Below the pieces are notes generated by a model. It did not search any database. It was not told the origin of the DNA and saw nothing but the letters and a program-made list of their open reading frames with translations. From positions 1 through 64,000 of the forward strand of contig NZ_PDWR01000001.1 in assembly GCF_010211755.1 (NCBI RefSeq): 64,000 nucleotides of DNA. Direction: 5' to 3'. The position numbers were made by a program, and so were the translations under genes. This document shows, piece after piece, positions 1-64,000 of the stretch. Position 1 is the first letter of the stretch. Every line of letters starts with the position of its first letter. Origin of the DNA: Pseudoxanthomonas sangjuensis. GTDB taxonomy: Bacteria; Pseudomonadota; Gammaproteobacteria; Xanthomonadales; Xanthomonadaceae.

Positions 1-3
1 CCC

Positions 4-2445
<2,442 letters not shown>

Positions 2446-2489
2446 AAATGCGTTACGGCGAGCGTTCCCGGAAATGGCCGGAAATGGCG

Positions 2490-2517
2490 AAAAAACCGCG
2501 CAAATGCGCGGTTTTTT
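2490..2517 (+). terminator. Intrinsic terminator of lon
   Basis: The sequence is an A6 run, then CCGCGC, a short AAAT loop, GCGCGG and T6. The GC stem of six pairs can be extended by six A-U pairs and ends in a U tract, the standard rho-independent form. It lies 45 bases after the lon stop and immediately before the hupB promoter. Confidence 0.9.
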
Positions 2518-2520
2518 CGC

Positions 2521-2550
2521 TTGCGCGGGCAGGCTGGGCGCTGGTATAAA
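2521..2550 (+). promoter_or_regulatory. Sigma-70-type promoter of hupB
   Basis: TTGCGC (2521-2526) and TATAAA (2545-2550) are separated by 18 bases. The -35 hexamer begins four bases after the lon terminator. Transcription would start near 2557, giving a 5' leader of about 110 bases before hupB. The same TTGCGC-18-TATAAT architecture appears upstream of rpsB. Confidence 0.75.
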
Positions 2551-2670
2551 TCTTCGCTCGCGAACGCACCGGACACGAAGCGTTGCGCGCAAGCGAATCG
2601 GATGAGATTGGCTGCAACGCAGCGATCCGATCACTCATTCCGCGGCGATCGCCGCCATAGGGAGTCATAG

Positions 2671-2943
2671 ATGAACAAAAACGAATTGATCGATGCCGTC
2701 GCCGAGGCCGCGGGCCTGAGCAAGGCCGATGCCGGCCGTGCCGTCGATGCGGTCGTCGCCAGCGTGACCGGCGCGCTGAAGAACGGCGACAGCGTGACCC
2801 TGGTCGGCTTCGGCACCTTCCAGGTGCGCGCGCGCGCCGCCCGTACCGGCCGCAATCCCAAGACCGGCGAGAACATCACCATCGCCGCCTCGAAAAATCC
2901 GGTGTTCAAGGCTGGCAAAGCGCTGAAGGATGCCGTAAACTAG
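2671..2943 (+). CDS. hupB: DNA-binding protein HU-beta
   Basis: HU is a small nucleoid-associated protein that bends DNA as a dimer. The 90-aa product has the canonical length and begins [18 protein letters not shown]. It carries the [19 protein letters not shown] stretch that forms the DNA-binding arm, and ends in [15 protein letters not shown]. The start is supported by AGGGAG six bases upstream of the ATG. It follows lon with its own promoter, as in many gammaproteobacteria. The tRNA genes follow 43 bases after the stop with no clear terminator between, so the hupB transcript may run into them. Confidence 0.97.
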
Positions 2944-2986
2944 CCGACTCGGCTGGCCGGGGACGCGGCTTCCGCGGCAAGCACCC

Positions 2987-3061
2987 GGGTGCTTAGCTCA
3001 GCGGTAGAGCGTCTCCCTTACAAGGAGAGGGTCGGGGGTTCGAAACCCTCAGCACCCACCA
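2987..3061 (+). tRNA. tRNA-Val (anticodon TAC)
   Basis: The acceptor arm GGGTGCT (2987-2993) pairs with AGCACCC (3051-3057), followed by discriminator A and an encoded CCA. The anticodon stem TCTCC/GGAGA encloses the loop CTTACAA, with anticodon TAC at 3019-3021. The T arm contains GGTTCGAAA. All arms fold, so the gene looks functional. Confidence 0.96.
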
Positions 3062-3088
3062 CTTCGGCCGGGAAGTTTCAGTTTCAAT

Positions 3089-3165
3089 GGAGCGGTAGTT
3101 CAGCTGGTTAGAATGCTGGCCTGTCACGCCGGAGGTCGCGGGTTCGAGTCCCGTCCGCTCCGCCA
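3089..3165 (+). tRNA. tRNA-Asp (anticodon GTC)
   Basis: The acceptor arm GGAGCGG (3089-3095) pairs with CCGCTCC (3155-3161), then discriminator G (an Asp identity base) and CCA. The anticodon loop CTGTCAC has GTC at 3123-3125. The T loop reads GGTTCGAGTCC. It lies 27 bases after tRNA-Val and the two are probably co-transcribed. Confidence 0.96.
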
Positions 3166-3171
3166 TCTACG

Positions 3172-3206
3172 GAAAGCCCGCGGAAACGCGGGCTTTCTTC
3201 TTTTCC
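3172..3206 (+). terminator. Intrinsic terminator after tRNA-Asp
   Basis: GAAAGCCCGCG pairs with CGCGGGCTTTC around a GAAA loop (stem 3172-3182 and 3187-3197), followed by a pyrimidine/T-rich run TTCTTTT. It sits seven bases after the tRNA CCA end. Confidence 0.88.
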
Positions 3207-3297
3207 GGGCCCTTTCGGCGTGCCGGCGGCCGGTTCCCGTTCGCGCGCCGCCGAAGCGGGTTAAACTGGGCGGCTCGAGAAACAGGCCAGACGCCCA

Positions 3298-5289
3298 ATG
3301 CTGCAGAATCTCCGCGACAAGACCTCCGGCTGGATCGCCACCGTCGTGCTCGGTTTGCTGATCATCCCGTTCGCGTTCGTCGGCGTGAACGAATACATGA
3401 CCGGCGGCAACGACACCGCCGTGGCCAAGGTGCAGGCGCCGCCGACCTGGTGGGCCTCGGCGCCGTCGTGGTGGCCGCTGTCGCTGCTGTGGCAGGACGA
3501 GACTATCGGCCCCGAGGAATTCCGTGCGGAATTCGAGCGCGCGCGCCAGCAGCAGCGCCAGGCGCTGGGCGACAACTTCGATCCGCGCGAATTCGAGAGC
3601 GCCGACAACAAGCGCCGGGTGCTGGAACAGCTGATCGACCAGAAGGTGATGCTGCTGGCCGCGCGCCGCGCCGGCGTGACCGTCGGCGACGCGGCGGTGC
3701 AGAAGTCGATCGCCGAGGAACCGGCGTTCCAGGTCGACGGCAAGTTCGATCCCGCGCGCTATACCACGCTGCTCGCCTCGCAGGTGCCGGCGATGTCGCC
3801 GCTGCAGTTCCAGGAAAAGGAGCGCGAGCGCCTGCGCATGGCGGTGCTGCCGCTGGGCATCGGCGAGTCGGATTTCGCCACCGGCAAGGAAATGGATCGC
3901 CTGATCAGGTTGCTGGGCGAAATCCGCGACGTCACCCTGGCCGCGATGCCGCCGCCCGAGGCCGACACCGCCGAGGTCGGCGAGGCCGAGATCAAGGCGT
4001 GGTACGAGGCGCATCCGGCCGATTACCGGCAGCCGGAAACGGTCGCGCTGGAATACGTCGACGTGGACGGCGCGCAACTGCAGGCCGGCGCCGCGGTCGA
4101 CGAGGCCGCGTTGCGCAAGCGCTACGAGCAGGAGAAGGCGCGTTTCATGAGCCCGGAGCAGCGCCTGGTTTCGCACATCCTGGTTGCGCTGCCGGCTGGC
4201 GCGGACGCGGCGGCGCAGAAGGCCGCCGAGGACAAGGCCAGGTCGCTGGCCGCGCAGGCGCGCCAGCCGGGGGCCGGTTCCGTTGAAGAGCGGTTCGCCG
4301 CATTGGCCAAGGCCAATTCCGACGACACCGGCTCGAAGGATGCCGGGGGCGACCTGGGCTGGATCGAACGCAACGGCGCGATGGTCAAGCCGTTCGAGGA
4401 CGCGGTGTTCGCATCGCAGGCCGGCACGGTAAGCGATCCGGTCAAGTCGGAATTCGGCTGGCACGTGATCCTGGTCCGCGAGGTCAAGCCGAGCCAGGGC
4501 AAGGGCTTCGAGGAAGTGCGCGCCGACCTGGCGCGCGAAGCGGTCGATGCCGAACGCGACCGCGCCTACAACGAACTGGCCGGCAAGCTGACCGACGAAA
4601 CGCTGAAGAACCCGACCGCGTTGGCGCCGGCCGCGGCGGCGGTGGGACTGGCGGTGCAGACGGCCGGCCCGTTCTCGCGCGCCGGCGCGCCGGGCATCCT
4701 CGCCAATCCGGCGGTACTGCGCGCGGCCTTCTCCGAACAGCTGATCGAGGACGGCACGGTCAGCGACCCGATCGAGATCTCGCCCTCGCACAGCGTGGTG
4801 ATCCGCGTGACCGGGCATACGCCGGAGCAGGCGCGCCCGCTGGCGCAGGTGCGCGACGCGGTGATCGCGGCGGTCCGTGCCGATCGCCAGTCGAAGGCGG
4901 CGGAGAAGGCGGCCGACGCGCTGCTGGCGCGGCTGCGGAAGGGCGAGTCGCTGAAGGACGTCGCCGTCGCCGAGAAGCTGCAGTTCAACGAGGTGCCCGG
5001 CTTGCCGCGCGGGATGCCGGTGCCGTCGCGCGAAGCCAACGAGGAGATCTTCGCCGCGCAGCGCCCGGCCGACGGGAAGCCGTCGGTGGGCAAGCTGAAG
5101 CTGGGCAACGGCTATGCGGTGTTCGCCGTGACCAAGGTCACCGACGGCGACCTGGCCAAGGTCACGCCGGAGCAGCGCGAGCAGTTGAAGCAGCAGTTGC
5201 TGCAGGTGCGCAGTGCCGGCTCGGCGCAGTCGTTCGTCGAGGCGACGCGCCGGCAGTACAAGGTGACGGTGCACGAGGACCGGCTGTAA
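3298..5289 (+). CDS. ppiD: Periplasmic chaperone / peptidyl-prolyl isomerase PpiD
   Basis: PpiD is an inner-membrane-anchored folding factor at the exit of the Sec translocon. The 663-aa product starts with a short cytoplasmic stretch and one membrane anchor (about residues 13-30, IATVVLGLLIIPFAFVGV). A SurA-N-like chaperone region follows, then a parvulin domain at about 289-395 (from RLVSHILVALP to FGWHVILVREVK), then a long helical C-terminal region. Length (about 620-660) and order match the family. No good Shine-Dalgarno precedes the ATG. Synteny lon-hupB-ppiD supports the call. It ends at a terminator shared with the convergent fabI. Confidence 0.95.
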   Translation: MLQNLRDKTSGWIATVVLGLLIIPFAFVGVNEYMTGGNDTAVAKVQAPPTWWASAPSWWPLSLLWQDETIGPEEFRAEFERARQQQRQALGDNFDPREFESADNKRRVLEQLIDQKVMLLAARRAGVTVGDAAVQKSIAEEPAFQVDGKFDPARYTTLLASQVPAMSPLQFQEKERERLRMAVLPLGIGESDFATGKEMDRLIRLLGEIRDVTLAAMPPPEADTAEVGEAEIKAWYEAHPADYRQPETVALEYVDVDGAQLQAGAAVDEAALRKRYEQEKARFMSPEQRLVSHILVALPAGADAAAQKAAEDKARSLAAQARQPGAGSVEERFAALAKANSDDTGSKDAGGDLGWIERNGAMVKPFEDAVFASQAGTVSDPVKSEFGWHVILVREVKPSQGKGFEEVRADLAREAVDAERDRAYNELAGKLTDETLKNPTALAPAAAAVGLAVQTAGPFSRAGAPGILANPAVLRAAFSEQLIEDGTVSDPIEISPSHSVVIRVTGHTPEQARPLAQVRDAVIAAVRADRQSKAAEKAADALLARLRKGESLKDVAVAEKLQFNEVPGLPRGMPVPSREANEEIFAAQRPADGKPSVGKLKLGNGYAVFAVTKVTDGDLAKVTPEQREQLKQQLLQVRSAGSAQSFVEATRRQYKVTVHEDRL

Positions 5290-5313
5290 GCGTCCCGCGG
5301 TCCCCCGTCGCAT

Positions 5314-5342
5314 GAAAAAGCCCGACATCGCCGGGCTTTTTC
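5314..5342. terminator. Bidirectional terminator between ppiD and fabI
   Basis: AAAAAGCCCG and CGGGCTTTTT form a stem (5315-5324 and 5332-5341) around a seven-base loop. The U tract on either strand serves both convergent genes. Confidence 0.85.
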
Positions 5343-5418
5343 CTTGCTGGCCAACTGTCGGAGCGTATCCCGTGTCCGGCGCAGGCCGCGCCATCCGATG
5401 CCGGTGGCGCAGCTCAGC

Positions 5419-6216
5419 TCATTCGCCGACGTCGAGCCCGGTCATGCCGAGGATGTTGTAGCCCGAGTCGACGTAGGTCACTTCGCCGGTGACGCCGGCG
5501 GCGAGGTCGGAACACAGGAACGCGCCGACGTTGCCGACGTCTTCGATGGTCACCGTGCGGCGCAGCGGCGCGTACTGCTCGACGTGGCCGAGGATCTTGC
5601 GGAAGCCGCCGATGCCGGCAGCCGCGAGGGTCTTGATCGGGCCGGCCGAGACCGCGTTGACGCGGATGCCTTCCGGGCCGAGGTTCAGCGCCAGGTAGCG
5701 CACTGTCGCCTCCAGGCTGGCCTTGGCCACGCCCATCACGTTGTAGTTCTGCAGCGCGCGTTCGGCGCCGAGGTAGCTCAGGGTCAGGATCGCGCCGTTG
5801 CGGCCCTGCATCGCCGGGCGCGCGGCCTTGGCCAGCGCGGCCAGCGAGTAGGCGGAAATGTCGTGGGCGAGGGCGAAGTTCTCGCGGGTCAGGCCATCGA
5901 GGAACTGGCCGGTGATCGCCTCGCGCGGGGCGAAGGCGATGGCGTGGACGACGATGTCGAAGCCGTCGCTCCAGTGCTTGCCGAGTTCCTCGAAGCAGGC
6001 CGCGATCTGCGCGTCGTCGGTCACGTCCAGCGGGATCACGATCTTGCTGCCGTATTCCTCGGCGGCCTTTTCGACGCGCGACTTCAGCTTGTCGTTCTGG
6101 TAGGTGAAGGCCAGTTCCGCGCCTTCGCGGTGCATGGCCTCGGCGATGCCGGAGGCGATCGAACGTTCGCTGGCGATGCCGGTGATCAGGGCACGCTTGC
6201 CTTGCAGAAAACCCAT
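5419..6216 (-). CDS. fabI: Enoyl-[acyl-carrier-protein] reductase, NADH-dependent
   Basis: FabI catalyses the last reduction of each fatty-acid elongation cycle. The 265-aa product starts [13 protein letters not shown] and has the FabI-type cofactor loop GIASERSIA rather than the TGxxxGxG of ordinary SDRs. The active site Tyr148 and Tyr158-x6-Lys165 (YNVMGVAK) matches E. coli Tyr146/Tyr156/Lys163. The reading frame extends 11 codons upstream of this ATG, but family alignment clearly favours the start at 6216. It is transcribed towards ppiD and shares its terminator; 64 bases separate it from the upstream mltD-like gene. Confidence 0.95.
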
Positions 6217-6280
6217 GGTGTTCCCGTCGGATGGAGGATGACGCGCCATTTTGCCATGCGGCGGCGGGCCACCGCCTGCG

Positions 6281-7405
6281 CTAGCGTATGGTGTCCCCGG
6301 CCAGGCGCAGCACCATGCCGGGGCGCAGCACGCTGCCGGCTTCGAGCCGGTTGAGCGACAGCAGCGCCGAAACGCTCATGCCGTAGCGGCGGGCGATGCT
6401 CCACAGCGAATCGCCGCGTTTGACCTTGTGTGTCCGCGGGACGGATTTCGGTGCCGGTCCCGCGCCTTCTGCCGCCTGTGCCACCGGTTCCGGGGCGTCG
6501 TCCGCGGGTTGGGCAGGCGACGTGCCGGCTGCCTGCAGCGGGCGTACCGGGTGGTCGAGCCGGGCCAGCCAGCTTTCGTCCTCGCCCGCTTCCTCGAACA
6601 GGCAGGCCAGCGCATGCAGCTTCTGCACGTAGGCGTAGGTGATCGGCGACAGCCCGGGGATGGCAGCGGGCCTGGCCTTGGCCTCGGCCAGGCTGATGCC
6701 GCCGCGGCGCATCGCGCCCTTGATCCGGAATTCGCCGGCGTTGTAGGCCATGATCGCCAGCCGCCAATCGTCGCCGAATTCGTGGTACAGCCCGCCCAGG
6801 TGGGCGACGGCGGCACGGGTGGATTCGATCGGCGACATGCGTCCGTCGCGGTGCTTGTTCACCGTGATGCCGTGGTTGCGCGCGGTCAGGGCGATGAATT
6901 GCCACATGCCCGCTGGGCCGGCCTTGCTGCGCGCCCTGGGGTTGTAGCCGCTTTCGATGAAGGGGATCAGGGCGAATTCGGTGGGCAGGTCGGCTTTGCG
7001 GAACTCCCCGACGACATGGCTGAACAGCGGCAGCAGGGCGGCATCGTCCTTCAGCAGCCGCGCCGGTGCCTGGCGGAAATGCTTGCGCCAGCGGCTGCCG
7101 GCGGTGTCGTTGCATTCCGGGGTGGCCATGCCCTCGCGGAAGGCCAGGTAGACGTCCCGGCCCGTCTGGATGCCATCGTCGGCCGTGGCCGGCGTGGCGG
7201 GGAGATCGACCGGCGGCCCGTCGGGTCGGGAAGCGGCCTCTTCCGCTGCCGCGACCGGCGCGGTCCCCGGGGATTCCATCGGTACGGCGACGGGCGGCAC
7301 CGATTGCGCCGCGGCCGAAGGCGCAGCGCTTTTCGTCGTCGCGCAACCGGTCAGTATCGCCGCGAGCAGCATGGCGGCGCCCCCTGCCGGGATTCGGTAC
7401 CTCAT
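6281..7405 (-). CDS. mltD: MltD-like lytic transglycosylase lipoprotein with one LysM domain
   Basis: This enzyme cleaves peptidoglycan glycan strands to form 1,6-anhydromuropeptides. The 374-aa product has a lipoprotein signal with lipobox LTGC (Cys21). An SLT/GH23 domain follows, with the catalytic Glu151 in FIESGYNP and the downstream GPAGMWQF and IMAYNAGE motifs. After a Pro/Ala-rich linker comes one C-terminal LysM domain (about 326-369, [14 protein letters not shown]). E. coli MltD is longer and has more LysM repeats, so this is a short form. The ATG overlaps the gloB stop codon (ATGA), so the two are translationally coupled, as is the usual neighbourhood of mltD and gloB. Confidence 0.9.
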
Positions 7406-8181
7406 GCGCGGAAGCCGTCTTTCCAGCGCCGCAATTCGGCGAAGGCTTCCACGCGGTCGGCCGGTTCGCGGCCGAGGCGGGCGGCGACGGCGGCGCGTAC
7501 GGACGGCATGTCGACGCGCAGGAAGGGATTGCAGGCCAGTTCGACCGACAGGGTCGAAGGCAGGCTGGGGCGTCCGTTCTCGCGCATGGCATCGACCTCC
7601 TCGCTGCGTCGGCGCAGGGCCGCGTTGTCCGGTTCCACGGCGCGGGCGAACGCGGCGTTGGCCCGAGTGTACTCATGGCCGCAGCACACTTCCGTGATCC
7701 CGGGCAGGGAAGCCAGGCGCTCCAGCGAGGCCAGCATCTGCGCCGGGGTGCCTTCGAACAGCCGGCCGCAGCCCAGGCTGAACAGGGTGTCGCCGCAGAA
7801 CACTTGGCCGGCGGCATCGCCGCCGGTGCGGTGGAAGGCGATGTGGCTGAGCGTGTGCCCGGGTACCGCGATGACCGAAAAATCCCAGCCATTCAGCGAG
7901 ATGCGGTCGCCATCGCCGACCCGTTCGGTCGCCCCGGCGATGCGCGGGTCGTTCGGGGCGATGACCGGCAGCTCCGGCCAGCGCTCGCGCAGGGTCGGCA
8001 CGCCGCCGCAGTGGTCGCCATGGTGGTGGGTGACGAGCACGCCGACCGGCTTCAGGCCCTGTCCGGCGGCGGCCAGCACCGGGTCGGCGTCGCCGGGGTC
8101 GACGACCACGGCCGCGCCGTCGTCGCCGACCAGGGTCCAGATGTAGTTGTCGTCGAAGGCGGGCAGGGCGAGCAGGTGCAT
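7402..8181 (-). CDS. gloB: Hydroxyacylglutathione hydrolase (glyoxalase II)
   Basis: GloB hydrolyses S-lactoylglutathione to D-lactate and glutathione in methylglyoxal detoxification. The 259-aa metallo-beta-lactamase-fold protein has the binuclear zinc motif [10 protein letters not shown] at 51-60. Further metal ligands lie in [11 protein letters not shown] and in GHEYT. The start [15 protein letters not shown] is typical of the family, although the frame stays open far upstream. It is divergent from a yafS-like methyltransferase, as in E. coli, and overlaps the mltD-like gene by four bases. Confidence 0.95.
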
Positions 8182-8250
8182 GCGCCGATGATGGCCGGGC
8201 ATGGCTGAAGCGCAAGCGACCCGCGGCGGCGCCCGGCCTACAATCCGGCG

Positions 8251-8919
8251 ATGCCCGAGCTGTCTTCCCGCCGCCCGCAGGATCCCATGGCCTGGTTCGG
8301 CAGCGCCCGCGGGTTGCCGCTGCTGACCGCCGAGCGTGAACTGGTGGCCGCGTTGCTGGCTTCGCGCACGCCGCAACCCTGGCTGTGGCTGGCGCCGGGT
8401 GCGGGCCCGGGGACGGACGCCGCCGCCACCGGGTTGCCGCCGCGCGGCCTGCGGCTGTATCGCGACGGCCCCGGGCTGGCCGGCGCCTTCCGCTGCCATT
8501 TGCCGCTGCCGCTGCCCAACGAGTGTTTCGGATGCGTGGTCGTGCAGCATGCGCTGGATGATGCCGGCCTGCCCGGGCTGCTCGGGGAGGTCGAGCGGGT
8601 CCTCCAGCCGGGGGGGCGGTTGTGGCTGTTCGCGTTGAATCCCTACAGCCCGTATCGCCTGCGCTGGCGCGGTGCCGGGCTCGCGGCGCATGCACCGACC
8701 GACTGGCGGCAGCGCCTGCGCCGGGCCGGGCTGCAGGTCGATGCCGCCGAAGCCGACTGGCTGGGGCCGGTATGGCGCAGCCGCAACACCGAGCCTTCGC
8801 CGATGGGGACATGGCTGCGCGCTTCGTACGTGCTGGGTGCGGAAAAACGCGTGGTTCCGCTGACTCCGGTCAAGGCCGCCGCGACCTGGCGGACCGATGC
8901 GGCGCCGGTCGGGTTCTGA
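8251..8919 (+). CDS. YafS-like SAM-dependent methyltransferase
   Basis: The 222-aa protein resembles class I methyltransferases. A degenerate motif I is seen in [12 protein letters not shown], followed by a post-motif segment [17 protein letters not shown] and the characteristic [17 protein letters not shown]. Position is the best evidence for identity: it is divergent from gloB and close to rnhA-dnaQ, the place of yafS in E. coli. The substrate is unknown. The start at 8251 lies only 69 bases from the gloB start, so the promoters face each other in this short gap. Confidence 0.75.
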
Positions 8920-9077
8920 AACGCCCGTCCTCCCGAAGCAATGTTTTTGCACCGTTTTCACCGCGATGTAGGGGAACTGAAAATGGCGTGCGGCAGTACT
9001 TGCCCACTGGCCGTTTCGCTGTGAACATTCCGTTTCGACGGATCAGGGACTATCCGGTTTTCCAGGCCCACGGACAC

Positions 9078-9782
9078 ATGATCGAATTCGGACACCTCAC
9101 TCACACCGGCTTGCGCCGCGAGTTGAACGAGGACACCTACTACGGCGACAGCGAACTGGGGCTCTGGCTGGTCGCCGACGGCATGGGCGGGCATGCCTGC
9201 GGCGAGGTCGCCAGCGCACTGGCGCGCGAGGCGATCGTGCGCGAGGTGCGCAACGGCGCGCCGCTGGCGCAGGCCATCCGCACCGCCGACGAGGAGATCA
9301 TCCGCACCTCGCGCCGCCGCAACGACAGCCTGCCGATGGGCACCACGGTGGTCGCCGCGCGCGTGCAGGGCGATCGCTTCGAAGTGGCGTGGGTCGGCGA
9401 CAGCCGCGCCTACCTGTGGCGCGACGGCAACCTGGCCCAGTTGAGCCAGGACCACAGCTACGTGCAGGAACTGATCAGCCAGGGCGTGCTGACCGCCGAA
9501 CAGGCGCGGTCGCATCCGCACCGCAACGTGGTCACCCAGGCGCTGGGCGTGACCGATCCGACCCACCTCAACGTCGAGACCATGACCGGCGAACTGCGGC
9601 CGGGCATGCAGTTGCTGTTGTGCAGCGACGGCCTGACCGAGGAAGTGGACGACCGCGGCATCGCCGGCACGCTGGGACACACCGACTGCAGCGCGCAGGA
9701 GTGCGTGGACACGCTGATCGCCGCGGCGCTGGATGGCGGCGGTTCGGACAACGTCACCGCGATCCTGGTGCGTTGCCACTGA
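9078..9782 (+). CDS. PP2C-family serine/threonine phosphatase
   Basis: The 234-aa product is a single PP2C (PPM) catalytic domain of the Stp1/PppA type. It shows NEDTYYG (about 17-23), ADGMGGHACGE (33-43), the WVGDSRAYLW core, SDGLTEEV, and the C-terminal GGGSDNVTAI metal site. These Asp residues bind Mn/Mg and all are present. I chose ATG 9078 because the domain begins there; a GTG at 9021 would add 19 residues. No Ser/Thr kinase or type VI secretion gene is in the window, so its partner is unknown. It lies between the yafS-like gene and the convergent amidohydrolase operon, where E. coli has rnhA. Confidence 0.88.
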   Translation: MIEFGHLTHTGLRRELNEDTYYGDSELGLWLVADGMGGHACGEVASALAREAIVREVRNGAPLAQAIRTADEEIIRTSRRRNDSLPMGTTVVAARVQGDRFEVAWVGDSRAYLWRDGNLAQLSQDHSYVQELISQGVLTAEQARSHPHRNVVTQALGVTDPTHLNVETMTGELRPGMQLLLCSDGLTEEVDDRGIAGTLGHTDCSAQECVDTLIAAALDGGGSDNVTAILVRCH

Positions 9783-9801
9783 GGCGGAACCGGAACGTCC
9801 G

Positions 9802-11112
9802 CTACGGCTCCTGCGCGGGCTGGCGGTAGACCACGCCGTCCTTCATCACGAACACCGGTTGCGCCAGGTCGCCGATCCGCGCGCTTGGATCGCCGGCGAA
9901 CGCGGCCAGGTCCGCGCGCAGGCCCGGTGCGATGCGCCCGAAACTCCGTTGCTGGCGCAGGATGCGCGCGGCGCCGTCGGTGGCGGCATGCAGGGCCTGT
10001 GCCGGCGACATCCCCGCGGCGACCATCGCCGCCGGCTCGCGCCGGTCCCCGCCAGGCGCGAACCCGCCCACGGCGCTGCCGTTGCCGCCGGTCACGCCCG
10101 CCTGCAGTGCGGCGCGGAGGGCGCGTTCGGCCTCGCGCATGCGCGGCGTCGGCGCATCGCGGCCCGGCACGTAGTCGTTGAAGTACTGCTCGGTCGCGGC
10201 CACCGCGGTCAGCGTGGGCAGGTAGGCGACGCCGCGCTGCTGCATCAGGCGGAAGGTGTCTGCGCTGGTCCCGTAACCGTGTTCGATGCTGTCCGCGCCG
10301 GCCTCGACCGCCATGCGTACGCCTTCGTCGCCGGCAGCGTGTACCGACACCGGGCGGCCGAGCAGGTGCGCGGTTTCCACCAGCGCCTTCAGTTCCGCCG
10401 CGGTGAAGGTCGGCGCGACCGCGCCGCCGGGCCCGACGCGATAGTCGCCGTACAGCTTGATCCAGTCGGCGCCGCGCGCGGCCTGTTCGCGCACCGCGGC
10501 CATCGCCGCGTCGACGCCGCTGACTTCCTGCGCGCCGCCGGGCAATTCGAGGTCGGGGCGGAATCCGCGCGGCCCCGGTCCGTAACTCGAGGTGGCGACG
10601 ATGGCGCGGGTAGCGACGAACAGGCGCGGGCCCGGGATCGCGCCCTCGTCGATCGCGCGCTTGACCGAAACGTCGGCGTAGCCCGCGCCTTCGGTGCCGA
10701 GATCGCGCAGCGCGGTGAAGCCGGCGAGCAGGGTATCGCGCGCATGCACGGCCGCCTTCAGCGTGCGATAGTCCTGCGGCTCCGTGAGCACCTGGTCGTT
10801 CCACCGGGTTTCGTCGTACGGGTGCAGGAACAGGTGCGAATGCAGGTCGATCAAGCCGGGCGTCAGCGTCGCGCCGGGCAATTCGACGCGTTTCGCGGCG
10901 GCGGGCGCCTGGATCGCGTCGCGCGGGCCCACTGCCGCGATTTCGCCATCGTGGACCAGCACGGCCCAACCGGCATGCGCCGCGTCGCCGTCGGCGGTCC
11001 AGACGCGCTCGGGCAGCAGCAGCCAGTCGTCCTTCGGCGGTTGCGCGTGCGCCGTCGCCGCGCCTGCGAGCAGGCCGAGCAGCGCGACGGCGATGCGCGG
11101 CGCCATGCTCAT
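9802..11112 (-). CDS. Exported amidohydrolase-family protein, probable loss of an active-site Asp
   Basis: The 436-aa protein has a signal peptide (cleavage after about AHA, residue 23) and an amidohydrolase barrel. It resembles the exported imidazolonepropionase-like/prolidase group. Metal-site features are HSH at 91-93 (LIDLHSH), Lys219 in WIKLYGD, His258 in VSVHAAGD and His278 in SIEHGYG. The strand-8 segment reads GGNGSAVGGFAPGGD (342-356). In relatives the corresponding motif is usually GTD or GSD, so residue 347 is Ala where a catalytic Asp is expected. It is the last gene of the rnhA-GNAT-dnaQ operon; its ATG overlaps the dnaQ stop (ATGA). Function and substrate are unknown. Confidence 0.8.
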   Translation of the reverse strand: MSMAPRIAVALLGLLAGAATAHAQPPKDDWLLLPERVWTADGDAAHAGWAVLVHDGEIAAVGPRDAIQAPAAAKRVELPGATLTPGLIDLHSHLFLHPYDETRWNDQVLTEPQDYRTLKAAVHARDTLLAGFTALRDLGTEGAGYADVSVKRAIDEGAIPGPRLFVATRAIVATSSYGPGPRGFRPDLELPGGAQEVSGVDAAMAAVREQAARGADWIKLYGDYRVGPGGAVAPTFTAAELKALVETAHLLGRPVSVHAAGDEGVRMAVEAGADSIEHGYGTSADTFRLMQQRGVAYLPTLTAVAATEQYFNDYVPGRDAPTPRMREAERALRAALQAGVTGGNGSAVGGFAPGGDRREPAAMVAAGMSPAQALHAATDGAARILRQQRSFGRIAPGLRADLAAFAGDPSARIGDLAQPVFVMKDGVVYRQPAQEP

Positions 11113-11822
11113 GCGGTCGCAGCGTCCCACAGCGCGCTGCCCGCCTTCTTCCGCAGCTTCTCCAGTCGCGCTTCGTGCGCGGCCAGTTCCTCCTCGGAAG
11201 CTTGCACGCGCGGGCGTTCGCCGTGGCTGGACGCGGCGAATTCCTGCGTGGCCGCGACCGCCTGCGCCGCCGGTTCGTCGGGCGTGCCGAAGCCGATCTC
11301 GCCCTGGCCCGCGGTCAGGTGCAGGTAGACTTCGCACAGCAGCTCGGCGTCGAGCAGCGCGCCGTGCTTGGTGCGCCCGGAATTGTCCACGCCCAGGCGC
11401 TTGCACAGCGCGTCCAGCGAATTGCGCTGTCCGGGGAAGCGCTGGCGCGCCAGCAGCAGCGAATCCTCGACCGTGCAGCGGTCGCGCATCCGGCCGTAGT
11501 GCGGGCCGAGCCGCGACAGCTCGTAGTCGAGGAAGCCGATGTCGAACTCGGCGTTGTGGATCACCAGTTCGGCGCCATCGACGAAGGCGAGGAATTCGTC
11601 GGCGATTCCGGCGAACAACGGCTTGTCCGACAGCATCGCCAGGTTCAGGCCGGTCACCTCGGCCGCGCCCGGTTCGAAGTCGCGCTCCGGGTTGATGTAC
11701 TTGTGGAAGGTGCGCCCGGTCGGGCGGCGTTCCAGCAGCTCGACGCAGCCGATCTCGACCACGCGGTTGCCCTTCTTCCATTCCAGGCCGGTGGTTTCGG
11801 TGTCGAGGATGATCTGGCGCAT
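11109..11822 (-). CDS. dnaQ: DNA polymerase III epsilon subunit (3'-5' proofreading exonuclease)
   Basis: DnaQ proofreads for the replicative polymerase. The 237-aa product has the three DEDDh exonuclease motifs: ExoI LDTETTGLEW at the N-terminus, ExoII HNAEFDIGFL, and ExoIII KHGALLDAELL. The C-terminal tail (RLEKLRKKAGSALWD) is the part expected to contact the alpha subunit. Synteny with rnhA is as in E. coli, although here the genes are co-directional and separated by a GNAT gene. The ATG lies two bases after the GNAT stop codon. Confidence 0.95.
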   Translation of the reverse strand: MRQIILDTETTGLEWKKGNRVVEIGCVELLERRPTGRTFHKYINPERDFEPGAAEVTGLNLAMLSDKPLFAGIADEFLAFVDGAELVIHNAEFDIGFLDYELSRLGPHYGRMRDRCTVEDSLLLARQRFPGQRNSLDALCKRLGVDNSGRTKHGALLDAELLCEVYLHLTAGQGEIGFGTPDEPAAQAVAATQEFAASSHGERPRVQASEEELAAHEARLEKLRKKAGSALWDAATA

Positions 11823-11824
11823 TC

Positions 11825-12349
11825 CTATTCCGCTTCGAGGACGAACAACTGCACGTCGTGGTCGATGCCGTGCAGCCGGGTCATTGTCGCAGACCCGAAT
11901 CCCAGTTTCCGCAACAGCCGGATCGAGGCGGCGTTGTCCGGGTCGACGATGGCCAGGATGCGGGCGAGGCCGAGCCGCTCGCGGCCGTCGGCCAGCACCG
12001 CAGCCGCGGCTTCGGCGGCATAGCCGCGGCCGGTGAATTCGCCGAGCAGCGAATAACCCAGGTCCGGCGCGTCCAGCCCCTCGCGGCGCAGCAGTCCGCA
12101 CAGGCCGACGGGGGTGCCGTCCTTCAGCGAGACCCGGTACAGGCCATGCCCATGCCGCGCGTAACTCGTCGCGGGGCCGTTGCGGATGTAGGCGCGCGCA
12201 TCGTCCAGACTGCGCACGCCGCGATCGGCGATGAAGCGGATGAAGCCAGGGTCGTTGAGCTGGCGCAGGACGAAGTCCGCGTCGTCGTCCGCCTCGGGGG
12301 ATAGCCGGGACAGCCGCAGGCGCGCGGTTTCGACGACCGGTACGCTCAT
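11825..12349 (-). CDS. GNAT-family N-acetyltransferase (RimJ/RimL type)
   Basis: The 174-aa protein begins with the RimJ-like [16 protein letters not shown]-type strand pattern and ends with the acetyl-CoA-binding region ([19 protein letters not shown], then [18 protein letters not shown]). These features fit acetyltransferases that modify N-terminal amino groups or small molecules. The substrate cannot be told. It overlaps rnhA by four bases (ATGA) and is two bases from dnaQ, so it is translated as part of that operon. Confidence 0.88.
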
Positions 12350-12795
12350 GCCGCGGCCGCGTCGCGGAACCTCGTCGCCTGTTCGCGCGCCAGCGCGTCG
12401 ACGCGCTCGTTGTCCGGATCGCCGTTGTGGCCCTTGACCCAATGCCAGTCGATCCTGTGCTTCTGTACCGCGGCATGCAGGCGTTCCCACAGGTCGCGGT
12501 TCTTGACCGGGTCGCCGCCGGCGGTCTTCCAGTTGCGACGCACCCAGTTCGGCATCCATTCGGTGATGCCCTGGCGCACGTACTGCGAATCGGCGTACAG
12601 CGCGATGGCGCACGGTTCCTTCAGCGTTTCCAGCGCCATGATCGCCGCCATCAGCTCCATGCGGTTGTTGGTGGTGTGCGCCTCGCCGCCGACCAGTTCG
12701 CGCTCGCGGCCGTTGTAGCGCAACAGCGCCGCCCAGCCGCCGGGGCCGGGATTGCCGAGGCAGGAGCCGTCGGTGTGGATCTCGATCTGCTTCAT
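12346..12795 (-). CDS. rnhA: Ribonuclease HI
   Basis: RNase HI removes RNA from RNA:DNA hybrids. The 149-aa product has all four acidic catalytic residues in their motifs: [32 protein letters not shown] and NERVDALA. It also has the basic protrusion region. Length is nearly identical to E. coli (155 aa). It is the first gene of the rnhA-GNAT-dnaQ-amidohydrolase operon. Confidence 0.97.
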
Positions 12796-12860
12796 CCGGC
12801 CATGTTAACAGCTGGCCGGTGGCGACCCCCGGCACGGCGCGTTTGGTCGCGTCGCGCGAT

Positions 12861-13643
12861 TCAGGCGATCAGCCGCTGCGCGAAGCGCATCCACGCATCG
12901 GTGCCGGACAGCATCAGCCGCAGCGGCCACGACAGCACGACCAGCAGGCCGCCGATGACGAAGGCCGGATGCAGGCGGCGATTGCGCAGCGTGTCCCACG
13001 CGATGCAGGCAAGCACCAGCGCGCAGGTGGCCAGGAAGTACGGCACCAGGCCGGCCTGTCGCCAGGCCTCGATGGGGATGCGCGAAATCGCCGCAGTCAG
13101 CATGCCGACGCACGACAGCAGCATCAGCCGCTTGTGCCAGTCGCTGCGCTTGCGCAGCCACAGGCCGGCACCGACCAGGCAGGCGAACACGAACATGTCC
13201 CCCAGCGGGACGACCAGGAAGATCGGCGGCGGCGGCGCGCCGGGCGGAACGCGGCCCAGGTGCCCGGCAGTGATCGCGGTGGCGGTCCCGAGCACCAGCA
13301 CGGCGACGGCCAGCAGCGCGCCGAATGCGCCCAGCTTCCTGTGCGTCGCGACGCGGCCCCCGGCTACCAACCGCGCCTGCGCGAAGAACAGCAGGAACCA
13401 GCCCGACATCACCACCCCGTGCGCGGCGACCAGCACGGTCATCGGCGACGGATCGAAGACCGCTTTCAGGTAGAAGGTGCGGGCGAAGCCGGCGATCACG
13501 ACGGCGATGGCGAGCACCGCCGCCCACAGGTAGAGCGGATGCTCGGCGCGGCGCCGGGAAACGGGAATGGCTATGTCGGATCTCCGGTAGGATTCCTGCC
13601 GGAATGCACGACAACGAGGGCCCGCAGCGGCCATTGCGGCCAC
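12861..13643 (-). CDS. Conserved multi-pass membrane protein of unknown function
   Basis: The 260-aa protein has about seven hydrophobic helices, starting with LYLWAAVLAIAVVIAGFA near residue 37. Conserved-looking polar residues include FARTFYLK, a His in VAAHGVVMSGWFLLF, and THRKLGAFGALLA. The His/Arg pattern is reminiscent of small haem-binding membrane proteins, but I do not recognise a named family with confidence. The ATG at 13643 gives a 36-residue hydrophilic N-terminus; a later start near residue 4 is equally possible. Its stop is 65 bases from rnhA on the same strand. Confidence 0.65.
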   Translation of the reverse strand: MAAMAAAGPRCRAFRQESYRRSDIAIPVSRRRAEHPLYLWAAVLAIAVVIAGFARTFYLKAVFDPSPMTVLVAAHGVVMSGWFLLFFAQARLVAGGRVATHRKLGAFGALLAVAVLVLGTATAITAGHLGRVPPGAPPPPIFLVVPLGDMFVFACLVGAGLWLRKRSDWHKRLMLLSCVGMLTAAISRIPIEAWRQAGLVPYFLATCALVLACIAWDTLRNRRLHPAFVIGGLLVVLSWPLRLMLSGTDAWMRFAQRLIA

Positions 13644-13677
13644 CCGTTCCGACGGATGGTGGGAGACCGTTGGGTCA

Positions 13678-13699
13678 GTCGATGAGCTGCAGCCGTTCC
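13678..13699 (-). repeat. Imperfect duplicate of the ABC-transporter 3' end (copy 1)
   Basis: These 22 bases match 14680-14701 at 20 positions. Copy 2 encodes the last residues of the ABC transporter just before its stop. Copy 1 lies beyond the 309-aa orphan gene, so the two copies bracket a segment of about 980 bases. Confidence 0.6.
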
Positions 13700-13711
13700 T
13701 GACGGCTCACA

Positions 13712-14641
13712 TCATTGGGCATCGTCTGGTCCGACCCACCATACATGGCCGTCTTCAGGAACCGGTACAGGGCATTCACGGGACTCGATGGCGACCAGGC
13801 GCCTGCCAGCGCCGGATGCAGCCCAGTCCTGGAGCAGCTTTTCCACGGAACGGCGGCTTTGTGCAGCGATACCGATGTTGCGGTCGACCTGCCATTCGTC
13901 GTTGTCATCCTCCGGCTTGTGCCGATGCGGCACGTTGTAGCTGCATCGGAGGCAGTAATAGGCGATTCCCGAAGTCCAGTCTTCGCTGAATCCTATGCCG
14001 GGGGCAGTGGCCCCAAGCAAGGCGCCCAAGTCGGCTTGTGAGTCGCATTCGATGAATGCGGTGAAGGTCTGGAACTCAGAAGGGGTCAGCCGTTCCAGTG
14101 CGTTGAACACCGGAACCTCTGTTTCGCCATCGAAGCGGCTTCCGGTCTTGGCGCCATCGTGCAGGACGATGTCTCCGAACCGATAACCGCTTTCCGGCAA
14201 CGGGACGTTGAGCAGGCGGGAGCGGACGACGTCTATGCGGCGTGCAAACAGCGTCTCACCTTTTCCCCATGCATTCAGGCGGATGCTGACGACGCCGAAG
14301 TCGCCATCGATCGGGCCTTCAGTGCCAGGTAGCCCGATGTTGCACAGCGCCCATAGGCGGCGCGCTTCGGCCCAGTCCCCCAGAGCGGTTGCCGCGATTC
14401 CTGCATTCCAGCAGGCGGCATCGTCTGGCTGGTCCGACAGTTCCAGCGCGGTCAGGTTGTGGCGCAGCGATGTCGGCCAATCGCGGAGATACTTGTGAAC
14501 CAATCCGCGCATGTAATGCCACGCCACGTGTTTGGGGTCGTGGCCCAGCAGCGAAGCAAAATGGCGCGACGCAAGATGAAGTTCTCCGCGGTCCCATGCT
14601 GCATAAGCCTGGTCACTCAGTTCTGCGACGTCTTGATTCAT
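13712..14641 (-). CDS. Hypothetical TPR-like protein in a lower-GC insert
   Basis: The 309-aa product begins MNQDVAELSDQAYAAWDRGE. It shows TPR-like helical pairs in its first 120 residues (ASRHFASLLGHDP, HNLTALELSDQPDDAACWN, TALGDWAEARRLW). The C-terminal half has no motif I recognise and ends in a Trp-rich tail (GHVWWVGPDD). There is no signal peptide or membrane segment. GC is lower than in neighbours (35 of 60 bases in 13861-13920). It lies immediately downstream of the ABC exporter gene, between two near-identical 22-base repeats. This suggests an acquired cassette. The content recalls immunity-type proteins of polymorphic toxins, but that is speculation. Confidence 0.7.
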   Translation of the reverse strand: MNQDVAELSDQAYAAWDRGELHLASRHFASLLGHDPKHVAWHYMRGLVHKYLRDWPTSLRHNLTALELSDQPDDAACWNAGIAATALGDWAEARRLWALCNIGLPGTEGPIDGDFGVVSIRLNAWGKGETLFARRIDVVRSRLLNVPLPESGYRFGDIVLHDGAKTGSRFDGETEVPVFNALERLTPSEFQTFTAFIECDSQADLGALLGATAPGIGFSEDWTSGIAYYCLRCSYNVPHRHKPEDDNDEWQVDRNIGIAAQSRRSVEKLLQDWAASGAGRRLVAIESRECPVPVPEDGHVWWVGPDDAQ

Positions 14642-14676
14642 GGGTGTCGTGCTGTTTGGTTTGACGAGGTGCAGTT

Positions 14677-16446
14677 CTAGTCGATGAACTGCAGCCGTGC
14701 CAGTTCCGCGTACAGGCCGCCCTGCGCGATCAGTTCGGCATGGGTGCCCTGGGCGACGATCCGTCCGCGGTCCATCACCACGATGCGGTCGGCCTTCAGC
14801 ACGGTGGCCAGGCGGTGGGCGATGACCAGCGTGGTGCGGCCCTGCATCAGCCGTTCCAGTGCGTGCTGCACCGCGCGCTCGCTCTGTGCGTCGAGCGCGG
14901 AAGTCGCCTCGTCCAGCAGCAGGATCGGTGCGTCCTTCAGCAGCGCGCGGGCGATCGCGATGCGCTGCTGCTGGCCGCCGGACAGGCGCGCGCCGCGTTC
15001 GCCGAGCTGCTCGTCGTAGCCGTTGGGCAGGGCCATGATGAAATCGTGCGCCTCCGCGGCGCGCGCGGAGGCCTCGACTTCGGCATCGCTGGCGTCGAGC
15101 CGGCCGTAGCGGATGTTGTCGCGCGCGCTGGCGGCGAAGATCGTCGGCGCCTGCGGCACCAGCGCGATGGCTTCGCGCAGGGCGTGCGGATCGAGCGTGC
15201 GCACGTCGGTGCCATCGATCGCGACCATGCCGGTCTCGGGGTCGTGGAAGCGCAGCAGCAGCGAGAACACCGTGCTCTTGCCGGCGCCGGACGGACCGAC
15301 CAGGGCGACGGTTTCGCCAGGCGCGACCTGCAGGTCGAAACCTTCCAGTGCGGCGGTGTCGCGGCGCGACGGGTAGTGGAAGGTGATGCCGTCCAGTTCC
15401 AGTTCGCCGCGCAGCGGACGCGGCAGTGCCCGCGGCTGTTCCGGCGCGGCGATGCCGACGCTTTCGTCCAGCAATTCGGCGATCCGGCCCATGCCGCCGG
15501 CCGCCTTCTGCAGTTCGTTCCAGACTTCGGCCAGCGCGGCCACCGAACCGCCGCCGAACAGCGCATACAGCACGAACTGGATCAGCGTGCCGGCGGTCAT
15601 GCGGTGCGCGACGACATCGTGCGCGCCGATCCACAGCACCAGGGTGATCGCGCCGAAGAACAGGACGATCGTGCTGCCGGTCATCAATGCCTGCGCGCCG
15701 ATGCGGCGCCGCGCGGCGCGCACAGTATTGGCCACCGCGTCGGCGAATCGGCCGCGTTCGTAGCCCTCGCGCGCATGCGCCTGCACCGTGCGCACCGCGC
15801 CGAGGGTTTCGGTCGCCAGCGCGTTGGCGTCGGCCACGCGGTCCTGGCTGGCGCGGGAGATGCCGCGGATGCGCCGCGAACCCAGCACCACCGGCAGCAC
15901 CGCCAGCGGGATGCCCAGCAACGCCCATGCCGCCAGCCGCGGGCTGGTCACGAACAGCATGGCCAATGCGCCGATCGCGGTGATGCCGCTGCGCAGGGCG
16001 ATGGACATCACGCTGCCGACGACGTTGCGGATCAGCTCGACGTCGGCGGTCAGGCGCGACACCAGGTCGCCGCTGCGGTTGCGCTCGTGGAAATCCACGT
16101 CGAGGCCGATCAGGTGGCCGTACAGGCGGTTGCGCAGGTCGGCGACCACGCGCTCGCCCAGCAACGACACGAAGAAGAAGCGCGCGGCCGTGCCGATGGC
16201 CAGCACCACGGCAACGCCGAACAGCAGCAGGAACGCGCGGTCGATCCCGCCGGCGCCGCCGCTGCGGAAGCCTTCGTCGATCATCGTCCTGAACGCGACC
16301 GGCAGGCTCAGCGAAGCCGTCGACGATACGCCGAGCGCCGCCAGCCAGCCGACGAACAGGCCCAGGTGCCGGCGCACGAACGGCCACAGCGCGTGCAGGC
16401 TGCCGAGGTTGGCCTTGGGCTTGGCGGGGTCGGGGTTCGCGGACAT
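14677..16446 (-). CDS. ABC exporter half-transporter (MsbA/multidrug type)
   Basis: The 589-aa protein fuses a six-helix transmembrane domain (residues about 20-310) with an ATP-binding domain. The nucleotide-binding domain shows Walker A GPSGAGKST, Q-loop VPQAP, signature LSGGQQQRIAIARALL, Walker B ILLLDEATSALD and the H-loop VIAHRLATV. It would work as a homodimer in the inner membrane exporting lipids or drugs; the substrate is not determined by sequence. Its ATG overlaps the yigZ stop by one base (TGATG). It is therefore the last gene of the sigma/anti-sigma/yigZ operon. Confidence 0.88.
   Translation of the reverse strand: MSANPDPAKPKANLGSLHALWPFVRRHLGLFVGWLAALGVSSTASLSLPVAFRTMIDEGFRSGGAGGIDRAFLLLFGVAVVLAIGTAARFFFVSLLGERVVADLRNRLYGHLIGLDVDFHERNRSGDLVSRLTADVELIRNVVGSVMSIALRSGITAIGALAMLFVTSPRLAAWALLGIPLAVLPVVLGSRRIRGISRASQDRVADANALATETLGAVRTVQAHAREGYERGRFADAVANTVRAARRRIGAQALMTGSTIVLFFGAITLVLWIGAHDVVAHRMTAGTLIQFVLYALFGGGSVAALAEVWNELQKAAGGMGRIAELLDESVGIAAPEQPRALPRPLRGELELDGITFHYPSRRDTAALEGFDLQVAPGETVALVGPSGAGKSTVFSLLLRFHDPETGMVAIDGTDVRTLDPHALREAIALVPQAPTIFAASARDNIRYGRLDASDAEVEASARAAEAHDFIMALPNGYDEQLGERGARLSGGQQQRIAIARALLKDAPILLLDEATSALDAQSERAVQHALERLMQGRTTLVIAHRLATVLKADRIVVMDRGRIVAQGTHAELIAQGGLYAELARLQFID
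14680..14701 (-). repeat. 3' end of the ABC-transporter gene (copy 2 of a direct repeat)
   Basis: This copy is the authentic coding end of the ABC transporter (…RLQFID). It differs from 13678-13699 at two of 22 bases and has the same orientation. Confidence 0.6.
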
Positions 16447-17036
16447 CAGGCACCGGCTTCGGCGAAACGTACCCGGTCACGGGTGGCGTCGCGCAGGTGG
16501 GTTTTCAAGGCGTCGACGCGGTCGGCGGGCAGGCGCAGGCGCAGCCGGGCGCCGTTTTCGTCGAAGTCTTCGGACAACTTTTCCGCCGAAAACGCCGCCA
16601 GCGCCGCATGCACGCTGCCGAGTTCGCCGAAGGGGGCGGCGAGGGCGACCTCGCGCATTTCGATCAGGGCGCGCCGCTGCGCGGTACGCAGGCATTCGGC
16701 CGCGGCGCCGCCGTAGGCGCGGACCAGGCCGCCGGCGCCGAGCTTGATGCCGCCGAACCAGCGCGTGACCACCACGACCACCTGGTCGTAGCCCTGGCCA
16801 TCGATCGCGGCGAGGATCGGCCGCCCCGCGGTGCCGGCCGGTTCGTTGTCGTCGCTGGAGCGGTATTCGGCGCCGATCCGGTAGGCCCAGCAGTTGTGCG
16901 TGGCGTCCGGATCGCCGACTTCGTCGACGAAGGCCAGCGCCGCCTCCGGCGATGTCGCCGGCGCGGCGCGGGCGATGAAGCGGCTGTGCTTGACCTCGAG
17001 GGTCAATGTCGCCGGTGCGGCGAGGGTGTCGGTCAT
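16446..17036 (-). CDS. yigZ: YigZ/IMPACT-family protein
   Basis: The 196-aa product has the IMPACT N-terminal fold with the diagnostic SDDNEPAGTAGRPIL (about residues 59-73) and VTRWFGGIKLGAGGLVRAYG. A C-terminal DUF1949-like domain follows. Bacterial members are of uncertain function; relatives in eukaryotes regulate Gcn2. The start at 17036 overlaps the stop of the anti-sigma gene (ATGA), indicating translational coupling within a stress-type operon. Confidence 0.92.
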   Translation of the reverse strand: MTDTLAAPATLTLEVKHSRFIARAAPATSPEAALAFVDEVGDPDATHNCWAYRIGAEYRSSDDNEPAGTAGRPILAAIDGQGYDQVVVVVTRWFGGIKLGAGGLVRAYGGAAAECLRTAQRRALIEMREVALAAPFGELGSVHAALAAFSAEKLSEDFDENGARLRLRLPADRVDALKTHLRDATRDRVRFAEAGA

Positions 17037-17947
17037 TCTTCCAGCAGTTCGCGCAGTTCCGGCGGCAGTTCGGCCCGCGGGTATTTTCCGACGAACAGGC
17101 GCAGGCTTGCGCGCGCGCCGTCGACGTCGTCCTGTTCCAGGCGCCGTTGGATGCGCTTGAGCCACTTGCGTTTGGACAGCTTCGCGTCCTTTTCGACCGG
17201 GATGCCGGCGAGTGCGCCGGCCCTGGGGCCGGTGACCACGACCTGGTCCAGCGACGCGGAGTCTTCGCCGGCAGCGGGTGGTGGCGGTACCGGTGCCGGC
17301 GCCGAGGCTGGCGGGGCGTATTCGCGCGACGGCAGGATCGGGGCGGCGCGCCGCTGGCGCTCGGCATTCGCCTGCGCCTCGTACGCCTCGGCTTCGCGCT
17401 TGCCGGCGGCGCGTTGCATGGCAACGGGCGGCTCCGGGGCGAAGGCGGGTTCGGCCGGCGCTGCGATTTCCGCCCCTGCGGCCGCATCGGCCATTGGCGC
17501 AGGTTCGGCCAAGGGCGCGACGGGCAGCGGCTTGGGCGTGGGAGCCACGGCGGCGCGCTCGGGCGCCGATGGAACGACATCGGCCGGCGGCGGCATTGCC
17601 TTCAAGGGCGGCGGCGGGCTTGCCGGCTGGGCGGGCACGACTTCGATTTGCGCGATGCGCGCTTCGCTTGCCGCGGGCGCATCGCTCATCGCAGGCATCG
17701 CCGCTTCATGCGTCGGCCGCAATTGCCAGGCGATGCCGACCGCGAGCAGCGCCGATGCGGCCACGCCGGTATACAGCGGCCAGCGCGGGCGCCGCCTGCG
17801 CGGCATGCCGGCGACCGCGGAATGCGCGGCGGCGAGGATCTTCGCGTCCAGTGCCGGCGACGGTTCGCCGTGCGGGCCGAGGCGCGCGATCCGCGCGGCC
17901 AGTTCGCGTTCTTCCGGGGTCAGCGGTTCGGGCGGGCGCATGTTCAT
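17033..17947 (-). CDS. Putative membrane anti-sigma factor with a VVTG motif
   Basis: The 304-aa protein has a cytoplasmic N-terminal segment and one membrane helix (about residues 56-73, LYTGVAASALLAVGIAWQL). A long Pro/Ala-rich periplasmic region follows, then a C-terminal helical region (WLKRIQRRLEQDDVDGARAS...FVGKYPRAELPPEL). Topology and tight overlap with the ECF sigma gene suggest an anti-sigma factor, but no canonical zinc-binding ZAS motif is visible. Residues SLDQVVVTGPRAG resemble the TonB-box region of xanthomonad TonB-dependent receptors. Low-complexity Pro/Ala content is high. Confidence in the regulatory role rests on operon position. Confidence 0.65.
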   Translation of the reverse strand: MNMRPPEPLTPEERELAARIARLGPHGEPSPALDAKILAAAHSAVAGMPRRRRPRWPLYTGVAASALLAVGIAWQLRPTHEAAMPAMSDAPAASEARIAQIEVVPAQPASPPPPLKAMPPPADVVPSAPERAAVAPTPKPLPVAPLAEPAPMADAAAGAEIAAPAEPAFAPEPPVAMQRAAGKREAEAYEAQANAERQRRAAPILPSREYAPPASAPAPVPPPPAAGEDSASLDQVVVTGPRAGALAGIPVEKDAKLSKRKWLKRIQRRLEQDDVDGARASLRLFVGKYPRAELPPELRELLEE

Positions 17948-18582
17948 TCGTTCAACCTCGCGCGCAGCTTGTCCATCGCGTAGCGCAGCCGCGCCTTCAC
18001 CGTTTCCCGGCCCACGCCGGCGATCTCGCCGATTCCCTCCAGCGTCAGCTCCTGTTCCAGCCGCAACAGCAGCACCTCGCGTTGTTCTTCCGGCAATTCG
18101 TCCAGCGCCAGCTGCAGGCGGCGGCGCTGCTCGAATTCCGACAACTGCCGGTCCGGCGTGTCGGGGTCGGGGACGCGCGCGGCGCGCTCGTCGGCGTCTT
18201 CCGGTGCCGGCGGGCGGTGCTTCGCGGCGCGCCAGTGGTCGGCCAGGCGGTTGTGGGCGATGCGGAACAGCCAGGTCGAGAACGCTGCCTCCGGTTTCCA
18301 GCCTGCGCGCGCTGCGATGACCCGCTGCCACACGTCCTGGAAGAACTCGTCGGCCAGCGCCGGGTCGCGCAGCTGGCGCAGCAGGAAGCGGTACAGGCGG
18401 CCGCGGTGGCGCGCGTACAGCGGCGCGAACGCAGCCGCGTCGCCGGCGGCCCAAGCCGCCATCAATGCCTCGTCGGGGGCTTCCGCGGCGTCGTTCACGG
18501 CCGCCAGCGTAAGCTGTTCCGTCCCCGGACGGGAAGCCGGCCAGGTCGCCAGATGCGCGTCCCGGCGCGAGGACGGCGGCAT
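17944..18582 (-). CDS. ECF-type RNA polymerase sigma factor
   Basis: The product contains sigma region 2 (ALYARHRGRLYRFLLRQL..ALADEFFQDVWQRV) with FSTWLFRIAHNRLADHWR. Region 4 (LDELPEEQREVLLLRLEQ, then LTLEGIGEIAGVGRETVKARLRYAMDKLR) has a normal helix-turn-helix. The ATG at 18582 gives 212 aa; a GTG at 18499 would give a shorter protein beginning VNDAAEAPDE. The N-terminus is therefore uncertain. It heads an operon with the anti-sigma, yigZ and ABC exporter genes, and is divergent from the GGDEF-EAL gene with about 160 bases between. Confidence 0.9.
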   Translation of the reverse strand: MPPSSRRDAHLATWPASRPGTEQLTLAAVNDAAEAPDEALMAAWAAGDAAAFAPLYARHRGRLYRFLLRQLRDPALADEFFQDVWQRVIAARAGWKPEAAFSTWLFRIAHNRLADHWRAAKHRPPAPEDADERAARVPDPDTPDRQLSEFEQRRRLQLALDELPEEQREVLLLRLEQELTLEGIGEIAGVGRETVKARLRYAMDKLRARLNE

Positions 18583-18744
18583 TTCATCGGGCAAATTGTG
18601 ACCGGTGGTCGGGTAAACCGTCGCGATATGCATGAAAACTGATAACGTTCGTCGGGAGCGGCTGGGGTTCCGGGGAGCCCGCGATGCCGGCCTGCAGGCC
18701 GATCGCGCCCGTCTCGACCAGCACGCGTAGGGGAAGCCGCCTGA

Positions 18745-21663
18745 ATGCCAGGCAAGTTCATTACCGCAGTTGATCCGCCGTCCGACCTGTCCGTTTCGTG
18801 CAGCGAACGGATCGCCGCCGCCCTGCAGGGCCTGTTGCCGGAGGATGGCGCGGTCGCGGCGTGCTGGCGCGACCGGATCCTCGGCCCCGGCGGCGTCGCG
18901 GTGCCGGACCATGCGGCGGAACTGCACGAGCGGGCCGAGCGGGCGCTGGTCGAGGCCTCGGCCGGGCGCGGCGAGGGCGGGCCGCTGCTGTCGGCCTGGA
19001 ACACCGCCGACGGCAACGCGCGGGTGGCGGTGGCGGTATCGCTGCCGTCGGCGGGCGGGGCGGAGCGGCGCACCTGGTTGAAGCAGGCGCAGTCCCTGGT
19101 GGCGGCCGAACTCGACCTGGCGCGCGCGCGGCTGCGGATCGCCGCGCTGGAGAAATCCAAGCGCCTGCAGCAGGCGCTGTACGAGATCGCCGACCTCGCC
19201 GGCGCCGATCTGGAAATGACCGAGATGCTGCGCCGCGTGCACGCGGTGGTCGGCACGCTGATGTACGCGGAGAACTGCTACATCGTGCTGTACGACAACA
19301 CGCGCGACACGCTGCGCTTCCTGTATTTCGCCGACAAGCTGGATCCGTACGTCGCCGACCCGGACTGCGAATTCAGCGAAGAGGAAATGCCCAACAGCCT
19401 GACCTTCGCGCTGTTGCGCCACGGCCAGCCGATGCGCGGCCCGTCCGCGGAGGTGCGCGAGTCGCTGGGCATCGTCCGCGACCTCCGCCACGGCCCCGAC
19501 AGCCTCGACTGGCTCGGCGTGCCGATGCGCCGCGGCGACCTGGTCCTCGGGGCGGTCGTGGTGCAGAACTACGACACCCCGGCCAGCTACGACGACGAGG
19601 ACCGCGCGCTGCTGAGCTACGTGGCCCAGCACATCCTGACCGCGGTGGAACGGCGGCAGACGCACCTGGACATGGAGCGCCACATCGACGAGCGCACCCA
19701 CGAACTGCAGCGCGCCAACAGCGAACTGCACGCGGAGATCCTCGAGCGCAAGCGCGCCGAGAAACTGCAGCTGGCGCTGTTCCGGATCACCGAGCTGGCG
19801 ATGAACTCGGAGAGCCTGCAGCGTTTCTACGCCGACGTGCACGCGGTGGTCGACGACCTGATCCACGCGCGAAATTTCTTCATTGCGTTGCTGTCGGACG
19901 ACGGGGAAACCCTGGAATTCCCGTACTACACCGACCAGAACGAACCGCAGCCGCGTTCGCGCAGGCGCGGCAGGGGCCTGACCGAATACGTCATCGACAC
20001 CGAGCGGCCGCTGCTGGCCGACCGCGCCAGGCTCGACGCGCTGTCGGCGCAGGACGTGCTGCACGAACGCGGCCCGCGTTCGTACAGCTGGCTGGGCGTG
20101 CCGCTGTCCAGCGACGGCCACGTGTTCGGCGCGGTGGCGGTGCAGAGCTACACGCCGGAGATCAGCTTCACCCCGTACGACCAGAACCTGCTGACCTTCG
20201 TCGCCCACCACATCGGCAACGGCCTGGCCCGGCAGCGCGCGCAGGAGCGGCTGCGCGCGGCGCACGCGGAACTGGAGCAGCGGGTCGCGGAACGCACCCG
20301 CGAGCTGGCCGAGGCCAACGCCAACCTGATGACGCAGATCGGCGAGCGCCTGCGCGCCGAGCAGCGCCTGATCCACCAGGCCACCCACGACGACCTGACC
20401 GGGCTGCCGAACCGCGCGCACCTGCTCGAGCGCCTGGCCGCCGCGGTCGAGCGCGCGCGCGAAGACCCCGGCGAGGCGTTCGCCGTGCTGTTCCTCGATC
20501 TGGACCGCTTCAAGCTGGTCAACGACAGCATCGGCCACGCCGCCGGCGACGAGATGCTGGTCGAGGTCGCGCGGCGCATCACCGACGAGGCCGGGCCGGA
20601 CGACGTGGTCGCGCGGCTGGGCGGCGACGAGTTCGCGGTGCTGGTCCGGCGCGCGGGCGACGGGCTGGCGGCGGCGCGCACCCTCGCGGAGCGGCTGCTG
20701 GCCGCGCTGGGCAGGCCGGTGTGGGTGGCCGGTCGCGAACTGTTCCCGTCGACCAGCATCGGCATTGCCGCGTGGCATCCGCGCTACCGCAGCGGCGAGG
20801 AACTGCTGCGCGATGCCGACGCGGCGATGTACCGCGCCAAGTCGCACGGCCGCGACCGCTGCGAACTGTTCGACGAGGCGATGCGCGAGGCGGTGATCCG
20901 CGCGCTGGACCTGGACGCGGACCTGCGCCGCGCGATCAACAACCGCGACTTCGTGCCGCACTACCAGCCGATCGTGCGCCTGCGCGACGGCCGCGTGGTC
21001 GGCCACGAAGCGCTGCTGCGCTGGCGCCACGAGGGCCGCGGCCTGCTGTCGCCCAACGAATTCATCGGCCTCGGCGAGGAAAGCGGCCTGATCGAGCAGG
21101 TCGACTGGCTGGTGTACGAACAGGTCGCGCAGCGCATCGCGCGCGGCGGGCAGGGCTATGTCTCGGTGAACGTGTCGCCGCGGCACTTCCATTCGCCGGA
21201 TTTCGTCGACCGCCTGCTGGCGATGTTCGACGCGGCCGGCGCCGATCCGTCGCGCCTGCGCCTGGAAATCACCGAGGTCGCGCTGCTCGACGACGCGCCG
21301 CGCACGCTGCGCAGCCTGAATACCTTGCGCCAGCACGGGGCGCTGGCCTTCCTCGACGACTTCGGCACCGGCTTCTCGGCGCTGTCGTACCTGCACCGCT
21401 TCCCGATCTCGGTGCTGAAGATCGACCGCAGCTTCGTCGCCGGCATCGGCGACGCGGAGCGGCCGGAAAGCCTGGCGCTGGTGCGCGCGATCGTGGCGCT
21501 GGCGAACACGCTGGAGATCGAAACCGTGGCCGAGGGCGTGGAGACGCCGTTGCAACTGCAGGCGCTGCGCGAGCTGGGCTGCACCTATGCGCAGGGCTAC
21601 CTGCTGGGGCGCCCGTCCGCCGAGATGAGCGCGGCCGATGCCGGGATCGCCGTGAGCGCCTGA
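18745..21663 (+). CDS. GAF-GAF-GGDEF-EAL cyclic-di-GMP turnover protein
   Basis: The 972-aa protein has two GAF-like sensor domains (about 150-300 and 340-500) separated by a coiled coil. A second coiled coil (RVAERTRELAEANANL) leads to a GGDEF domain with intact GGDEF at 626-630, and then an EAL domain. The EAL domain retains EALLRW (755-760), NVSPRHFHSP, LEITE, DDFGTGFS, KIDRSFV and AEGVET, so phosphodiesterase activity is plausible. No RxxD inhibitory site sits five residues before GGDEF (it reads GPDD). There is no transmembrane segment, so it is cytosolic. Both catalytic domains look intact, so net activity cannot be predicted. Confidence 0.93.
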   Translation: MPGKFITAVDPPSDLSVSCSERIAAALQGLLPEDGAVAACWRDRILGPGGVAVPDHAAELHERAERALVEASAGRGEGGPLLSAWNTADGNARVAVAVSLPSAGGAERRTWLKQAQSLVAAELDLARARLRIAALEKSKRLQQALYEIADLAGADLEMTEMLRRVHAVVGTLMYAENCYIVLYDNTRDTLRFLYFADKLDPYVADPDCEFSEEEMPNSLTFALLRHGQPMRGPSAEVRESLGIVRDLRHGPDSLDWLGVPMRRGDLVLGAVVVQNYDTPASYDDEDRALLSYVAQHILTAVERRQTHLDMERHIDERTHELQRANSELHAEILERKRAEKLQLALFRITELAMNSESLQRFYADVHAVVDDLIHARNFFIALLSDDGETLEFPYYTDQNEPQPRSRRRGRGLTEYVIDTERPLLADRARLDALSAQDVLHERGPRSYSWLGVPLSSDGHVFGAVAVQSYTPEISFTPYDQNLLTFVAHHIGNGLARQRAQERLRAAHAELEQRVAERTRELAEANANLMTQIGERLRAEQRLIHQATHDDLTGLPNRAHLLERLAAAVERAREDPGEAFAVLFLDLDRFKLVNDSIGHAAGDEMLVEVARRITDEAGPDDVVARLGGDEFAVLVRRAGDGLAAARTLAERLLAALGRPVWVAGRELFPSTSIGIAAWHPRYRSGEELLRDADAAMYRAKSHGRDRCELFDEAMREAVIRALDLDADLRRAINNRDFVPHYQPIVRLRDGRVVGHEALLRWRHEGRGLLSPNEFIGLGEESGLIEQVDWLVYEQVAQRIARGGQGYVSVNVSPRHFHSPDFVDRLLAMFDAAGADPSRLRLEITEVALLDDAPRTLRSLNTLRQHGALAFLDDFGTGFSALSYLHRFPISVLKIDRSFVAGIGDAERPESLALVRAIVALANTLEIETVAEGVETPLQLQALRELGCTYAQGYLLGRPSAEMSAADAGIAVSA

Positions 21664-21673
21664 CCATCGCCCG

Positions 21674-21707
21674 GCATCGGCCGGCTCCGTGCGGGCCGGA
21701 CCGATGC
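21674..21707. terminator. Hairpin between convergent genes, possible terminator
   Basis: GCATCGG-CCGGC pairs with GCCGG-(A)-CCGATGC, a 12-base-pair stem with one bulge. It lies 11 bases after the GGDEF-EAL stop. A T-rich stretch follows only 13 bases later, so intrinsic termination would be weak. Confidence 0.35.
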
Positions 21708-21742
21708 ATCGGCGCGAACGGTTTCTTCTTTCGCGACAGGCT

Positions 21743-23437
21743 CTACTCCTCCGCGGCGATGGCGGGCGCGGCCTTGTCCCGCACGACGAGGCTGCGCGCC
21801 CGCGCGACCAGTTCGACGAATTCGCCGCGCTGGCCGAAGCGGTCGGCGCCGCGCGCGTCGCGTGCCAGTGCGGCGACTTCGTCCCAGCCCCAGCCGTCGA
21901 TGTGGGTACCGCCGCGCAGCAGGTCGGCGTACGCCGCGACCGCGCTGGCGAAACGGAACGACTCGCTCGGCCGCGCGACCAGCGCATCGCGGCGAACCGG
22001 CGTTTCGATCAGCCGGCTGGCGTCGGCGCCGGGCAGTTTGTAGCGCAGGCGCAGGTGCGCCAGTTCGCCCGGGTGCGCGTCGGCGGCCGGCGCGGCGCTG
22101 CCGTAACGCAACGGCGGCAGGCGCTGCGCGGAAGAGCCGACCGGGACGATCTCGTACATCGCGGTGACCTCGTGGCCGGCGCCGATGTCGCCGGCATCGA
22201 CCTTGTCGTTGGCGAAGTCCTCGCGCGCCAGCAGCCGGTTTTCGTAGCCGACCAGGCGGTATTCGGCCACTTCCGCCGGGTTGAATTCGACCTGGATCTT
22301 CACGTCGCGGGCGATGGTCAGCAGGGTCGACTGCATTTCCTCGACCAGTACCTTGCGCGCTTCGTCCGGCGTGTCGATGTAGGCGTGGTTGCCGTCGCCG
22401 ACGTCGGCCAGACGCTCGGCCAGCGCGTCGTTGTAGTTGCCCTGGCCGAAACCCAGCGTGGTCAGGGCGATGCCGGACTTGCGCTGGTCGGCGACCAGGG
22501 GTTCCAGCGCGTTCTGGTCGATGGTGCCGACGTTGAAGTCGCCATCGGTGGCGAGGATCACCCGGTTGACGCCATCCTTCACGAAGGCCTGCTTCGCCAT
22601 CGCGTAGGCCAGGCGGATGCCGTCGCCGCCATTGGTGCTGCCGCCGGCCTCGAGGCGGTCGAGCGCAGCGAGGATGTCGCCGCGGTTCGCGCCGGAAGTC
22701 GGTGGCAGTACCAGCCCGGCCGAACCCGCGTACACCACCATCGACACGCGGTCCTGCGGGCGCAGCTGCTTGGCCAGCTGGCGCAGCGATTCCTTCACCA
22801 GCGGCAGCTTGTCCGGCGAGTTCATCGAGCCCGAGGTATCGATCAGGAACACCAGGTTGGCCGGCGGCAGGATCGCCTTCGGCACGTCGTAGCCCTTGAT
22901 GCCGATCATCAGCAGCTGCCGCTGCGCATTCCACGGCGCGGCCGCCAGTTCGGTGGTCACGCGGAACGGGGTTCCGCGGTCGGCCGGCGCCGGATGGCCG
23001 TAGCGGAAATAGTTGAGGAATTCCTCGGCGCGCACCGCGTCGGCCGGCGGGCGCACGCCTCCGCGCAGCATCCGCCGCACGTTGCTGTAGCTGCCGGTGT
23101 CGACGTCGATCGAGAAGGTGGACACCGGCTGCTCGCTGGCGCGGTGCACCGGATTGTCGTCGTGGCCGGCGTATTTCTCGGTGTTGGCGGGCTGGGTGTA
23201 GTAATCCGCGGGCGCGGCGGCGTAGGCGAGCATCTTTGCCGGTGCGGGCGGCGGCGCGAGCTGCGCCATGCGCTTTTCCGCGGCCCGCACGCGCGTGCCG
23301 GTCACGATGACAGAGTCGAGAGCGGCTTCCTGCGCCCGCTCTTCCGCGGCGGCGGCTTCCTGGCGTGCGGCGGGATTGGACTGGCAGGCGGCGAGCAGGG
23401 CGACGGCGAGCAGGGTGGCGCGGTGGCGGCGTTGCAT
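21743..23437 (-). CDS. von Willebrand factor A domain lipoprotein (YfbK-like)
   Basis: The 564-aa product has a short lipoprotein signal (LLAVALLAACQS, Cys18). An N-terminal YfbK-type domain follows (about 95-185, VSTFSIDVDTGSYSNVRRML), then a VWA domain with the MIDAS motif FLIDTSGSM and ATDGDFNVG. A C-terminal beta-rich domain follows. Relatives are envelope proteins of unknown function in many proteobacteria. Residues LDSVIVTGTRVR after the signal peptide look like a TonB-dependent receptor TonB box, although there is no receptor here. It is convergent with the GGDEF-EAL gene and downstream of xseA. Confidence 0.88.
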   Translation of the reverse strand: MQRRHRATLLAVALLAACQSNPAARQEAAAAEERAQEAALDSVIVTGTRVRAAEKRMAQLAPPPAPAKMLAYAAAPADYYTQPANTEKYAGHDDNPVHRASEQPVSTFSIDVDTGSYSNVRRMLRGGVRPPADAVRAEEFLNYFRYGHPAPADRGTPFRVTTELAAAPWNAQRQLLMIGIKGYDVPKAILPPANLVFLIDTSGSMNSPDKLPLVKESLRQLAKQLRPQDRVSMVVYAGSAGLVLPPTSGANRGDILAALDRLEAGGSTNGGDGIRLAYAMAKQAFVKDGVNRVILATDGDFNVGTIDQNALEPLVADQRKSGIALTTLGFGQGNYNDALAERLADVGDGNHAYIDTPDEARKVLVEEMQSTLLTIARDVKIQVEFNPAEVAEYRLVGYENRLLAREDFANDKVDAGDIGAGHEVTAMYEIVPVGSSAQRLPPLRYGSAAPAADAHPGELAHLRLRYKLPGADASRLIETPVRRDALVARPSESFRFASAVAAYADLLRGGTHIDGWGWDEVAALARDARGADRFGQRGEFVELVARARSLVVRDKAAPAIAAEE

Positions 23438-23505
23438 GGCGGTTCTCCCGTGGTGGACGGGAGGTTCAACGCACGGGCGGCCGGGGCGGGGTTAACGCCG
23501 GCCGA

Positions 23506-24849
23506 TCATTTTTCGACGCGCAAGTCGAGGTCGCCGTCGGAGAGCCGGGCGCGCAGTCGTTCGCCGCCTTCGACCTGCGCCACCGAGCGCACCACCGTGC
23601 CGTCGGCCTGGCAGAGGATGCTGTAGCCGCGCGCCACCGTGGCCAGCGGGCTGACCGCTTCCAGCGAGCGCGCCAGCCCGCGCAGTTTCAGCGCGTCGCC
23701 CTGCAACTGCCGGGCGATGGCCGCCTGCGCGCGCGGACCGAGCGCGAGCAGGCGCTCGCGCAGGATCGCCAGCCGGCGCTGCGGCTGGGTGGCGCGCAGC
23801 ACCGCCGCGGCGTGGCGAAGCTGTGCGCGGTGCCGGTCGAGCCGCGCCTGCCACAGTGCATCGAGCCGGCGCCGCGCTTCTTCCTGCCGGCGCTGCAACA
23901 GCAGCAGCCGCGCTTGCGGCCGCAACGCCTGCAGCCGCAGCGAGGCGCGGTCGGCGCGCTGCATGGCGTTGCGCAGCCGGTGCGTTTGCAGCGTGGCCAG
24001 CCTTCGCTGCAGCGTTTGCAGGCGCGCGGCCAGGTCGCGGCGATCCGGGACCAGCAACTCCGCCGCGGCCGATGGCGTCGGCGCACGCAGGTCGGCGGCG
24101 AAATCGGCGAGGGTGAAGTCGGTTTCGTGGCCGACCGCCGAGACGACCGGCGTCGGCGATGCGGCGATCGCGCGGGCCAGCGCCTCGTCGTTGAACGCCC
24201 ACAGGTCTTCCAGCGAACCGCCGCCGCGCGCCAGCAGCACCACGTCGTAGCGTCCGCTGGCCGCCGCGCGCTTCAGCAGCGAAACGATCTGCGCCGCGGC
24301 GGCGTCGCCCTGCACCAGGCTGGGCAGCACGTCGACTTCGAGCAACGGGAAACGCCGCGACAGCACGCTGAGCACGTCGCGCACCGCCGCGCCGGTCGGC
24401 GAGGTGATGACCGCGAGGCGGCGTACGTGCGCGGGCAGGGGGCGCTTGCGTCCCGGGTCGAACAGGCCCTCGGCGGCCAGCCTGGCCTTCAGTTGCTCGA
24501 AGGCGCGGCGCAGCGCGCCTTCGCCGGCTTCCTCCATGTGGTCGAGCACCAGCTGGTAATCGCCGCGCGCCTCGTACAGGGTCAGGCGGCCGCGCGCGAG
24601 CACGCGCAGCCCCTCGCGCGGCTGGAACTTCAGCCAGGTGCTCTTCGGCTTGAACATCGCGCAGCGGACCTGCGCGCGCTCGTCCTTCAGGGTGAAGTAC
24701 AGGTGCCCGGAGGCGGGGCGAGTGACGTTGCCCAGCTCGCCCTCGACCCAGACCAGCGGGAAGGCGTCTTCCAGCAGGTTGCGGGCCAGCGTGTTCAGCT
24801 GGCTGGGGGTCAGGATGTCGCGTTCGGGGGCGTCGAGCATGTCCGGCAT
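23506..24849 (-). CDS. xseA: Exodeoxyribonuclease VII large subunit
   Basis: The 447-aa protein degrades single-stranded DNA together with XseB. It has the N-terminal OB domain ([21 protein letters not shown]) and the catalytic core ([52 protein letters not shown]). A long Arg-rich coiled coil and a C-terminal region ([10 protein letters not shown]) follow. Length matches E. coli. MPDML gives two possible ATG starts (24849 and 24840). The start codon lies at the edge of an inverted repeat. The small subunit gene xseB is not in this window. Confidence 0.95.
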
Positions 24850-24928
24850 TGTAGAGCGGGGCCTGCACCGCTGCTTTCCGCGTCGTCGCGGGGCCGCAAG
24901 GGCAGCGGGGCAAGCCCCGCTCTACAAT
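24848..24928. repeat. Intergenic inverted repeat (REP-like)
   Basis: ATTGTAGAGCGGGG (24848-24861) is the exact reverse complement of CCCCGCTCTACAAT (24915-24928). An internal GGGGCAAGCCCC adds to the right end. It fills the space between the divergent xseA and ispG. The GTAGAGCGG end resembles the GTAGGAGCGG arms of the element at 61261. Confidence 0.7.
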
Positions 24929-24934
24929 AGGCGG

Positions 24935-26182
24935 ATGAAGAACATCGAAGCCCGTCCCGCCGTTCCCGCGCCGCGCCGCGTGACCCATGCCGTGGACATC
25001 GGCGGCGTCATCGTCGGCGGCGACCGCCCGGTCGTCGTGCAGTCGATGACCAATACCGATACCGCCGATGTCGCCTCCAGCGCGAAGCAGGTCGCCGAAC
25101 TGTGGCGCGCCGGCTCGGAACTGGTGCGGCTGACCGTCAACAATCCGGAAGCGGCCGCGGCGATCCCGCGCATCCGCGAGAAGCTGGACATGATGGGCGT
25201 CGACGTGCCGCTGATCGGCGACTTCCACTACAACGGCCACCAGTTGCTGGAGCGCGAGCCGGCCTGCGCCGAGGCGCTGGCCAAATACCGGATCAACCCC
25301 GGCAACGTCGGTTTCGGCAAGAAGAAGGACGTGCAGTTCGCACAGCTGATCGAGTTCGCGATCCGATACGGGAAGCCGGTCCGCATCGGCGCGAACTGGG
25401 GCTCGCTGGACCAGGCTCTGGCCGCGCAGCTGATGGACGAGAACTCGCGGCTGCCCGAGCCGCACGACGCCGCGCAGGTGCTGCGCGAGGCGCTGATCCG
25501 TTCGGCGCTGGATTCGGCCGAGCGCGCGGTCGAACTGGGCCTGCCGCGCGAGCGCATCGTGCTGTCGGCCAAGGTCAGCGGCGTGCAGGAGCTGATCGCG
25601 GTCTACCGCGACCTGTCCAGGCGCAGCCAGTTCGCGCTGCACCTCGGCCTGACCGAAGCCGGCATCGGCAGCAAGGGCATCGTCGCCTCCAGCGCGGCGC
25701 TGGCGGTGCTGCTGCAGGAAGGCATCGGCGACACCATCCGCATCTCGCTGACGCCGGAGCCGGGCGCGTCGCGCACGCAGGAAGTCGTCGTCGCGCAGGA
25801 ATTGCTGCAGACCACCGGCCTGCGTGCGTTCACGCCGATGGTGACGGCGTGCCCCGGCTGCGGCCGCACCACGTCGGAGTTCTTCCAGGAACTGGCCAAG
25901 GTGGTGCAGAACCACGTGCGCGCGAAGATGCCGGAGTGGAAGTACAGCCATCCGGGCGCGGAGAACATGACCCTGGCGGTGATGGGCTGCGTGGTCAACG
26001 GCCCCGGCGAATCGCGCCACGCCAACATCGGCATCTCGCTGCCCGGCACCGGCGAAGCGCCGGCCGCGCCGGTGTTCGTCGACGGCGAGAAGACGGTGAC
26101 GCTGCGCGGCGAGAACATCGCGCAGGAGTTCATCGCGCTGGTCGACGACTACGTCGAGAAGAAGTACGCCGCGAAGGCGTGA
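24935..26182 (+). CDS. ispG: 4-hydroxy-3-methylbut-2-en-1-yl diphosphate synthase
   Basis: IspG (GcpE) reductively converts MEcPP to HMBPP, the penultimate MEP-pathway step, using a [4Fe-4S] cluster. The 415-aa product has the cluster cysteines Cys306, Cys309 (ACPGCGRT) and Cys352 ([10 protein letters not shown]). The N-terminal TIM barrel includes [12 protein letters not shown] and RINPGNVG. Start [10 protein letters not shown] is at the ATG six bases after the inverted repeat. Together with dxr at 44867-46072 this shows use of the MEP isoprenoid pathway. Confidence 0.97.
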
Positions 26183-26195
26183 ACCCCCGGCTCAT

Positions 26196-26218
26196 CCCTC
26201 TCCCGCAAGGGGAGGGGG
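26196..26218. repeat. G/C-rich hairpin after ispG
   Basis: CCCTCTCCC and GGGAGGGGG (nine pairs with one G-U) close a five-base loop. No U tract follows on either strand, so it resembles a dispersed palindrome rather than a classical terminator. Confidence 0.45.
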
Positions 26219-26225
26219 AAAAGCG

Positions 26226-26786
26226 TTACGGCTTGCCGCCCGGCAGGTATTCCGCCGGCAGCGACAGCTTCGGGTTCTCCGCTTCCCACATCAGCGACAC
26301 CACCCACCAGCGCTTGCCGTCGTGCATCAGCTGGATGCTGTTGATGCCGCGCATGACGTGGCCGTCCGCGTCCAGCTTGCCTTCGTAGGTGCTGAACACG
26401 TGGGCGATGTGGCCGAAGCGTTCGGTGCGGCGCGCCAGTTCGCGTTCGTGGAAGCCCTTTTCGACCAGCAACGGGCCGGAGCTCGCGATGTAGTCGCTGA
26501 CCTGCAGCAGGCGCATGCCGGCGCTGTCGTCGGGGCGCACGCCGACCGGCATCATCCGCCCGGTGGGGACGAACAGCGAGCGCAGGCGGTTCCAGTCGCG
26601 CGCCTGCCCGGCCGGGCCGGAAATCACGTCGTACAGCGCGGCGACGATCGCATCGAGGCTGGCCACGTCCTTGTCCGCGGCGGCCGGTACGTTGAAGTTC
26701 ACCGGTTGCGCGGGCGGCGTGGCGGGAGCCTGGGCAAGGGCCGGTGTGGCGAGTGCGAGCAGCAGCAATGGCAGGGCGAGGCGCAT
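26226..26786 (-). CDS. Exported SnoaL/NTF2-like protein
   Basis: The 186-aa product has a clear Sec signal peptide (LALPLLLLALATPALA, cleavage after about residue 18). A domain typical of NTF2-like/SnoaL proteins follows: an alpha-helix (SLDAIVAALYDVISG), WNRLRSLFVPTGRM, and C-terminal strands ending in KRWWVVSLMWEAENP. No catalytic residues can be assigned. It is probably periplasmic. It lies alone between ispG (convergent) and the HD-GYP gene. Confidence 0.78.
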   Translation of the reverse strand: MRLALPLLLLALATPALAQAPATPPAQPVNFNVPAAADKDVASLDAIVAALYDVISGPAGQARDWNRLRSLFVPTGRMMPVGVRPDDSAGMRLLQVSDYIASSGPLLVEKGFHERELARRTERFGHIAHVFSTYEGKLDADGHVMRGINSIQLMHDGKRWWVVSLMWEAENPKLSLPAEYLPGGKP

Positions 26787-26896
26787 GGGCGTGATCCGCG
26801 GGAAGAAGGCGAATCAATAGCACCGGCCGGAACGCGGCACCCGTGCCGGAATGCACGGGAATGCCCCCGGCGCGTCCACTGTCCGCCGAGCTTGGC

Positions 26897-27490
26897 CTAT
26901 GCCACCCGCGCCGGGTGGTTTTCGATCAGCTCGGCGAACAGGTCGAACAGCCGCGGGTCGTGCTTGCTGCCGCGCTCTTCCCGCAGGATGCCCATGATCT
27001 GCGCATGGGGGCGCTTGCGCTGGTGCGGCCGTTCATCGGCCATCGCGTCGTAGCTGTCGGCCAGCCGGATCAGCCGCGACAGCAGCGGGATGCGCTCGCC
27101 GGACAGGCCGTCGGGATAACCGCTGCCGTCGAAGGCCTCGTGGTGGCCGCGGATGGCCTGGGAAATGACCCCGGCGTCGGCCAGGCCGGTCATCCGGAAG
27201 ATGCGCTCGCCCTGCTCGGAGTGGGCGCACATCACTTCCCATTCCCGGGTGTCCAGCCGGCCCTGCTTGAGCAGCACGCTGTCGGGCACGCCGATCTTGC
27301 CGATGTCATGGAAGCGCGCCGCGAAATGCAGTTGCCGCAACTCCGTCTTCTGCAGCCCGCAGGCCCTGCCCAGGTCGCGGGTCAGCCCGCAGACCCGGTC
27401 GGAGTGTTGCTGGGTCGGCCAATCGCGCTCGCGCAAGGCCGCGACCAGCGCGTCGGTGGGATCGGGGACTTGGAAGAGGTCCTGGCTCAA
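26897..27490 (-). CDS. Stand-alone HD-GYP domain protein (probable c-di-GMP phosphodiesterase)
   Basis: The 197-aa protein consists of essentially one HD-GYP domain. It has His29, HD at 61-62 with IGK (HDIGKIGVPD), and His90 in MCAHSEQGERIF. HHE at 116-118 is followed by FDGSGYPDGLSGERIP and the C-terminal DSYDAM. All metal-binding and signature residues seem present. There is no receiver or sensor domain. Phosphodiesterase activity towards c-di-GMP is inferred from the family. Confidence 0.9.
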   Translation of the reverse strand: MSQDLFQVPDPTDALVAALRERDWPTQQHSDRVCGLTRDLGRACGLQKTELRQLHFAARFHDIGKIGVPDSVLLKQGRLDTREWEVMCAHSEQGERIFRMTGLADAGVISQAIRGHHEAFDGSGYPDGLSGERIPLLSRLIRLADSYDAMADERPHQRKRPHAQIMGILREERGSKHDPRLFDLFAELIENHPARVA

Positions 27491-27596
27491 CGCTGTTCGC
27501 GGGCTACGGCGTGGAATCGGTCGCGGGATTCCGCTGGTGCGGCGCGGCGATTCTAGGGAGTCGGCCGCAAAAAGTCACATTTGGGCCGCGGTTCGC

Positions 27597-28511
27597 TTAC
27601 TCGCCCGGCTTGGCCGCCGTGGTCGGTTCGCTGGAAGCCGCCTTGCGCGCCAGCAGCGCTTCGCGGTGGGCGATGTAGGCGTTCGCGCCGAGGATGATGC
27701 CGGCGCCGATCACGGTCCAGCGGTCGACGGATTCGCCGAACAGCCACCAGCCGAACGTCGCGACCAGCGGCAGTTGCATGAAGCTGATCGGCTGCAGCGC
27801 CGAGACCTCGCCCAGCCGCAGCGCGCGCGTCCACAGCACCTGCCCGGCGGTGCCGAGCAGGCCGGTCAGCGCCAGCCACAGCCATTCGATGCCGTGCGGC
27901 CAGGTCCACTGGAACAGCGCCGGGACCAGCGACAGCGGCACCCAGAACAGATAGGTGAAATAGACCACCGTGTCCGGCGGGTCCAGCCGCGCCAGCTGCT
28001 TGATCTGGATCGCGACCAGCGCGCTGAGCAGCGCCGCCAGCACCGCGACCAGCATGCCCGCGTTGAAGTCGCTGCCCGGGCGCAGCACCACCAGCACGCC
28101 GACGAAACCGGCCAGCACCGCCAGCCAGCGGCGCACGCGCACCTTCTCGCCCAGCCACAGCGCCGCGGCGATGGTGACGAACAGCGGCGTCGAATACGCC
28201 AGCGAGATCGCCTGCGAGATCGGCAGGTGGCCGATCGCCCAGAAGCCGCACAGCATCGACGCCAGGCCGATCACGGTGCGCACCACGTAGCGTTTCAGGT
28301 GCCGGGTGCGCGGCAGCGGTTCGCCGCGGCGCAGGACCAGCGGTAGCACGGCGAGCAGGCCGAAGAAGTTGCGGAAGAAGGCGATTTCGGTGGTCGCGGT
28401 CGTCGCCGAGGCCAGGCGGATCGCGACCGCCATCAGGCCGAAGGCCATGGTGCTGGCCAGCATCAGCAGCGCGGCCTGGACGTGCGGGTGGCGGTGGGTC
28501 TGGCTCACCAT
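27597..28511 (-). CDS. EamA/DMT-family transporter
   Basis: The 304-aa protein has ten predicted membrane helices in two EamA repeats. The first includes AFFRNFFGLLAVLPLVL and ISLAYSTPLFVTIAAALWLGEKV; the second includes LQPISFMQLPLVATFGWWLFGE. Members export small metabolites such as amino acids or nucleosides; the substrate here is not known. The ATG at 28511 overlaps the murB end by seven bases, and a GTG at 28508 would give a GTGA overlap. Confidence 0.88.
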   Translation of the reverse strand: MVSQTHRHPHVQAALLMLASTMAFGLMAVAIRLASATTATTEIAFFRNFFGLLAVLPLVLRRGEPLPRTRHLKRYVVRTVIGLASMLCGFWAIGHLPISQAISLAYSTPLFVTIAAALWLGEKVRVRRWLAVLAGFVGVLVVLRPGSDFNAGMLVAVLAALLSALVAIQIKQLARLDPPDTVVYFTYLFWVPLSLVPALFQWTWPHGIEWLWLALTGLLGTAGQVLWTRALRLGEVSALQPISFMQLPLVATFGWWLFGESVDRWTVIGAGIILGANAYIAHREALLARKAASSEPTTAAKPGE

Positions 28512-29545
28512 GTGGCGCCGATGATGCGCGGCTCCGGTTCGATCTCCACGCCGAAGCGTTCGCGCACCGATGCGGCGATGCGCCGCGCCAGCGCCAGCAG
28601 CTGCGCGCCGGTCGCATCGCCGTGGTTGACCAGCACCAGCGCGTGCGCGGCCGACACCCCGGCGTCGCCTTCGCGATGGCCCTTCCAGCCGCAGGCCTCG
28701 ATCAGCCATGCGGCGGAAAGCTTGCGCAGGCCGTCGTCGCCGATGCCGAACACCGGGATCTTCGCATGCTCGTGCCGCAGCGCCTCGGCCTGCGCGACCG
28801 GCACGATCGGGTTCTTGAAGAAGCTGCCGGCGTTGCCGATGCGTTTCGGGTCGGGCAGTTTGCTCTGGCGGATGCGGATGATCGCGTTCGACACGTCGCG
28901 CGCGGTCGGTTCGGCCACGCCCGCCGCCGCCAGCTCCTCGGCGATGCCGGAATAGCCGGTCTTCAGGGCGTGCTTGCGCGGCAGCAGGAATTCGACGGCG
29001 ACGATGACGTAGCGGTCGGGCTCGCGCTTGAACACGCTGTCGCGGTAGCCGAAGGCGCAGTCGGCGCGGGCGATGCGGACGAATTCGCCGCGCCTGCGGT
29101 CCCAGGCCTCGACCACGTCGATGAACTCGCCGACCTCGACGCCGTAGGCGCCGATGTTCTGGATCGGCGATGCGCCGACGTTGCCGGGGATCAGCGACAG
29201 GTTCTCCAGCCCGGCGAAGCCCTGGCCCAGCGACCACAGCACGAAGTCGTGCCATGGCAGGCCGGCTTCGACGCGAACCCGCGCGACCTCGCCGTCTTCG
29301 AGGATGGTGGCCTTGCGCATGCCGAACGCCAGCGCGACGCCGTCGTGGTCGCCGGCGAACAGCAGGTTGCTGCCACCGCCCAGCGGCAGCAGCGGCGCGT
29401 CGCGCCATCCGGGCTGCGCCAGCGCGTCGGGCAGGGCGGCCGCGTCGTCGACCTGCAGCAGCCAGCGCGCTTTCGCGGCGATGCCGAAGGTGTTGCGTTC
29501 GCGCAATGGGGCGTCGGGCGTCGCGCGCCAGGCGGCTGGGCTCAT
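28505..29545 (-). CDS. murB: UDP-N-acetylenolpyruvoylglucosamine reductase (type I)
   Basis: MurB makes UDP-MurNAc for peptidoglycan. The 346-aa product is the long E. coli type. It has the FAD-binding [11 protein letters not shown], the [22 protein letters not shown] loop, the tyrosine-loop region FGYRDSVFK, and [12 protein letters not shown] with the catalytic Ser. The final [11 protein letters not shown] matches the family. Its ATG overlaps the pyrD stop (ATGA). The operon is pyrD-murB-EamA. Confidence 0.96.
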
Positions 29546-30597
29546 ACCGGCGACACCATGCCGCTGCGGAAATCGCGGCGGCGGCGGATCGCCTCGACGC
29601 ATTCGTGGACCAGCTCGGGGCCGCGGTAGACCAGCCCGGTATAGGTCTGCACCAGCACCGCGCCGGCGGCCATCTTCGCCACCGCATCGGCGCCGGACAG
29701 GATGCCGCCGACGCCGACCAGCGGGATGGTCTCGGGCAGGCGCGTGCGCAGGCGGCGCAGCACGTAGGTCGATTTGTCCAGCAGCGGCGCGCCGGACAGG
29801 CCGCCAGCTTCCTCCGCGTGGCGCAGGCCTTCCACGCCGACCCGCGAGGTCGTGGTGTTGGTGGCGATGACGCCATCGACGCCGAGGTCGCCGAGCACGC
29901 GCGCGGCGGCGTCGATGTCGTCGTCGGACAGGTCGGGCGCGATCTTCACCAGCATCGGCACGCGCTTGCCGTGCCGCGCGCCGAGCTTCTCCTGCGCTTC
30001 GCGCAACTGGCCGACCAGCCGGCGCAGCGCCTGTTCCTCCTGCAGCTCGCGCAGGCCGGCGGTGTTGGGCGAGGAGATGTTGACGGCCACGTAGTCGGCC
30101 AGCGCGTACACGCGCTCCAGGCACAGCAGGTAATCGCCGGCCGCATCGTCGTTCGGCGTGTCCTTGTTCTTGCCGATGTTGATGCCGAGCAGGCCGCCGC
30201 CGTGGCGCTGCGCGCGCTCGACGTTGCGCACCAACGCGTCGACGCCGTCGTTGTTGAAGCCCATGCGGTTGATCACCGCCTGCCGGTGCGGCAGGCGGAA
30301 CATGCGCGGCTTCGGGTTGCCGGGCTGCGGCCGCGGCGTGATCGTGCCGATTTCGACGAAACCGAAGCCCAGCGCCAGCAGCGCGTCGACGTGCGCGCCG
30401 TTCTTGTCGAGGCCGGCGGCCAGCCCGACCGGGTTCGGGAAGCTCAGGCCGAAGGCCTTGGTCGGCAGCGGATCGGGCGTTTCCGCCAGCAGCGGGGCGG
30501 CGCCGCTGCGCCAGGCGGCTTCGAGCCCGCGCAGGGCCAGCCCGTGCGCCCGCTCGGCGTCGAGGCAAAACAGCAAGGGGCGGGCGAATCGGTACAT
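29542..30597 (-). CDS. pyrD: Dihydroorotate dehydrogenase (quinone), class 2
   Basis: PyrD oxidises dihydroorotate to orotate at the inner membrane using quinone. The 351-aa product has the class 2 N-terminal helices, [43 protein letters not shown] with the catalytic Ser, [10 protein letters not shown], and the FMN-phosphate region [18 protein letters not shown]. The start is five bases from the upstream methyltransferase stop, and its own stop overlaps murB. Confidence 0.96.
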
Positions 30598-30602
30598 GGG
30601 GC

Positions 30603-31370
30603 CTACGATGACAGTTCCCCGGCGAAAATGCGCGTGTCGTAGTCGAAATCGACGAAGCCGCCGCGCTCGGTCGCGTCGAACAGCTCGCGCAGCGCCGCCA
30701 GCATCGGTTCGTGGCGCGGATGCCCGGCCTGCGGCGCGTACGACGACGACAGCAGCCGCCCGCGCAGCGATTCGAAATCCAGGCGCTGCGAATGCGGGAA
30801 ACGGGCCATGCCGCGCAGCCCGGCGCCGAACCAGCGGCGCATGTGTTCGTCGTCGCCGTAGCGCTCCGACACGCTGGAATAGTCCAGGCCGTAGTCGTTG
30901 AGGAGGCGTTCGTAGCCCTCGAGGAACGGCGTGCCGACGAGCTTGCGCGAGTTCCAGTACACCGCGACCAGTCCGCCCGGGCGCAGGATGCGCCGCCATT
31001 CCGGCTTCACCGCCTGCTGGTCGAACCAGTGGAAGGCCTGCGCGGCGGAAACCAGGTCGACGCCGGCGTCGGCCAGCTTCGTCGCCTCGGCGCTGCCGTC
31101 GACGGCGGAGAACTTCGCGTTCCCGCCCAGCCATTCCACCGCCGCCGCGCGCATCGCCGCGTTCGGCTCGACCGCGACCACCTCGTGGCCGGCATCGAGG
31201 AACGTCTTCGACGAAATGCCGGTGCCGGCGCCGATGTCGGCGACGCGCGCGCCGGCCGCCACGCCCATCTCGCCGTGCAGCCACGGCAGCAGCGCCGCCG
31301 GGTAGTCCGGGCGGTAGCGCACGTAGTCGGCGACGCGGCTGCTGAAGCGTTCCGTCGGTGAGAGGCTCAT
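30603..31370 (-). CDS. Class I SAM-dependent methyltransferase
   Basis: The 255-aa protein has a standard methyltransferase fold: motif [14 protein letters not shown], acidic end of strand 2 [10 protein letters not shown], motif FSAVDGSAE, and [14 protein letters not shown] followed by [11 protein letters not shown]. It resembles the trans-aconitate/UbiE-type small-molecule methyltransferases; the substrate is unknown. The stop codon is five bases before the pyrD start, so it is likely co-transcribed with pyrD-murB. Confidence 0.85.
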
Positions 31371-31403
31371 CGGGCCGGGCTCATCGTTGCGTCGGGCGCC
31401 GGC

Positions 31404-32939
31404 TCAGAGGTCGAACTTGATGCCCTGCGCCAGCGGCAGCGCGTCGGAATAGTTGATCGTGTTGGTCTGCCGGCGCATGTACGCCTTCCACGCGTCCGAA
31501 CCCGATTCGCGGCCGCCGCCGGTGTCCTTCTCGCCGCCGAACGCGCCGCCGATCTCCGCGCCGCTGGTGCCGATGTTGACGTTGGCGATGCCGCAGTCGC
31601 TGCCGGCCGCGGACAGGAACGCCTCGGCCGCCTTCAGGTTGGTGGTGAAGATCGAGGACGACAGGCCCTGCGGCACCGCGTTCTGCATTTCGATCGCTTC
31701 TTCCAGCGTCTTGTACTTCATCACGTACAGGATCGGGGCGAAGGTCTCGTGCTGGACGATGGCGTCGGAATTCTTCAGGCCGGAAACGATCGTCGGCAGC
31801 ACGAAGTTGCCGGGGCGGTCGGTCAGCGCCGCGCCGCCGGTCTCGATCTTGCCGCCGGCGGCCTTGGCCTTCTCGATCGAATCGAGGAACTGCGCCACCG
31901 CGGCCTTGCTGTTCAGCGGCCCCATCAGGTTGGCCGGGTCGAGCGGATCGCCGATCTTGGTTTCGACCTGCTTGTACGCCTTGACCAGCGTTTCCAGCAC
32001 GTTGCCGTAGATCGATTCGTGCACGATCAGCCGGCGCGTGGTGGTGCAGCGCTGGCCGGCGGTGCCGACCGCGCCGAACACGATGCCGGGGATGGCCAGC
32101 TTCAGGTCGGCGGTTTCGTCGAGGATGATCGCGTTGTTGCCGCCCAGTTCCAGCAGGCTGCGGCCCATGCGCCGGGCGACGCGCTCGCCGACGGTGCGGC
32201 CGACCTGGGTGGAGCCGGTGAAGCTGATCAGCGGGATGCGCCGGTCGTCGACGAAAGCCTGCGCCAGCTCGGTGCCGGCGTCGTTGATCAGGAAGAAGAT
32301 GTCGGGGAAGCCGCCTTCCTTCAGCGCCTGGTTGCAGATCTTCGTCGCGGCGATCGCGGTCAGCGGGGTCTTGTTCGACGGCTTCCAGATGCAGACGTCG
32401 CCGCAGATCGCGGCGAGGAACGAGTTCCACGCCCACACCGCGACCGGGAAGTTGAACGCGCTGATGATGCCGACCAGGCCGATCGGGTGCCACTGCTCGT
32501 ACATGCGGTGGCCGGGGCGCTCGCTGTGCATGGTGTAGCCGTACAGCATGCGGCTCTGGCCCAGCGCGAAGTCGGCGATGTCGATCATTTCCTGCACTTC
32601 GCCGTCGCCTTCGGGCTTGCTCTTGCCCATTTCCAGCGCGACCAGCGAACCGAGCAGGTCCTTGTTCCTGCGCAGCGCTTCGCCGCACAGGCGCACCGCC
32701 TCGCCGCGCTTCGGCGCCGGCACGCTGCGCCAGACCTTGAACGCGGCCTGCGCGCGTTCGATCACGATTTCGTAATCGGCCGTGCTGCTGGCGTGGACTT
32801 GGGCGATGACCTCGTTGGTGGTCGGGTTGACCGACTGCAGCAGGCCGGCGTCGCTGGTCTGCGACCATTCGCCGTTGCCGAGGTAGGTGCCGGAATTCGA
32901 AGCGGCAAGGCCGAGGGCCTTGAGCAGGTCTGCGGACAT
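31404..32939 (-). CDS. ALDH7-family aldehyde dehydrogenase (aminoadipate-semialdehyde dehydrogenase type)
   Basis: The 511-aa enzyme has general-base Glu264 (LLELGGNN) and nucleophile Cys298 ([10 protein letters not shown]). The C-terminal sequence [20 protein letters not shown] and [15 protein letters not shown] is typical of antiquitin/ALDH7. In Pseudomonas the corresponding enzyme (AmaB) oxidises alpha-aminoadipate semialdehyde in lysine catabolism, and this is the best guess here. No other lysine catabolic gene is nearby. It is a monocistronic-looking gene with about 120 bases upstream before the next stop. Confidence 0.9.
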
Positions 32940-33059
32940 CGGGACTCCAGGGGTGTGTTCCGGTGGGCGGCCGGGCCGTCGCGGGGGGAAGCGGGCCGGC
33001 GAGAAGGTCCGCGAATTTTAGCAGAAGCCGCCGGCCGGCTTCCTCGCGACGGCTGCCGC

Positions 33060-33425
33060 TCAGCGTGACGAGGCCCTTCGTGGCCGGTGGCAATGGAATT
33101 CGCCGATGCAGGCGCTCACCGTGCCGGATGCCTTCGCACGCTCCCAATCTTCGCGGGTGAAGCGCAGGGCTTGGCGCGGGCAGCCGCGCAACTGCGCTTC
33201 CAGCTTGGCCATGCGCAGGAAGTCGAGGTAATGCGCGGTTTCCTCGGCCAGCGTCATCCACGCGGCTTCGTCGGGGCCGGGCGTGCCGGCCAGGACGCGC
33301 AACAGCTGCCAGCGCACCGCCTGCGGGCAGCGCCAGGCGCGGTCGCCGAGCAGCAGGCGGACCAGGCGCAGGCGATCGTCTTCGCCGCCCGTGGCCGCGA
33401 GGGACACCATGAAGGAGGCAGGCAT
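33060..33425 (-). CDS. Small protein related to its 212-aa neighbour
   Basis: The 121-aa protein starts MPASFMVSLAATG, preceded by GGAG seven bases upstream, so the start is well supported. Its segment HYLDFLRMAKLEAQLRG followed by ALRFTREDWERAKA parallels CYLDFRRLRGIEAQLRG followed by SFRFGRTEWLQCR in the adjacent gene. This gives a shared module of about 45 residues. The rest (DRAWRCPQAVRWQLLRVLAG) is not recognised. A run of ten G (C in the coding sense) lies just upstream of its ribosome binding site. Confidence 0.7.
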   Translation of the reverse strand: MPASFMVSLAATGGEDDRLRLVRLLLGDRAWRCPQAVRWQLLRVLAGTPGPDEAAWMTLAEETAHYLDFLRMAKLEAQLRGCPRQALRFTREDWERAKASGTVSACIGEFHCHRPRRASSR

Positions 33426-33440
33426 CGGCTTTCTCCGGCA

Positions 33441-33450
33441 GGGGGGGGGG
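33441..33450. repeat. Ten-base G homopolymer tract
   Basis: Ten consecutive G bases lie 16-25 bases upstream of the 121-aa gene's start codon, just before its GGAG ribosome binding site. Long homopolymers are rare in the window. The position could alter expression if the tract length varies. Confidence 0.8.
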
Positions 33451-33502
33451 ACGGCGCCGGCCTGCCGCCGTCCGTGGCGGCGGGTCGGCGGGTCGCGGCG
33501 CA

Positions 33503-34141
33503 TCAATGCACGCGGACCATCGGCGGCTCGGCCGGGGCGTAGCTGCCGCGGAACACCCGCCGCCGCTGTTCGCGCAGGCGCGCTTCGGTCTCGCGGCATT
33601 GCAGCCATTCGGTGCGGCCAAAGCGGAAGGAACCGGGGGCGACGCCGCGCAGTTGCGCCTCGATCCCGCGCAGGCGGCGGAAGTCCAGGTAGCAGGTGAC
33701 CTCGGCCGACAGCCGCGGCCACGCCGCTTCGACCACGATGGCGTCGTCCAGGTGGCCGACGCCGGGGATCCAGCCCGGGATCAGGCCGTCGTCGCGGTGC
33801 AGATAGTCCAGCACCGAGTGCGCCGGTTGCAGCGCGTCGTTGGCCGGGTCCCAGGCCGGGTCGGCCAGCATCTGCTCCAGCGACGCGGCCTGCCGCAGGC
33901 GCTGCGCGATGCAGTCGGGGACCGCTTGTCCGGCCGGGCTAAGTTCGCGGGCGGCGGTGGCGATCTGGTCCGGCTCCAGCGGCTGTTCGTGGCCCAGGCT
34001 GGCCAGCAGGTGGTTGAAGCGCTCCAGTTCCAGCGAGCCCAGGCGGAAGGGGCCGACCTGGCGGCGACGCCCCGGGACCTGGAACGGACGGCTGGCCAGG
34101 CTGGATGGCAGGGGCGCGGTATTTTCTGCGTTTGCGTACAT
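33503..34141 (-). CDS. YkvA/DUF1232-like protein
   Basis: The 212-aa product has a central segment VLDYLHRDDGLIPGWIPGVG followed by HLDDAIVVEAAW, which fits the YkvA/DUF1232 pattern (LxPIDLIPD..P..G..DD). The C-terminal CYLDFRRLRGIEAQLRG is also found in the downstream 121-aa protein. The start MYANAENTAP has GGAGAACC upstream. It has no signal peptide or clear membrane helix. It is divergent from the CadC-like regulator (about 160 bases between starts), a likely regulatory relationship but unproven. Confidence 0.72.
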   Translation of the reverse strand: MYANAENTAPLPSSLASRPFQVPGRRRQVGPFRLGSLELERFNHLLASLGHEQPLEPDQIATAARELSPAGQAVPDCIAQRLRQAASLEQMLADPAWDPANDALQPAHSVLDYLHRDDGLIPGWIPGVGHLDDAIVVEAAWPRLSAEVTCYLDFRRLRGIEAQLRGVAPGSFRFGRTEWLQCRETEARLREQRRRVFRGSYAPAEPPMVRVH

Positions 34142-34300
34142 GACGGTTCTCCGGTTTGGTTGGGTTGGGCACCGGTCTTCCGGCGCATGGCCAGATTCGG
34201 ACCGGGCGCGGGGAACGTCATGAGGCTCGGGCGAGCCTTCGATCCGGCTTCGCGCTGGTTCGTGAGGTTTCCATGAGGTTTGCCGAAAAGGGCTCCGGCG

Positions 34301-36418
34301 ATGGCCAGTGGGGCGGAGGTTCGGCAGGGGGCGGAACGGTACCGTTTCGACGGTGTCGTGGTGGACGCGGCTGCCCACACGCTGGTCCGCGACGGCGGCA
34401 TCCAGCAGGTCGAACCGAAGGCCTTCGCGGTGTTGCTGGAACTGCTGCGCCCCCCCGGCGAGTTGATCGACCGCGACCGCCTGCTCGACGCGGTCTGGGG
34501 CCACCGCCACGTCACCCCCGGCGTGCTGACCCGGGCCATCGCCCAGCTGCGCACCGCACTCAACGACAACGCCCTGCACCCGCGCTACATCCAGACCCAG
34601 CACGCGCTGGGCTACCGCTTCGTCGGCACGCTGGAGGAGGAACCGGAGGCGGTGCCGGCGGAATCCGCGCCCGACGCATCCGTTGAAGGCGAACCCTACC
34701 GGCCGATGCCGCATGCCGGCACCGAACGCCGTTTGGAGCCGCGTTACCAAGCCGGGTTGTGGCTGCTCGCAGCGCTGCTGCTGGCGCTGGCCTTGGCCTG
34801 GGGTGCCCGGCAGCATCGCGGTGCGCCGGCGCTCGCGGTCTCGCCGTCGATCGCGGTGCTGCCGTTCACCACGCTCAGCGACGACCGCCGCGACGACTAT
34901 TTCGCCGAAGGCCTGGCCACGGAAATGCACAGCGCGCTGGCCGGCGTGCGCGGGATCAAGGTCGCCGCGTGGCTGCCGCCGGAGGCCATCGATCGCAAGC
35001 TGGACATGCAGGCGCTGGGCCGCAAGCTCGGCGTGGCCACGGTGCTCGACGCCACCGTGCGCCGCGAGGGCCAGCGCTTCCGCATCAGCGCGCGGCTGTC
35101 CGACACCGGCAACGGGGTCACGTTGTGGAGCCGCACCTACGAGCGCGACGCGGCGGCGATCTTCGATACCCAGAGCGAGATCGCCAGCGAAGTGGCGACG
35201 ACTTTGGTCGGGGTGTTGCCGGACGCGGGCGAGGGCCTGCGCAAGCGGCTGACGCCAACGCGTAATTTCGCGGCGTTCGATGCGTACCTGCTGGGCATGT
35301 GGCAATTGATGAAACCCAGGAGCGAAGTTGCCGAAGGCGAAGCTATCGCCAGTTTCAATAATGCATTGGCGCAAGATGCCAAATTCGCGCGGGCCCAGGC
35401 GGGTATTTGCCGGGGGCATATCTGGCAGTTCATCGCCGCGCGCAGCGTTGATGCGCTGAATAGGGCCACGCAGGCTTGTGATCGTGCAAGGCAGATGGAT
35501 CCGAGAATCGGTGCTGTGCAATTAGCGTTGGGCGACTTGTACGCGGCGACTGGGGAAACCCAAAAGGCACTGATGCATTATCGCGCCGCGGAAAACGATG
35601 CGTCGGAAAAGGCAAACGCATTGGTTGGCGAAGCGAAAGCGCATGCATCCACCGGCAATCCGGAATTGGCGATGCGCCTGTTTACGCAGGCGCTGGAACT
35701 CAGCCCAGGCAATCCGCTGATTTTAGGCAGGCTGGGGTATATGCAGTACCAGGCCGGTGCGGTGCAGGAGGGAATCACCTCGCTTGCCAAGGCGGTTGAT
35801 CTGGATCCCGGCAATGCGCGCCTGTGGAGTACATACGGGGGCATGCTGATGGCGTCCGGGCGCAACGCTGACGCGATTCACGCGTTCGAGAAGTCGATGT
35901 CGATAGAGCCACTGGAGCACGTCATTGGCAACTTGGGGCTGCTGAAATACGAAGAGGGCAATTATCGAGAGGCCGCCGATCTGCATCGCAAGTCGATCGC
36001 GTTGGATTCGGATAATTTCGAGTTATGGGGCAACTTGGCGGATGCGCTGGCTGAACTGCCTGATGGCGCGGCGCAAGCACGCGATGCTTATTCCAAGGCT
36101 GCCGGCATGGCCGAGTCGTTCCTGGCGCACAAGTCAGACGACGCCATGGCCTACAGCCTGCTGGCTTGGTATCGCGCGAATCTGGGAGACGCGGCCGGGG
36201 CGCGCGAGTCGATCAGACGTGCAGAGGCATTGCCGGTCGGGCAGGACGAAGTGGCACTGCGCAACGCCGGGACCTTCGCTGTAATCGGCGACATCCCGCA
36301 GGCGCGTCTGCGATTGCAGCGCGCGCGTGCTGCCGGGATACCGGAAGCGCGCATTGCCGGTGACAAGGCGCTGCAGCGCGCTGGCCTGGCGAACTCGGCT
36401 GGCGTGCGGCGCGACTGA
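34301..36418 (+). CDS. CadC-like membrane transcriptional regulator with C-terminal TPR repeats
   Basis: The 705-aa protein has an OmpR/PhoB-type winged helix (about residues 10-105, ELIDRDRLLDAVWGHRHVTP, then QHALGYRFVG). One membrane helix follows (LWLLAALLLALALAWGA, near 150), then a periplasmic FlgO/TolB-N-like domain (SIAVLPFTTLSDDRRDDYFAEGLATE). The remainder is TPR repeats. This is the ToxR/CadC topology. An in-frame TTG at 34280 would add seven residues. Base composition changes inside the gene: 42 of 60 bases are G+C at 34981-35040 but 33 of 60 at 35341-35400, so the TPR part may have a different history. Confidence 0.85.
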   Translation: MASGAEVRQGAERYRFDGVVVDAAAHTLVRDGGIQQVEPKAFAVLLELLRPPGELIDRDRLLDAVWGHRHVTPGVLTRAIAQLRTALNDNALHPRYIQTQHALGYRFVGTLEEEPEAVPAESAPDASVEGEPYRPMPHAGTERRLEPRYQAGLWLLAALLLALALAWGARQHRGAPALAVSPSIAVLPFTTLSDDRRDDYFAEGLATEMHSALAGVRGIKVAAWLPPEAIDRKLDMQALGRKLGVATVLDATVRREGQRFRISARLSDTGNGVTLWSRTYERDAAAIFDTQSEIASEVATTLVGVLPDAGEGLRKRLTPTRNFAAFDAYLLGMWQLMKPRSEVAEGEAIASFNNALAQDAKFARAQAGICRGHIWQFIAARSVDALNRATQACDRARQMDPRIGAVQLALGDLYAATGETQKALMHYRAAENDASEKANALVGEAKAHASTGNPELAMRLFTQALELSPGNPLILGRLGYMQYQAGAVQEGITSLAKAVDLDPGNARLWSTYGGMLMASGRNADAIHAFEKSMSIEPLEHVIGNLGLLKYEEGNYREAADLHRKSIALDSDNFELWGNLADALAELPDGAAQARDAYSKAAGMAESFLAHKSDDAMAYSLLAWYRANLGDAAGARESIRRAEALPVGQDEVALRNAGTFAVIGDIPQARLRLQRARAAGIPEARIAGDKALQRAGLANSAGVRRD

Positions 36419-36461
36419 CTCTTTTCTGCGCCATCCCGGCGCGGTGTCGAGGAGAACGAAG

Positions 36462-36689
36462 ATGAGCATGACGAACAATCCGGATGGAAGCACAACCGTC
36501 GTGGTCACCCTGGAAGGCGGGGAATCCATCGCCGTACAGATTGCAGTCGACCACGATTACGCTCGGTTGGCGACACCAGTAGAGGATGGCGTCCGGGGCG
36601 TGTTTGCGGTCAACCTCGATTGTTGTCCCGGCACGGAGGCGCGGATATTGATGCTGCAGGTGATGGTACCGCCGCCGCCATCACCCTAG
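36462..36689 (+). CDS. Small hypothetical protein (75 aa)
   Basis: ATG 36462 is preceded by AGGAG with good spacing and lies 43 bases after the CadC-like gene. The product starts MSMTNNPDGSTTVVVTLEGG, contains a Cys-Cys pair in NLDCCPGTEA and ends in a Pro run (VPPPPSP). It has no signal peptide. The family is not recognised. The good ribosome binding site and the lower-GC context shared with the end of the regulator suggest a real co-transcribed gene. Confidence 0.6.
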   Translation: MSMTNNPDGSTTVVVTLEGGESIAVQIAVDHDYARLATPVEDGVRGVFAVNLDCCPGTEARILMLQVMVPPPPSP

Positions 36690-36799
36690 CCTGGTGAGTA
36701 GGGTGAGCGCGTAAGTATCCACCTGCGGCTGAGACACCTGGGGGGTATGGGCACCGGGTGCCCGTTCTACTTGAGTGCCTGCGAGGCGGGGTGTCGCTC

Positions 36800-37378
36800 C
36801 TACAGGGGCAGGCTCTTCTGCACCGGCGCGAAGCTGCGCCGGTGCTGCGGGCAGGGGCCGTGCGTGCGCAACGCGGCCAGGTGCTCCGGCGTGGGGTAGC
36901 CCATGTGCCGGTCGAAGCCGTATTGCGGCCATTGCGCGTGCAGTTGGCGCATCAGCCGGTCGCGCGCGACCTTGGCCAGGATCGACGCGGCCATGATCGC
37001 CGGTTCCCGCGCATCGCCGCCGACCAGCGCCTCGGCCGGGCAGGGCAGGTCGTCGGGGACCCGGTTGCCGTCGATGCGCGCGAACGCGGCCGCCGGCTGC
37101 AGCGCCAGCACCGCGCGGCGCATGCCGGCCAGCGTCGCCTGCAGGATGTTGAGGCGGTCGATTTCGTCCGCACCGACGAATTCGACGTGCCAGGCCAGCG
37201 CGCGTTCGACGATCAGCGGATACAGCGCTTCGCGCTTCGCCCCGCTGAGCTTCTTCGAGTCGTTGAGCCCGTCGATCGGGCGCGCGGGGTCGAGGATCAC
37301 CGCGGCGGCCGCGACGGGGCCGGCCAATGGGCCGCGCCCGGCCTCGTCGACGCCGGCGACCAGCAGGAGCCCGGTCAT
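36800..37378 (-). CDS. rnhB: Ribonuclease HII
   Basis: RNase HII excises ribonucleotides embedded in DNA. The 192-aa product has [12 protein letters not shown] (first two catalytic acidic residues), [36 protein letters not shown] and MGYPTPEHL. Length matches E. coli. Its ATG overlaps the lpxB stop (ATGA). It is the last gene of the lpxD-fabZ-lpxA-lpxB-rnhB operon. In many relatives dnaE follows, but here a small accessory stretch does. Confidence 0.96.
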
Positions 37379-38544
37379 CGCAGCACCAGTTCCGCCACCG
37401 CGTCGGCGGCGCGCGCCGAGGCGTCCTGCTTCAATTGCAGGTGCAGTTCCCGGTAACGCGGCAGCAGCGCGGCCACTGCCTGCGGATCGCGCAGCCAGTG
37501 CAGCACCGCGGCGGAAAGTTTTTCCGGCGTGCAGTCGTCCTGCATCAGTTCCGGCGCGAGGTCCTCGCCTGCCAGCACGTTCGGCAGCGCGTAGCGGTCG
37601 ACCTTGAGCAGGCCCAGTGCCTTGACGATGCGGTAGGTGGCCGGCGCGATCTTGTAGCCGACCACCATCGGCTGCTTGCACAGCATCGCCTCCAGCGCGG
37701 CGGTGCCGGAGGCGAGCAGGGTCGCGTCGGCGGCGAGCATGCAATCGCGGGCCTGGCCGTCGAGCAGGCGCGCATCGGGCAAGGCGAAGCCGGCGAGGCG
37801 CGACGCGATCGCCTGCCGGCATGCCGCGTTCGCCGCGGGAACCACGACATGCAGGTCCGGCACCGCGCCGGCGACGAGTTCCGCCGCCTGCAGGAAAGGG
37901 CCGGCGAGGCGCTGGATCTCGCCCAGGCGCGAGCCCGGCAGGACCGCGAGCACGGTGGCGTCGACGGGCAGGCCGAGCCGGCGCCGCGCCGCGTCGCGAT
38001 CCGGTTGCAGCGGGATCTGGTCGGCCATCGGGTGGCCGACGAAGCGCGCGTCGACACCGTGCCTGGCGTAGATCGGCGGCTCCATCGGGAACAGGCACAG
38101 CACGCGGTCGGCGCTGTGGCCGATCTTTTCCGCGCGCTGCTCGCGCCACGCCCAAACCGACGGACTGACGTAGTGCACGGTGCGCACGCCGCGCCGCTTG
38201 AGCCAGCGCTCGACCCCGAGGTTGAAATCGGGCGCGTCGATGCCGACGAAGACGTCGGGCCGCCACGCCAGGACGCGTTCGCGGAATTCGCGGCGCAACT
38301 TCAGCAGGCGCGGCAGGTGGCGCAGCACCTCGGCCAGGCCCATCACCGCGAGCTCGCCCGCATCGAACCACGTATCGCAGCCGGCCGCGCGCATCGCGTC
38401 GCCGCCGATGCCGGCGAACCGTACATCATCGAAGCCGGCATCGGAGAACCGCTGGCGCAGTTCGGCGACCAGCCCGGCGCCGAGCGCGTCGCCGGAGGCT
38501 TCGCCGGCCACCAGCGCAACGCGCATGGTGGAAGCGGCCGTCAT
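37375..38544 (-). CDS. lpxB: Lipid-A-disaccharide synthase
   Basis: LpxB condenses UDP-diacylglucosamine with lipid X. The 389-aa product contains [17 protein letters not shown] near the N-terminus, [39 protein letters not shown], and [11 protein letters not shown] with VVGYKIAP. The start at 38544 (MTAAST) overlaps the lpxA stop (ATGA); an internal ATG at 38526 is the alternative. Function and place in the lipid A operon are standard. Confidence 0.96.
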
Positions 38545-39329
38545 CCGCGCAACAGCGGCCTCTCGCCGCTCTCGATGAAGTCGAGCAGGAAGCGCACGTC
38601 TTCGCTGTCCTTCGCCTGCTCGGCCAGTTGCTGCCTGGCTTCGGCCAGCGGCAGGCCGGCGACGTACAGGGTGCGGTAGGCGCGCTTGATCGCGGCGATG
38701 CGCCCGGCGTCGAAGCCGCGGCGCTTGAGGCCTTCGCCGTTGATGCCGCGCGGGCGGCCCTGCTCGTCGCCTGCGACCATCGTGAACGGCGGCACGTCGG
38801 CGCTGACCAGCACGCCCATGCCGAGGAAGGCGTGGGCGCCGACCCGGCAGAACTGGTGCACGCCGGCGAAGCCGCTCATGATCACCCAGTCGCCGACGGT
38901 GACGTGGCCGGCCAGCGTCGAGTTGTTCGAGAACACGCAACGGTTGCCGACGTGGCAGTCGTGGGCGACGTGGGTGTAGGCGAGGAACCAGTTGTCGTCG
39001 CCGACCGTGGTGATGCCGCCGCCGAAGCCGGTGCCGCGGTTGATGGTGACGAATTCGCGGATCAGGTTGCGGTCGCCGATGCGCAGTTCGACGCGTTCGC
39101 CGTCGAACTTCTTGTCCTGCGGGTCGCCGCCGATCGCGGCGTGGCCGACGATGCGGTTGTCGCGGCCGATCGTGGTCGGGCCGTGCACGCTGCAGTGCGG
39201 GCCGATGGCGGTGCCGTCGCCGATCACCACTTCCGGCCCGATCACGGTGAACGCGCCGATGCGGACGCCCGCGCCCAGCTTCGCGGACGGGTCGACGACG
39301 GCGGTCGGATGGATGTCGGCGGCGGCCAC
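38541..39329 (-). CDS. lpxA: UDP-N-acetylglucosamine acyltransferase
   Basis: LpxA performs the first step of lipid A synthesis. The 262-aa protein is a left-handed beta-helix of hexapeptide repeats ([19 protein letters not shown]). The catalytic His is in [12 protein letters not shown], with [14 protein letters not shown] and the C-terminal helical domain ([15 protein letters not shown]). The start is one base after the fabZ stop in the transcript. Confidence 0.97.
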
Positions 39330-39330
39330 G

Positions 39331-39789
39331 TCAGCAGCTCGTGTCTTCGGCGCAGAGGATGTCGGCGCTGGCGACGGTTTCGCCGTTGACGCTGGCGACG
39401 CCGGAATACAGCGCCATGTTGCGGATCAGGCGCTTCAGGGTGACTTCCAGGTCGAGCCGGTCGCCCGGCACCACCATGCGGCTGAAGCGCGCGTTGTCGA
39501 TCTTGACCAGGTAGAACATGCGGCCCGCGGTCTGGCCATCGTGCGAGAGCTGGATCAGCATGCCGCCGGCCTGCGCCAGCGCCTCGACCACCAGCACGCC
39601 GGGCATGATCGGGTGCTCGGGGAAGTGGCCGGTGAAGAACGGCTCGTTCTGGGTCACGTTCTTGTAGGCAAGCACGCGCTTGTTCGGTTCCAGTTCGACC
39701 ACGCGGTCGACCAGCAGGAACGGATAGCGGTGCGGCAGCAGCTTGCGGATCGTCGCCGCGTCCACCGGCAATTGCAGGGCTTGGTTCAC
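39331..39789 (-). CDS. fabZ: 3-hydroxyacyl-[acyl-carrier-protein] dehydratase FabZ
   Basis: FabZ dehydrates 3-hydroxyacyl-ACP. The 152-aa product has [14 protein letters not shown], the catalytic [14 protein letters not shown] and [11 protein letters not shown]. It starts with GTG at 39789, supported by a strong AAGGAGG nearby upstream. The GTGA overlaps the lpxD stop codon, so fabZ is translationally coupled to lpxD. Confidence 0.96.
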
Positions 39790-40811
39790 TTCTCCTCCTT
39801 CTTGCGCAGCTCGGCGAGCTGTCGCGCCATCGAATCCAGTTGCTTGAAGCGGGCCGCGTTCTTGCGCCAGTTGCGGCTGTCGTCGAGCGGCGTGCCGGAC
39901 GCGTACACGCCGGGCTCGCGGATCGAACTGGTCACCAGCGACATCGCGTCGATCGTCACCTTGTCGCAGACCTCGAGGTGGCCGAGCACGCCCGCGCCGC
40001 CGCCGATCAGGCAATAGCGGCCGATCTTCGCGCTGCCGGCCGCCGCCGAGCAACCGGCCATCGCGGTGTGCGCGCCGATGCGGACGTTGTGGCCGATCTG
40101 GATCAGGTTGTCGAGGCGCACGTCTTCCTCCAGCACGGTGTCTTCCAGCGCGCCGCGGTCGATGCAGGTGTTGGCGCCGATCTCGCAATCGTCGCCGACC
40201 ACGACGCCGCCCAGCTGCGGCACGTTGAGCCACTTGCCGGCTTCCATCGCCAGGCCGAAGCCGGCGGCGCCGAGCACCGCGCCCGGGAACACGCGCACGC
40301 GCTTGCCCAGGCGCACGCGGGTCACCAGGGTGACCCGCGCGATCAGCTCGCTGCCGGCGCCGACTTCGCAATCGTCGCCGATCACGCAGCCCGGGCCGAC
40401 CACGCAGCCGTCGCCGACGGTCGAATTCGCGCCGATGCTGACGAAGGGGCCGATGTGCGCGCCCGGCGAAACCGTCGCGGAGGGATCGATGGCGGCGCTC
40501 GGGTGGATGCCCGGGGCGCGCGCGGGCTGCTTCTCGAACAGCGCAGCGATCTTGGCGAACGCGGAATAGGGGTCGCGCGCGACCAGCGCGGCGCGCGGCG
40601 CGGCCCCGGCATCCTCCTCGCGCACCACCACCACCGAGGCGCCGCTGTCGGCCAGCTGGCCGCGGTAGCGCGAGTTGGCCAGGAAGGCGAGCTGGCCCTC
40701 GCCGGCGCCGGCGAGGGTGGCGACGCCGCGCACCCGCGTGCCGACGTCCCCGCGCATGCCCAGGCCGAAGCGTTCGGCGAGTTCGCGGACAGTGAAGGAC
40801 GGGGCGTTCAT
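39786..40811 (-). CDS. lpxD: UDP-3-O-(3-hydroxyacyl)glucosamine N-acyltransferase
   Basis: LpxD adds the second acyl chain in lipid A synthesis. The 341-aa protein has an N-terminal uridine-binding domain (ELAERFGLGMRGD...VRGVATL) and a hexapeptide beta-helix (IHPSAAIDPSATVSPGAHIG). The catalytic-type His occurs in LIQIGHNVRIG. A C-terminal coiled helix (FKQLDSMARQLAELRKKEE) follows. It is the first gene after the terminator that follows bamA, so it probably has its own promoter in 40812-40858. Confidence 0.96.
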   Translation of the reverse strand: MNAPSFTVRELAERFGLGMRGDVGTRVRGVATLAGAGEGQLAFLANSRYRGQLADSGASVVVVREEDAGAAPRAALVARDPYSAFAKIAALFEKQPARAPGIHPSAAIDPSATVSPGAHIGPFVSIGANSTVGDGCVVGPGCVIGDDCEVGAGSELIARVTLVTRVRLGKRVRVFPGAVLGAAGFGLAMEAGKWLNVPQLGGVVVGDDCEIGANTCIDRGALEDTVLEEDVRLDNLIQIGHNVRIGAHTAMAGCSAAAGSAKIGRYCLIGGGAGVLGHLEVCDKVTIDAMSLVTSSIREPGVYASGTPLDDSRNWRKNAARFKQLDSMARQLAELRKKEEK

Positions 40812-40858
40812 GGCGCGCTAGTTTACGTGCTGGTCCACCGGTCCGCTTGCGGCCGGCG

Positions 40859-40892
40859 AAAAAAAACGGGGCCCGGACGTGGCCGGGCCCCG
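40859..40892 (-). terminator. Intrinsic terminator of bamA
   Basis: On the minus strand CGGGGCCCGG and CCGGGCCCCG form a perfect 10-bp stem around a six-base loop, followed by eight U. It lies 24 bases after the bamA stop and separates bamA from lpxD. Confidence 0.92.
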
Positions 40893-40915
40893 CATTCGCG
40901 ACGGTATGGAGGCGC

Positions 40916-43411
40916 CTAGAACGCGCCGCCGAAGGTGAATTGCAGGCGTTCGATCTCGTCGTTGTCTTCCTTGCGGAGCGGCATGGCGTAGCTGATCGAG
41001 ATCGGGCCGACCGGGGCGCGCCACAGCAGGGCCACGCCGGCCGACGCGCGCAGCTGTCCGGCGTCGAAGTTGTCGATGCCGTCGTAGACGTTGCCGAAGT
41101 CGACGAACGCGGAGATGCGCGCGGCGTTGGAGTCGAACAGCTTCGGGAAGAACATTTCCAGCGCGCCGGTGGTCTTCAGCGAGCCGCCCAGCACCTGGCC
41201 GTAGGTGTAGCCGGCGATCGGCGTCGAGCGCGGGCCCAGGGTGTTGTCGCGGAAGCCGCGCACCGAGCGGGTGCCGCCGGCGTAGAAGTTCTCGAAGAAC
41301 GGCAGGCCGGACGCGGTCACCGTCTTCACGTAGTCGCCCGACGTGGTCTCGCACGGGTCGCTCGGGGCCGGGCCCGGCACCCACACGTCCGGGGTGTCTT
41401 CGTCGCCGTCGGTATCCTGCCAGGAGCCGGGGGTGAAGCAGATGTTGCGGCTGACGTCGTTGCCGTAGCTGTCGCCGTAACCGATCTCGGCGCGGGTGTT
41501 CAGCACCAGCGACGGGCTCAGCGGCCAGTACTTGGAGAACTCGTAGTTGAGCTTGTAGTACTGGGCGGTGGAGCCGGGCAGGGTGAGCTCGGCCGAGATC
41601 CGCTGGTAGGTGCCGCGGGTCGGCATGAAGTAGTCGTTGCGGGTGTCGCGCGCCCAGCCGGCCTCCATGCGCCAGGCATGGAAGGTGCGCTGGCCGACGG
41701 CATCGACGTAGTCGATGATTTTCTGCGGGGTGTAGCCGGCGTAGGTGTAGATCTGGTTGAAGTCGATGCCGAACAGCAGCGAGACCGAGTCGCTCTCGCT
41801 GATCGGCAGGCCGAGGATGCCTTGCGCCGCGGCGCTGGTGGTCGAGTACTGCGCGGTGTTGTAGTTCGAGTAGTCGAACTCGCGCCACCACAGGTTGTAG
41901 CCCAGCGACATGCCCTCGTCGGTGAAGAACGGGTTCACGTACGAGAACGAATAGCGCTGCAGGTAGTCGCTGCGCTGCGCCTCGACCGAGACGCGGTTGC
42001 CGGTGCCGAGGAAGTTGTTCTGCGACAGCTGGATCGACGTGGTCATGCCGGACAGCTGCGAATAGCCCAGGCCGAACACGAAGCTGCCGGACGTGGTTTC
42101 CTTGACGTTGTACACGACGTCGACCAGGTCGGTGGTGCCCGGCACCGGCTGGGTCTCGACGTCGACTTCCTCGAAGTAGCCCAGCCGCTGCAGGCGAATC
42201 TTGGAGCGGTCGATCGCCGCCTGCGAATACCAGCTGTCCTCGAACTGGCGCATCTCGCGGCGCAGCACCTCGTCGGAGGTGCGGCTGTTGCCCTTGAACA
42301 CGATCCGGCGCACGTTGACGCGCGGGCCGGGGACGATCTGGAAGTTGATGCCGACGGTGCGCTTCTCGCGATCGATGTCCGGGATCGGGTTGACCCGGGC
42401 GAAGGCGTAGCCGATGTTGGCCAGGGTGTTGGTGATGCCGTCGGAGGTGTACTCGAGCATGCGCCGCGAGAAGATCTGGCCTTTCCTGACCAGCAGCATG
42501 CGCCGGATGTTCTCCTCCGGCAGCACGGTATCGCCGCTGACCTGCACGTCGGAGACCCGGTACTGCTCGCCCTCGCTGATGCCGGCGGTGATGAACATGT
42601 CGCGCTTGTCCGGGCTGATCGACACCTGGGTGGAATCGAGGTTGAAATCGACGTAGCCGCGGTCGAGGTACCAGGCGTTGAGCTTTTCGAAGTCGCCGGA
42701 CAGCTTTTCCTTCGAATACTGCGAGTCGCGCCGGTACCACGACAGCCAGTTGTGCTCCTTCGATTCCCAGCCGGCGAGGATGTCCTCGTTGTTGAACTTC
42801 TCGGTGCCGACCAGGTTGACGTGGCGGATCTTCGCCGCCTTGCCTTCCTTGACGTTGATGGTCACGTCGACGCGGTTGCGGTCCAGCGGCGAAACCGTCG
42901 GGGTGATCTCGACGTTGTACTTGCCGCGGTTGTTGTACTGGCGCACCAGTTCCTGGGTCACGCGGTCCAGGGCGAGGCGGTCGAAGGTTTCGCCCTCGGC
43001 CAGGCCGATGTCCTTGAGGCCCTTCATCAGGTCCTCGGTCTTGATGTCCTTGTTGCCGGTGAGGGTCAGCTTGTTGACCGCCGGGCGCTCGGCCACGGTC
43101 ACGACCAGGATGTCGCCCTGGCGGTCCAGGCGGATGTCTTCGAAGAAGCCGGTCTTGTACAGGGCGCGGATCGCTTCGCCGACGCGCGCGCTGGTGACGG
43201 TGTCGCCGCGCTCGATCGGCAGGTAGGTCAGCACGGTGCCGGCGGAAATGCGCTGCAGGCCGTCGATGCGGATGTCGGCAACCGTGAATGCCGCGTCGCT
43301 GCTCGCCGGAAGCGCGACGGGCGCGGTGTCCGTCGTCTGGGCCCAGGCCGGTGCCGTGATGGCCGAAGCCAGGGCAAGGGCGAGCAGGCGGCGGGTGGGA
43401 AGTCGCGTCAT
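40916..43411 (-). CDS. bamA: Outer membrane assembly factor BamA
   Basis: BamA inserts beta-barrel proteins into the outer membrane. From ATG 43411 the 831-aa product has a signal peptide (MTRLPTRRLLALALASAITAPAWA). Five POTRA domains follow (first FTVADIRIDGLQRISAGTV), then a 16-strand barrel with SVRGFRDNTLGPRS (the VRGF/Y L6 motif) and C-terminal Phe in LQFTFGGAF. An in-frame extension to 43495 is open but precedes the signal peptide, so I reject it. It follows rseP by 88 bases and ends at a strong terminator. No skp gene lies between it and lpxD. Confidence 0.95.
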   Translation of the reverse strand: MTRLPTRRLLALALASAITAPAWAQTTDTAPVALPASSDAAFTVADIRIDGLQRISAGTVLTYLPIERGDTVTSARVGEAIRALYKTGFFEDIRLDRQGDILVVTVAERPAVNKLTLTGNKDIKTEDLMKGLKDIGLAEGETFDRLALDRVTQELVRQYNNRGKYNVEITPTVSPLDRNRVDVTINVKEGKAAKIRHVNLVGTEKFNNEDILAGWESKEHNWLSWYRRDSQYSKEKLSGDFEKLNAWYLDRGYVDFNLDSTQVSISPDKRDMFITAGISEGEQYRVSDVQVSGDTVLPEENIRRMLLVRKGQIFSRRMLEYTSDGITNTLANIGYAFARVNPIPDIDREKRTVGINFQIVPGPRVNVRRIVFKGNSRTSDEVLRREMRQFEDSWYSQAAIDRSKIRLQRLGYFEEVDVETQPVPGTTDLVDVVYNVKETTSGSFVFGLGYSQLSGMTTSIQLSQNNFLGTGNRVSVEAQRSDYLQRYSFSYVNPFFTDEGMSLGYNLWWREFDYSNYNTAQYSTTSAAAQGILGLPISESDSVSLLFGIDFNQIYTYAGYTPQKIIDYVDAVGQRTFHAWRMEAGWARDTRNDYFMPTRGTYQRISAELTLPGSTAQYYKLNYEFSKYWPLSPSLVLNTRAEIGYGDSYGNDVSRNICFTPGSWQDTDGDEDTPDVWVPGPAPSDPCETTSGDYVKTVTASGLPFFENFYAGGTRSVRGFRDNTLGPRSTPIAGYTYGQVLGGSLKTTGALEMFFPKLFDSNAARISAFVDFGNVYDGIDNFDAGQLRASAGVALLWRAPVGPISISYAMPLRKEDNDEIERLQFTFGGAF

Positions 43412-43499
43412 CTTCGAATCCGGTGGGGAAAGGGTGTCGTTGGGCAGGCCGTGAGCCGGCTTGGAGGCCAGGAAAGGCGGAAAGTTCAAGGTCATCGGC

Positions 43500-44870
43500 T
43501 CACCAGGCGGAACGGAATATGTCGTTGTAGAACGCCAGCCCCATCAGGCCGGCGAGCATGGCCAGGCCCACGTACTGCCCGGCGACCATGCTGCGTTCGC
43601 TCAACGGACTGCCTTTGACCAATTCGATAAGGTAATACAGCAGGTGTCCGCCGTCCAAAACCGGGATCGGCAACAGGTTGACGATGGCCAGGCTCAACGA
43701 GACGGCGGCAAGGAACCAGAAGAACCAGCCCGCGCCGCGCTTGGCCGTGGCGTTCGCGGCGCGGGCGATGCTGATCGGGCCGGACAGGTTCTTCGCCGAG
43801 GCCTGGCCGGTCAGCATGCGCCGGATCATGCCCAGCGAATCGGCGGTCATCCGGCCGGCTTCGCGGAACGCGGCGGGTACCGCGGCCAACGGCCCGAGCC
43901 GCTGCACGGCATCGTAGGCCGGCTGTTCCATCTTCGGCGCGACGCCGATGCCGGTGTAGCGCCTGCCATCCGGCGCGGTCAGCTGCGCGGGCCGGATCGG
44001 GAAGGCGAGGCGCTCGCCCTGGCGGTCCACTTCGATCATGCCATCGCCGCCGCGCTTGGCCAGTGCGGCGATGGCGTCGGTGAAGTCGGTCCAGTTGTGC
44101 ACGGGGCGGCCATCGAGGGCGGTGACCACGTCGCCGGCTTCGAGCACGCCCTGCGCGGGGCCGGGATTGACCTGGCCGATGGTCGCCGCGGGGATTTCGA
44201 AATTCCACGCGAGCCCGGCCAGCGCGGCCACGTTCGCCTGGTCGAAATCCCGCGGCAGCCGCGACAGCGGCAGGACCCGCGTGCGCTTGTTGCCCAGCGC
44301 GTCCTCGACCCGCACCCGCATGTCCTCGCGGTCGATCGCCGCGGTGGTCAGCGCCAGCGCTGCGTCGCCCCAGGTGGCGACTTCGCGCTCGCCGACCCCG
44401 ACGATGCGGTCGCCGCGCGCGAAGCCGGCCTGCGCGGCGATGCCCTGGACGTGGCCGAGCGTGGCCGACCAGTCCTGCTTGCCGACCACCAGCATCGCCC
44501 ACAGGAAGGCCACGCAGAGGACCAGGTTGGCAACGGGGCCGGCGGCGACGATCGCCATCCGCTGCAGCACCGGTTTGCGGTTGAAGCTCTGCTCCAGCTG
44601 GTCGGCCGGAACCGGTTCGTCGCCCGCGCTCCCGTCGAGCGTGCCTTCGTCAAGCATTTTCACGTAGCCGCCCAGCGGGATCGCGGCGACCGCGAATTCG
44701 GTGCCGTGGCGATCCGTCCGCGACCACAGCGGCTTGCCGAAACCCACCGAGAAGCGCAGCACCCTTACCCCGAACAGGCGCGCCACCGCGAAGTGGCCGA
44801 ATTCGTGGAAGGTCACCAGCACGCCGAGCGCCACGATCATCCACCAGATTGAGCCTGCGATCTCGCTCAT
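43500..44870 (-). CDS. rseP: Site-2 intramembrane metalloprotease RseP
   Basis: RseP cleaves membrane-bound anti-sigma factors. The 456-aa product has the HExxH zinc motif (HEFGH at 22-26) in its first membrane segment. Two PDZ domains follow (around [20 protein letters not shown] and [15 protein letters not shown]), and the third zinc ligand is in [16 protein letters not shown]. Its ATG overlaps the dxr stop codon (ATGA). It could process the anti-sigma factor at 17033-17947, but this is inference. Confidence 0.96.
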
Positions 44871-46072
44871 GCGTGTAGTGCCGGACTTGCGATGCGTTGG
44901 TGGGCGAAGCTGCGGGCCTGCGCATCGGCCGCCAGCAGCGCGTCCAGCGAGATCGCAGGCGTTGCGGGCAGCGCGGCGAGGGCGTCCTCGACCAGCGCGG
45001 GAATGGCTAGGAAACCGATCCGGCCCTGAAGAAAGGCTGAAACGGCCTCTTCATTGGCGGCGTTGAGCACGGCCGGCGCGGTGCCGCCGGCGTCCATCGC
45101 CTGCCGGGCGAGGCGCAGGCAGGGGAAGGCTTCGAGGTCGGGCGGTTCGAATTCCAGTTTCCCCTGCGCGAGCAGGTCGAGCCCGGCCACGCCCGATTCG
45201 ATGCGCTCCGGCCAGCCCAGGCCCACCGCCAGCGCGGTGCGCATGTCCGGCAGGCCCAGTTGCGCCAGCGTGGAACCGTCGATGAATTCGACCAGCGCGT
45301 GCACCAGGCTCTGCGGGTGCACCAGCACGTCGATCTGCCTGCCGGGCAGGCCGAACAGGTGGTGGGCCTCGATCACCTCGAGGCCCTTGTTCATCAGCGT
45401 CGCCGAGTCGACCGAGATCTTCGGCCCCATCGACCATTTCGGGTGCGCCACCGCCTGCGCCGGGGTGATGTCGGCCAGCGCGTCGCGCTTGCGCCCGCGG
45501 AACGGGCCGCCGGAGGCGGTCAGCACGATCCGCCGCACGTCGCCCTGAGTCTGGCGTGAACGCAGGCACTGGAAGACCGCGTTGTGCTCGCTGTCGACCG
45601 GCACGATTTCGGCGTTCGCCGCGTGCGCCGCGGCGACCAGCAGCTCGCCGGCCAGTACCAGCGATTCCTTGTTGGCCAGCAGCAGGCGCTTGCCGGCGCG
45701 CGCGGCGGCCAGCGTGGAGGACAGGCCTGCCGCGCCAACGATCGCGGCGACCACGCTCTCGCAGGCGTCGCCGGAAACCAGTTCGTCCAGCGCCCGGCCG
45801 CCGGCGTGCGCCTGCGTGTCGAGGCCGGCCGCGCGCAGGCCGTCGCGCAACGCGACGAACCGGTTTTCGTCGGAAATCACCGCATGCGCGGGACGGTGCG
45901 CGGCGCACAGCGCGAGCAGCGCGTCGACGTTGCTGCCGGCGGCCAGCACGCTGGCGCGCAGGCGCCCCGGGTGGCGCGCGATCACGTCCAGCGCCGATGC
46001 GCCGATCGAACCGGGGGCGCCGAGTACCGCGACTTCGCGCAGGCCGCTGGCATTGGCCGATACCGCCGTCAT
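44867..46072 (-). CDS. dxr: 1-deoxy-D-xylulose 5-phosphate reductoisomerase
   Basis: Dxr catalyses the first committed MEP-pathway step. The 401-aa product has an NADPH-binding GAPGSIG (18-24; relatives usually have GSTGSIG or GATGSIG) and [13 protein letters not shown]. The metal/substrate residues lie in [34 protein letters not shown], and the C-terminal LNAANEEAV. It sits between cdsA and rseP; in E. coli dxr precedes uppS. Its ATG is one base from the cdsA stop. Confidence 0.96.
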
Positions 46073-46073
46073 C

Positions 46074-46952
46074 TCACAATCCGAGCAGGTCCTTGCCGAT
46101 GGCGAACACCGGCAAAGCGGCCAGCACGCCGTCGATGCGGTCGAGGACGCCGCCATGGCCGGGGATCAGGTGGCCGGAGTCCTTGGCGCCGACGTGGCGC
46201 TTGAGCAGGCTTTCGAACAGGTCGCCGGCCACCGAGAACAGCACGGTGACCGCGGCCAGCAGCAGCATCGCCGGGACCTGCGCCGGCGCCAGGCCGGCGA
46301 GGATGGCCAGCAGCACGCCGACCGCGACGCCGGCGACCAGGCCGCCGAGCAGGCCCTCGAGGGTCTTGTTCGGACTGATCCGCGGCGCCAGCTTGCGGCC
46401 GCCGAACCACTTGCCGCCCCAGTTGATGCCGGCGAAGTACGCGCCGCTGTCGGCGGCCCAGACGATGGCCAGCGCGGTCAGCAGCCAGACGTGGCCCTGC
46501 CTGACGATGGGCCAGTGGGTCGGTTCGGTGTCCTGCGCATGGATCAGCGCCAGCGCGCACCACGCCGGCACGACGGCCAGCACGCCGGCGCCCAGCTTGA
46601 ACGCGCGCGCCCAGGTTTCGTGGTCGGAGGCGAAGTCGAAACGGCGCAGCCACAGCAGCGCGGCCAGCCACCAGGCCACGCCGAGCAGCGCCACCAGCTG
46701 GAACAGCACGAAGCTGTAGCCGGCCGCTGCGCGCGAGGCCCAGACGATGGCGACCATCAATGCGACGTTGGCTGCCAGCAGCACCGTGCGGTGCAGGGTG
46801 TCGTCGACTTCGGCCAGCTTGAACCACTCCCACAGGCCGACCAGGAACACGAGCGCGGCCAGCGCCACCAGCCACGGCGTGGGCAGGAACAGGATCGCGG
46901 CGATGGCGATCGGCGCCATCGCCAGCGCGGCGAGCACGCGGGTACGGGTCAT
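46074..46952 (-). CDS. cdsA: Phosphatidate cytidylyltransferase
   Basis: CdsA makes CDP-diacylglycerol for phospholipid synthesis at the inner membrane. The 292-aa protein has about eight membrane helices, the substrate-binding [21 protein letters not shown], and the signature [18 protein letters not shown] near the C-terminus. Its ATG overlaps the uppS stop (ATGA). Confidence 0.95.
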
Positions 46953-47716
46953 GCGGCGGTGCTCTCCGTGGATTGTTGCGGGCCTTTTGCGATTTGCGCG
47001 CCGGTCAGGCCGAAGCGGCGTTCGCGCCCGGCGAAGTCGTCGAGGGCTTCCTGCAGCAGCGCGGCATCCAGGTCCGGCCACAGCGTTTCGGTGAACCACA
47101 GTTCGGTGTAGGCCAACTGCCACAACAGGAAGTTGCTGATGCGGTGGTCGCCGCCGGTGCGGATGAACAGGTCCGGCGCGGGCAGGTCGGCCAGCGCCAT
47201 CTTCGCCGCCACCGCTGCTTCGTCGATGTCGTCGGCGCGCAGCCTGCCGGCGGCGACATCGGCAGCCAGCGCGCGCGCGGCGCGGGCGATGTCCTGGCGG
47301 CCGCCGGAGCTGGCGGCGATGCTCAGGTGCAGGCGCGTATTGCCCGCGGTCAGCGCCTCGGCGTTGTCCATGCGTTCGCGGATCGGCGCGGCGAAGCGCT
47401 CGCGGTTGCCGATGAAGCGCACCCGCACGCCGCGGCGGTGCAATTCGTCGACCTCGCGTTCCAGCGCGTTGAGGAACAGCTTCATCAGCGCGCCGACTTC
47501 TTCTTCCGGGCGGCCCCAGTTCTCGCTGGAGAACGCGAACAGGGTCAACGCCCCGATGCCCTTGTCGAGGCAGAAGTCGATGCACACGTTGACCGCGCGC
47601 GCGCCGGCGCGGTGGCCGATGGCGCGCGGGCGCTTGCGGCGCTCGGCCCAGCGGCCGTTGCCGTCCATGATGACGGCGAGGTGGCGCGGGATGCTTGCGG
47701 GAGGGGCGGCTGCCAT
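46949..47716 (-). CDS. uppS: Undecaprenyl diphosphate synthase
   Basis: UppS makes the C55 lipid carrier for cell-wall synthesis. The 255-aa product has VIMDGNGRWA with catalytic Asp18, GHRAGA, FAFSSENWGRP and the C-terminal IRTGGDHRISNFLLWQ. The start is 16 bases after frr. Co-transcription with cdsA-dxr-rseP is indicated by overlaps. Confidence 0.97.
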   Translation of the reverse strand: MAAAPPASIPRHLAVIMDGNGRWAERRKRPRAIGHRAGARAVNVCIDFCLDKGIGALTLFAFSSENWGRPEEEVGALMKLFLNALEREVDELHRRGVRVRFIGNRERFAAPIRERMDNAEALTAGNTRLHLSIAASSGGRQDIARAARALAADVAAGRLRADDIDEAAVAAKMALADLPAPDLFIRTGGDHRISNFLLWQLAYTELWFTETLWPDLDAALLQEALDDFAGRERRFGLTGAQIAKGPQQSTESTAA

Positions 47717-47732
47717 TGGGTGCCCGGCCGCG

Positions 47733-48290
47733 TCAGACCGCCATCAATTCCTGTTCCTTGGCCTTCACCACGTCGTCGACGTCCTTGATCGACTTGTCGG
47801 TGAGCTTCTGGATTTCTTCCTCGGCGCGGCGCACGTCGTCCTCGGTGATCGTCTTGTCCTTCAGCAGGTCCTTGATCTGCTGGTTGGCGTCGCGGCGGAT
47901 GTTGCGGATGGCGACCTTGGTGTCCTCGCCTTCGCCGTGCACGACCTTGCTCAGTTCCTTGCGGCGCTCTTCGGTCAGCGCCGGCAGGTTGAGGCGGATG
48001 GTGGTGCCGGCGGTGTTCGGGGTCAGGCCGAGGTCGGAGGCGAGGATCGCCTTCTCGACCGGGCCGACCATGTTCTTTTCCCACGGGGTGATGGTCAGCG
48101 AACGGGCATCGGCGACGACCACGCTGGCGACCTGGCTCAGCGGCATGTCCGAGCCGTAGTAGCTGACCTTCAGGTGTTCGACCAGCGCGGTCGAAGCGCG
48201 GCCGGTGCGGACCTTGATCAGCGTGTGGCGCAGGGCCTCGATGCTCTTGGCCATGCGCGTCTGCGCGTCTTTCTTGATTTCGTTGATCAT
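47733..48290 (-). CDS. frr: Ribosome recycling factor
   Basis: RRF splits post-termination ribosomes with EF-G. The 185-aa product has the typical length and the conserved [34 protein letters not shown] and [14 protein letters not shown], plus [17 protein letters not shown]. It follows the cation-efflux gene, 78 bases downstream of it in the transcript sense, instead of following pyrH directly as in E. coli. Confidence 0.97.
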
Positions 48291-48367
48291 GGACGGTTAC
48301 GTGCCCTGTGGCTTAATCGCCGGATTATAGGCGATGCCCGCCAATTCAGGGCCCGGTCGTGCCCTGT

Positions 48368-49285
48368 TCAATGCTCATGGTGCGGCGCGGCATGATGCTG
48401 GTCGTGGCCGCAACCGCCGCCGCGCTCGATCTGCAGGGTGGCATGGCCGATGCCGAAGGCGTGGTCCAGCGCGTGCGCGGTATCGTCGATGAAGCGGTCG
48501 TGGCCGCCGTCGTCCGGACGCACGAGGTGCGCGGTCAACGCGATCTGCCCTGCGCCCAACGGCCAGATGTGCAGGTGGTGCACGGCGGCCACGCCGGGCT
48601 GGCGGGCGAGGAAGGCGGCGACTTCGGACTGGTCGATGCCGGACGGCACCGCATCCATCGTCGCATCGAAGCTGTCGCGCAGCAGGCCCCAGGTGCCGAC
48701 GGCGATGACCAGTCCGACCAGCAGGCCGGTCAACGGGTCCAGCCACCACCAGCCGAAGGCGAGCATGCCGATGCCGGCGAGCACCGCGGCCAGCGAGACG
48801 GCGGCGTCGGCGAGCAGGTGCAGGAAGGCGCCGCGCCTGTTGAGGTCGTGCGCGTGGCCGCCGTGCAGCATCCATGCGGCGAGCAGGTTGACGGCGATGC
48901 CGATCGTGGCAACGACGATCACCGGCATCGCGGGAATGCTGGGCGGATCGCCGAAGCGGCGGATCGCTTCCCATAGCAATGCGCCGGAGAAGCCGATCAG
49001 CAGCAGGGCGTTGGCCAGCGGCGAGAGCAGGGTGGCGCGGCGCCAGCCGTAGGTGTGGCGTTCGGTCGGCGCGCGCTTCGCCAGCGCCGCGGCACCCCAG
49101 GCCAGGCCGAGGCCGAGCACGTCGCCGAGGTTGTGCAGGGCGTCGGAGAGCAGGGCCAGCGAGTTGGTGAAGAAGCCGTAGCCGGCTTCGAGCGCGGTGT
49201 AGGCGAGGTTGAGCAGCACCGCTGCGGCGAAGGCGCGCGTCGAGCCGTGGTCGTGGTGGTGGTCGCCGTGGTGCGAATGGGCCAT
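48368..49285 (-). CDS. Cation diffusion facilitator (ZitB/CzcD-type)
   Basis: The 305-aa protein has a His-rich N-terminus (MAHSHHGDHHHDHG), six membrane helices with metal-site residues in LLSDALHNLGDV and LHLLADAAVSLAAV, and a cytoplasmic C-terminal domain with a His-rich tail. It exports zinc, cobalt or cadmium in the family. It interrupts the usual pyrH-frr adjacency. The 186 bases upstream contain a palindrome but no obvious metal-regulator site. Confidence 0.92.
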   Translation of the reverse strand: MAHSHHGDHHHDHGSTRAFAAAVLLNLAYTALEAGYGFFTNSLALLSDALHNLGDVLGLGLAWGAAALAKRAPTERHTYGWRRATLLSPLANALLLIGFSGALLWEAIRRFGDPPSIPAMPVIVVATIGIAVNLLAAWMLHGGHAHDLNRRGAFLHLLADAAVSLAAVLAGIGMLAFGWWWLDPLTGLLVGLVIAVGTWGLLRDSFDATMDAVPSGIDQSEVAAFLARQPGVAAVHHLHIWPLGAGQIALTAHLVRPDDGGHDRFIDDTAHALDHAFGIGHATLQIERGGGCGHDQHHAAPHHEH

Positions 49286-49347
49286 GCGGCTAGGGTGTCG
49301 ACGGAGATCGGCGGACACTATCACAGCGGGAAAAGCCCCTTGCAGGA

Positions 49348-49364
49348 GCGCCCGGCAAGGGCGC
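49348..49364. repeat. Short palindrome upstream of the efflux gene
   Basis: GCGCCC and GGGCGC flank GGCAA. The surrounding TTGCAGGAGCGCCC resembles the arm of the REP-like element at 61261. A flanking AAAAGCCCC / GGGGTTTT pair could extend the fold. Confidence 0.45.
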
Positions 49365-49471
49365 GACCGCGAAGCACGGGGTTTTATGGCCGGGGCTTCC
49401 AGCCAGATCGCGACTGCCTCCACCACGTGGCGAAACCCCGGGGTGCGCTTCGTTGTGCCCGGGCTGCGGCG

Positions 49472-50023
49472 TTATCGGCCGAATTGCGATTCGCAGGGGT
49501 TGCCGTCGCTATCGCCGTCCATTTTGGTGTTCGGACAATGACGGATGAAGAACACTGCCTCTTCGTATGAAGTCATTTGCGAGCAGTATTCGCGGCCGTC
49601 GCATTGGAATTTGTTGCCTGCTGCAGGTGGCGCGGCCGAGGCGGATGGCTCCGGGGCCGCGAACCGGGTTGCGGCCTGGCGGGCGGTGTACGCCTTGTAG
49701 CCCACCGCGCCGATCGTGCCAATTGCCAGCAGGGCCACGATTCTGCCGGCGAAGCCGCTGCCGGTCTCCGGCAAATTGCGACGTTGCGGAGTGCGTGCTG
49801 CGCGTTGGCCGCCAGGTCGCATCACGCGAACGGCGCGTGGCTTCCCGTTGTTGCCTTCTTCCACTTCGTAGGACACGAGCTCGCCGACGCGAGGCCGAAC
49901 GCCATCGCGGGGGAATGCGGAAACATGGACGAAGATTTCGTCGGAGTCGGCGGCCGGCGTGATGAAGCCGAACCCGCGGTCGTCATTCCATCTGGACAAC
50001 GTGCCGTGGGTTCGCGTCGACAT
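49472..50023 (-). CDS. Cold-shock domain protein with membrane helix and excalibur domain
   Basis: The 183-aa protein begins with a cold-shock domain (RNP1-like RGFGFI at 16-21, RNP2-like FVHVSAF at 31-37). One membrane helix follows (about 91-110), then a short C-terminal region with four Cys (141, 147, 163, 177) ending in an excalibur calcium-binding motif DGDSDGNPCE. The fusion implies a nucleic-acid-binding cytoplasmic head and an extracytoplasmic Ca-binding tail. It starts five bases after the pyrH stop, so it is probably coupled to pyrH. Confidence 0.9.
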   Translation of the reverse strand: MSTRTHGTLSRWNDDRGFGFITPAADSDEIFVHVSAFPRDGVRPRVGELVSYEVEEGNNGKPRAVRVMRPGGQRAARTPQRRNLPETGSGFAGRIVALLAIGTIGAVGYKAYTARQAATRFAAPEPSASAAPPAAGNKFQCDGREYCSQMTSYEEAVFFIRHCPNTKMDGDSDGNPCESQFGR

Positions 50024-50028
50024 GGGGA

Positions 50029-50754
50029 TCAGCCGCGACCCTTCACCAGCGTACCGACATTCTCCCCGCGCAGGATCCGCATCAGATTCCCCGGCACCGA
50101 AAGATCATAGATCCGCAGCGGCAGGTCGCTGTCGCGGCACAGTGCGAACGCCGCGGTGTCCATCACCTGCAGGTCGCGGGTGATCACCTCGTCGTAGGTC
50201 AGCCTGTCGTACTTCACCGCGTCCTTGAACTTGCGCGGGTCCTTGTCGTACACGCCGTCCACCTTGGTCGCCTTCAGCAGCAGGTCGGCGTTGATCTCGA
50301 TCGCGCGCAGCGCCGCGCCCGAGTCGGTGGTGAAGAACGGATTGCCAGTGCCGGCGGCGAAGATCGCGATGCGGCCCTTCTCCAGGTGGCGCACCGCGCG
50401 GCGGCGGATGTAGTCCTCGCACACGTCGTTGATCTTCAGCGCGCTCATCACCCGGACCTTCGCGCCGAGCTTCTCCAGCGCGTCCTGCATCGCCAGCGCG
50501 TTGATCACCGTCGCCAGCATGCCCATCTGGTCGCCGGTGACCCGGTCCATGCCGTTGGCGGCCAGCCCGGCGCCGCGGAAGATGTTGCCGCCGCCGATCA
50601 CCAGCGCGACCTCGGCGCCCGCTTCGTGCGCCTCGATGACTTCCTTGGCGATGCGGCCCAGCACCACCGGGTCTATGCCGTAGTCCTCGTTGCCCATCAG
50701 CGCCTCGCCGGACAGTTTGAGCAGGATGCGGCGATAGGCGAGGGGCTCGGTCAT
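50029..50754 (-). CDS. pyrH: Uridylate kinase
   Basis: PyrH phosphorylates UMP to UDP. From ATG 50754 the product is 241 aa, exactly the E. coli length. It carries [64 protein letters not shown] and [15 protein letters not shown] at 50778 would add eight residues and is less likely. It lies downstream of the tsf terminator and therefore needs its own promoter. Confidence 0.96.
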
Positions 50755-50823
50755 GGGGGTCTCGGCGGGGGCTGGCAAACGCCGGGGATTCTAGCCGAGG
50801 GGCGGGATTCCGTCAGCGCCCAT

Positions 50824-50853
50824 GAAAAAAGCCGCGGTTTCCCGCGGCTTTTT
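50824..50853 (-). terminator. Intrinsic terminator of tsf
   Basis: On the minus strand GCCGCGG, GAAA-type loop and CCGCGGC are followed by TTTTTT. The stem is seven GC pairs, extended by A-U pairs. It lies 28 bases after the tsf stop. Confidence 0.9.
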
Positions 50854-50880
50854 CGTCGATCCGATGATGGAACGGACGGA

Positions 50881-51762
50881 TCAGACCTGCATCGCCTTCG
50901 CGACTTCGGCGGCGTAGTCCTCGACCACCTTCTCGATGCCTTCGCCGACGACCAGGCGCTGGAAGCCGACCACGTCGGCGCCGGCGGCCTTCACCGCCTG
51001 CTCGACGGTCTGGTCGCTGTTCAGCACGTACGGCTGGCCGTACAGGGTGACTTCGTTGACGATCTTGTTGATCTTGCCGCTGATGATCTTCTCGAGGATC
51101 TCGGCCGGCTTGGCCTTGTCCTTCTCGCTCATCTTCGCCAGCTCGATCTCCTTTTCCTTCGCCACGAAATCGGCCGGCACGTCGGCGGCCTTGTTGTACG
51201 GCGGGTTCATCGCCGCCACGTGCATGGCGATGCCGCTGGCCAGCTCGGCGCTGCCGCCGGCCAGTTGCACCAGCACGCCGATCTTGCCGTTGGTGTGGAC
51301 GTAGGCGCCGACGTTGTCGTTGCTCTTCACCCACGCCAGGCGGCGCAGCTGGATGTTCTCGCCCAGCTTCTGCACGGCGGTGGCGCGCGCTTCCTCGACG
51401 CTTTCGCCGGAAGCCAGCTTCGCGTCCTTCAGCGCATCGATGTCGGCGGCGCTGGAAGCCAGCGCGGCGGCGGCGACGGCGTCGACGAAGCCCTTGAAGT
51501 TGGCGTCGTTGGCGACGAAGTCGGTCTCGGAGTTGACCTCGACCAGCACGGCGTTGCCGCCGGCCTGGGCCACGGCAACGCGGCCTTCGGCGGCGACGCG
51601 GCCGGCCTTCTTGTCGGCCTTGGCCAGGCCCGACTTGCGCAGCGCCTCGGCCGCGGCGTCGATGTCGCCGTTGCTTTCGACGAGCGCCTTCTTGCACTCC
51701 ATCATGCCGGCGCCGGTGCGCTCGCGCAGTTCCTTGACCAGGGAAGCGGTGATTTCAGCCAT
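50881..51762 (-). CDS. tsf: Elongation factor Ts
   Basis: EF-Ts regenerates EF-Tu-GTP. The 293-aa product starts [20 protein letters not shown]. It contains [45 protein letters not shown] and the C-terminal [14 protein letters not shown]. It forms the rpsB-tsf operon and is followed by a terminator. Confidence 0.97.
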
Positions 51763-51782
51763 TGCTTGAACCTCGGGAATAG

Positions 51783-51873
51783 AAAAAGTCCGGCGGGTCC
51801 GGGACCCGCCGCGGGTATGCGTTCCGCGGCGGAGCCGCCGCGGGGAAGCGGCCGCGCATCGTCGCGCGGCCGC
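51783..51873 (-). promoter_or_regulatory. Three-hairpin rpsB-tsf spacer with terminator-like end
   Basis: The spacer folds into a perfect 10-bp stem (51848-51873), a 9-bp stem (51824-51843) and a perfect 9-bp stem (51791-51811). On the minus strand the last is followed by GAC and five U, eighteen bases before tsf. This is compatible with partial termination that sets the rpsB:tsf ratio. Confidence 0.6.
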
Positions 51874-51885
51874 GTTACGCCGCGA

Positions 51886-52692
51886 TTACTCGGCGGCGGC
51901 TTCGTCGGCCTTCTTCGGGGCCGACTTGCGGGCCGGGCGGCGGGCCGGCTTGGCGTCGCCTTCGGCGGCCTCGGCGAAGTCCTCTTCACGCACCGAAGCG
52001 GCGTTCGGGGCGGCGGCCTTGCCTTCCAGCACGGCGTCGGCGGCGGCGCGGGCGTACAGCTGCACGGCGCGGATGGCGTCGTCGTTGCCCGGGATCGCGT
52101 AGTCGACCAGGGCCGGGTCGTAGTTCGAGTCGACCACCGCCACGACCGGGATGCCCAGCTTCTTGGCTTCCTTGATCGCGATGTCCTCGTGGCCGATGTC
52201 GATGACGAACAGCGCGTCGGGCAGGCGATTCATGTCCTTGATGCCGCCCAGCGAGGCCAGCAGCTTGTCGCGCTCGCGGCGCAGGCCCAGCACTTCGTGC
52301 TTGACCAGCTTGTCGAAGGTGCCGTCGGTCTCGGCGGCTTCCAGTTCCTTCAGGCGGGCGACCGACTTCTTCACGGTGGCGAAGTTGGTCAGGGTGCCGC
52401 CCAGCCAGCGCTGGGTCATGTACGGCATGCCGCAGCGCTCGGCTTCTTCCTTGATCGCGTCGCGCGCGCTGCGCTTGGTGCCGATGAACAGGATGGTGCC
52501 GCGCTTCTGCGCGACGCCCGAGATGAAGTTCATCGCGTCGTTGAACAGCGGAACGGTCTTCTCGAGGTTGATGATGTGGATCTTGCCGCGGGCGCCGAAG
52601 ATGTACGGAGCCATCTTGGGGTTCCAGTAGCGGGTCTGGTGGCCGAAGTGCACGCCGGCTTCCAGCATCTGGCGCATGGTGATCTGGGGCAT
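51886..52692 (-). CDS. rpsB: 30S ribosomal protein S2
   Basis: The 268-aa S2 product starts [20 protein letters not shown]. It contains [49 protein letters not shown] and [19 protein letters not shown] low-complexity Ala/Lys-rich tail ([18 protein letters not shown]) extends the usual C-terminus. It begins the rpsB-tsf operon. Confidence 0.97.
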
Positions 52693-52926
52693 TGCTTGTA
52701 ACTCCTGATGGGGGAACCCGCCGCGTGAGAGTGAGCGGTTCGCCGCCGCGGGCGCGGTGGACGAGGGGTTCCGGGGTTGGGCCTCCCTGTCGCTTCCGTG
52801 TCCGAACCCGTTGATTTGCAAGCAAATCTTCAGGCACCCCGGCACGGGCTGTGGCGGCAGGTGTGGATTCGCCGGTGACGTCCGGCGTCGACGCGCCAAG
52901 CGGGCAGGGCCCGGCAAAGCCGGCGA
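52693..52926 (-). promoter_or_regulatory. Long 5' leader of rpsB
   Basis: About 230 bases lie between the predicted start of transcription (near 52921) and the rpsB ATG. The rpsB leader of gammaproteobacteria is a known site of S2 autoregulation. I did not identify a specific consensus fold here, so the role is inferred from length and position. Confidence 0.5.
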
Positions 52927-52956
52927 ATTATAGGCGGAACAACGGGTTGCGCGCAA
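52927..52956 (-). promoter_or_regulatory. rpsB promoter
   Basis: On the minus strand TTGCGC (52956-52951) and a perfect TATAAT (52932-52927) are separated by 18 bases. It is the strongest promoter match in the window. The -35 box is only 16 bases past the stop codon of the last pilus gene. Confidence 0.85.
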
Positions 52957-52972
52957 ACATGCCGGCCGCGGG

Positions 52973-53986
52973 CTAGTAGGTCACGGTCACCGTGACCACG
53001 TCGCGGTACAGGCCGGCGGGCACGGCCTGGGTGGCGGGGACGCGGCCGTGCACGGTCAGCGACTGGGCGCTGCCGGAACCGGTGCCGGCAACGGTGTCGG
53101 TGCCGAGGGTCGTGCCCCAGCGCTGGGTACGGGCGGCGTCGCGGTACAGCTCGTAAGTCACGTAGTTGCTGCTGGCACCCAGGCGCATGCGGCGGGTGTT
53201 GCCGCTGGCGTTCTGGCCGTTGTCCAGGCCCACGTTCCAGGCGGTGCGCCCGGTGCAGGTGAAGGAGAGGGTGGAAGTCTGGTCGCGATCGGTGCCGATG
53301 GTGCCGGCCACGCTGCCGAATTCCAGGTTGTCGGCGCTGGCGATGCTGCAGTTGTTGGGAACCGTGGCGCTGGCGGTGAAGGGGAAGGGGGTCGTGCTGC
53401 CGCCAGTACCGCCGCTGGTGCAGGAGGTCGGATACTGGGGTGTGCCGATCAGGGTTTCGCTGTAGCGGTACTGCAGCAAGGTGTGATTGCCGGTGAAGGG
53501 GTTGCTGTAGCTGCCCGCCGCCAGCCCGGCCTGCATCGGGACCCGCCCATACATGGTCGCGCTGGCGTTGCCACTCCCGCCAAGCACCGGTGCGCTGTAT
53601 TCCAGGTCGATCAGCAGAGGTGTCGTGCCGTTGTTGACGGTACCCCAGACCTGCGAGCGGGCGGCATCGCGATAGATCTGGAACTGCAGGGCATCACTGA
53701 AGCTGTTGGTCATGCGTCGTGGCGCGAATTGACCACCGCCATTCACGCCATCACCGATGTTCAGGCACATGCGTACCCGTACTTGGGCCAGGACGAGCAA
53801 GCCGGTGGTGTTGCAGGTGATGGTGATGCCGGCGGTGGTATCGGCGTTTGCGGCACCATTGACCGAGCCGAAAGCCAGGTTGCCGGCACTGGCCGTGCAG
53901 GTGGTGGCAGCTTGCGCGCGCTGTGCAGGCCAACACAGCAGCGCCAGCAACAAAGCGATCCCGGCGAAGCTGCGATGTCCGGTCAT
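52973..53986 (-). CDS. Two-domain SCPU (spore coat U) protein, probable CsuE-like tip adhesin
   Basis: The 337-aa protein has a signal peptide ([15 protein letters not shown]) and two repeated SCPU domains. Each has [27 protein letters not shown]-type starts, a [24 protein letters not shown] segment and a VHGRVP/MYGRVP-type segment. The last strand is VVTVTVTY. Double SCPU organisation and position after the usher match the CsuE tip adhesin of archaic chaperone-usher pili. It overlaps the usher by four bases (ATGA). No terminator separates it from rpsB. Confidence 0.85.
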
Positions 53987-56397
53987 GGCGCTGTTTCCGT
54001 GCAGGTCAGCGGGCCGATGCGGGCAATGCCGTCGGCCATGGTTTCGGGGTAATCGAACGCGGCCACGCAGGCCGTGCCGGGAAGTTCGGCCCGGATCAGG
54101 TTGTGCGCCCGCAATCCTTCCAGGTAGGTCTCGCCGTCGTGGCCGATGACGGCCTCGGCAGGAGAATCGTTCAGGCGTACCCGGCTGCCCAGCGGCAGGG
54201 GCCAACCCTGCGCATCGCGCAACACCAGCACCGCGGCGCGCACCGGAGCCAGTTCGAAAGCCACGCCGACCCCGGCGCGATCGCTGGGCGTGACGATGCG
54301 GTCCACGGTGGCCACACGGACGTTGGCGGGCAAGTCCATCGGGTCGATCGACAGCTTGTTGCGTTGCCACGCATTCAGCGGGGTGACCAGCAATTTGCCG
54401 TTCGCGCCGGTGCGGCCGATCATGCGGTTTTCCAGCATCACCGGGATGCCCGGCATGCCGTCGGTGGAGACCACCGCGAACGCATCCTGGATGCTGCGCG
54501 CGGCGAAGGCGCTGCCGCCCATCCACACCAGGCTGCCGCTGGCCTGGGCATAGGTGTAATCGAAGCCGTTCCAGCGCATCGCACCGGCGCCCAGGCGCGC
54601 GTGCTGGCCGAGCCAGCCGACCTCGGCCAGGCCGCCGTCGCCATCGTCCCCGCCGCGTCCCTGCAGGCGCCAGCCGAAGCCGCCGTCGCCGGGCACCGGC
54701 TGCACCAGGTCCAGCACGGCGTCGTCGCGGTCCCGGTCGCGCTGCCAGGACAGGCCGAGCTGGCGCTCGCGACCCAGCGGTATCGCAACGCCCAGGTACG
54801 CGCTGTAGTCGTCCGCGTCGTCGATATTGCGATTGACCGAAAGGCTGGCCGACCATCCGCCGGCGAAGCTGCGGTTCCAGTACAGGCCGGCAAGGCGCGC
54901 CGGGGCGATGTCCGGATCGGCGCTGTCCAGGCGCACGTAGCTCAGGCTCAGGCCGCCCAGCGTGGCGAAGTTGATGCCGGCCACCGCGCGCTCGCTGCGC
55001 GACGGCGGGCGCGAGCCGTATAGCGAAGCGAGGTCGCGATAGTCGCCGTGCGTGCGGCGGCTCTCGACGGAGAAGTTGAAGCGCTGGTTGTTCCAGCCAT
55101 AGCCCACGCCGGTCTGCGAGCCGTGGCTGCCGTCCACGCTGCTGCGCGCATGCGACAGGTCCAGCACGCCGGCCATGCCCAGCAGCCACACCCCGCCGAT
55201 GCCGGCGCTGGCCAGGCCGTCGCCGCCCTCGGCATGGCCTTCGATGGTGAAGCGGTCGCCGACGCCGTAGCGCAGCGTGGCGCTGGCCACCGGCTCGTTC
55301 GCATAGGCGAACGAGCGGATGCCGTAGTCCTCGCGCACCACGCCCAGGCCGATCGACCAGTCGGACAGGCCGTGCGCCAGCAGGCGCTGGGTGGAATAGA
55401 ACGGGAAGTCGAGCGTGCGCACCTGGCCGAAGGCATCGGTCACCACCATCCGGGCGGTGCCGGCGCCGGTCAGGCCCGGGACCGTGCTCAGCCGGAACGG
55501 CCCGGCCGGCGCGTTGCCGTCGTGCTGGCGGACGCCGTTGACGTACAGCTCCACTTCGGACGGGACCGTCGCTTCGCCAAGGAACTCCGGCAGCGGCGTG
55601 GTGATCCGGTACGGCTGCAACGCGTAGTTGCGGCCGATCTGGACGCCGCCGATCCGCAGCGGCCGGGTCCAGTCGAGGAAGCCAGTGTAAGTGTCGCCCA
55701 GGGTCAGGGTCAGCGCCTGCTTCGGGAACGACAGCTCCCAGCGCGTGTCCAGCCTGACCGACTCGTGGCGCCGGCCACCGGCGAGGCGATAACCGCGTGC
55801 GACCGCGGTATTGCTCAGCACGCCGCGGCCCAGCCCGAATACGCGCAGCTCCGATGTCGCGGCCACGCTGCGGCTGCCGTCGCTGTCGCTGGCGTAAAGG
55901 TCGTAGTTGAGCAGCATCCCCGGCGCGCTGTCGGTGACCGTCGGCGCTGCGGTTTCCGCCGGGCCGAGCGACGTCGTGGCGAGGTCGAGTCCGGACAGCG
56001 GCGCGTCGATGACGACCCGCTGCGCCGCGGCTTCGTAGCGGATCCGTACTCCCGGCAGCGTATCCAGCGCCACCGGTTCATCGTCGGCATGGCCGGGCGC
56101 GCGCAAGCCAAGGCCGCGCAGTACGGCGGCCGCGGCGAACAGGCGGTCGTCGCGCTGTTCGAACGCCACCGGTTCGGGCAATCGCGTCCGGTTCAGGATC
56201 ACTTCCAGATACAGCGGCATCGCCGAACGGGATGCCGGGGACGGATCGCCCGGGCCGGAAACGCCGATGCCCGGAAGATCGCGGGGATCGATGCCGGGCG
56301 GGTTGCTCGGGCCGGTTTGGCCGTAGGCATCCGGCACCATCAACGCCAGCATCACGGCGCTAACGGTCCAGTTCCAGCACGCGCTCGTCCGCTTCAC
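53983..56397 (-). CDS. Outer membrane fimbrial usher (archaic type)
   Basis: The 804-aa usher has an N-terminal domain (LYLEVILNRTRLPEPVAF...LRGLGL), a large barrel with a plug domain (YRITTPLPEFLGEATVPSEV, ELYVNGVRQ) and C-terminal beta domains (RLNDSPAEAVIGHDGETYLE). The gene starts with GTG at 56397, preceded by GAGG. The first residues VKRTSACWNWTVSAVMLAL form a signal peptide. The start lies 38 bases inside the upstream chaperone gene, so translation is coupled. The protein secretes pilin subunits across the outer membrane. Confidence 0.88.
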   Translation of the reverse strand: MKRTSACWNWTVSAVMLALMVPDAYGQTGPSNPPGIDPRDLPGIGVSGPGDPSPASRSAMPLYLEVILNRTRLPEPVAFEQRDDRLFAAAAVLRGLGLRAPGHADDEPVALDTLPGVRIRYEAAAQRVVIDAPLSGLDLATTSLGPAETAAPTVTDSAPGMLLNYDLYASDSDGSRSVAATSELRVFGLGRGVLSNTAVARGYRLAGGRRHESVRLDTRWELSFPKQALTLTLGDTYTGFLDWTRPLRIGGVQIGRNYALQPYRITTPLPEFLGEATVPSEVELYVNGVRQHDGNAPAGPFRLSTVPGLTGAGTARMVVTDAFGQVRTLDFPFYSTQRLLAHGLSDWSIGLGVVREDYGIRSFAYANEPVASATLRYGVGDRFTIEGHAEGGDGLASAGIGGVWLLGMAGVLDLSHARSSVDGSHGSQTGVGYGWNNQRFNFSVESRRTHGDYRDLASLYGSRPPSRSERAVAGINFATLGGLSLSYVRLDSADPDIAPARLAGLYWNRSFAGGWSASLSVNRNIDDADDYSAYLGVAIPLGRERQLGLSWQRDRDRDDAVLDLVQPVPGDGGFGWRLQGRGGDDGDGGLAEVGWLGQHARLGAGAMRWNGFDYTYAQASGSLVWMGGSAFAARSIQDAFAVVSTDGMPGIPVMLENRMIGRTGANGKLLVTPLNAWQRNKLSIDPMDLPANVRVATVDRIVTPSDRAGVGVAFELAPVRAAVLVLRDAQGWPLPLGSRVRLNDSPAEAVIGHDGETYLEGLRAHNLIRAELPGTACVAAFDYPETMADGIARIGPLTCTETAP

Positions 56398-57106
56398 CGT
56401 TGATCCTCGCCCTGAAGGATCCGTCAGGGGCCGTGCCCAGGTCTGCGGGCAACGGCCAGCGCCGGCGCTGGCCCGGCAACACGTAGCCGGACAGGCCGGC
56501 GGCGATTTCGCGCCTGGCGCCACTGGTGTTGGCGTAGCCCAGGTCGGCGATCTGCGCGTGCCCGTCGCCCACGTTCTCGATTTCCAGGAAGTGCTGCTGC
56601 TGCGCGTCTTCGAACAGGCGGGCGCGCAGGACCGGCGCGGGAACCGGCCCGTCCTGCGGGGCCAGGAAAACCGGGATCGAATAGCGCAGCACCAGGCGCA
56701 GGCCCCGCTGTTTCGTCCCGGCATCCTGTTCCAGCGGCAGTTCGTCGACGATCAGGCGATAACTGGCTTCCTCCGTCGCCGGTGGCGGGCCGAGCCGCAC
56801 GATGCGGACCAGTTGTTCGGCCGCGGGCGGCAGTTCCAGCATCGGCGGACTGACGGCCACGTCGGTGGCGGGTTCCAGCCGGTCCTCGCCGTCGGACTGG
56901 AACCAGCGGAACACCCGGACCTGGGCATGCAGGGGCGACGTCCCGCTGTTGCGCAGCGTCAGCCCTTCCGCGCGGCGGTCGGCCGGCAGGGTCACGGTCG
57001 TCGGGGTCACCTGGAGGTTGGCCGCACCCGCGCCGGCGGCGACCCCGCACAGCAGGATCGCGGCCAGCACCCGCCAACGATGGCCGCGGTGCGGAAGCGG
57101 CAGCAC
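56360..57106 (-). CDS. Periplasmic pilus chaperone (FimC/PapD family)
   Basis: The 248-aa product has a signal peptide (LAAILLCGVAAGAGA), the N-terminal PapD-like strand NLQVTPTTVTLPADRRAEGL and an RLVLRYSIPVFLAP segment typical of the G1/hinge region. It starts with GTG at 57106; an upstream start near the pilin stop cannot be excluded. It sits between the pilin and usher genes, as CsuC does in csu operons. Confidence 0.85.
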   Translation of the reverse strand: MLPLPHRGHRWRVLAAILLCGVAAGAGAANLQVTPTTVTLPADRRAEGLTLRNSGTSPLHAQVRVFRWFQSDGEDRLEPATDVAVSPPMLELPPAAEQLVRIVRLGPPPATEEASYRLIVDELPLEQDAGTKQRGLRLVLRYSIPVFLAPQDGPVPAPVLRARLFEDAQQQHFLEIENVGDGHAQIADLGYANTSGARREIAAGLSGYVLPGQRRRWPLPADLGTAPDGSFRARINGEADERVLELDR

Positions 57107-57117
57107 GCTGAGCGCGA

Positions 57118-57621
57118 TCAGTAGGTGATCGTCGCGGTCACGGTATCGGTGTAGGACGACGCGGGGAAATTGGTGCTTGGAACCCGGCCATAGACCGGAA
57201 TCTCCTGCACCGCGCCGCTGCCGGTACCCGCAAGGGTGTCGATGCCGGCGGTTTCACCCCAGACGGTGGTCCGGCCGGCGTCCTGGAAAAGCTGATAGGG
57301 CACTTCGTTGGCGCCGTCGGACATGGCGCGGGTGGCGACGTCGGCCCCGTTCAGGCCTTCGTTCAGGGCGATGTCGTAGGGCGTGCCCAGGGTGCAGTTG
57401 ACGTTGAGCAGTCCGTCGGCATCGACGTCGGTCTCGGTGGATGGATGCGTGCCGAAGGCGACGTCGGTGGCTGTCGGGGCGTCGATGCTGCAGGTGCTGG
57501 TGATGGTGATGGTCACATCGAACGTGGTCGATGCGGTCTGGGCGAAGGCTGGCGTGGCCAGCGCGGCGCCGGCGAGGACGAGCAGGAACAGGAACGACCG
57601 CAGGCGATGGATGGTGTTCAT
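57118..57621 (-). CDS. SCPU-domain major pilin (CsuA/B-like)
   Basis: The 167-aa protein has a signal peptide (FLFLLVLAGAALATPAFA). One SCPU domain follows, with TSTCSIDAPTATDVAFGTHP, YQLFQDAGRTTVWGE and VYGRVPSTNFPASSY, ending TVTATITY. This is the minimal pilin type of archaic pili. It is the first gene of the operon and is divergent from map across about 200 bases. It contains the donor-strand-type N-terminal extension after the signal. Confidence 0.85.
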   Translation of the reverse strand: MNTIHRLRSFLFLLVLAGAALATPAFAQTASTTFDVTITITSTCSIDAPTATDVAFGTHPSTETDVDADGLLNVNCTLGTPYDIALNEGLNGADVATRAMSDGANEVPYQLFQDAGRTTVWGETAGIDTLAGTGSGAVQEIPVYGRVPSTNFPASSYTDTVTATITY

Positions 57622-57743
57622 GGCGCAGGTTTTCGTCTGTAGGACGCGGCCACGGCTCGGCCGCGGTTCGAAATCGTACACCCATTCATGGCGAATTCCG
57701 CCAGCGCTTCGCCGTTTGCCGCGCACAGTGTGACTTTCCCGAT

Positions 57744-57793
57744 GGCGAGGCACCGGCCGGAGGGGTGGGAGAGCCGGCCCGGCAGGCCTCGCC
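57744..57793. repeat. Inverted repeat in the pilin-map intergenic region
   Basis: GGCGAGGC (57744-57751) and GCCTCGCC (57786-57793) are exact complements. The inner sequence has further CCGGCC/GGCCGG pairing potential. It lies about 30 bases before the map ATG. Confidence 0.5.
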
Positions 57794-57824
57794 GTCGGGC
57801 GAGACAATGGGCGATAATGCCGAC

Positions 57825-58607
57825 ATGGGTATCATTCTCAAGACAACGGAAGAAATCGAAAAGATGCGCGAGGCCGGCCGCCTGGCGGCCGAGGTGCTGC
57901 ATCTGGTCGCCGACTACGTGAAGCCGGGCGTGACCACCGCCGAGCTGGACCGCATCTGCCACGACCACATCGTCAACGTGCAGAAGGCCGTTCCGGCCAA
58001 CGTCGGCTATCGCGGCTACCCGAAGACGGTCTGCACCTCGGTCAACAACGTCATCTGCCACGGCATCCCCAGCGAAGGCAAGGTGCTGAAGGAAGGCGAC
58101 ATCGTCAACATCGACGTCACCGTGATCAAGGACGGCTGGCACGGCGACACCAGCCGCATGTACTACGTCGGCACGCCGTCGGTGATGGCCAGGCGCCTGG
58201 TCGAAGTGACCCGCGAGGCGATGTGGCGCGGCATCAGGGCGGTGCGGCCGGGCGCGACGCTCGGCGACGTCGGCCACGCGATCCAGAGCTACGCCGAGTC
58301 CGAGCGCTTCAGCGTGGTCCGCGAATACTGCGGCCACGGCATCGGCAAGGTCTACCACGACGAGCCGCAGGTGCTGCATTACGGCCGCCCCGGCGATGGC
58401 CTGGTGCTGAAGCCGGGCATGACCTTCACCATCGAGCCGATGATCAACGAAGGCACGCGCTACACCCGGGTGTTGCCGGACGGCTGGACCGTGGTCACCA
58501 AGGACCGCAAGCTGTCGGCGCAGTGGGAACACATGGTCGCGGTCACCGAGGACGGCGTCGACGTGCTGACCCGGGTTCCCGGCGACGACAACGACGCCTG
58601 GTTGTAA
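57825..58607 (+). CDS. map: Methionine aminopeptidase, type I
   Basis: Map removes initiator methionine from nascent proteins. The 260-aa product has metal-ligand motifs VNIDVTVIKDGWHGDTSRMY, YCGHGIGKVYHDEP, MTFTIEPMI and AQWEHMVAVTED. A GATAAT at 57813-57818 sits only seven bases before the ATG, so the mRNA may be nearly leaderless. The gene is divergent from the pilin gene; four bases separate it from glnD. Confidence 0.96.
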   Translation: MGIILKTTEEIEKMREAGRLAAEVLHLVADYVKPGVTTAELDRICHDHIVNVQKAVPANVGYRGYPKTVCTSVNNVICHGIPSEGKVLKEGDIVNIDVTVIKDGWHGDTSRMYYVGTPSVMARRLVEVTREAMWRGIRAVRPGATLGDVGHAIQSYAESERFSVVREYCGHGIGKVYHDEPQVLHYGRPGDGLVLKPGMTFTIEPMINEGTRYTRVLPDGWTVVTKDRKLSAQWEHMVAVTEDGVDVLTRVPGDDNDAWL

Positions 58608-58611
58608 ACGG

Positions 58612-61242
58612 ATGGGCGCCGCGACGAACGATCCCGCGTCGCCGCCGTCCGTCATGGAGGCCACTTCGCTCCACGACCCCGAATGGGCCGCGCGCGCGCG
58701 GCAGTTGCTGGCCGAGATCGACGCGCGCCTGGCCGAACGCTTCGCCCGCAGCGAACGCACCGACCGCCTGCTGGCGCTGCGCGCGCGCGGGGTCGATCGC
58801 GTGCTGCAGGAAGCGTGGACGCGTTGCGTTCCCGCCGGCGCGCCGCTGGCCCTGTTCGCGGTCGGCGGCTACGGCCGCGGCGAACTGTTCCCGCATTCCG
58901 ACATCGACCTGCTGGTGCTGGCCGACACCGGCGTGCAGCAGGCGCATCATGCCGCGCTGGCGCGCTTCTTCGCATTGCTGTGGGACGCCGGCCTGCCGGT
59001 CAGCCACGCGGTGCGTTCGCCGCAGCAGTGCACGCAGGCCTGCGCCGACGACCAGACCGTGCTCACCGCGCTGATCGAAGCGCGCGCGCTGGCCGCCGAC
59101 GATGCGGCGACGGCGCGCCTCGACGATGCGATCTCGACCCAGCGCATCTGGCCGCCGTGCGAGTTCTTCGCCGCCAAGCGCGAGGAAATGCGCCAGCGCC
59201 ATGCGCGCTTCGGCGACACCGCGGAGAACCTCGAGCCGAACATCAAGGAAGGCCCCGGCGGCCTGCGCGACCTGCACACGCTGGGCTGGATGGCGCTGCG
59301 CACCTTCGGCGTGCGCGACCTCGAACAACTGGCCGGCCTCGGCCAGCTCGGCGCCGACGAGGCCCGTGCACTGGCGCGCGAGCGCATCGCGCTCAGCCGC
59401 CTGCGCTACGGCCTGCACCTGGTCGCCGGCCGGCCCGAGGAGCGCCTGCGCTTCGATTACCAGAAGACGCTGGCGGAACGGCTCGGCTTCGCCGACGACG
59501 GCGACAGCCTGGGCGTCGAGAAGATGATGCAGGGCTTCTACCGCAGCGCCGCGGTGGTGCGCAGGATCGGCGACCGCCTGCTGCAGCGCTTCGAGGAGCA
59601 GTTCGACGGCGCGTTGGAACCGGAGCCGCTGGACGAACGCTTCGACCTGTACGGCGGCTATCTGGCCGCGCGCGCGCCGGGCTGGCCGCATGGCGACATC
59701 GCCGAGGTGTTCGCGCTGTTCGCGGCCTGGGCGGCGCACGCCGAGGTGCGCGGCCTGCGCTCGCATGCCGCGCGCGCGCTGGCCGAGGCGTTGCCGAAGC
59801 TGCCGGCCTACACCGGTGCGCCGGCGCCGGTACGCGAGCAGTTCATGGCGCTGCTGCGCGGCCCGCGTGCGGTCGACACGCTGACCCGGATGGCGCGGCT
59901 CGGCGTGCTGGGGCAATGGCTGCCGGCGTTCGCCCGGGTTTCCGGGCGCATGCAGTTCGACCTGTTCCACGTCTACACCGTCGACCAGCACACGCTGATG
60001 GTGCTGCACAACCTGGCGACGTTCGCCGATGGCCGCGCCGACGAGCGCTTCTCGATCGCGCACGAGGTCTGGCCGCGCCTGCGCAAGCCGGAGCTGCTGC
60101 TGCTCGCCGGCCTGTTCCACGACATCGCCAAGGGCCGCCGCGGCGACCATTCCGAACTCGGCGCGGTCGACGCCCGCGAATTCTGCGCGGCGCACGGCCT
60201 GCCCGAAGGCGACACCGACCTGGTCGCGTGGCTGGTCGAACAGCACCTGCGCATGTCGGTCACCGCGCAGAAACAGGACATTTCCGATCCGGACGTGATC
60301 CGCCGCTTCGCCGCGCTGGTCGGCGACCGCGAGCGCCTCGACTATCTCTACCTGCTGACTTGCGCCGACATCGCCGGCACCAGCCCCAAGCTGTGGAACG
60401 CCTGGAAGGACCGGCTGCTGGCCGACCTGTATTTCGCCACCGGACGCGCGTTGCGCGAGGGCGACGAGCGCAACGTGGCCGCGGCCACGCGCGGCGCCGA
60501 AACGCGCGCGGCCGCGCGCGAGCTGATGGCCGCGCAGGGCTTCGACGACGCGACCATCGCCCGCCAGTTCGCCGGGATGCCGGAGGCAAGCTTCCTGCGC
60601 TACCGGCCGGAGCAACTGGCCTGGCAGGCGGCCGCGCTGTCCCGGATCCAGCTGGGCGAAACGCTGGTCGCCGCGCGGCGCATCGGCAACGACGCGGCGA
60701 TGGAGGTGTTCGTGTTCTCGCCGGACCGCGACGGCCTGTTCGCGGCGATCCTGGCCACGCTGGACCGGTTCGGCTTCGCGATCCACCAGGCGCGCGTGCT
60801 CGACGCGCCCAACGGCATGGTTTCCGATACCTTCGAAATCCTGCCCGCGGACAACTGGGCCAGCGGCGATCCGGACGAGGTGGCCGATGGCCTGCGCCGC
60901 GCGCTGGAAGGGTCGCTGGACCAGGTGCGCACCGTGCGCCGCGCGGTGCCGCGGCAACTGCGGCATTTTCGTTTCGCCCCGCGTATCGAATTCACCGAGA
61001 CTGCCGACGGCCGGCGCACGCTGCTGAGCCTGGTCGCGCCCGACCGCCCCGGCCTGCTCGCCGACGTGGCGCGCGCGCTGCGCGTGTGCCGGCTGCGCGT
61101 GCACGACGCGCGCATCGCGACCTTCGGCGAGCGCGCCGAGGACCTGTTCCAGATCACCGACGAGAACAACCGGCCGCTCGACGACGGCAGCAAGGGCGTG
61201 CTGCGCGAAACCCTGCGCGCGGCGATCCTGGCGAATGCGTAA
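58612..61242 (+). CDS. glnD: Bifunctional [protein-PII] uridylyltransferase / uridylyl-removing enzyme
   Basis: GlnD senses glutamine and modifies PII. The 876-aa product has the nucleotidyltransferase motif GGYGRGELFPHSDIDLLVL (85-103), IKEGPGGLRDLHTL, and an HD domain (LFHDIAKGRRGDHSE, HD at 503-504). Two C-terminal ACT domains follow (about 700-775, and from 800 with SLVAPDRPGLLADVARAL). Length is normal. It starts four bases after map, as in E. coli dapD-glnD-map order. Confidence 0.96.
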   Translation: MGAATNDPASPPSVMEATSLHDPEWAARARQLLAEIDARLAERFARSERTDRLLALRARGVDRVLQEAWTRCVPAGAPLALFAVGGYGRGELFPHSDIDLLVLADTGVQQAHHAALARFFALLWDAGLPVSHAVRSPQQCTQACADDQTVLTALIEARALAADDAATARLDDAISTQRIWPPCEFFAAKREEMRQRHARFGDTAENLEPNIKEGPGGLRDLHTLGWMALRTFGVRDLEQLAGLGQLGADEARALARERIALSRLRYGLHLVAGRPEERLRFDYQKTLAERLGFADDGDSLGVEKMMQGFYRSAAVVRRIGDRLLQRFEEQFDGALEPEPLDERFDLYGGYLAARAPGWPHGDIAEVFALFAAWAAHAEVRGLRSHAARALAEALPKLPAYTGAPAPVREQFMALLRGPRAVDTLTRMARLGVLGQWLPAFARVSGRMQFDLFHVYTVDQHTLMVLHNLATFADGRADERFSIAHEVWPRLRKPELLLLAGLFHDIAKGRRGDHSELGAVDAREFCAAHGLPEGDTDLVAWLVEQHLRMSVTAQKQDISDPDVIRRFAALVGDRERLDYLYLLTCADIAGTSPKLWNAWKDRLLADLYFATGRALREGDERNVAAATRGAETRAAARELMAAQGFDDATIARQFAGMPEASFLRYRPEQLAWQAAALSRIQLGETLVAARRIGNDAAMEVFVFSPDRDGLFAAILATLDRFGFAIHQARVLDAPNGMVSDTFEILPADNWASGDPDEVADGLRRALEGSLDQVRTVRRAVPRQLRHFRFAPRIEFTETADGRRTLLSLVAPDRPGLLADVARALRVCRLRVHDARIATFGERAEDLFQITDENNRPLDDGSKGVLRETLRAAILANA

Positions 61243-61260
61243 ACTTGCCATCCGGCCCCG

Positions 61261-61324
61261 TGTAGGAGCGGCGTGAGCCGCGACGCTCTTCGCGAAAGTC
61301 TTCGCGGCTCACGCCGCTCCTACA
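61261..61324. repeat. REP-like palindrome between glnD and dapD
   Basis: Bases 61261-61283 are the exact reverse complement of 61302-61324, a 23-bp inverted repeat with an 18-base centre. The arm core GTAGGAGCGGCGTGAGCCGC is of the dispersed palindrome type found in Xanthomonadaceae. Related pieces are seen at 24848, 36790 and 49340. Confidence 0.85.
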
Positions 61325-61367
61325 AGAGCCCTTCCCCACAACAGCGCACCACCAAGGAACCCCACGC

Positions 61368-62213
61368 ATGACCGCTGGCAGCACCGACGAACTCCGCCGC
61401 ATCCTCGAAAGCGCCTTCGAGCGCCGCGCCGAACTGGCCGCCGACGAAATCGCCGGCAGCGTCAAACCGGCGGTGGAGCGCGCCATGGCCGGCCTCGAGT
61501 CCGGCGAATTGCGCGTCGCCGAACCGGACGGCAGCGGCGGCTGGAAGGTCAACGAGTGGCTGAAGAAGGCGGTGCTGCTGTACTTCCGGGTCAACGACAT
61601 GGCCGTGGTCGAGGCGCAGCCGGCGCCGTTCTGGGACAAGGTCGAAGCGCGCTTCGCCGGTTACGACGAGGCGAAGTTCCGCGCCGCCGGCGTGCGCGTG
61701 GTGCCGGGCGCGGTGGCGCGCCGCGGTTCGTACTTCGGCAGGGACGTGGTGCTGATGCCGAGTTTCGTCAACATCGGCGCCTACGTGGGCGAGGGCACGA
61801 TGGTCGACACTTGGGCCACGGTCGGCTCCTGCGCGCAGATCGGCAAGCATTGCCACCTGTCCGGCGGCGCCGGCATCGGCGGCGTGCTCGAGCCGCTGCA
61901 GGCTTCGCCGACGATCATCGAGGACCATTGCTTCATCGGCGCGCGTTCGGAAGTGGTCGAGGGCGTGGTCGTCGGCCACCACAGCGTGATCGGCATGGGC
62001 GTGTTCCTCGGCCAGTCCACGCGCATCTACAACCGCGCCACCGGCGAGATTTCCTACGGCTACGTCCCGCCGGGCAGCGTGGTCGTGTCGGGCCAGTTGC
62101 CTTCGGCCGATGGCAAGTACTCGTTGTACTGCGCGGTGATCGTCAAGCAGGTCGACGAGAAGACCCGCAGCAAGACCTCGGTCAACGACCTGTTGCGCGG
62201 GCTGGCGGATTGA
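61368..62213 (+). CDS. dapD: 2,3,4,5-tetrahydropyridine-2,6-dicarboxylate N-succinyltransferase
   Basis: DapD acts in lysine/diaminopimelate synthesis. The 281-aa product has the typical N-terminal domain, [16 protein letters not shown], and hexapeptide repeats ([43 protein letters not shown]). It starts 125 bases after glnD, behind the REP-like palindrome. The arsC-like gene and dapE follow. Confidence 0.96.
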
Positions 62214-62217
62214 GCCC

Positions 62218-62580
62218 ATGGCGACCACCGTCTACGGCCTGAAGAACTGCGACACCTGCAAGAAGGCGCTGAAGTGGCTCGACCGTTTCGGCATCGCGCA
62301 CGCCTTCGTCGACTACCGCGACAACCGGCAGCCGCCGGAAACGCTGGTCGCCTGGGCGGCGAAGGCGGGTGGCTGGGATGCGCTGGTCAACAAGTCGTCG
62401 ACCACGTGGCGGCAGCTGCCGGAAACCCGCAAGTCGCCGGGCAGCGAGGCCGAGTGGAAGCTACTGCTGAAGGAATACCCGCAGCTGATCCGGCGTCCGG
62501 TGGTGGTCACCGACGACGGCGAAATGACGCAGGGATTCTCCGACAACGGCTTCAAGAAGCGCTTCGGGGTCGGCAAGTGA
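62218..62580 (+). CDS. ArsC/Spx-family protein (YffB-like)
   Basis: The 120-aa protein has an ArsC-like fold starting [19 protein letters not shown] with CxxC (CDTC) and [14 protein letters not shown]. YffB is a likely counterpart; its gene precedes dapE in E. coli too. It lies four bases after dapD. The biochemical role is unclear. Confidence 0.9.
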
Positions 62581-63704
62581 GCGATGTCGTCGCGCTCGCC
62601 AGCGAACTGATCTCGCGCCGTTCCGTCACCCCGGACGACGCCGGCTGCCAGCAGGCGATCGCATGGCGCCTGCAGCAGGCCGGATTCCGGACCGAGGACC
62701 TGCGCTTCGGCGAAGTCGACAACCTGTGGGCCACGCACGGCGAAGGTTCGCCGGTCCTCGTGCTGCTCGGCCACACCGACGTGGTGCCGCCGGGGCCGGC
62801 CGAGGCGTGGCAGAGCGATCCGTTCGCGCCGACCATCCGCGATGGCGTGCTGTACGGGCGCGGCGCGGCGGACATGAAGGGCAGCGTGGCGGCCTTCGTC
62901 GTCGCGCTGGAAAAGTTCGTCGCCGCGCATCCGGACCATCCGGGCACGGTCGCGCTGCTGCTGACCTCGGACGAGGAAGGCGATGCCGTCGACGGCGTGC
63001 GCAAGGTCGCCGAAGCCTTCCGCGAGCGCGGCCAGCGCATCGACTGGTGCATCACCGGCGAGCCTTCGTCGACCGCCAGGCTCGGCGACCTGCTGCGCGT
63101 CGGCCGCCGCGGCACGCTGTCGGCGACGCTGTTCGTGCGTGGCGTCCAGGGCCATGTCGCCTATCCGGACAAGGCGCGCAACCCGATCCACCAGGCGCTG
63201 CCGGCACTGGCCGAACTCGCAGCGCGCAAGTGGGACGACGGCTACGAGAGCTTCCCGCCGACCAGTTTCCAGATATCGAACGTGCATGCCGGCACCGGCG
63301 CCAACAACGTGATCCCCGGCGAACTGCGGGTGCTGTTCAACCTGCGCTACAACCCGGTGTGGCGCGCGGAGCGGCTCGAAACCGAGGTCGAGGCGGTGCT
63401 GAAGGAACACGGCCTCGAATACGCCATCCACTGGCATCGCGGCGGCGAGCCGTTCTACACCCCGGAAGGAAAGCTGCGGTCCGTCGCGCGCGAGGTGCTG
63501 GCGCAGTTCTCGGGCGCCGCGCCGGAGGAGAGCACGGCGGGCGGCACCTCCGACGCGCGCTTCATCGCCCCGCTGGGCGCCGAGTGCATCGAGGTCGGCC
63601 CGGTCAACGCCAGCATCCACAAGGTCGACGAGCACGTGTCGGTAGCCGACCTTGAAGCGCTGCCGGACCTGTACCTGCGCCTCGTCGAGCGCCTGTTCGC
63701 CTAG
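62577..63704 (+). CDS. dapE: Succinyl-diaminopimelate desuccinylase
   Basis: DapE removes the succinyl group in diaminopimelate synthesis. The 375-aa product starts at GTG 62577, overlapping the arsC-like stop (GTGA). Motifs include [34 protein letters not shown] and GGTSDARFI. Its neighbour dapD shows a lysine/DAP cluster. Confidence 0.95.
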
Positions 63705-63730
63705 GTGCGCCGGAAGGCGCGCCGGCATGG

Positions 63731-63775
63731 TTGCTTGCGCAACTGTTGCGCAAGCCCACGATCATCGGTTAGCGT
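63731..63775 (+). promoter_or_regulatory. Palindrome and putative promoter of the asnB leader
   Basis: GCTTGCGCAA (63733-63742) and TTGCGCAAGC (63746-63755) form a perfect 10-bp inverted repeat around CTG, with no U tract. A TTGCGC (63746-63751) in the right arm has TAGCGT (63770-63775) 18 bases later. This would start transcription at about 63782, right at the leader ATG. The palindrome may be an operator or the 3' hairpin of dapE. Confidence 0.45.
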
Positions 63776-63782
63776 TGGCCGC

Positions 63783-63875
63783 ATGAAGTCCTTCGCCGCC
63801 AACGTCGCGAATCCGAATAACCGCAACAACCTGCGTGCGAACGATCGTGCGCGGCCGGTGCGGGGCCGCGACTAG
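63783..63875 (+). CDS. Asn-rich leader peptide (30 aa), putative asnB attenuator peptide
   Basis: ATG 63783 opens a 30-codon frame ending at TAG 63873. Residues 7-20 include seven asparagines (NVANPNNRNNLRAN), followed by an Arg-rich tail. The frame has no visible Shine-Dalgarno, and the proposed transcription start almost coincides with the ATG, so it may be translated leaderless. It lies upstream of asnB with an alternative RNA fold and a terminator between. Translation stalling at Asn codons is the inferred signal. I am fairly confident of the ORF and composition; its regulatory role is untested. Confidence 0.72.
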   Translation: MKSFAANVANPNNRNNLRANDRARPVRGRD

Positions 63876-63930
63876 GCCAAGGGCAACCAGCCGAACAACC
63901 GAAACCCGCATCGCAAGATGCGGGTTTTTT
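63850..63930 (+). terminator. Putative asnB attenuator: pause hairpin, antiterminator and terminator
   Basis: Three competing helices are visible. Hairpin 1: 63850-63856 with 63864-63870 (7 GC pairs). Antiterminator: 63857-63864 with 63905-63912 (8 pairs, one G-U). Terminator: 63902-63912 with 63917-63927 (11 pairs, GCAA tetraloop), with six U at 63925-63930. The antiterminator uses the left arm of the terminator, so both cannot form at once. Confidence 0.75.
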
Positions 63931-63968
63931 CGTTTCCAGCCATCCCAATCCAACTTCGGGGAATTCCC

Positions 63969-64000
63969 ATGTGTTCGATCTTCGGCATCTTCGGCCTGCA
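63969..64000 (+). CDS. asnB: Asparagine synthetase B (glutamine-hydrolysing), 5' end only
   Basis: Only the first ten codons are inside the window: MCSIFGIFGL. The Cys2 nucleophile and this start are diagnostic of class II amidotransferases such as AsnB. GGGGAA about seven bases upstream can act as ribosome binding site. The rest of the gene runs past the window end. It lies behind an Asn-rich leader ORF and intrinsic terminator. Confidence 0.85.
   Translation, partial: MCSIFGIFGL

Follow-up and report, generated by a model that had tools for sequence, protein, structure and literature searches.

Attenuators of the his, trp, leu, thr, ilv and phe type combine a short open reading frame (ORF), rich in codons for the product of the pathway, with competing protector, antiterminator and terminator helices, and place the terminator shortly before the first biosynthetic gene; the attenuation mechanism of such amino-acid operon leaders is set out in passages of PMC9413887. 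The locus described here, at the end of the window (the whole 64,000-nucleotide stretch of DNA that was analysed), is built in the same way and differs in having Asn as its control codon and asnB as its gene. Proteobacterial attenuators were reportedly covered by a comparative study in 2004. In Firmicutes, Asn-specific T-box leaders control the transcription of asparagine genes through the charging of Asn-tRNA. Charging would control transcription at the present locus as well, but a T-box binds the uncharged tRNA directly and requires no leader peptide. The rhizobial trpL/rnTrpL attenuator encodes a leader peptide on a leaderless RNA and its products act in trans; the asnB leader resembles it in being leaderless, here as a prediction only, whereas the rhizobial system is one of tryptophan and it is there that trans-acting products have been described.

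The locus is very probably a ribosome-mediated transcription attenuator that ties expression of asnB to the supply of Asn-tRNA, judging from its sequence and from comparison with relatives. Its anatomy is that of a leader-peptide attenuator with an apparently new amino-acid specificity, and a response to Asn is predicted. The first-pass annotation of this DNA had known of no described Asn-codon attenuator for proteobacterial asnB, and none was found in full-text searches of the open literature either. Searches of the last 2 kb of the window (at a lax threshold) and of six relatives' loci gave no Rfam family at cut-off and no T-box among the matches; Leu_leader (RF00512; 22.1 bits, cut-off 50) and Thr_leader (RF00506; 18.5 bits, cut-off 55) stayed below their gathering cut-offs. 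Four leader peptides had no match in NCBIfam.

Organization of the locus

Leader, hairpin and terminator are located between dapE and asnB, of which the window holds the first 32 bases. The full asnB gene on the same contig encodes 575 amino acids and matches NF006949 (asparagine synthase B) with 853 bits (cut-off 499). The elements are as follows.

63746-63775, + strand: predicted promoter, TTGCGC at 63746-63751, 18-nt spacer, TAGCGT at 63770-63775
63783-63875, + strand: Asn-rich leader ORF, ATG start, 30 codons plus TAG, 7 Asn codons (five AAC, two AAT)
63821-63827, + strand: strand 1 (63821-63825 and 63827), in the Asn run, paired with 63858-63863 of S2 in the minimum-energy fold
63831-63854, + strand: hairpin H1 of the minimum-energy fold, 63831-63840 with 63845-63854, 10 bp, overlapping the protector hairpin by 5 nt
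63850-63870, + strand: protector (pause-type) hairpin, 63850-63856 with 63864-63870, 7 bp, S2 in its loop and 3' arm
63857-63864, + strand: antiterminator strand S2, pairing with S3 (63905-63912), with covariation in relatives
63901-63930, + strand: intrinsic terminator, 12-bp stem 63901-63912/63917-63928, loop GCAA, U6 at 63925-63930; the 5' arm contains S3
63969-64000, + strand: start of asnB, glutamine-hydrolysing asparagine synthase B; the gene runs past the end of the window

The leader peptide reads MKSFAANVANPNNRNNLRANDRARPVRGRD, with Asn at codons 7, 10, 12, 13, 15, 16 and 20, and re-reading of 63783-63875 confirmed the 30-codon frame with seven Asn among its first 20 codons on which the first-pass annotation was built. 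Its Asn density is 6 per 10 codons; when the 420 nt preceding asnB were dinucleotide-shuffled 2,000 times, the maximum was 4 per 10 codons, which occurred in three shuffles. The motif AAYAAYNNNAAYAAY is found three times in the 3.29-Mb genome, the leader included; of the other two occurrences, one is inside a long open frame and one where a leuD-like gene ends. In the latter the Asn pattern is out of frame, and this hit was rejected. AAT accounts for 45% of the Asn codons in the leaders (393/873) versus 13% in 25 CDS-like frames of the window (38/282). Codon 21 of the window's leader (63843-63845) is GAT (Asp) where a second Asn follows in many relatives of the genus (RANN), which places the control codon nearest to S2 one codon further back; two of the nearest relatives (L085 and L086) have His at this codon.

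The strong terminator that had been placed at 63902-63927 plus U6 was confirmed ahead of asnB at 63969, with a slightly longer full stem (63901-63912/63917-63928) of -19.5 kcal/mol. The 3' arm of the terminator recurs in S2, which has the option of pairing with the 5' arm, S3; the S2:S3 duplex comprises 8 bp, including one G-U, and has an energy of -15.2 kcal/mol. Both this mutually exclusive antiterminator (63857-63864/63905-63912) and the 7-bp pause hairpin (63850-63870) can be read in the sequence as originally claimed. The strand-1 helix, which encloses hairpin H1 in the minimum-energy fold, was absent from that earlier description.

Also overlooked earlier was a promoter-like pair of boxes, the TAGCGT of which ends 7 nt upstream of the leader ATG. 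From its position, transcription should start at about 63782-63783, at or beside the A of the leader ATG, so that the leader mRNA would be, and probably is, leaderless. When 134 distinct upstream regions were aligned on the leader ATG, two boxes appeared, a TTGC-like one near -36 and a -10-like one that ends at -7; the base at -35 is T in 79% of the regions and that at -7 is T in 67%, while C occupies -1 in 93%. A strict TAnnnT lies at -12 or -13 in 84/134 regions, and no such pattern lies nearby in 46/134.

Proposed mechanism

From these elements we infer where transcription starts, that the leader is translated, that ribosomes stall on it and that termination and antitermination take place in the cell, in the following way. 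RNA polymerase would start at the leader ATG or beside it, followed by ribosomes translating the Asn-rich leader. When charged Asn-tRNA is available, the ribosome would reach the stop codon and cover S2 (63857-63864), and the terminator (63901-63930) would form and end transcription before asnB. When it is scarce, the ribosome would stall in the Asn run, where it would either cover strand 1 (63821-63827) or, at the last Asn, open the protector hairpin (63850-63870). The freed S2 would then pair with S3 (63905-63912), blocking the terminator and allowing asnB to be transcribed. The first-pass annotation had seen here the logic of the his, trp, leu and thr attenuators applied to asparagine, and the conservation of leader and terminator together with the covariation of the helices, set out below, argues for this reading.

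Conservation among relatives

Leader, competing helices, their covariation and their spacing are established by sequence and comparison. The regions upstream of asnB were compared in 161 genomes of the family, namely that of the window and 160 others, 36 in the same genus; two further genomes with asnB were left out, one with the gene at a contig edge (G059) and one with a partial gene (G175). A short ORF with at least 4 Asn per 10 codons lies within 420 nt upstream of asnB in 135/161 genomes versus 2/1,610 shuffles. With 800 nt upstream and a threshold of 3 Asn, an Asn-rich leader is present in 145/161 genomes. A terminator-like hairpin, identified by a finder used without a shuffle control, follows in 143/145 of these, 19-49 nt (median 26) past the leader stop; in the remaining two (L180 and L193) the finder gave no hairpin. 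Relatives lacking both the Asn cluster and the terminator had been named beforehand as the outcome that would speak against an attenuator, and these counts are the opposite outcome. Among the 16 genomes without a leader, 15 (L228-L242) have a divergent asnB that is 62-65% identical to that of the window and no Asn leader, and one (L208) was called leaderless manually.

A dapE-like gene lies within 800 nt upstream in 74/145 of the leader genomes and not in the other 71. Assignment of the unit to dapE was accordingly rejected, since the leader is also present in those 71 genomes; being kept with and without dapE, it goes with asnB and is not tied to the neighbour. The N-terminal parts of the leader peptides vary in length and sequence, and C-terminal motifs such as RARPMRVCD and ASLPRAGD recur within groups. 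The tail codons differ from group to group (MRVCD, PRAGD, PQAGD), a pattern consistent with the RNA, and not the peptide, being under selection.

Beyond this family, an asnB match was obtained in 17/37 genomes searched from the rest of the order. The leader is present in 3/3 genomes of family f2, and in f12 in its genome and in two further f12 genomes. In family f7, one of six genomes (G252, locus L330) has a plausible leader, MFAIYNTINTTNNRLLRSAGSF, followed by a terminator before asnB, suggesting that the leader extends into another family, in at least one of its genomes. No leader was seen at the remaining asnB matches in f4, f5, f7, f9 and f10, one f7 locus being without an identified start.

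Among the matches listed, all 39 of the Lysobacterales-like named loci have at least 3 Asn and 35/39 have at least 4; leaders were found in Pseudoxanthomonas, Xanthomonas, Stenotrophomonas, Thermomonas, Luteimonas, Lysobacter, Arenimonas, Rhodanobacter, Dyella, Frateuria and Fulvimonas. At least 4 Asn occur in 3/41 of the other named asnB loci among the matches listed, two of these three having an upstream GC content of 0.29-0.32. The division into 39 and 41 loci includes one Pseudoxanthomonas locus (L049) that was moved by hand into the Lysobacterales group; one named only as Pseudomonadota (L009) was placed there on the strength of an 87% identical asnB, and three loci (L019, L030 and L043) were grouped with the others on account of their record names. 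These three, from records named Holophagales, Rhodococcus sp. RD6.2 and Deltaproteobacteria, have an asnB 72-80% identical to that of the window and no Asn-rich leader; either the gene was transferred without its control or the contigs are wrongly assigned.

Covariation of the competing helices

The first-pass annotation had suggested aligning the region from relatives and looking for covariation. An alignment (A1) of the window and 76 of 132 distinct candidates, picked for diversity, shows that the terminator and antiterminator helices covary, with all counts referring to sequences and not to independent events. In the terminator, 95.6% of cells in the 77 aligned leaders are paired and 9/12 pairs have changes on both sides. 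In the antiterminator, 74.2% of cells are paired versus 23-41% in slid versions (26% form no standard pair), percentages that lean upward because A1 lacks five leaders with a weak S2:S3 duplex (L220-L223 and L243; -9.3 to -10.8 kcal/mol). Both sides are changed in 48 antiterminator cells. The covariation score was reached by 0/500 shuffles, and three of five covariation measures beat all 500; the other two were not above shuffles (both-side changes, 293/500; further pair types, 492/500).

The most telling position is the antiterminator pair of alignment columns 67 and 128, which is G-C in 64 sequences and A-U in 13, with zero mismatches among 77. Column 128 belongs to S3 and is common to both helices. 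Where it is U (13/77), the S2 partner is always A, while the 3' arm of the terminator has A in only three and keeps G, giving G-U, in ten. As the antiterminator partner follows the change and the terminator is often left weaker, the S2:S3 pairing is maintained in its own right. Swapping the arms had a modest effect: a leader with its own terminator arm gave -14.7 kcal/mol, with other arms -12.9 kcal/mol and a shuffled leader -9.0 kcal/mol, with a mean rank fraction of 0.38.

Covariation is weaker for the strand-1 helix than for the antiterminator. It has 64.9% of cells paired in the 77 sequences versus 33-50% when slid (35% without a standard pair), and a covariation score of 0.186 versus 0.091 for shuffles, reached by 0/500; two of five measures are not clearly above shuffles (93 and 108 of 500). 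Hairpins analogous to the protector hairpin occur inside two leader groups. The fold after the last Asn codon is no more stable than in shuffles (mean z of 0.04), and the pairing energy between S2 and the part of the leader that precedes it does not beat that of shuffles (mean z of 0.12); what speaks for the protector helices is column-wise covariation and within-group topology, not energy.

Ribosome position and antiterminator pairing

Spacing and pairing were analysed in 140 of the 143 leaders with a hairpin, two being excluded because the wrong hairpin had been taken (L144 and L145) and one because of a misfitting tail (L210). Counted from the first base of the last Asn codon, S2 starts after 13 nt in 91/140 leaders and after 10-18 nt in 136/140. 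A spacing of 13 nt is about where the edge of a ribosome stalled at the last Asn should fall.

Stalling was modelled with equilibrium folds, not kinetics, allowing only the RNA ahead of the ribosome to fold, up to S3. With a ribosome edge at +12 and the A site at the last Asn codon, the mean modelled S2:S3 pairing of the 140 leaders is 0.75. Moving the ribosome one, two and three codons further lowers it to 0.65, 0.37 and 0.09, and with the ribosome at the stop codon it is 0.00, in line with the proposal that a ribosome there would hide the antiterminator strand. For stalls anywhere from 14 codons before the last Asn up to it, mean pairing at +12 stays between 0.69 and 0.75, to be read against a value of 0.51 already reached without a ribosome. 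These averages put the Asn codons on the permissive side, with the last Asn marking the border.

For the window alone the picture is uneven; its protector hairpin is strong and its codon 21 is Asp. At edges of +9, +12 and +15, modelled pairing is 0.41, 0.82 and 0.83 for a stall at Asn10, 0.83-0.84 throughout at Asn12, and 0.84, 0.84 and 0.08 at Asn13. At Asn15 and Asn16 it is below 0.1 at every edge tried, so that the antiterminator is not favoured, and at Asn20 the values are 0.06, 0.28 and 0.84. The first-pass annotation had argued that a ribosome stalled at Asn20 frees the antiterminator strand. The mean of the 140 leaders at the last Asn agrees with this, but the window itself would favour the antiterminator only at the widest edge, +15. 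Its accompanying reservation, that only the last Asn codon would be effective unless a further helix exists, is eased by the strand-1 helix with its partial covariation and by the permissive mean for earlier stalls, although not evenly so for the window alone.

Leaders of the same build before other genes

An RNA model built on the asnB leader (R1) scored 104.5 bits for the asnB leader and 46.1 bits for a leader before ilvC in the same genome. At low scores R1 is unspecific and also matches ordinary terminators. No Asn leader before asnB was present in the 19 loci inspected of 26 R1 loci outside the order (L277-L302). Twenty further R1 places comprised four asnB leaders in the order (L307, L310, L313 and L314), five ilvC leaders (L303-L306 and L318) and one ilvD leader (L309), the remainder being unrelated and mostly ordinary terminators. 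The genes of L303 and L309 were named by a scored match (513.6 bits to ilvC for L303) and those of the other places by likeness.

G000:C74:39597-39723, - strand: ilvC leader (L303), ending ...LALVLVLITKPTGAGRTGA, followed by an S2-like GGTGCGGG, a GC-rich terminator and then ilvC

This is a branched-chain amino-acid attenuator of the same build as the asnB leader, from which it differs in having Leu, Val and Ile codons; its presence in the same genome indicates that the device is at home here. Its leader peptide, MLQRHTPLANVPTAAEAASLALVLVLITKPTGAGRTGA, lies directly before ilvC, with TAGTTT just 5' of its ATG, and similar arrangements are seen in L304, L305, L306 and L318. At L309, from another family of the order (G217), a short ORF ending in SIALLILIDGAGPG is followed by a terminator and then ilvD (2170-2288 of the reversed locus).

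Asparagine supply

A match to asparaginyl-tRNA synthetase (AsnRS) was found in 21/21 genomes searched, the source genome included, and was above cut-off in 20. GatB had no match in the source genome or its genus and matched in 4/21 genomes (three above cut-off); AsnA had no match in the source genome. With AsnRS present and GatB and AsnA unmatched, Asn-tRNA is expected to depend on free Asn. The source genome has four other stretches of the Asn_synthase family, one of them strong, so other enzymes of this kind may exist beside asnB. In a study of the Xanthomonas small RNA sX13, the gene for AsnB2 is among the qRT-PCR targets (PMC3771888); no word beginning with attenuat- occurs in that article.

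Alternative explanations

A terminator between dapE and asnB that merely happens to lie beside an Asn-rich ORF would be unremarkable in itself, intergenic terminators being common and R1 picking up ordinary ones at low score. The unit is nevertheless present in the 71/145 leader genomes without dapE upstream, a promoter-like element precedes it and a third helix, S2:S3, covaries, and we give such a coincidence practically no credence. Somewhat less remote, yet still very improbable, is control of the leader and its terminator by a trans-acting factor or a ligand-binding RNA, with the Asn-rich ORF incidental. Devices of all these kinds have a terminator/antiterminator pair, and it is only by inference that the leader is translated. 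Such control would leave unaccounted for an Asn cluster that is far above chance and present in 145/161 genomes, the near-fixed distance from Asn to S2 and the unusually many AAT codons; moreover, neither the final 2 kb of the window nor the six relatives' loci yielded an Rfam family at cut-off.

It is also conceivable that the leader RNA or peptide acts in trans in addition, as in the rhizobial trp attenuator, the terminated leader then being a small RNA. The predicted leaderless leader does resemble rhizobial trpL, and RARPMRVCD and ASLPRAGD are found repeatedly inside groups. The C-terminal codons that recur are, however, those of S2 and are explained by RNA pairing, and the N-terminal parts of the leaders differ in length and sequence. 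We regard a role in trans as unlikely, though less so than the two preceding explanations, and favour ribosome-mediated attenuation in response to Asn-tRNA.

A probable asparagine-specific class

Taken together with its distribution, the locus is likely to represent an asparagine-specific class of attenuator that is of long standing in a single gammaproteobacterial order (seen in three families and probably in a fourth) and has a leaderless leader mRNA, RNA polymerase, leader ribosome and asnB being coupled from the first nucleotide. If so, asparagine joins the amino acids whose supply is sensed through ribosomes stalling on a leader peptide, here in a group to which Xanthomonas, Stenotrophomonas and Lysobacter belong, and the device would report naturally on the charging of Asn-tRNA. 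With over 140 leaders in which the spacing between last control codon and antiterminator is nearly fixed, the footprint rule of attenuation would become measurable across evolution, and the genomes of the family with a divergent, leaderless asnB offer a ready comparison.

Similar Asn leaders may have arisen independently elsewhere, for example in a Rubrivirga MAG that its record name places in a different phylum (L067), where an independent Asn leader and a mis-binned contig are both possible and where the Asn-rich ORF is weaker than the leaders of the order. This ORF contains NLTNANRN, lies about 175-40 nt before asnB at 2215 and is followed by a strong GC-rich terminator.
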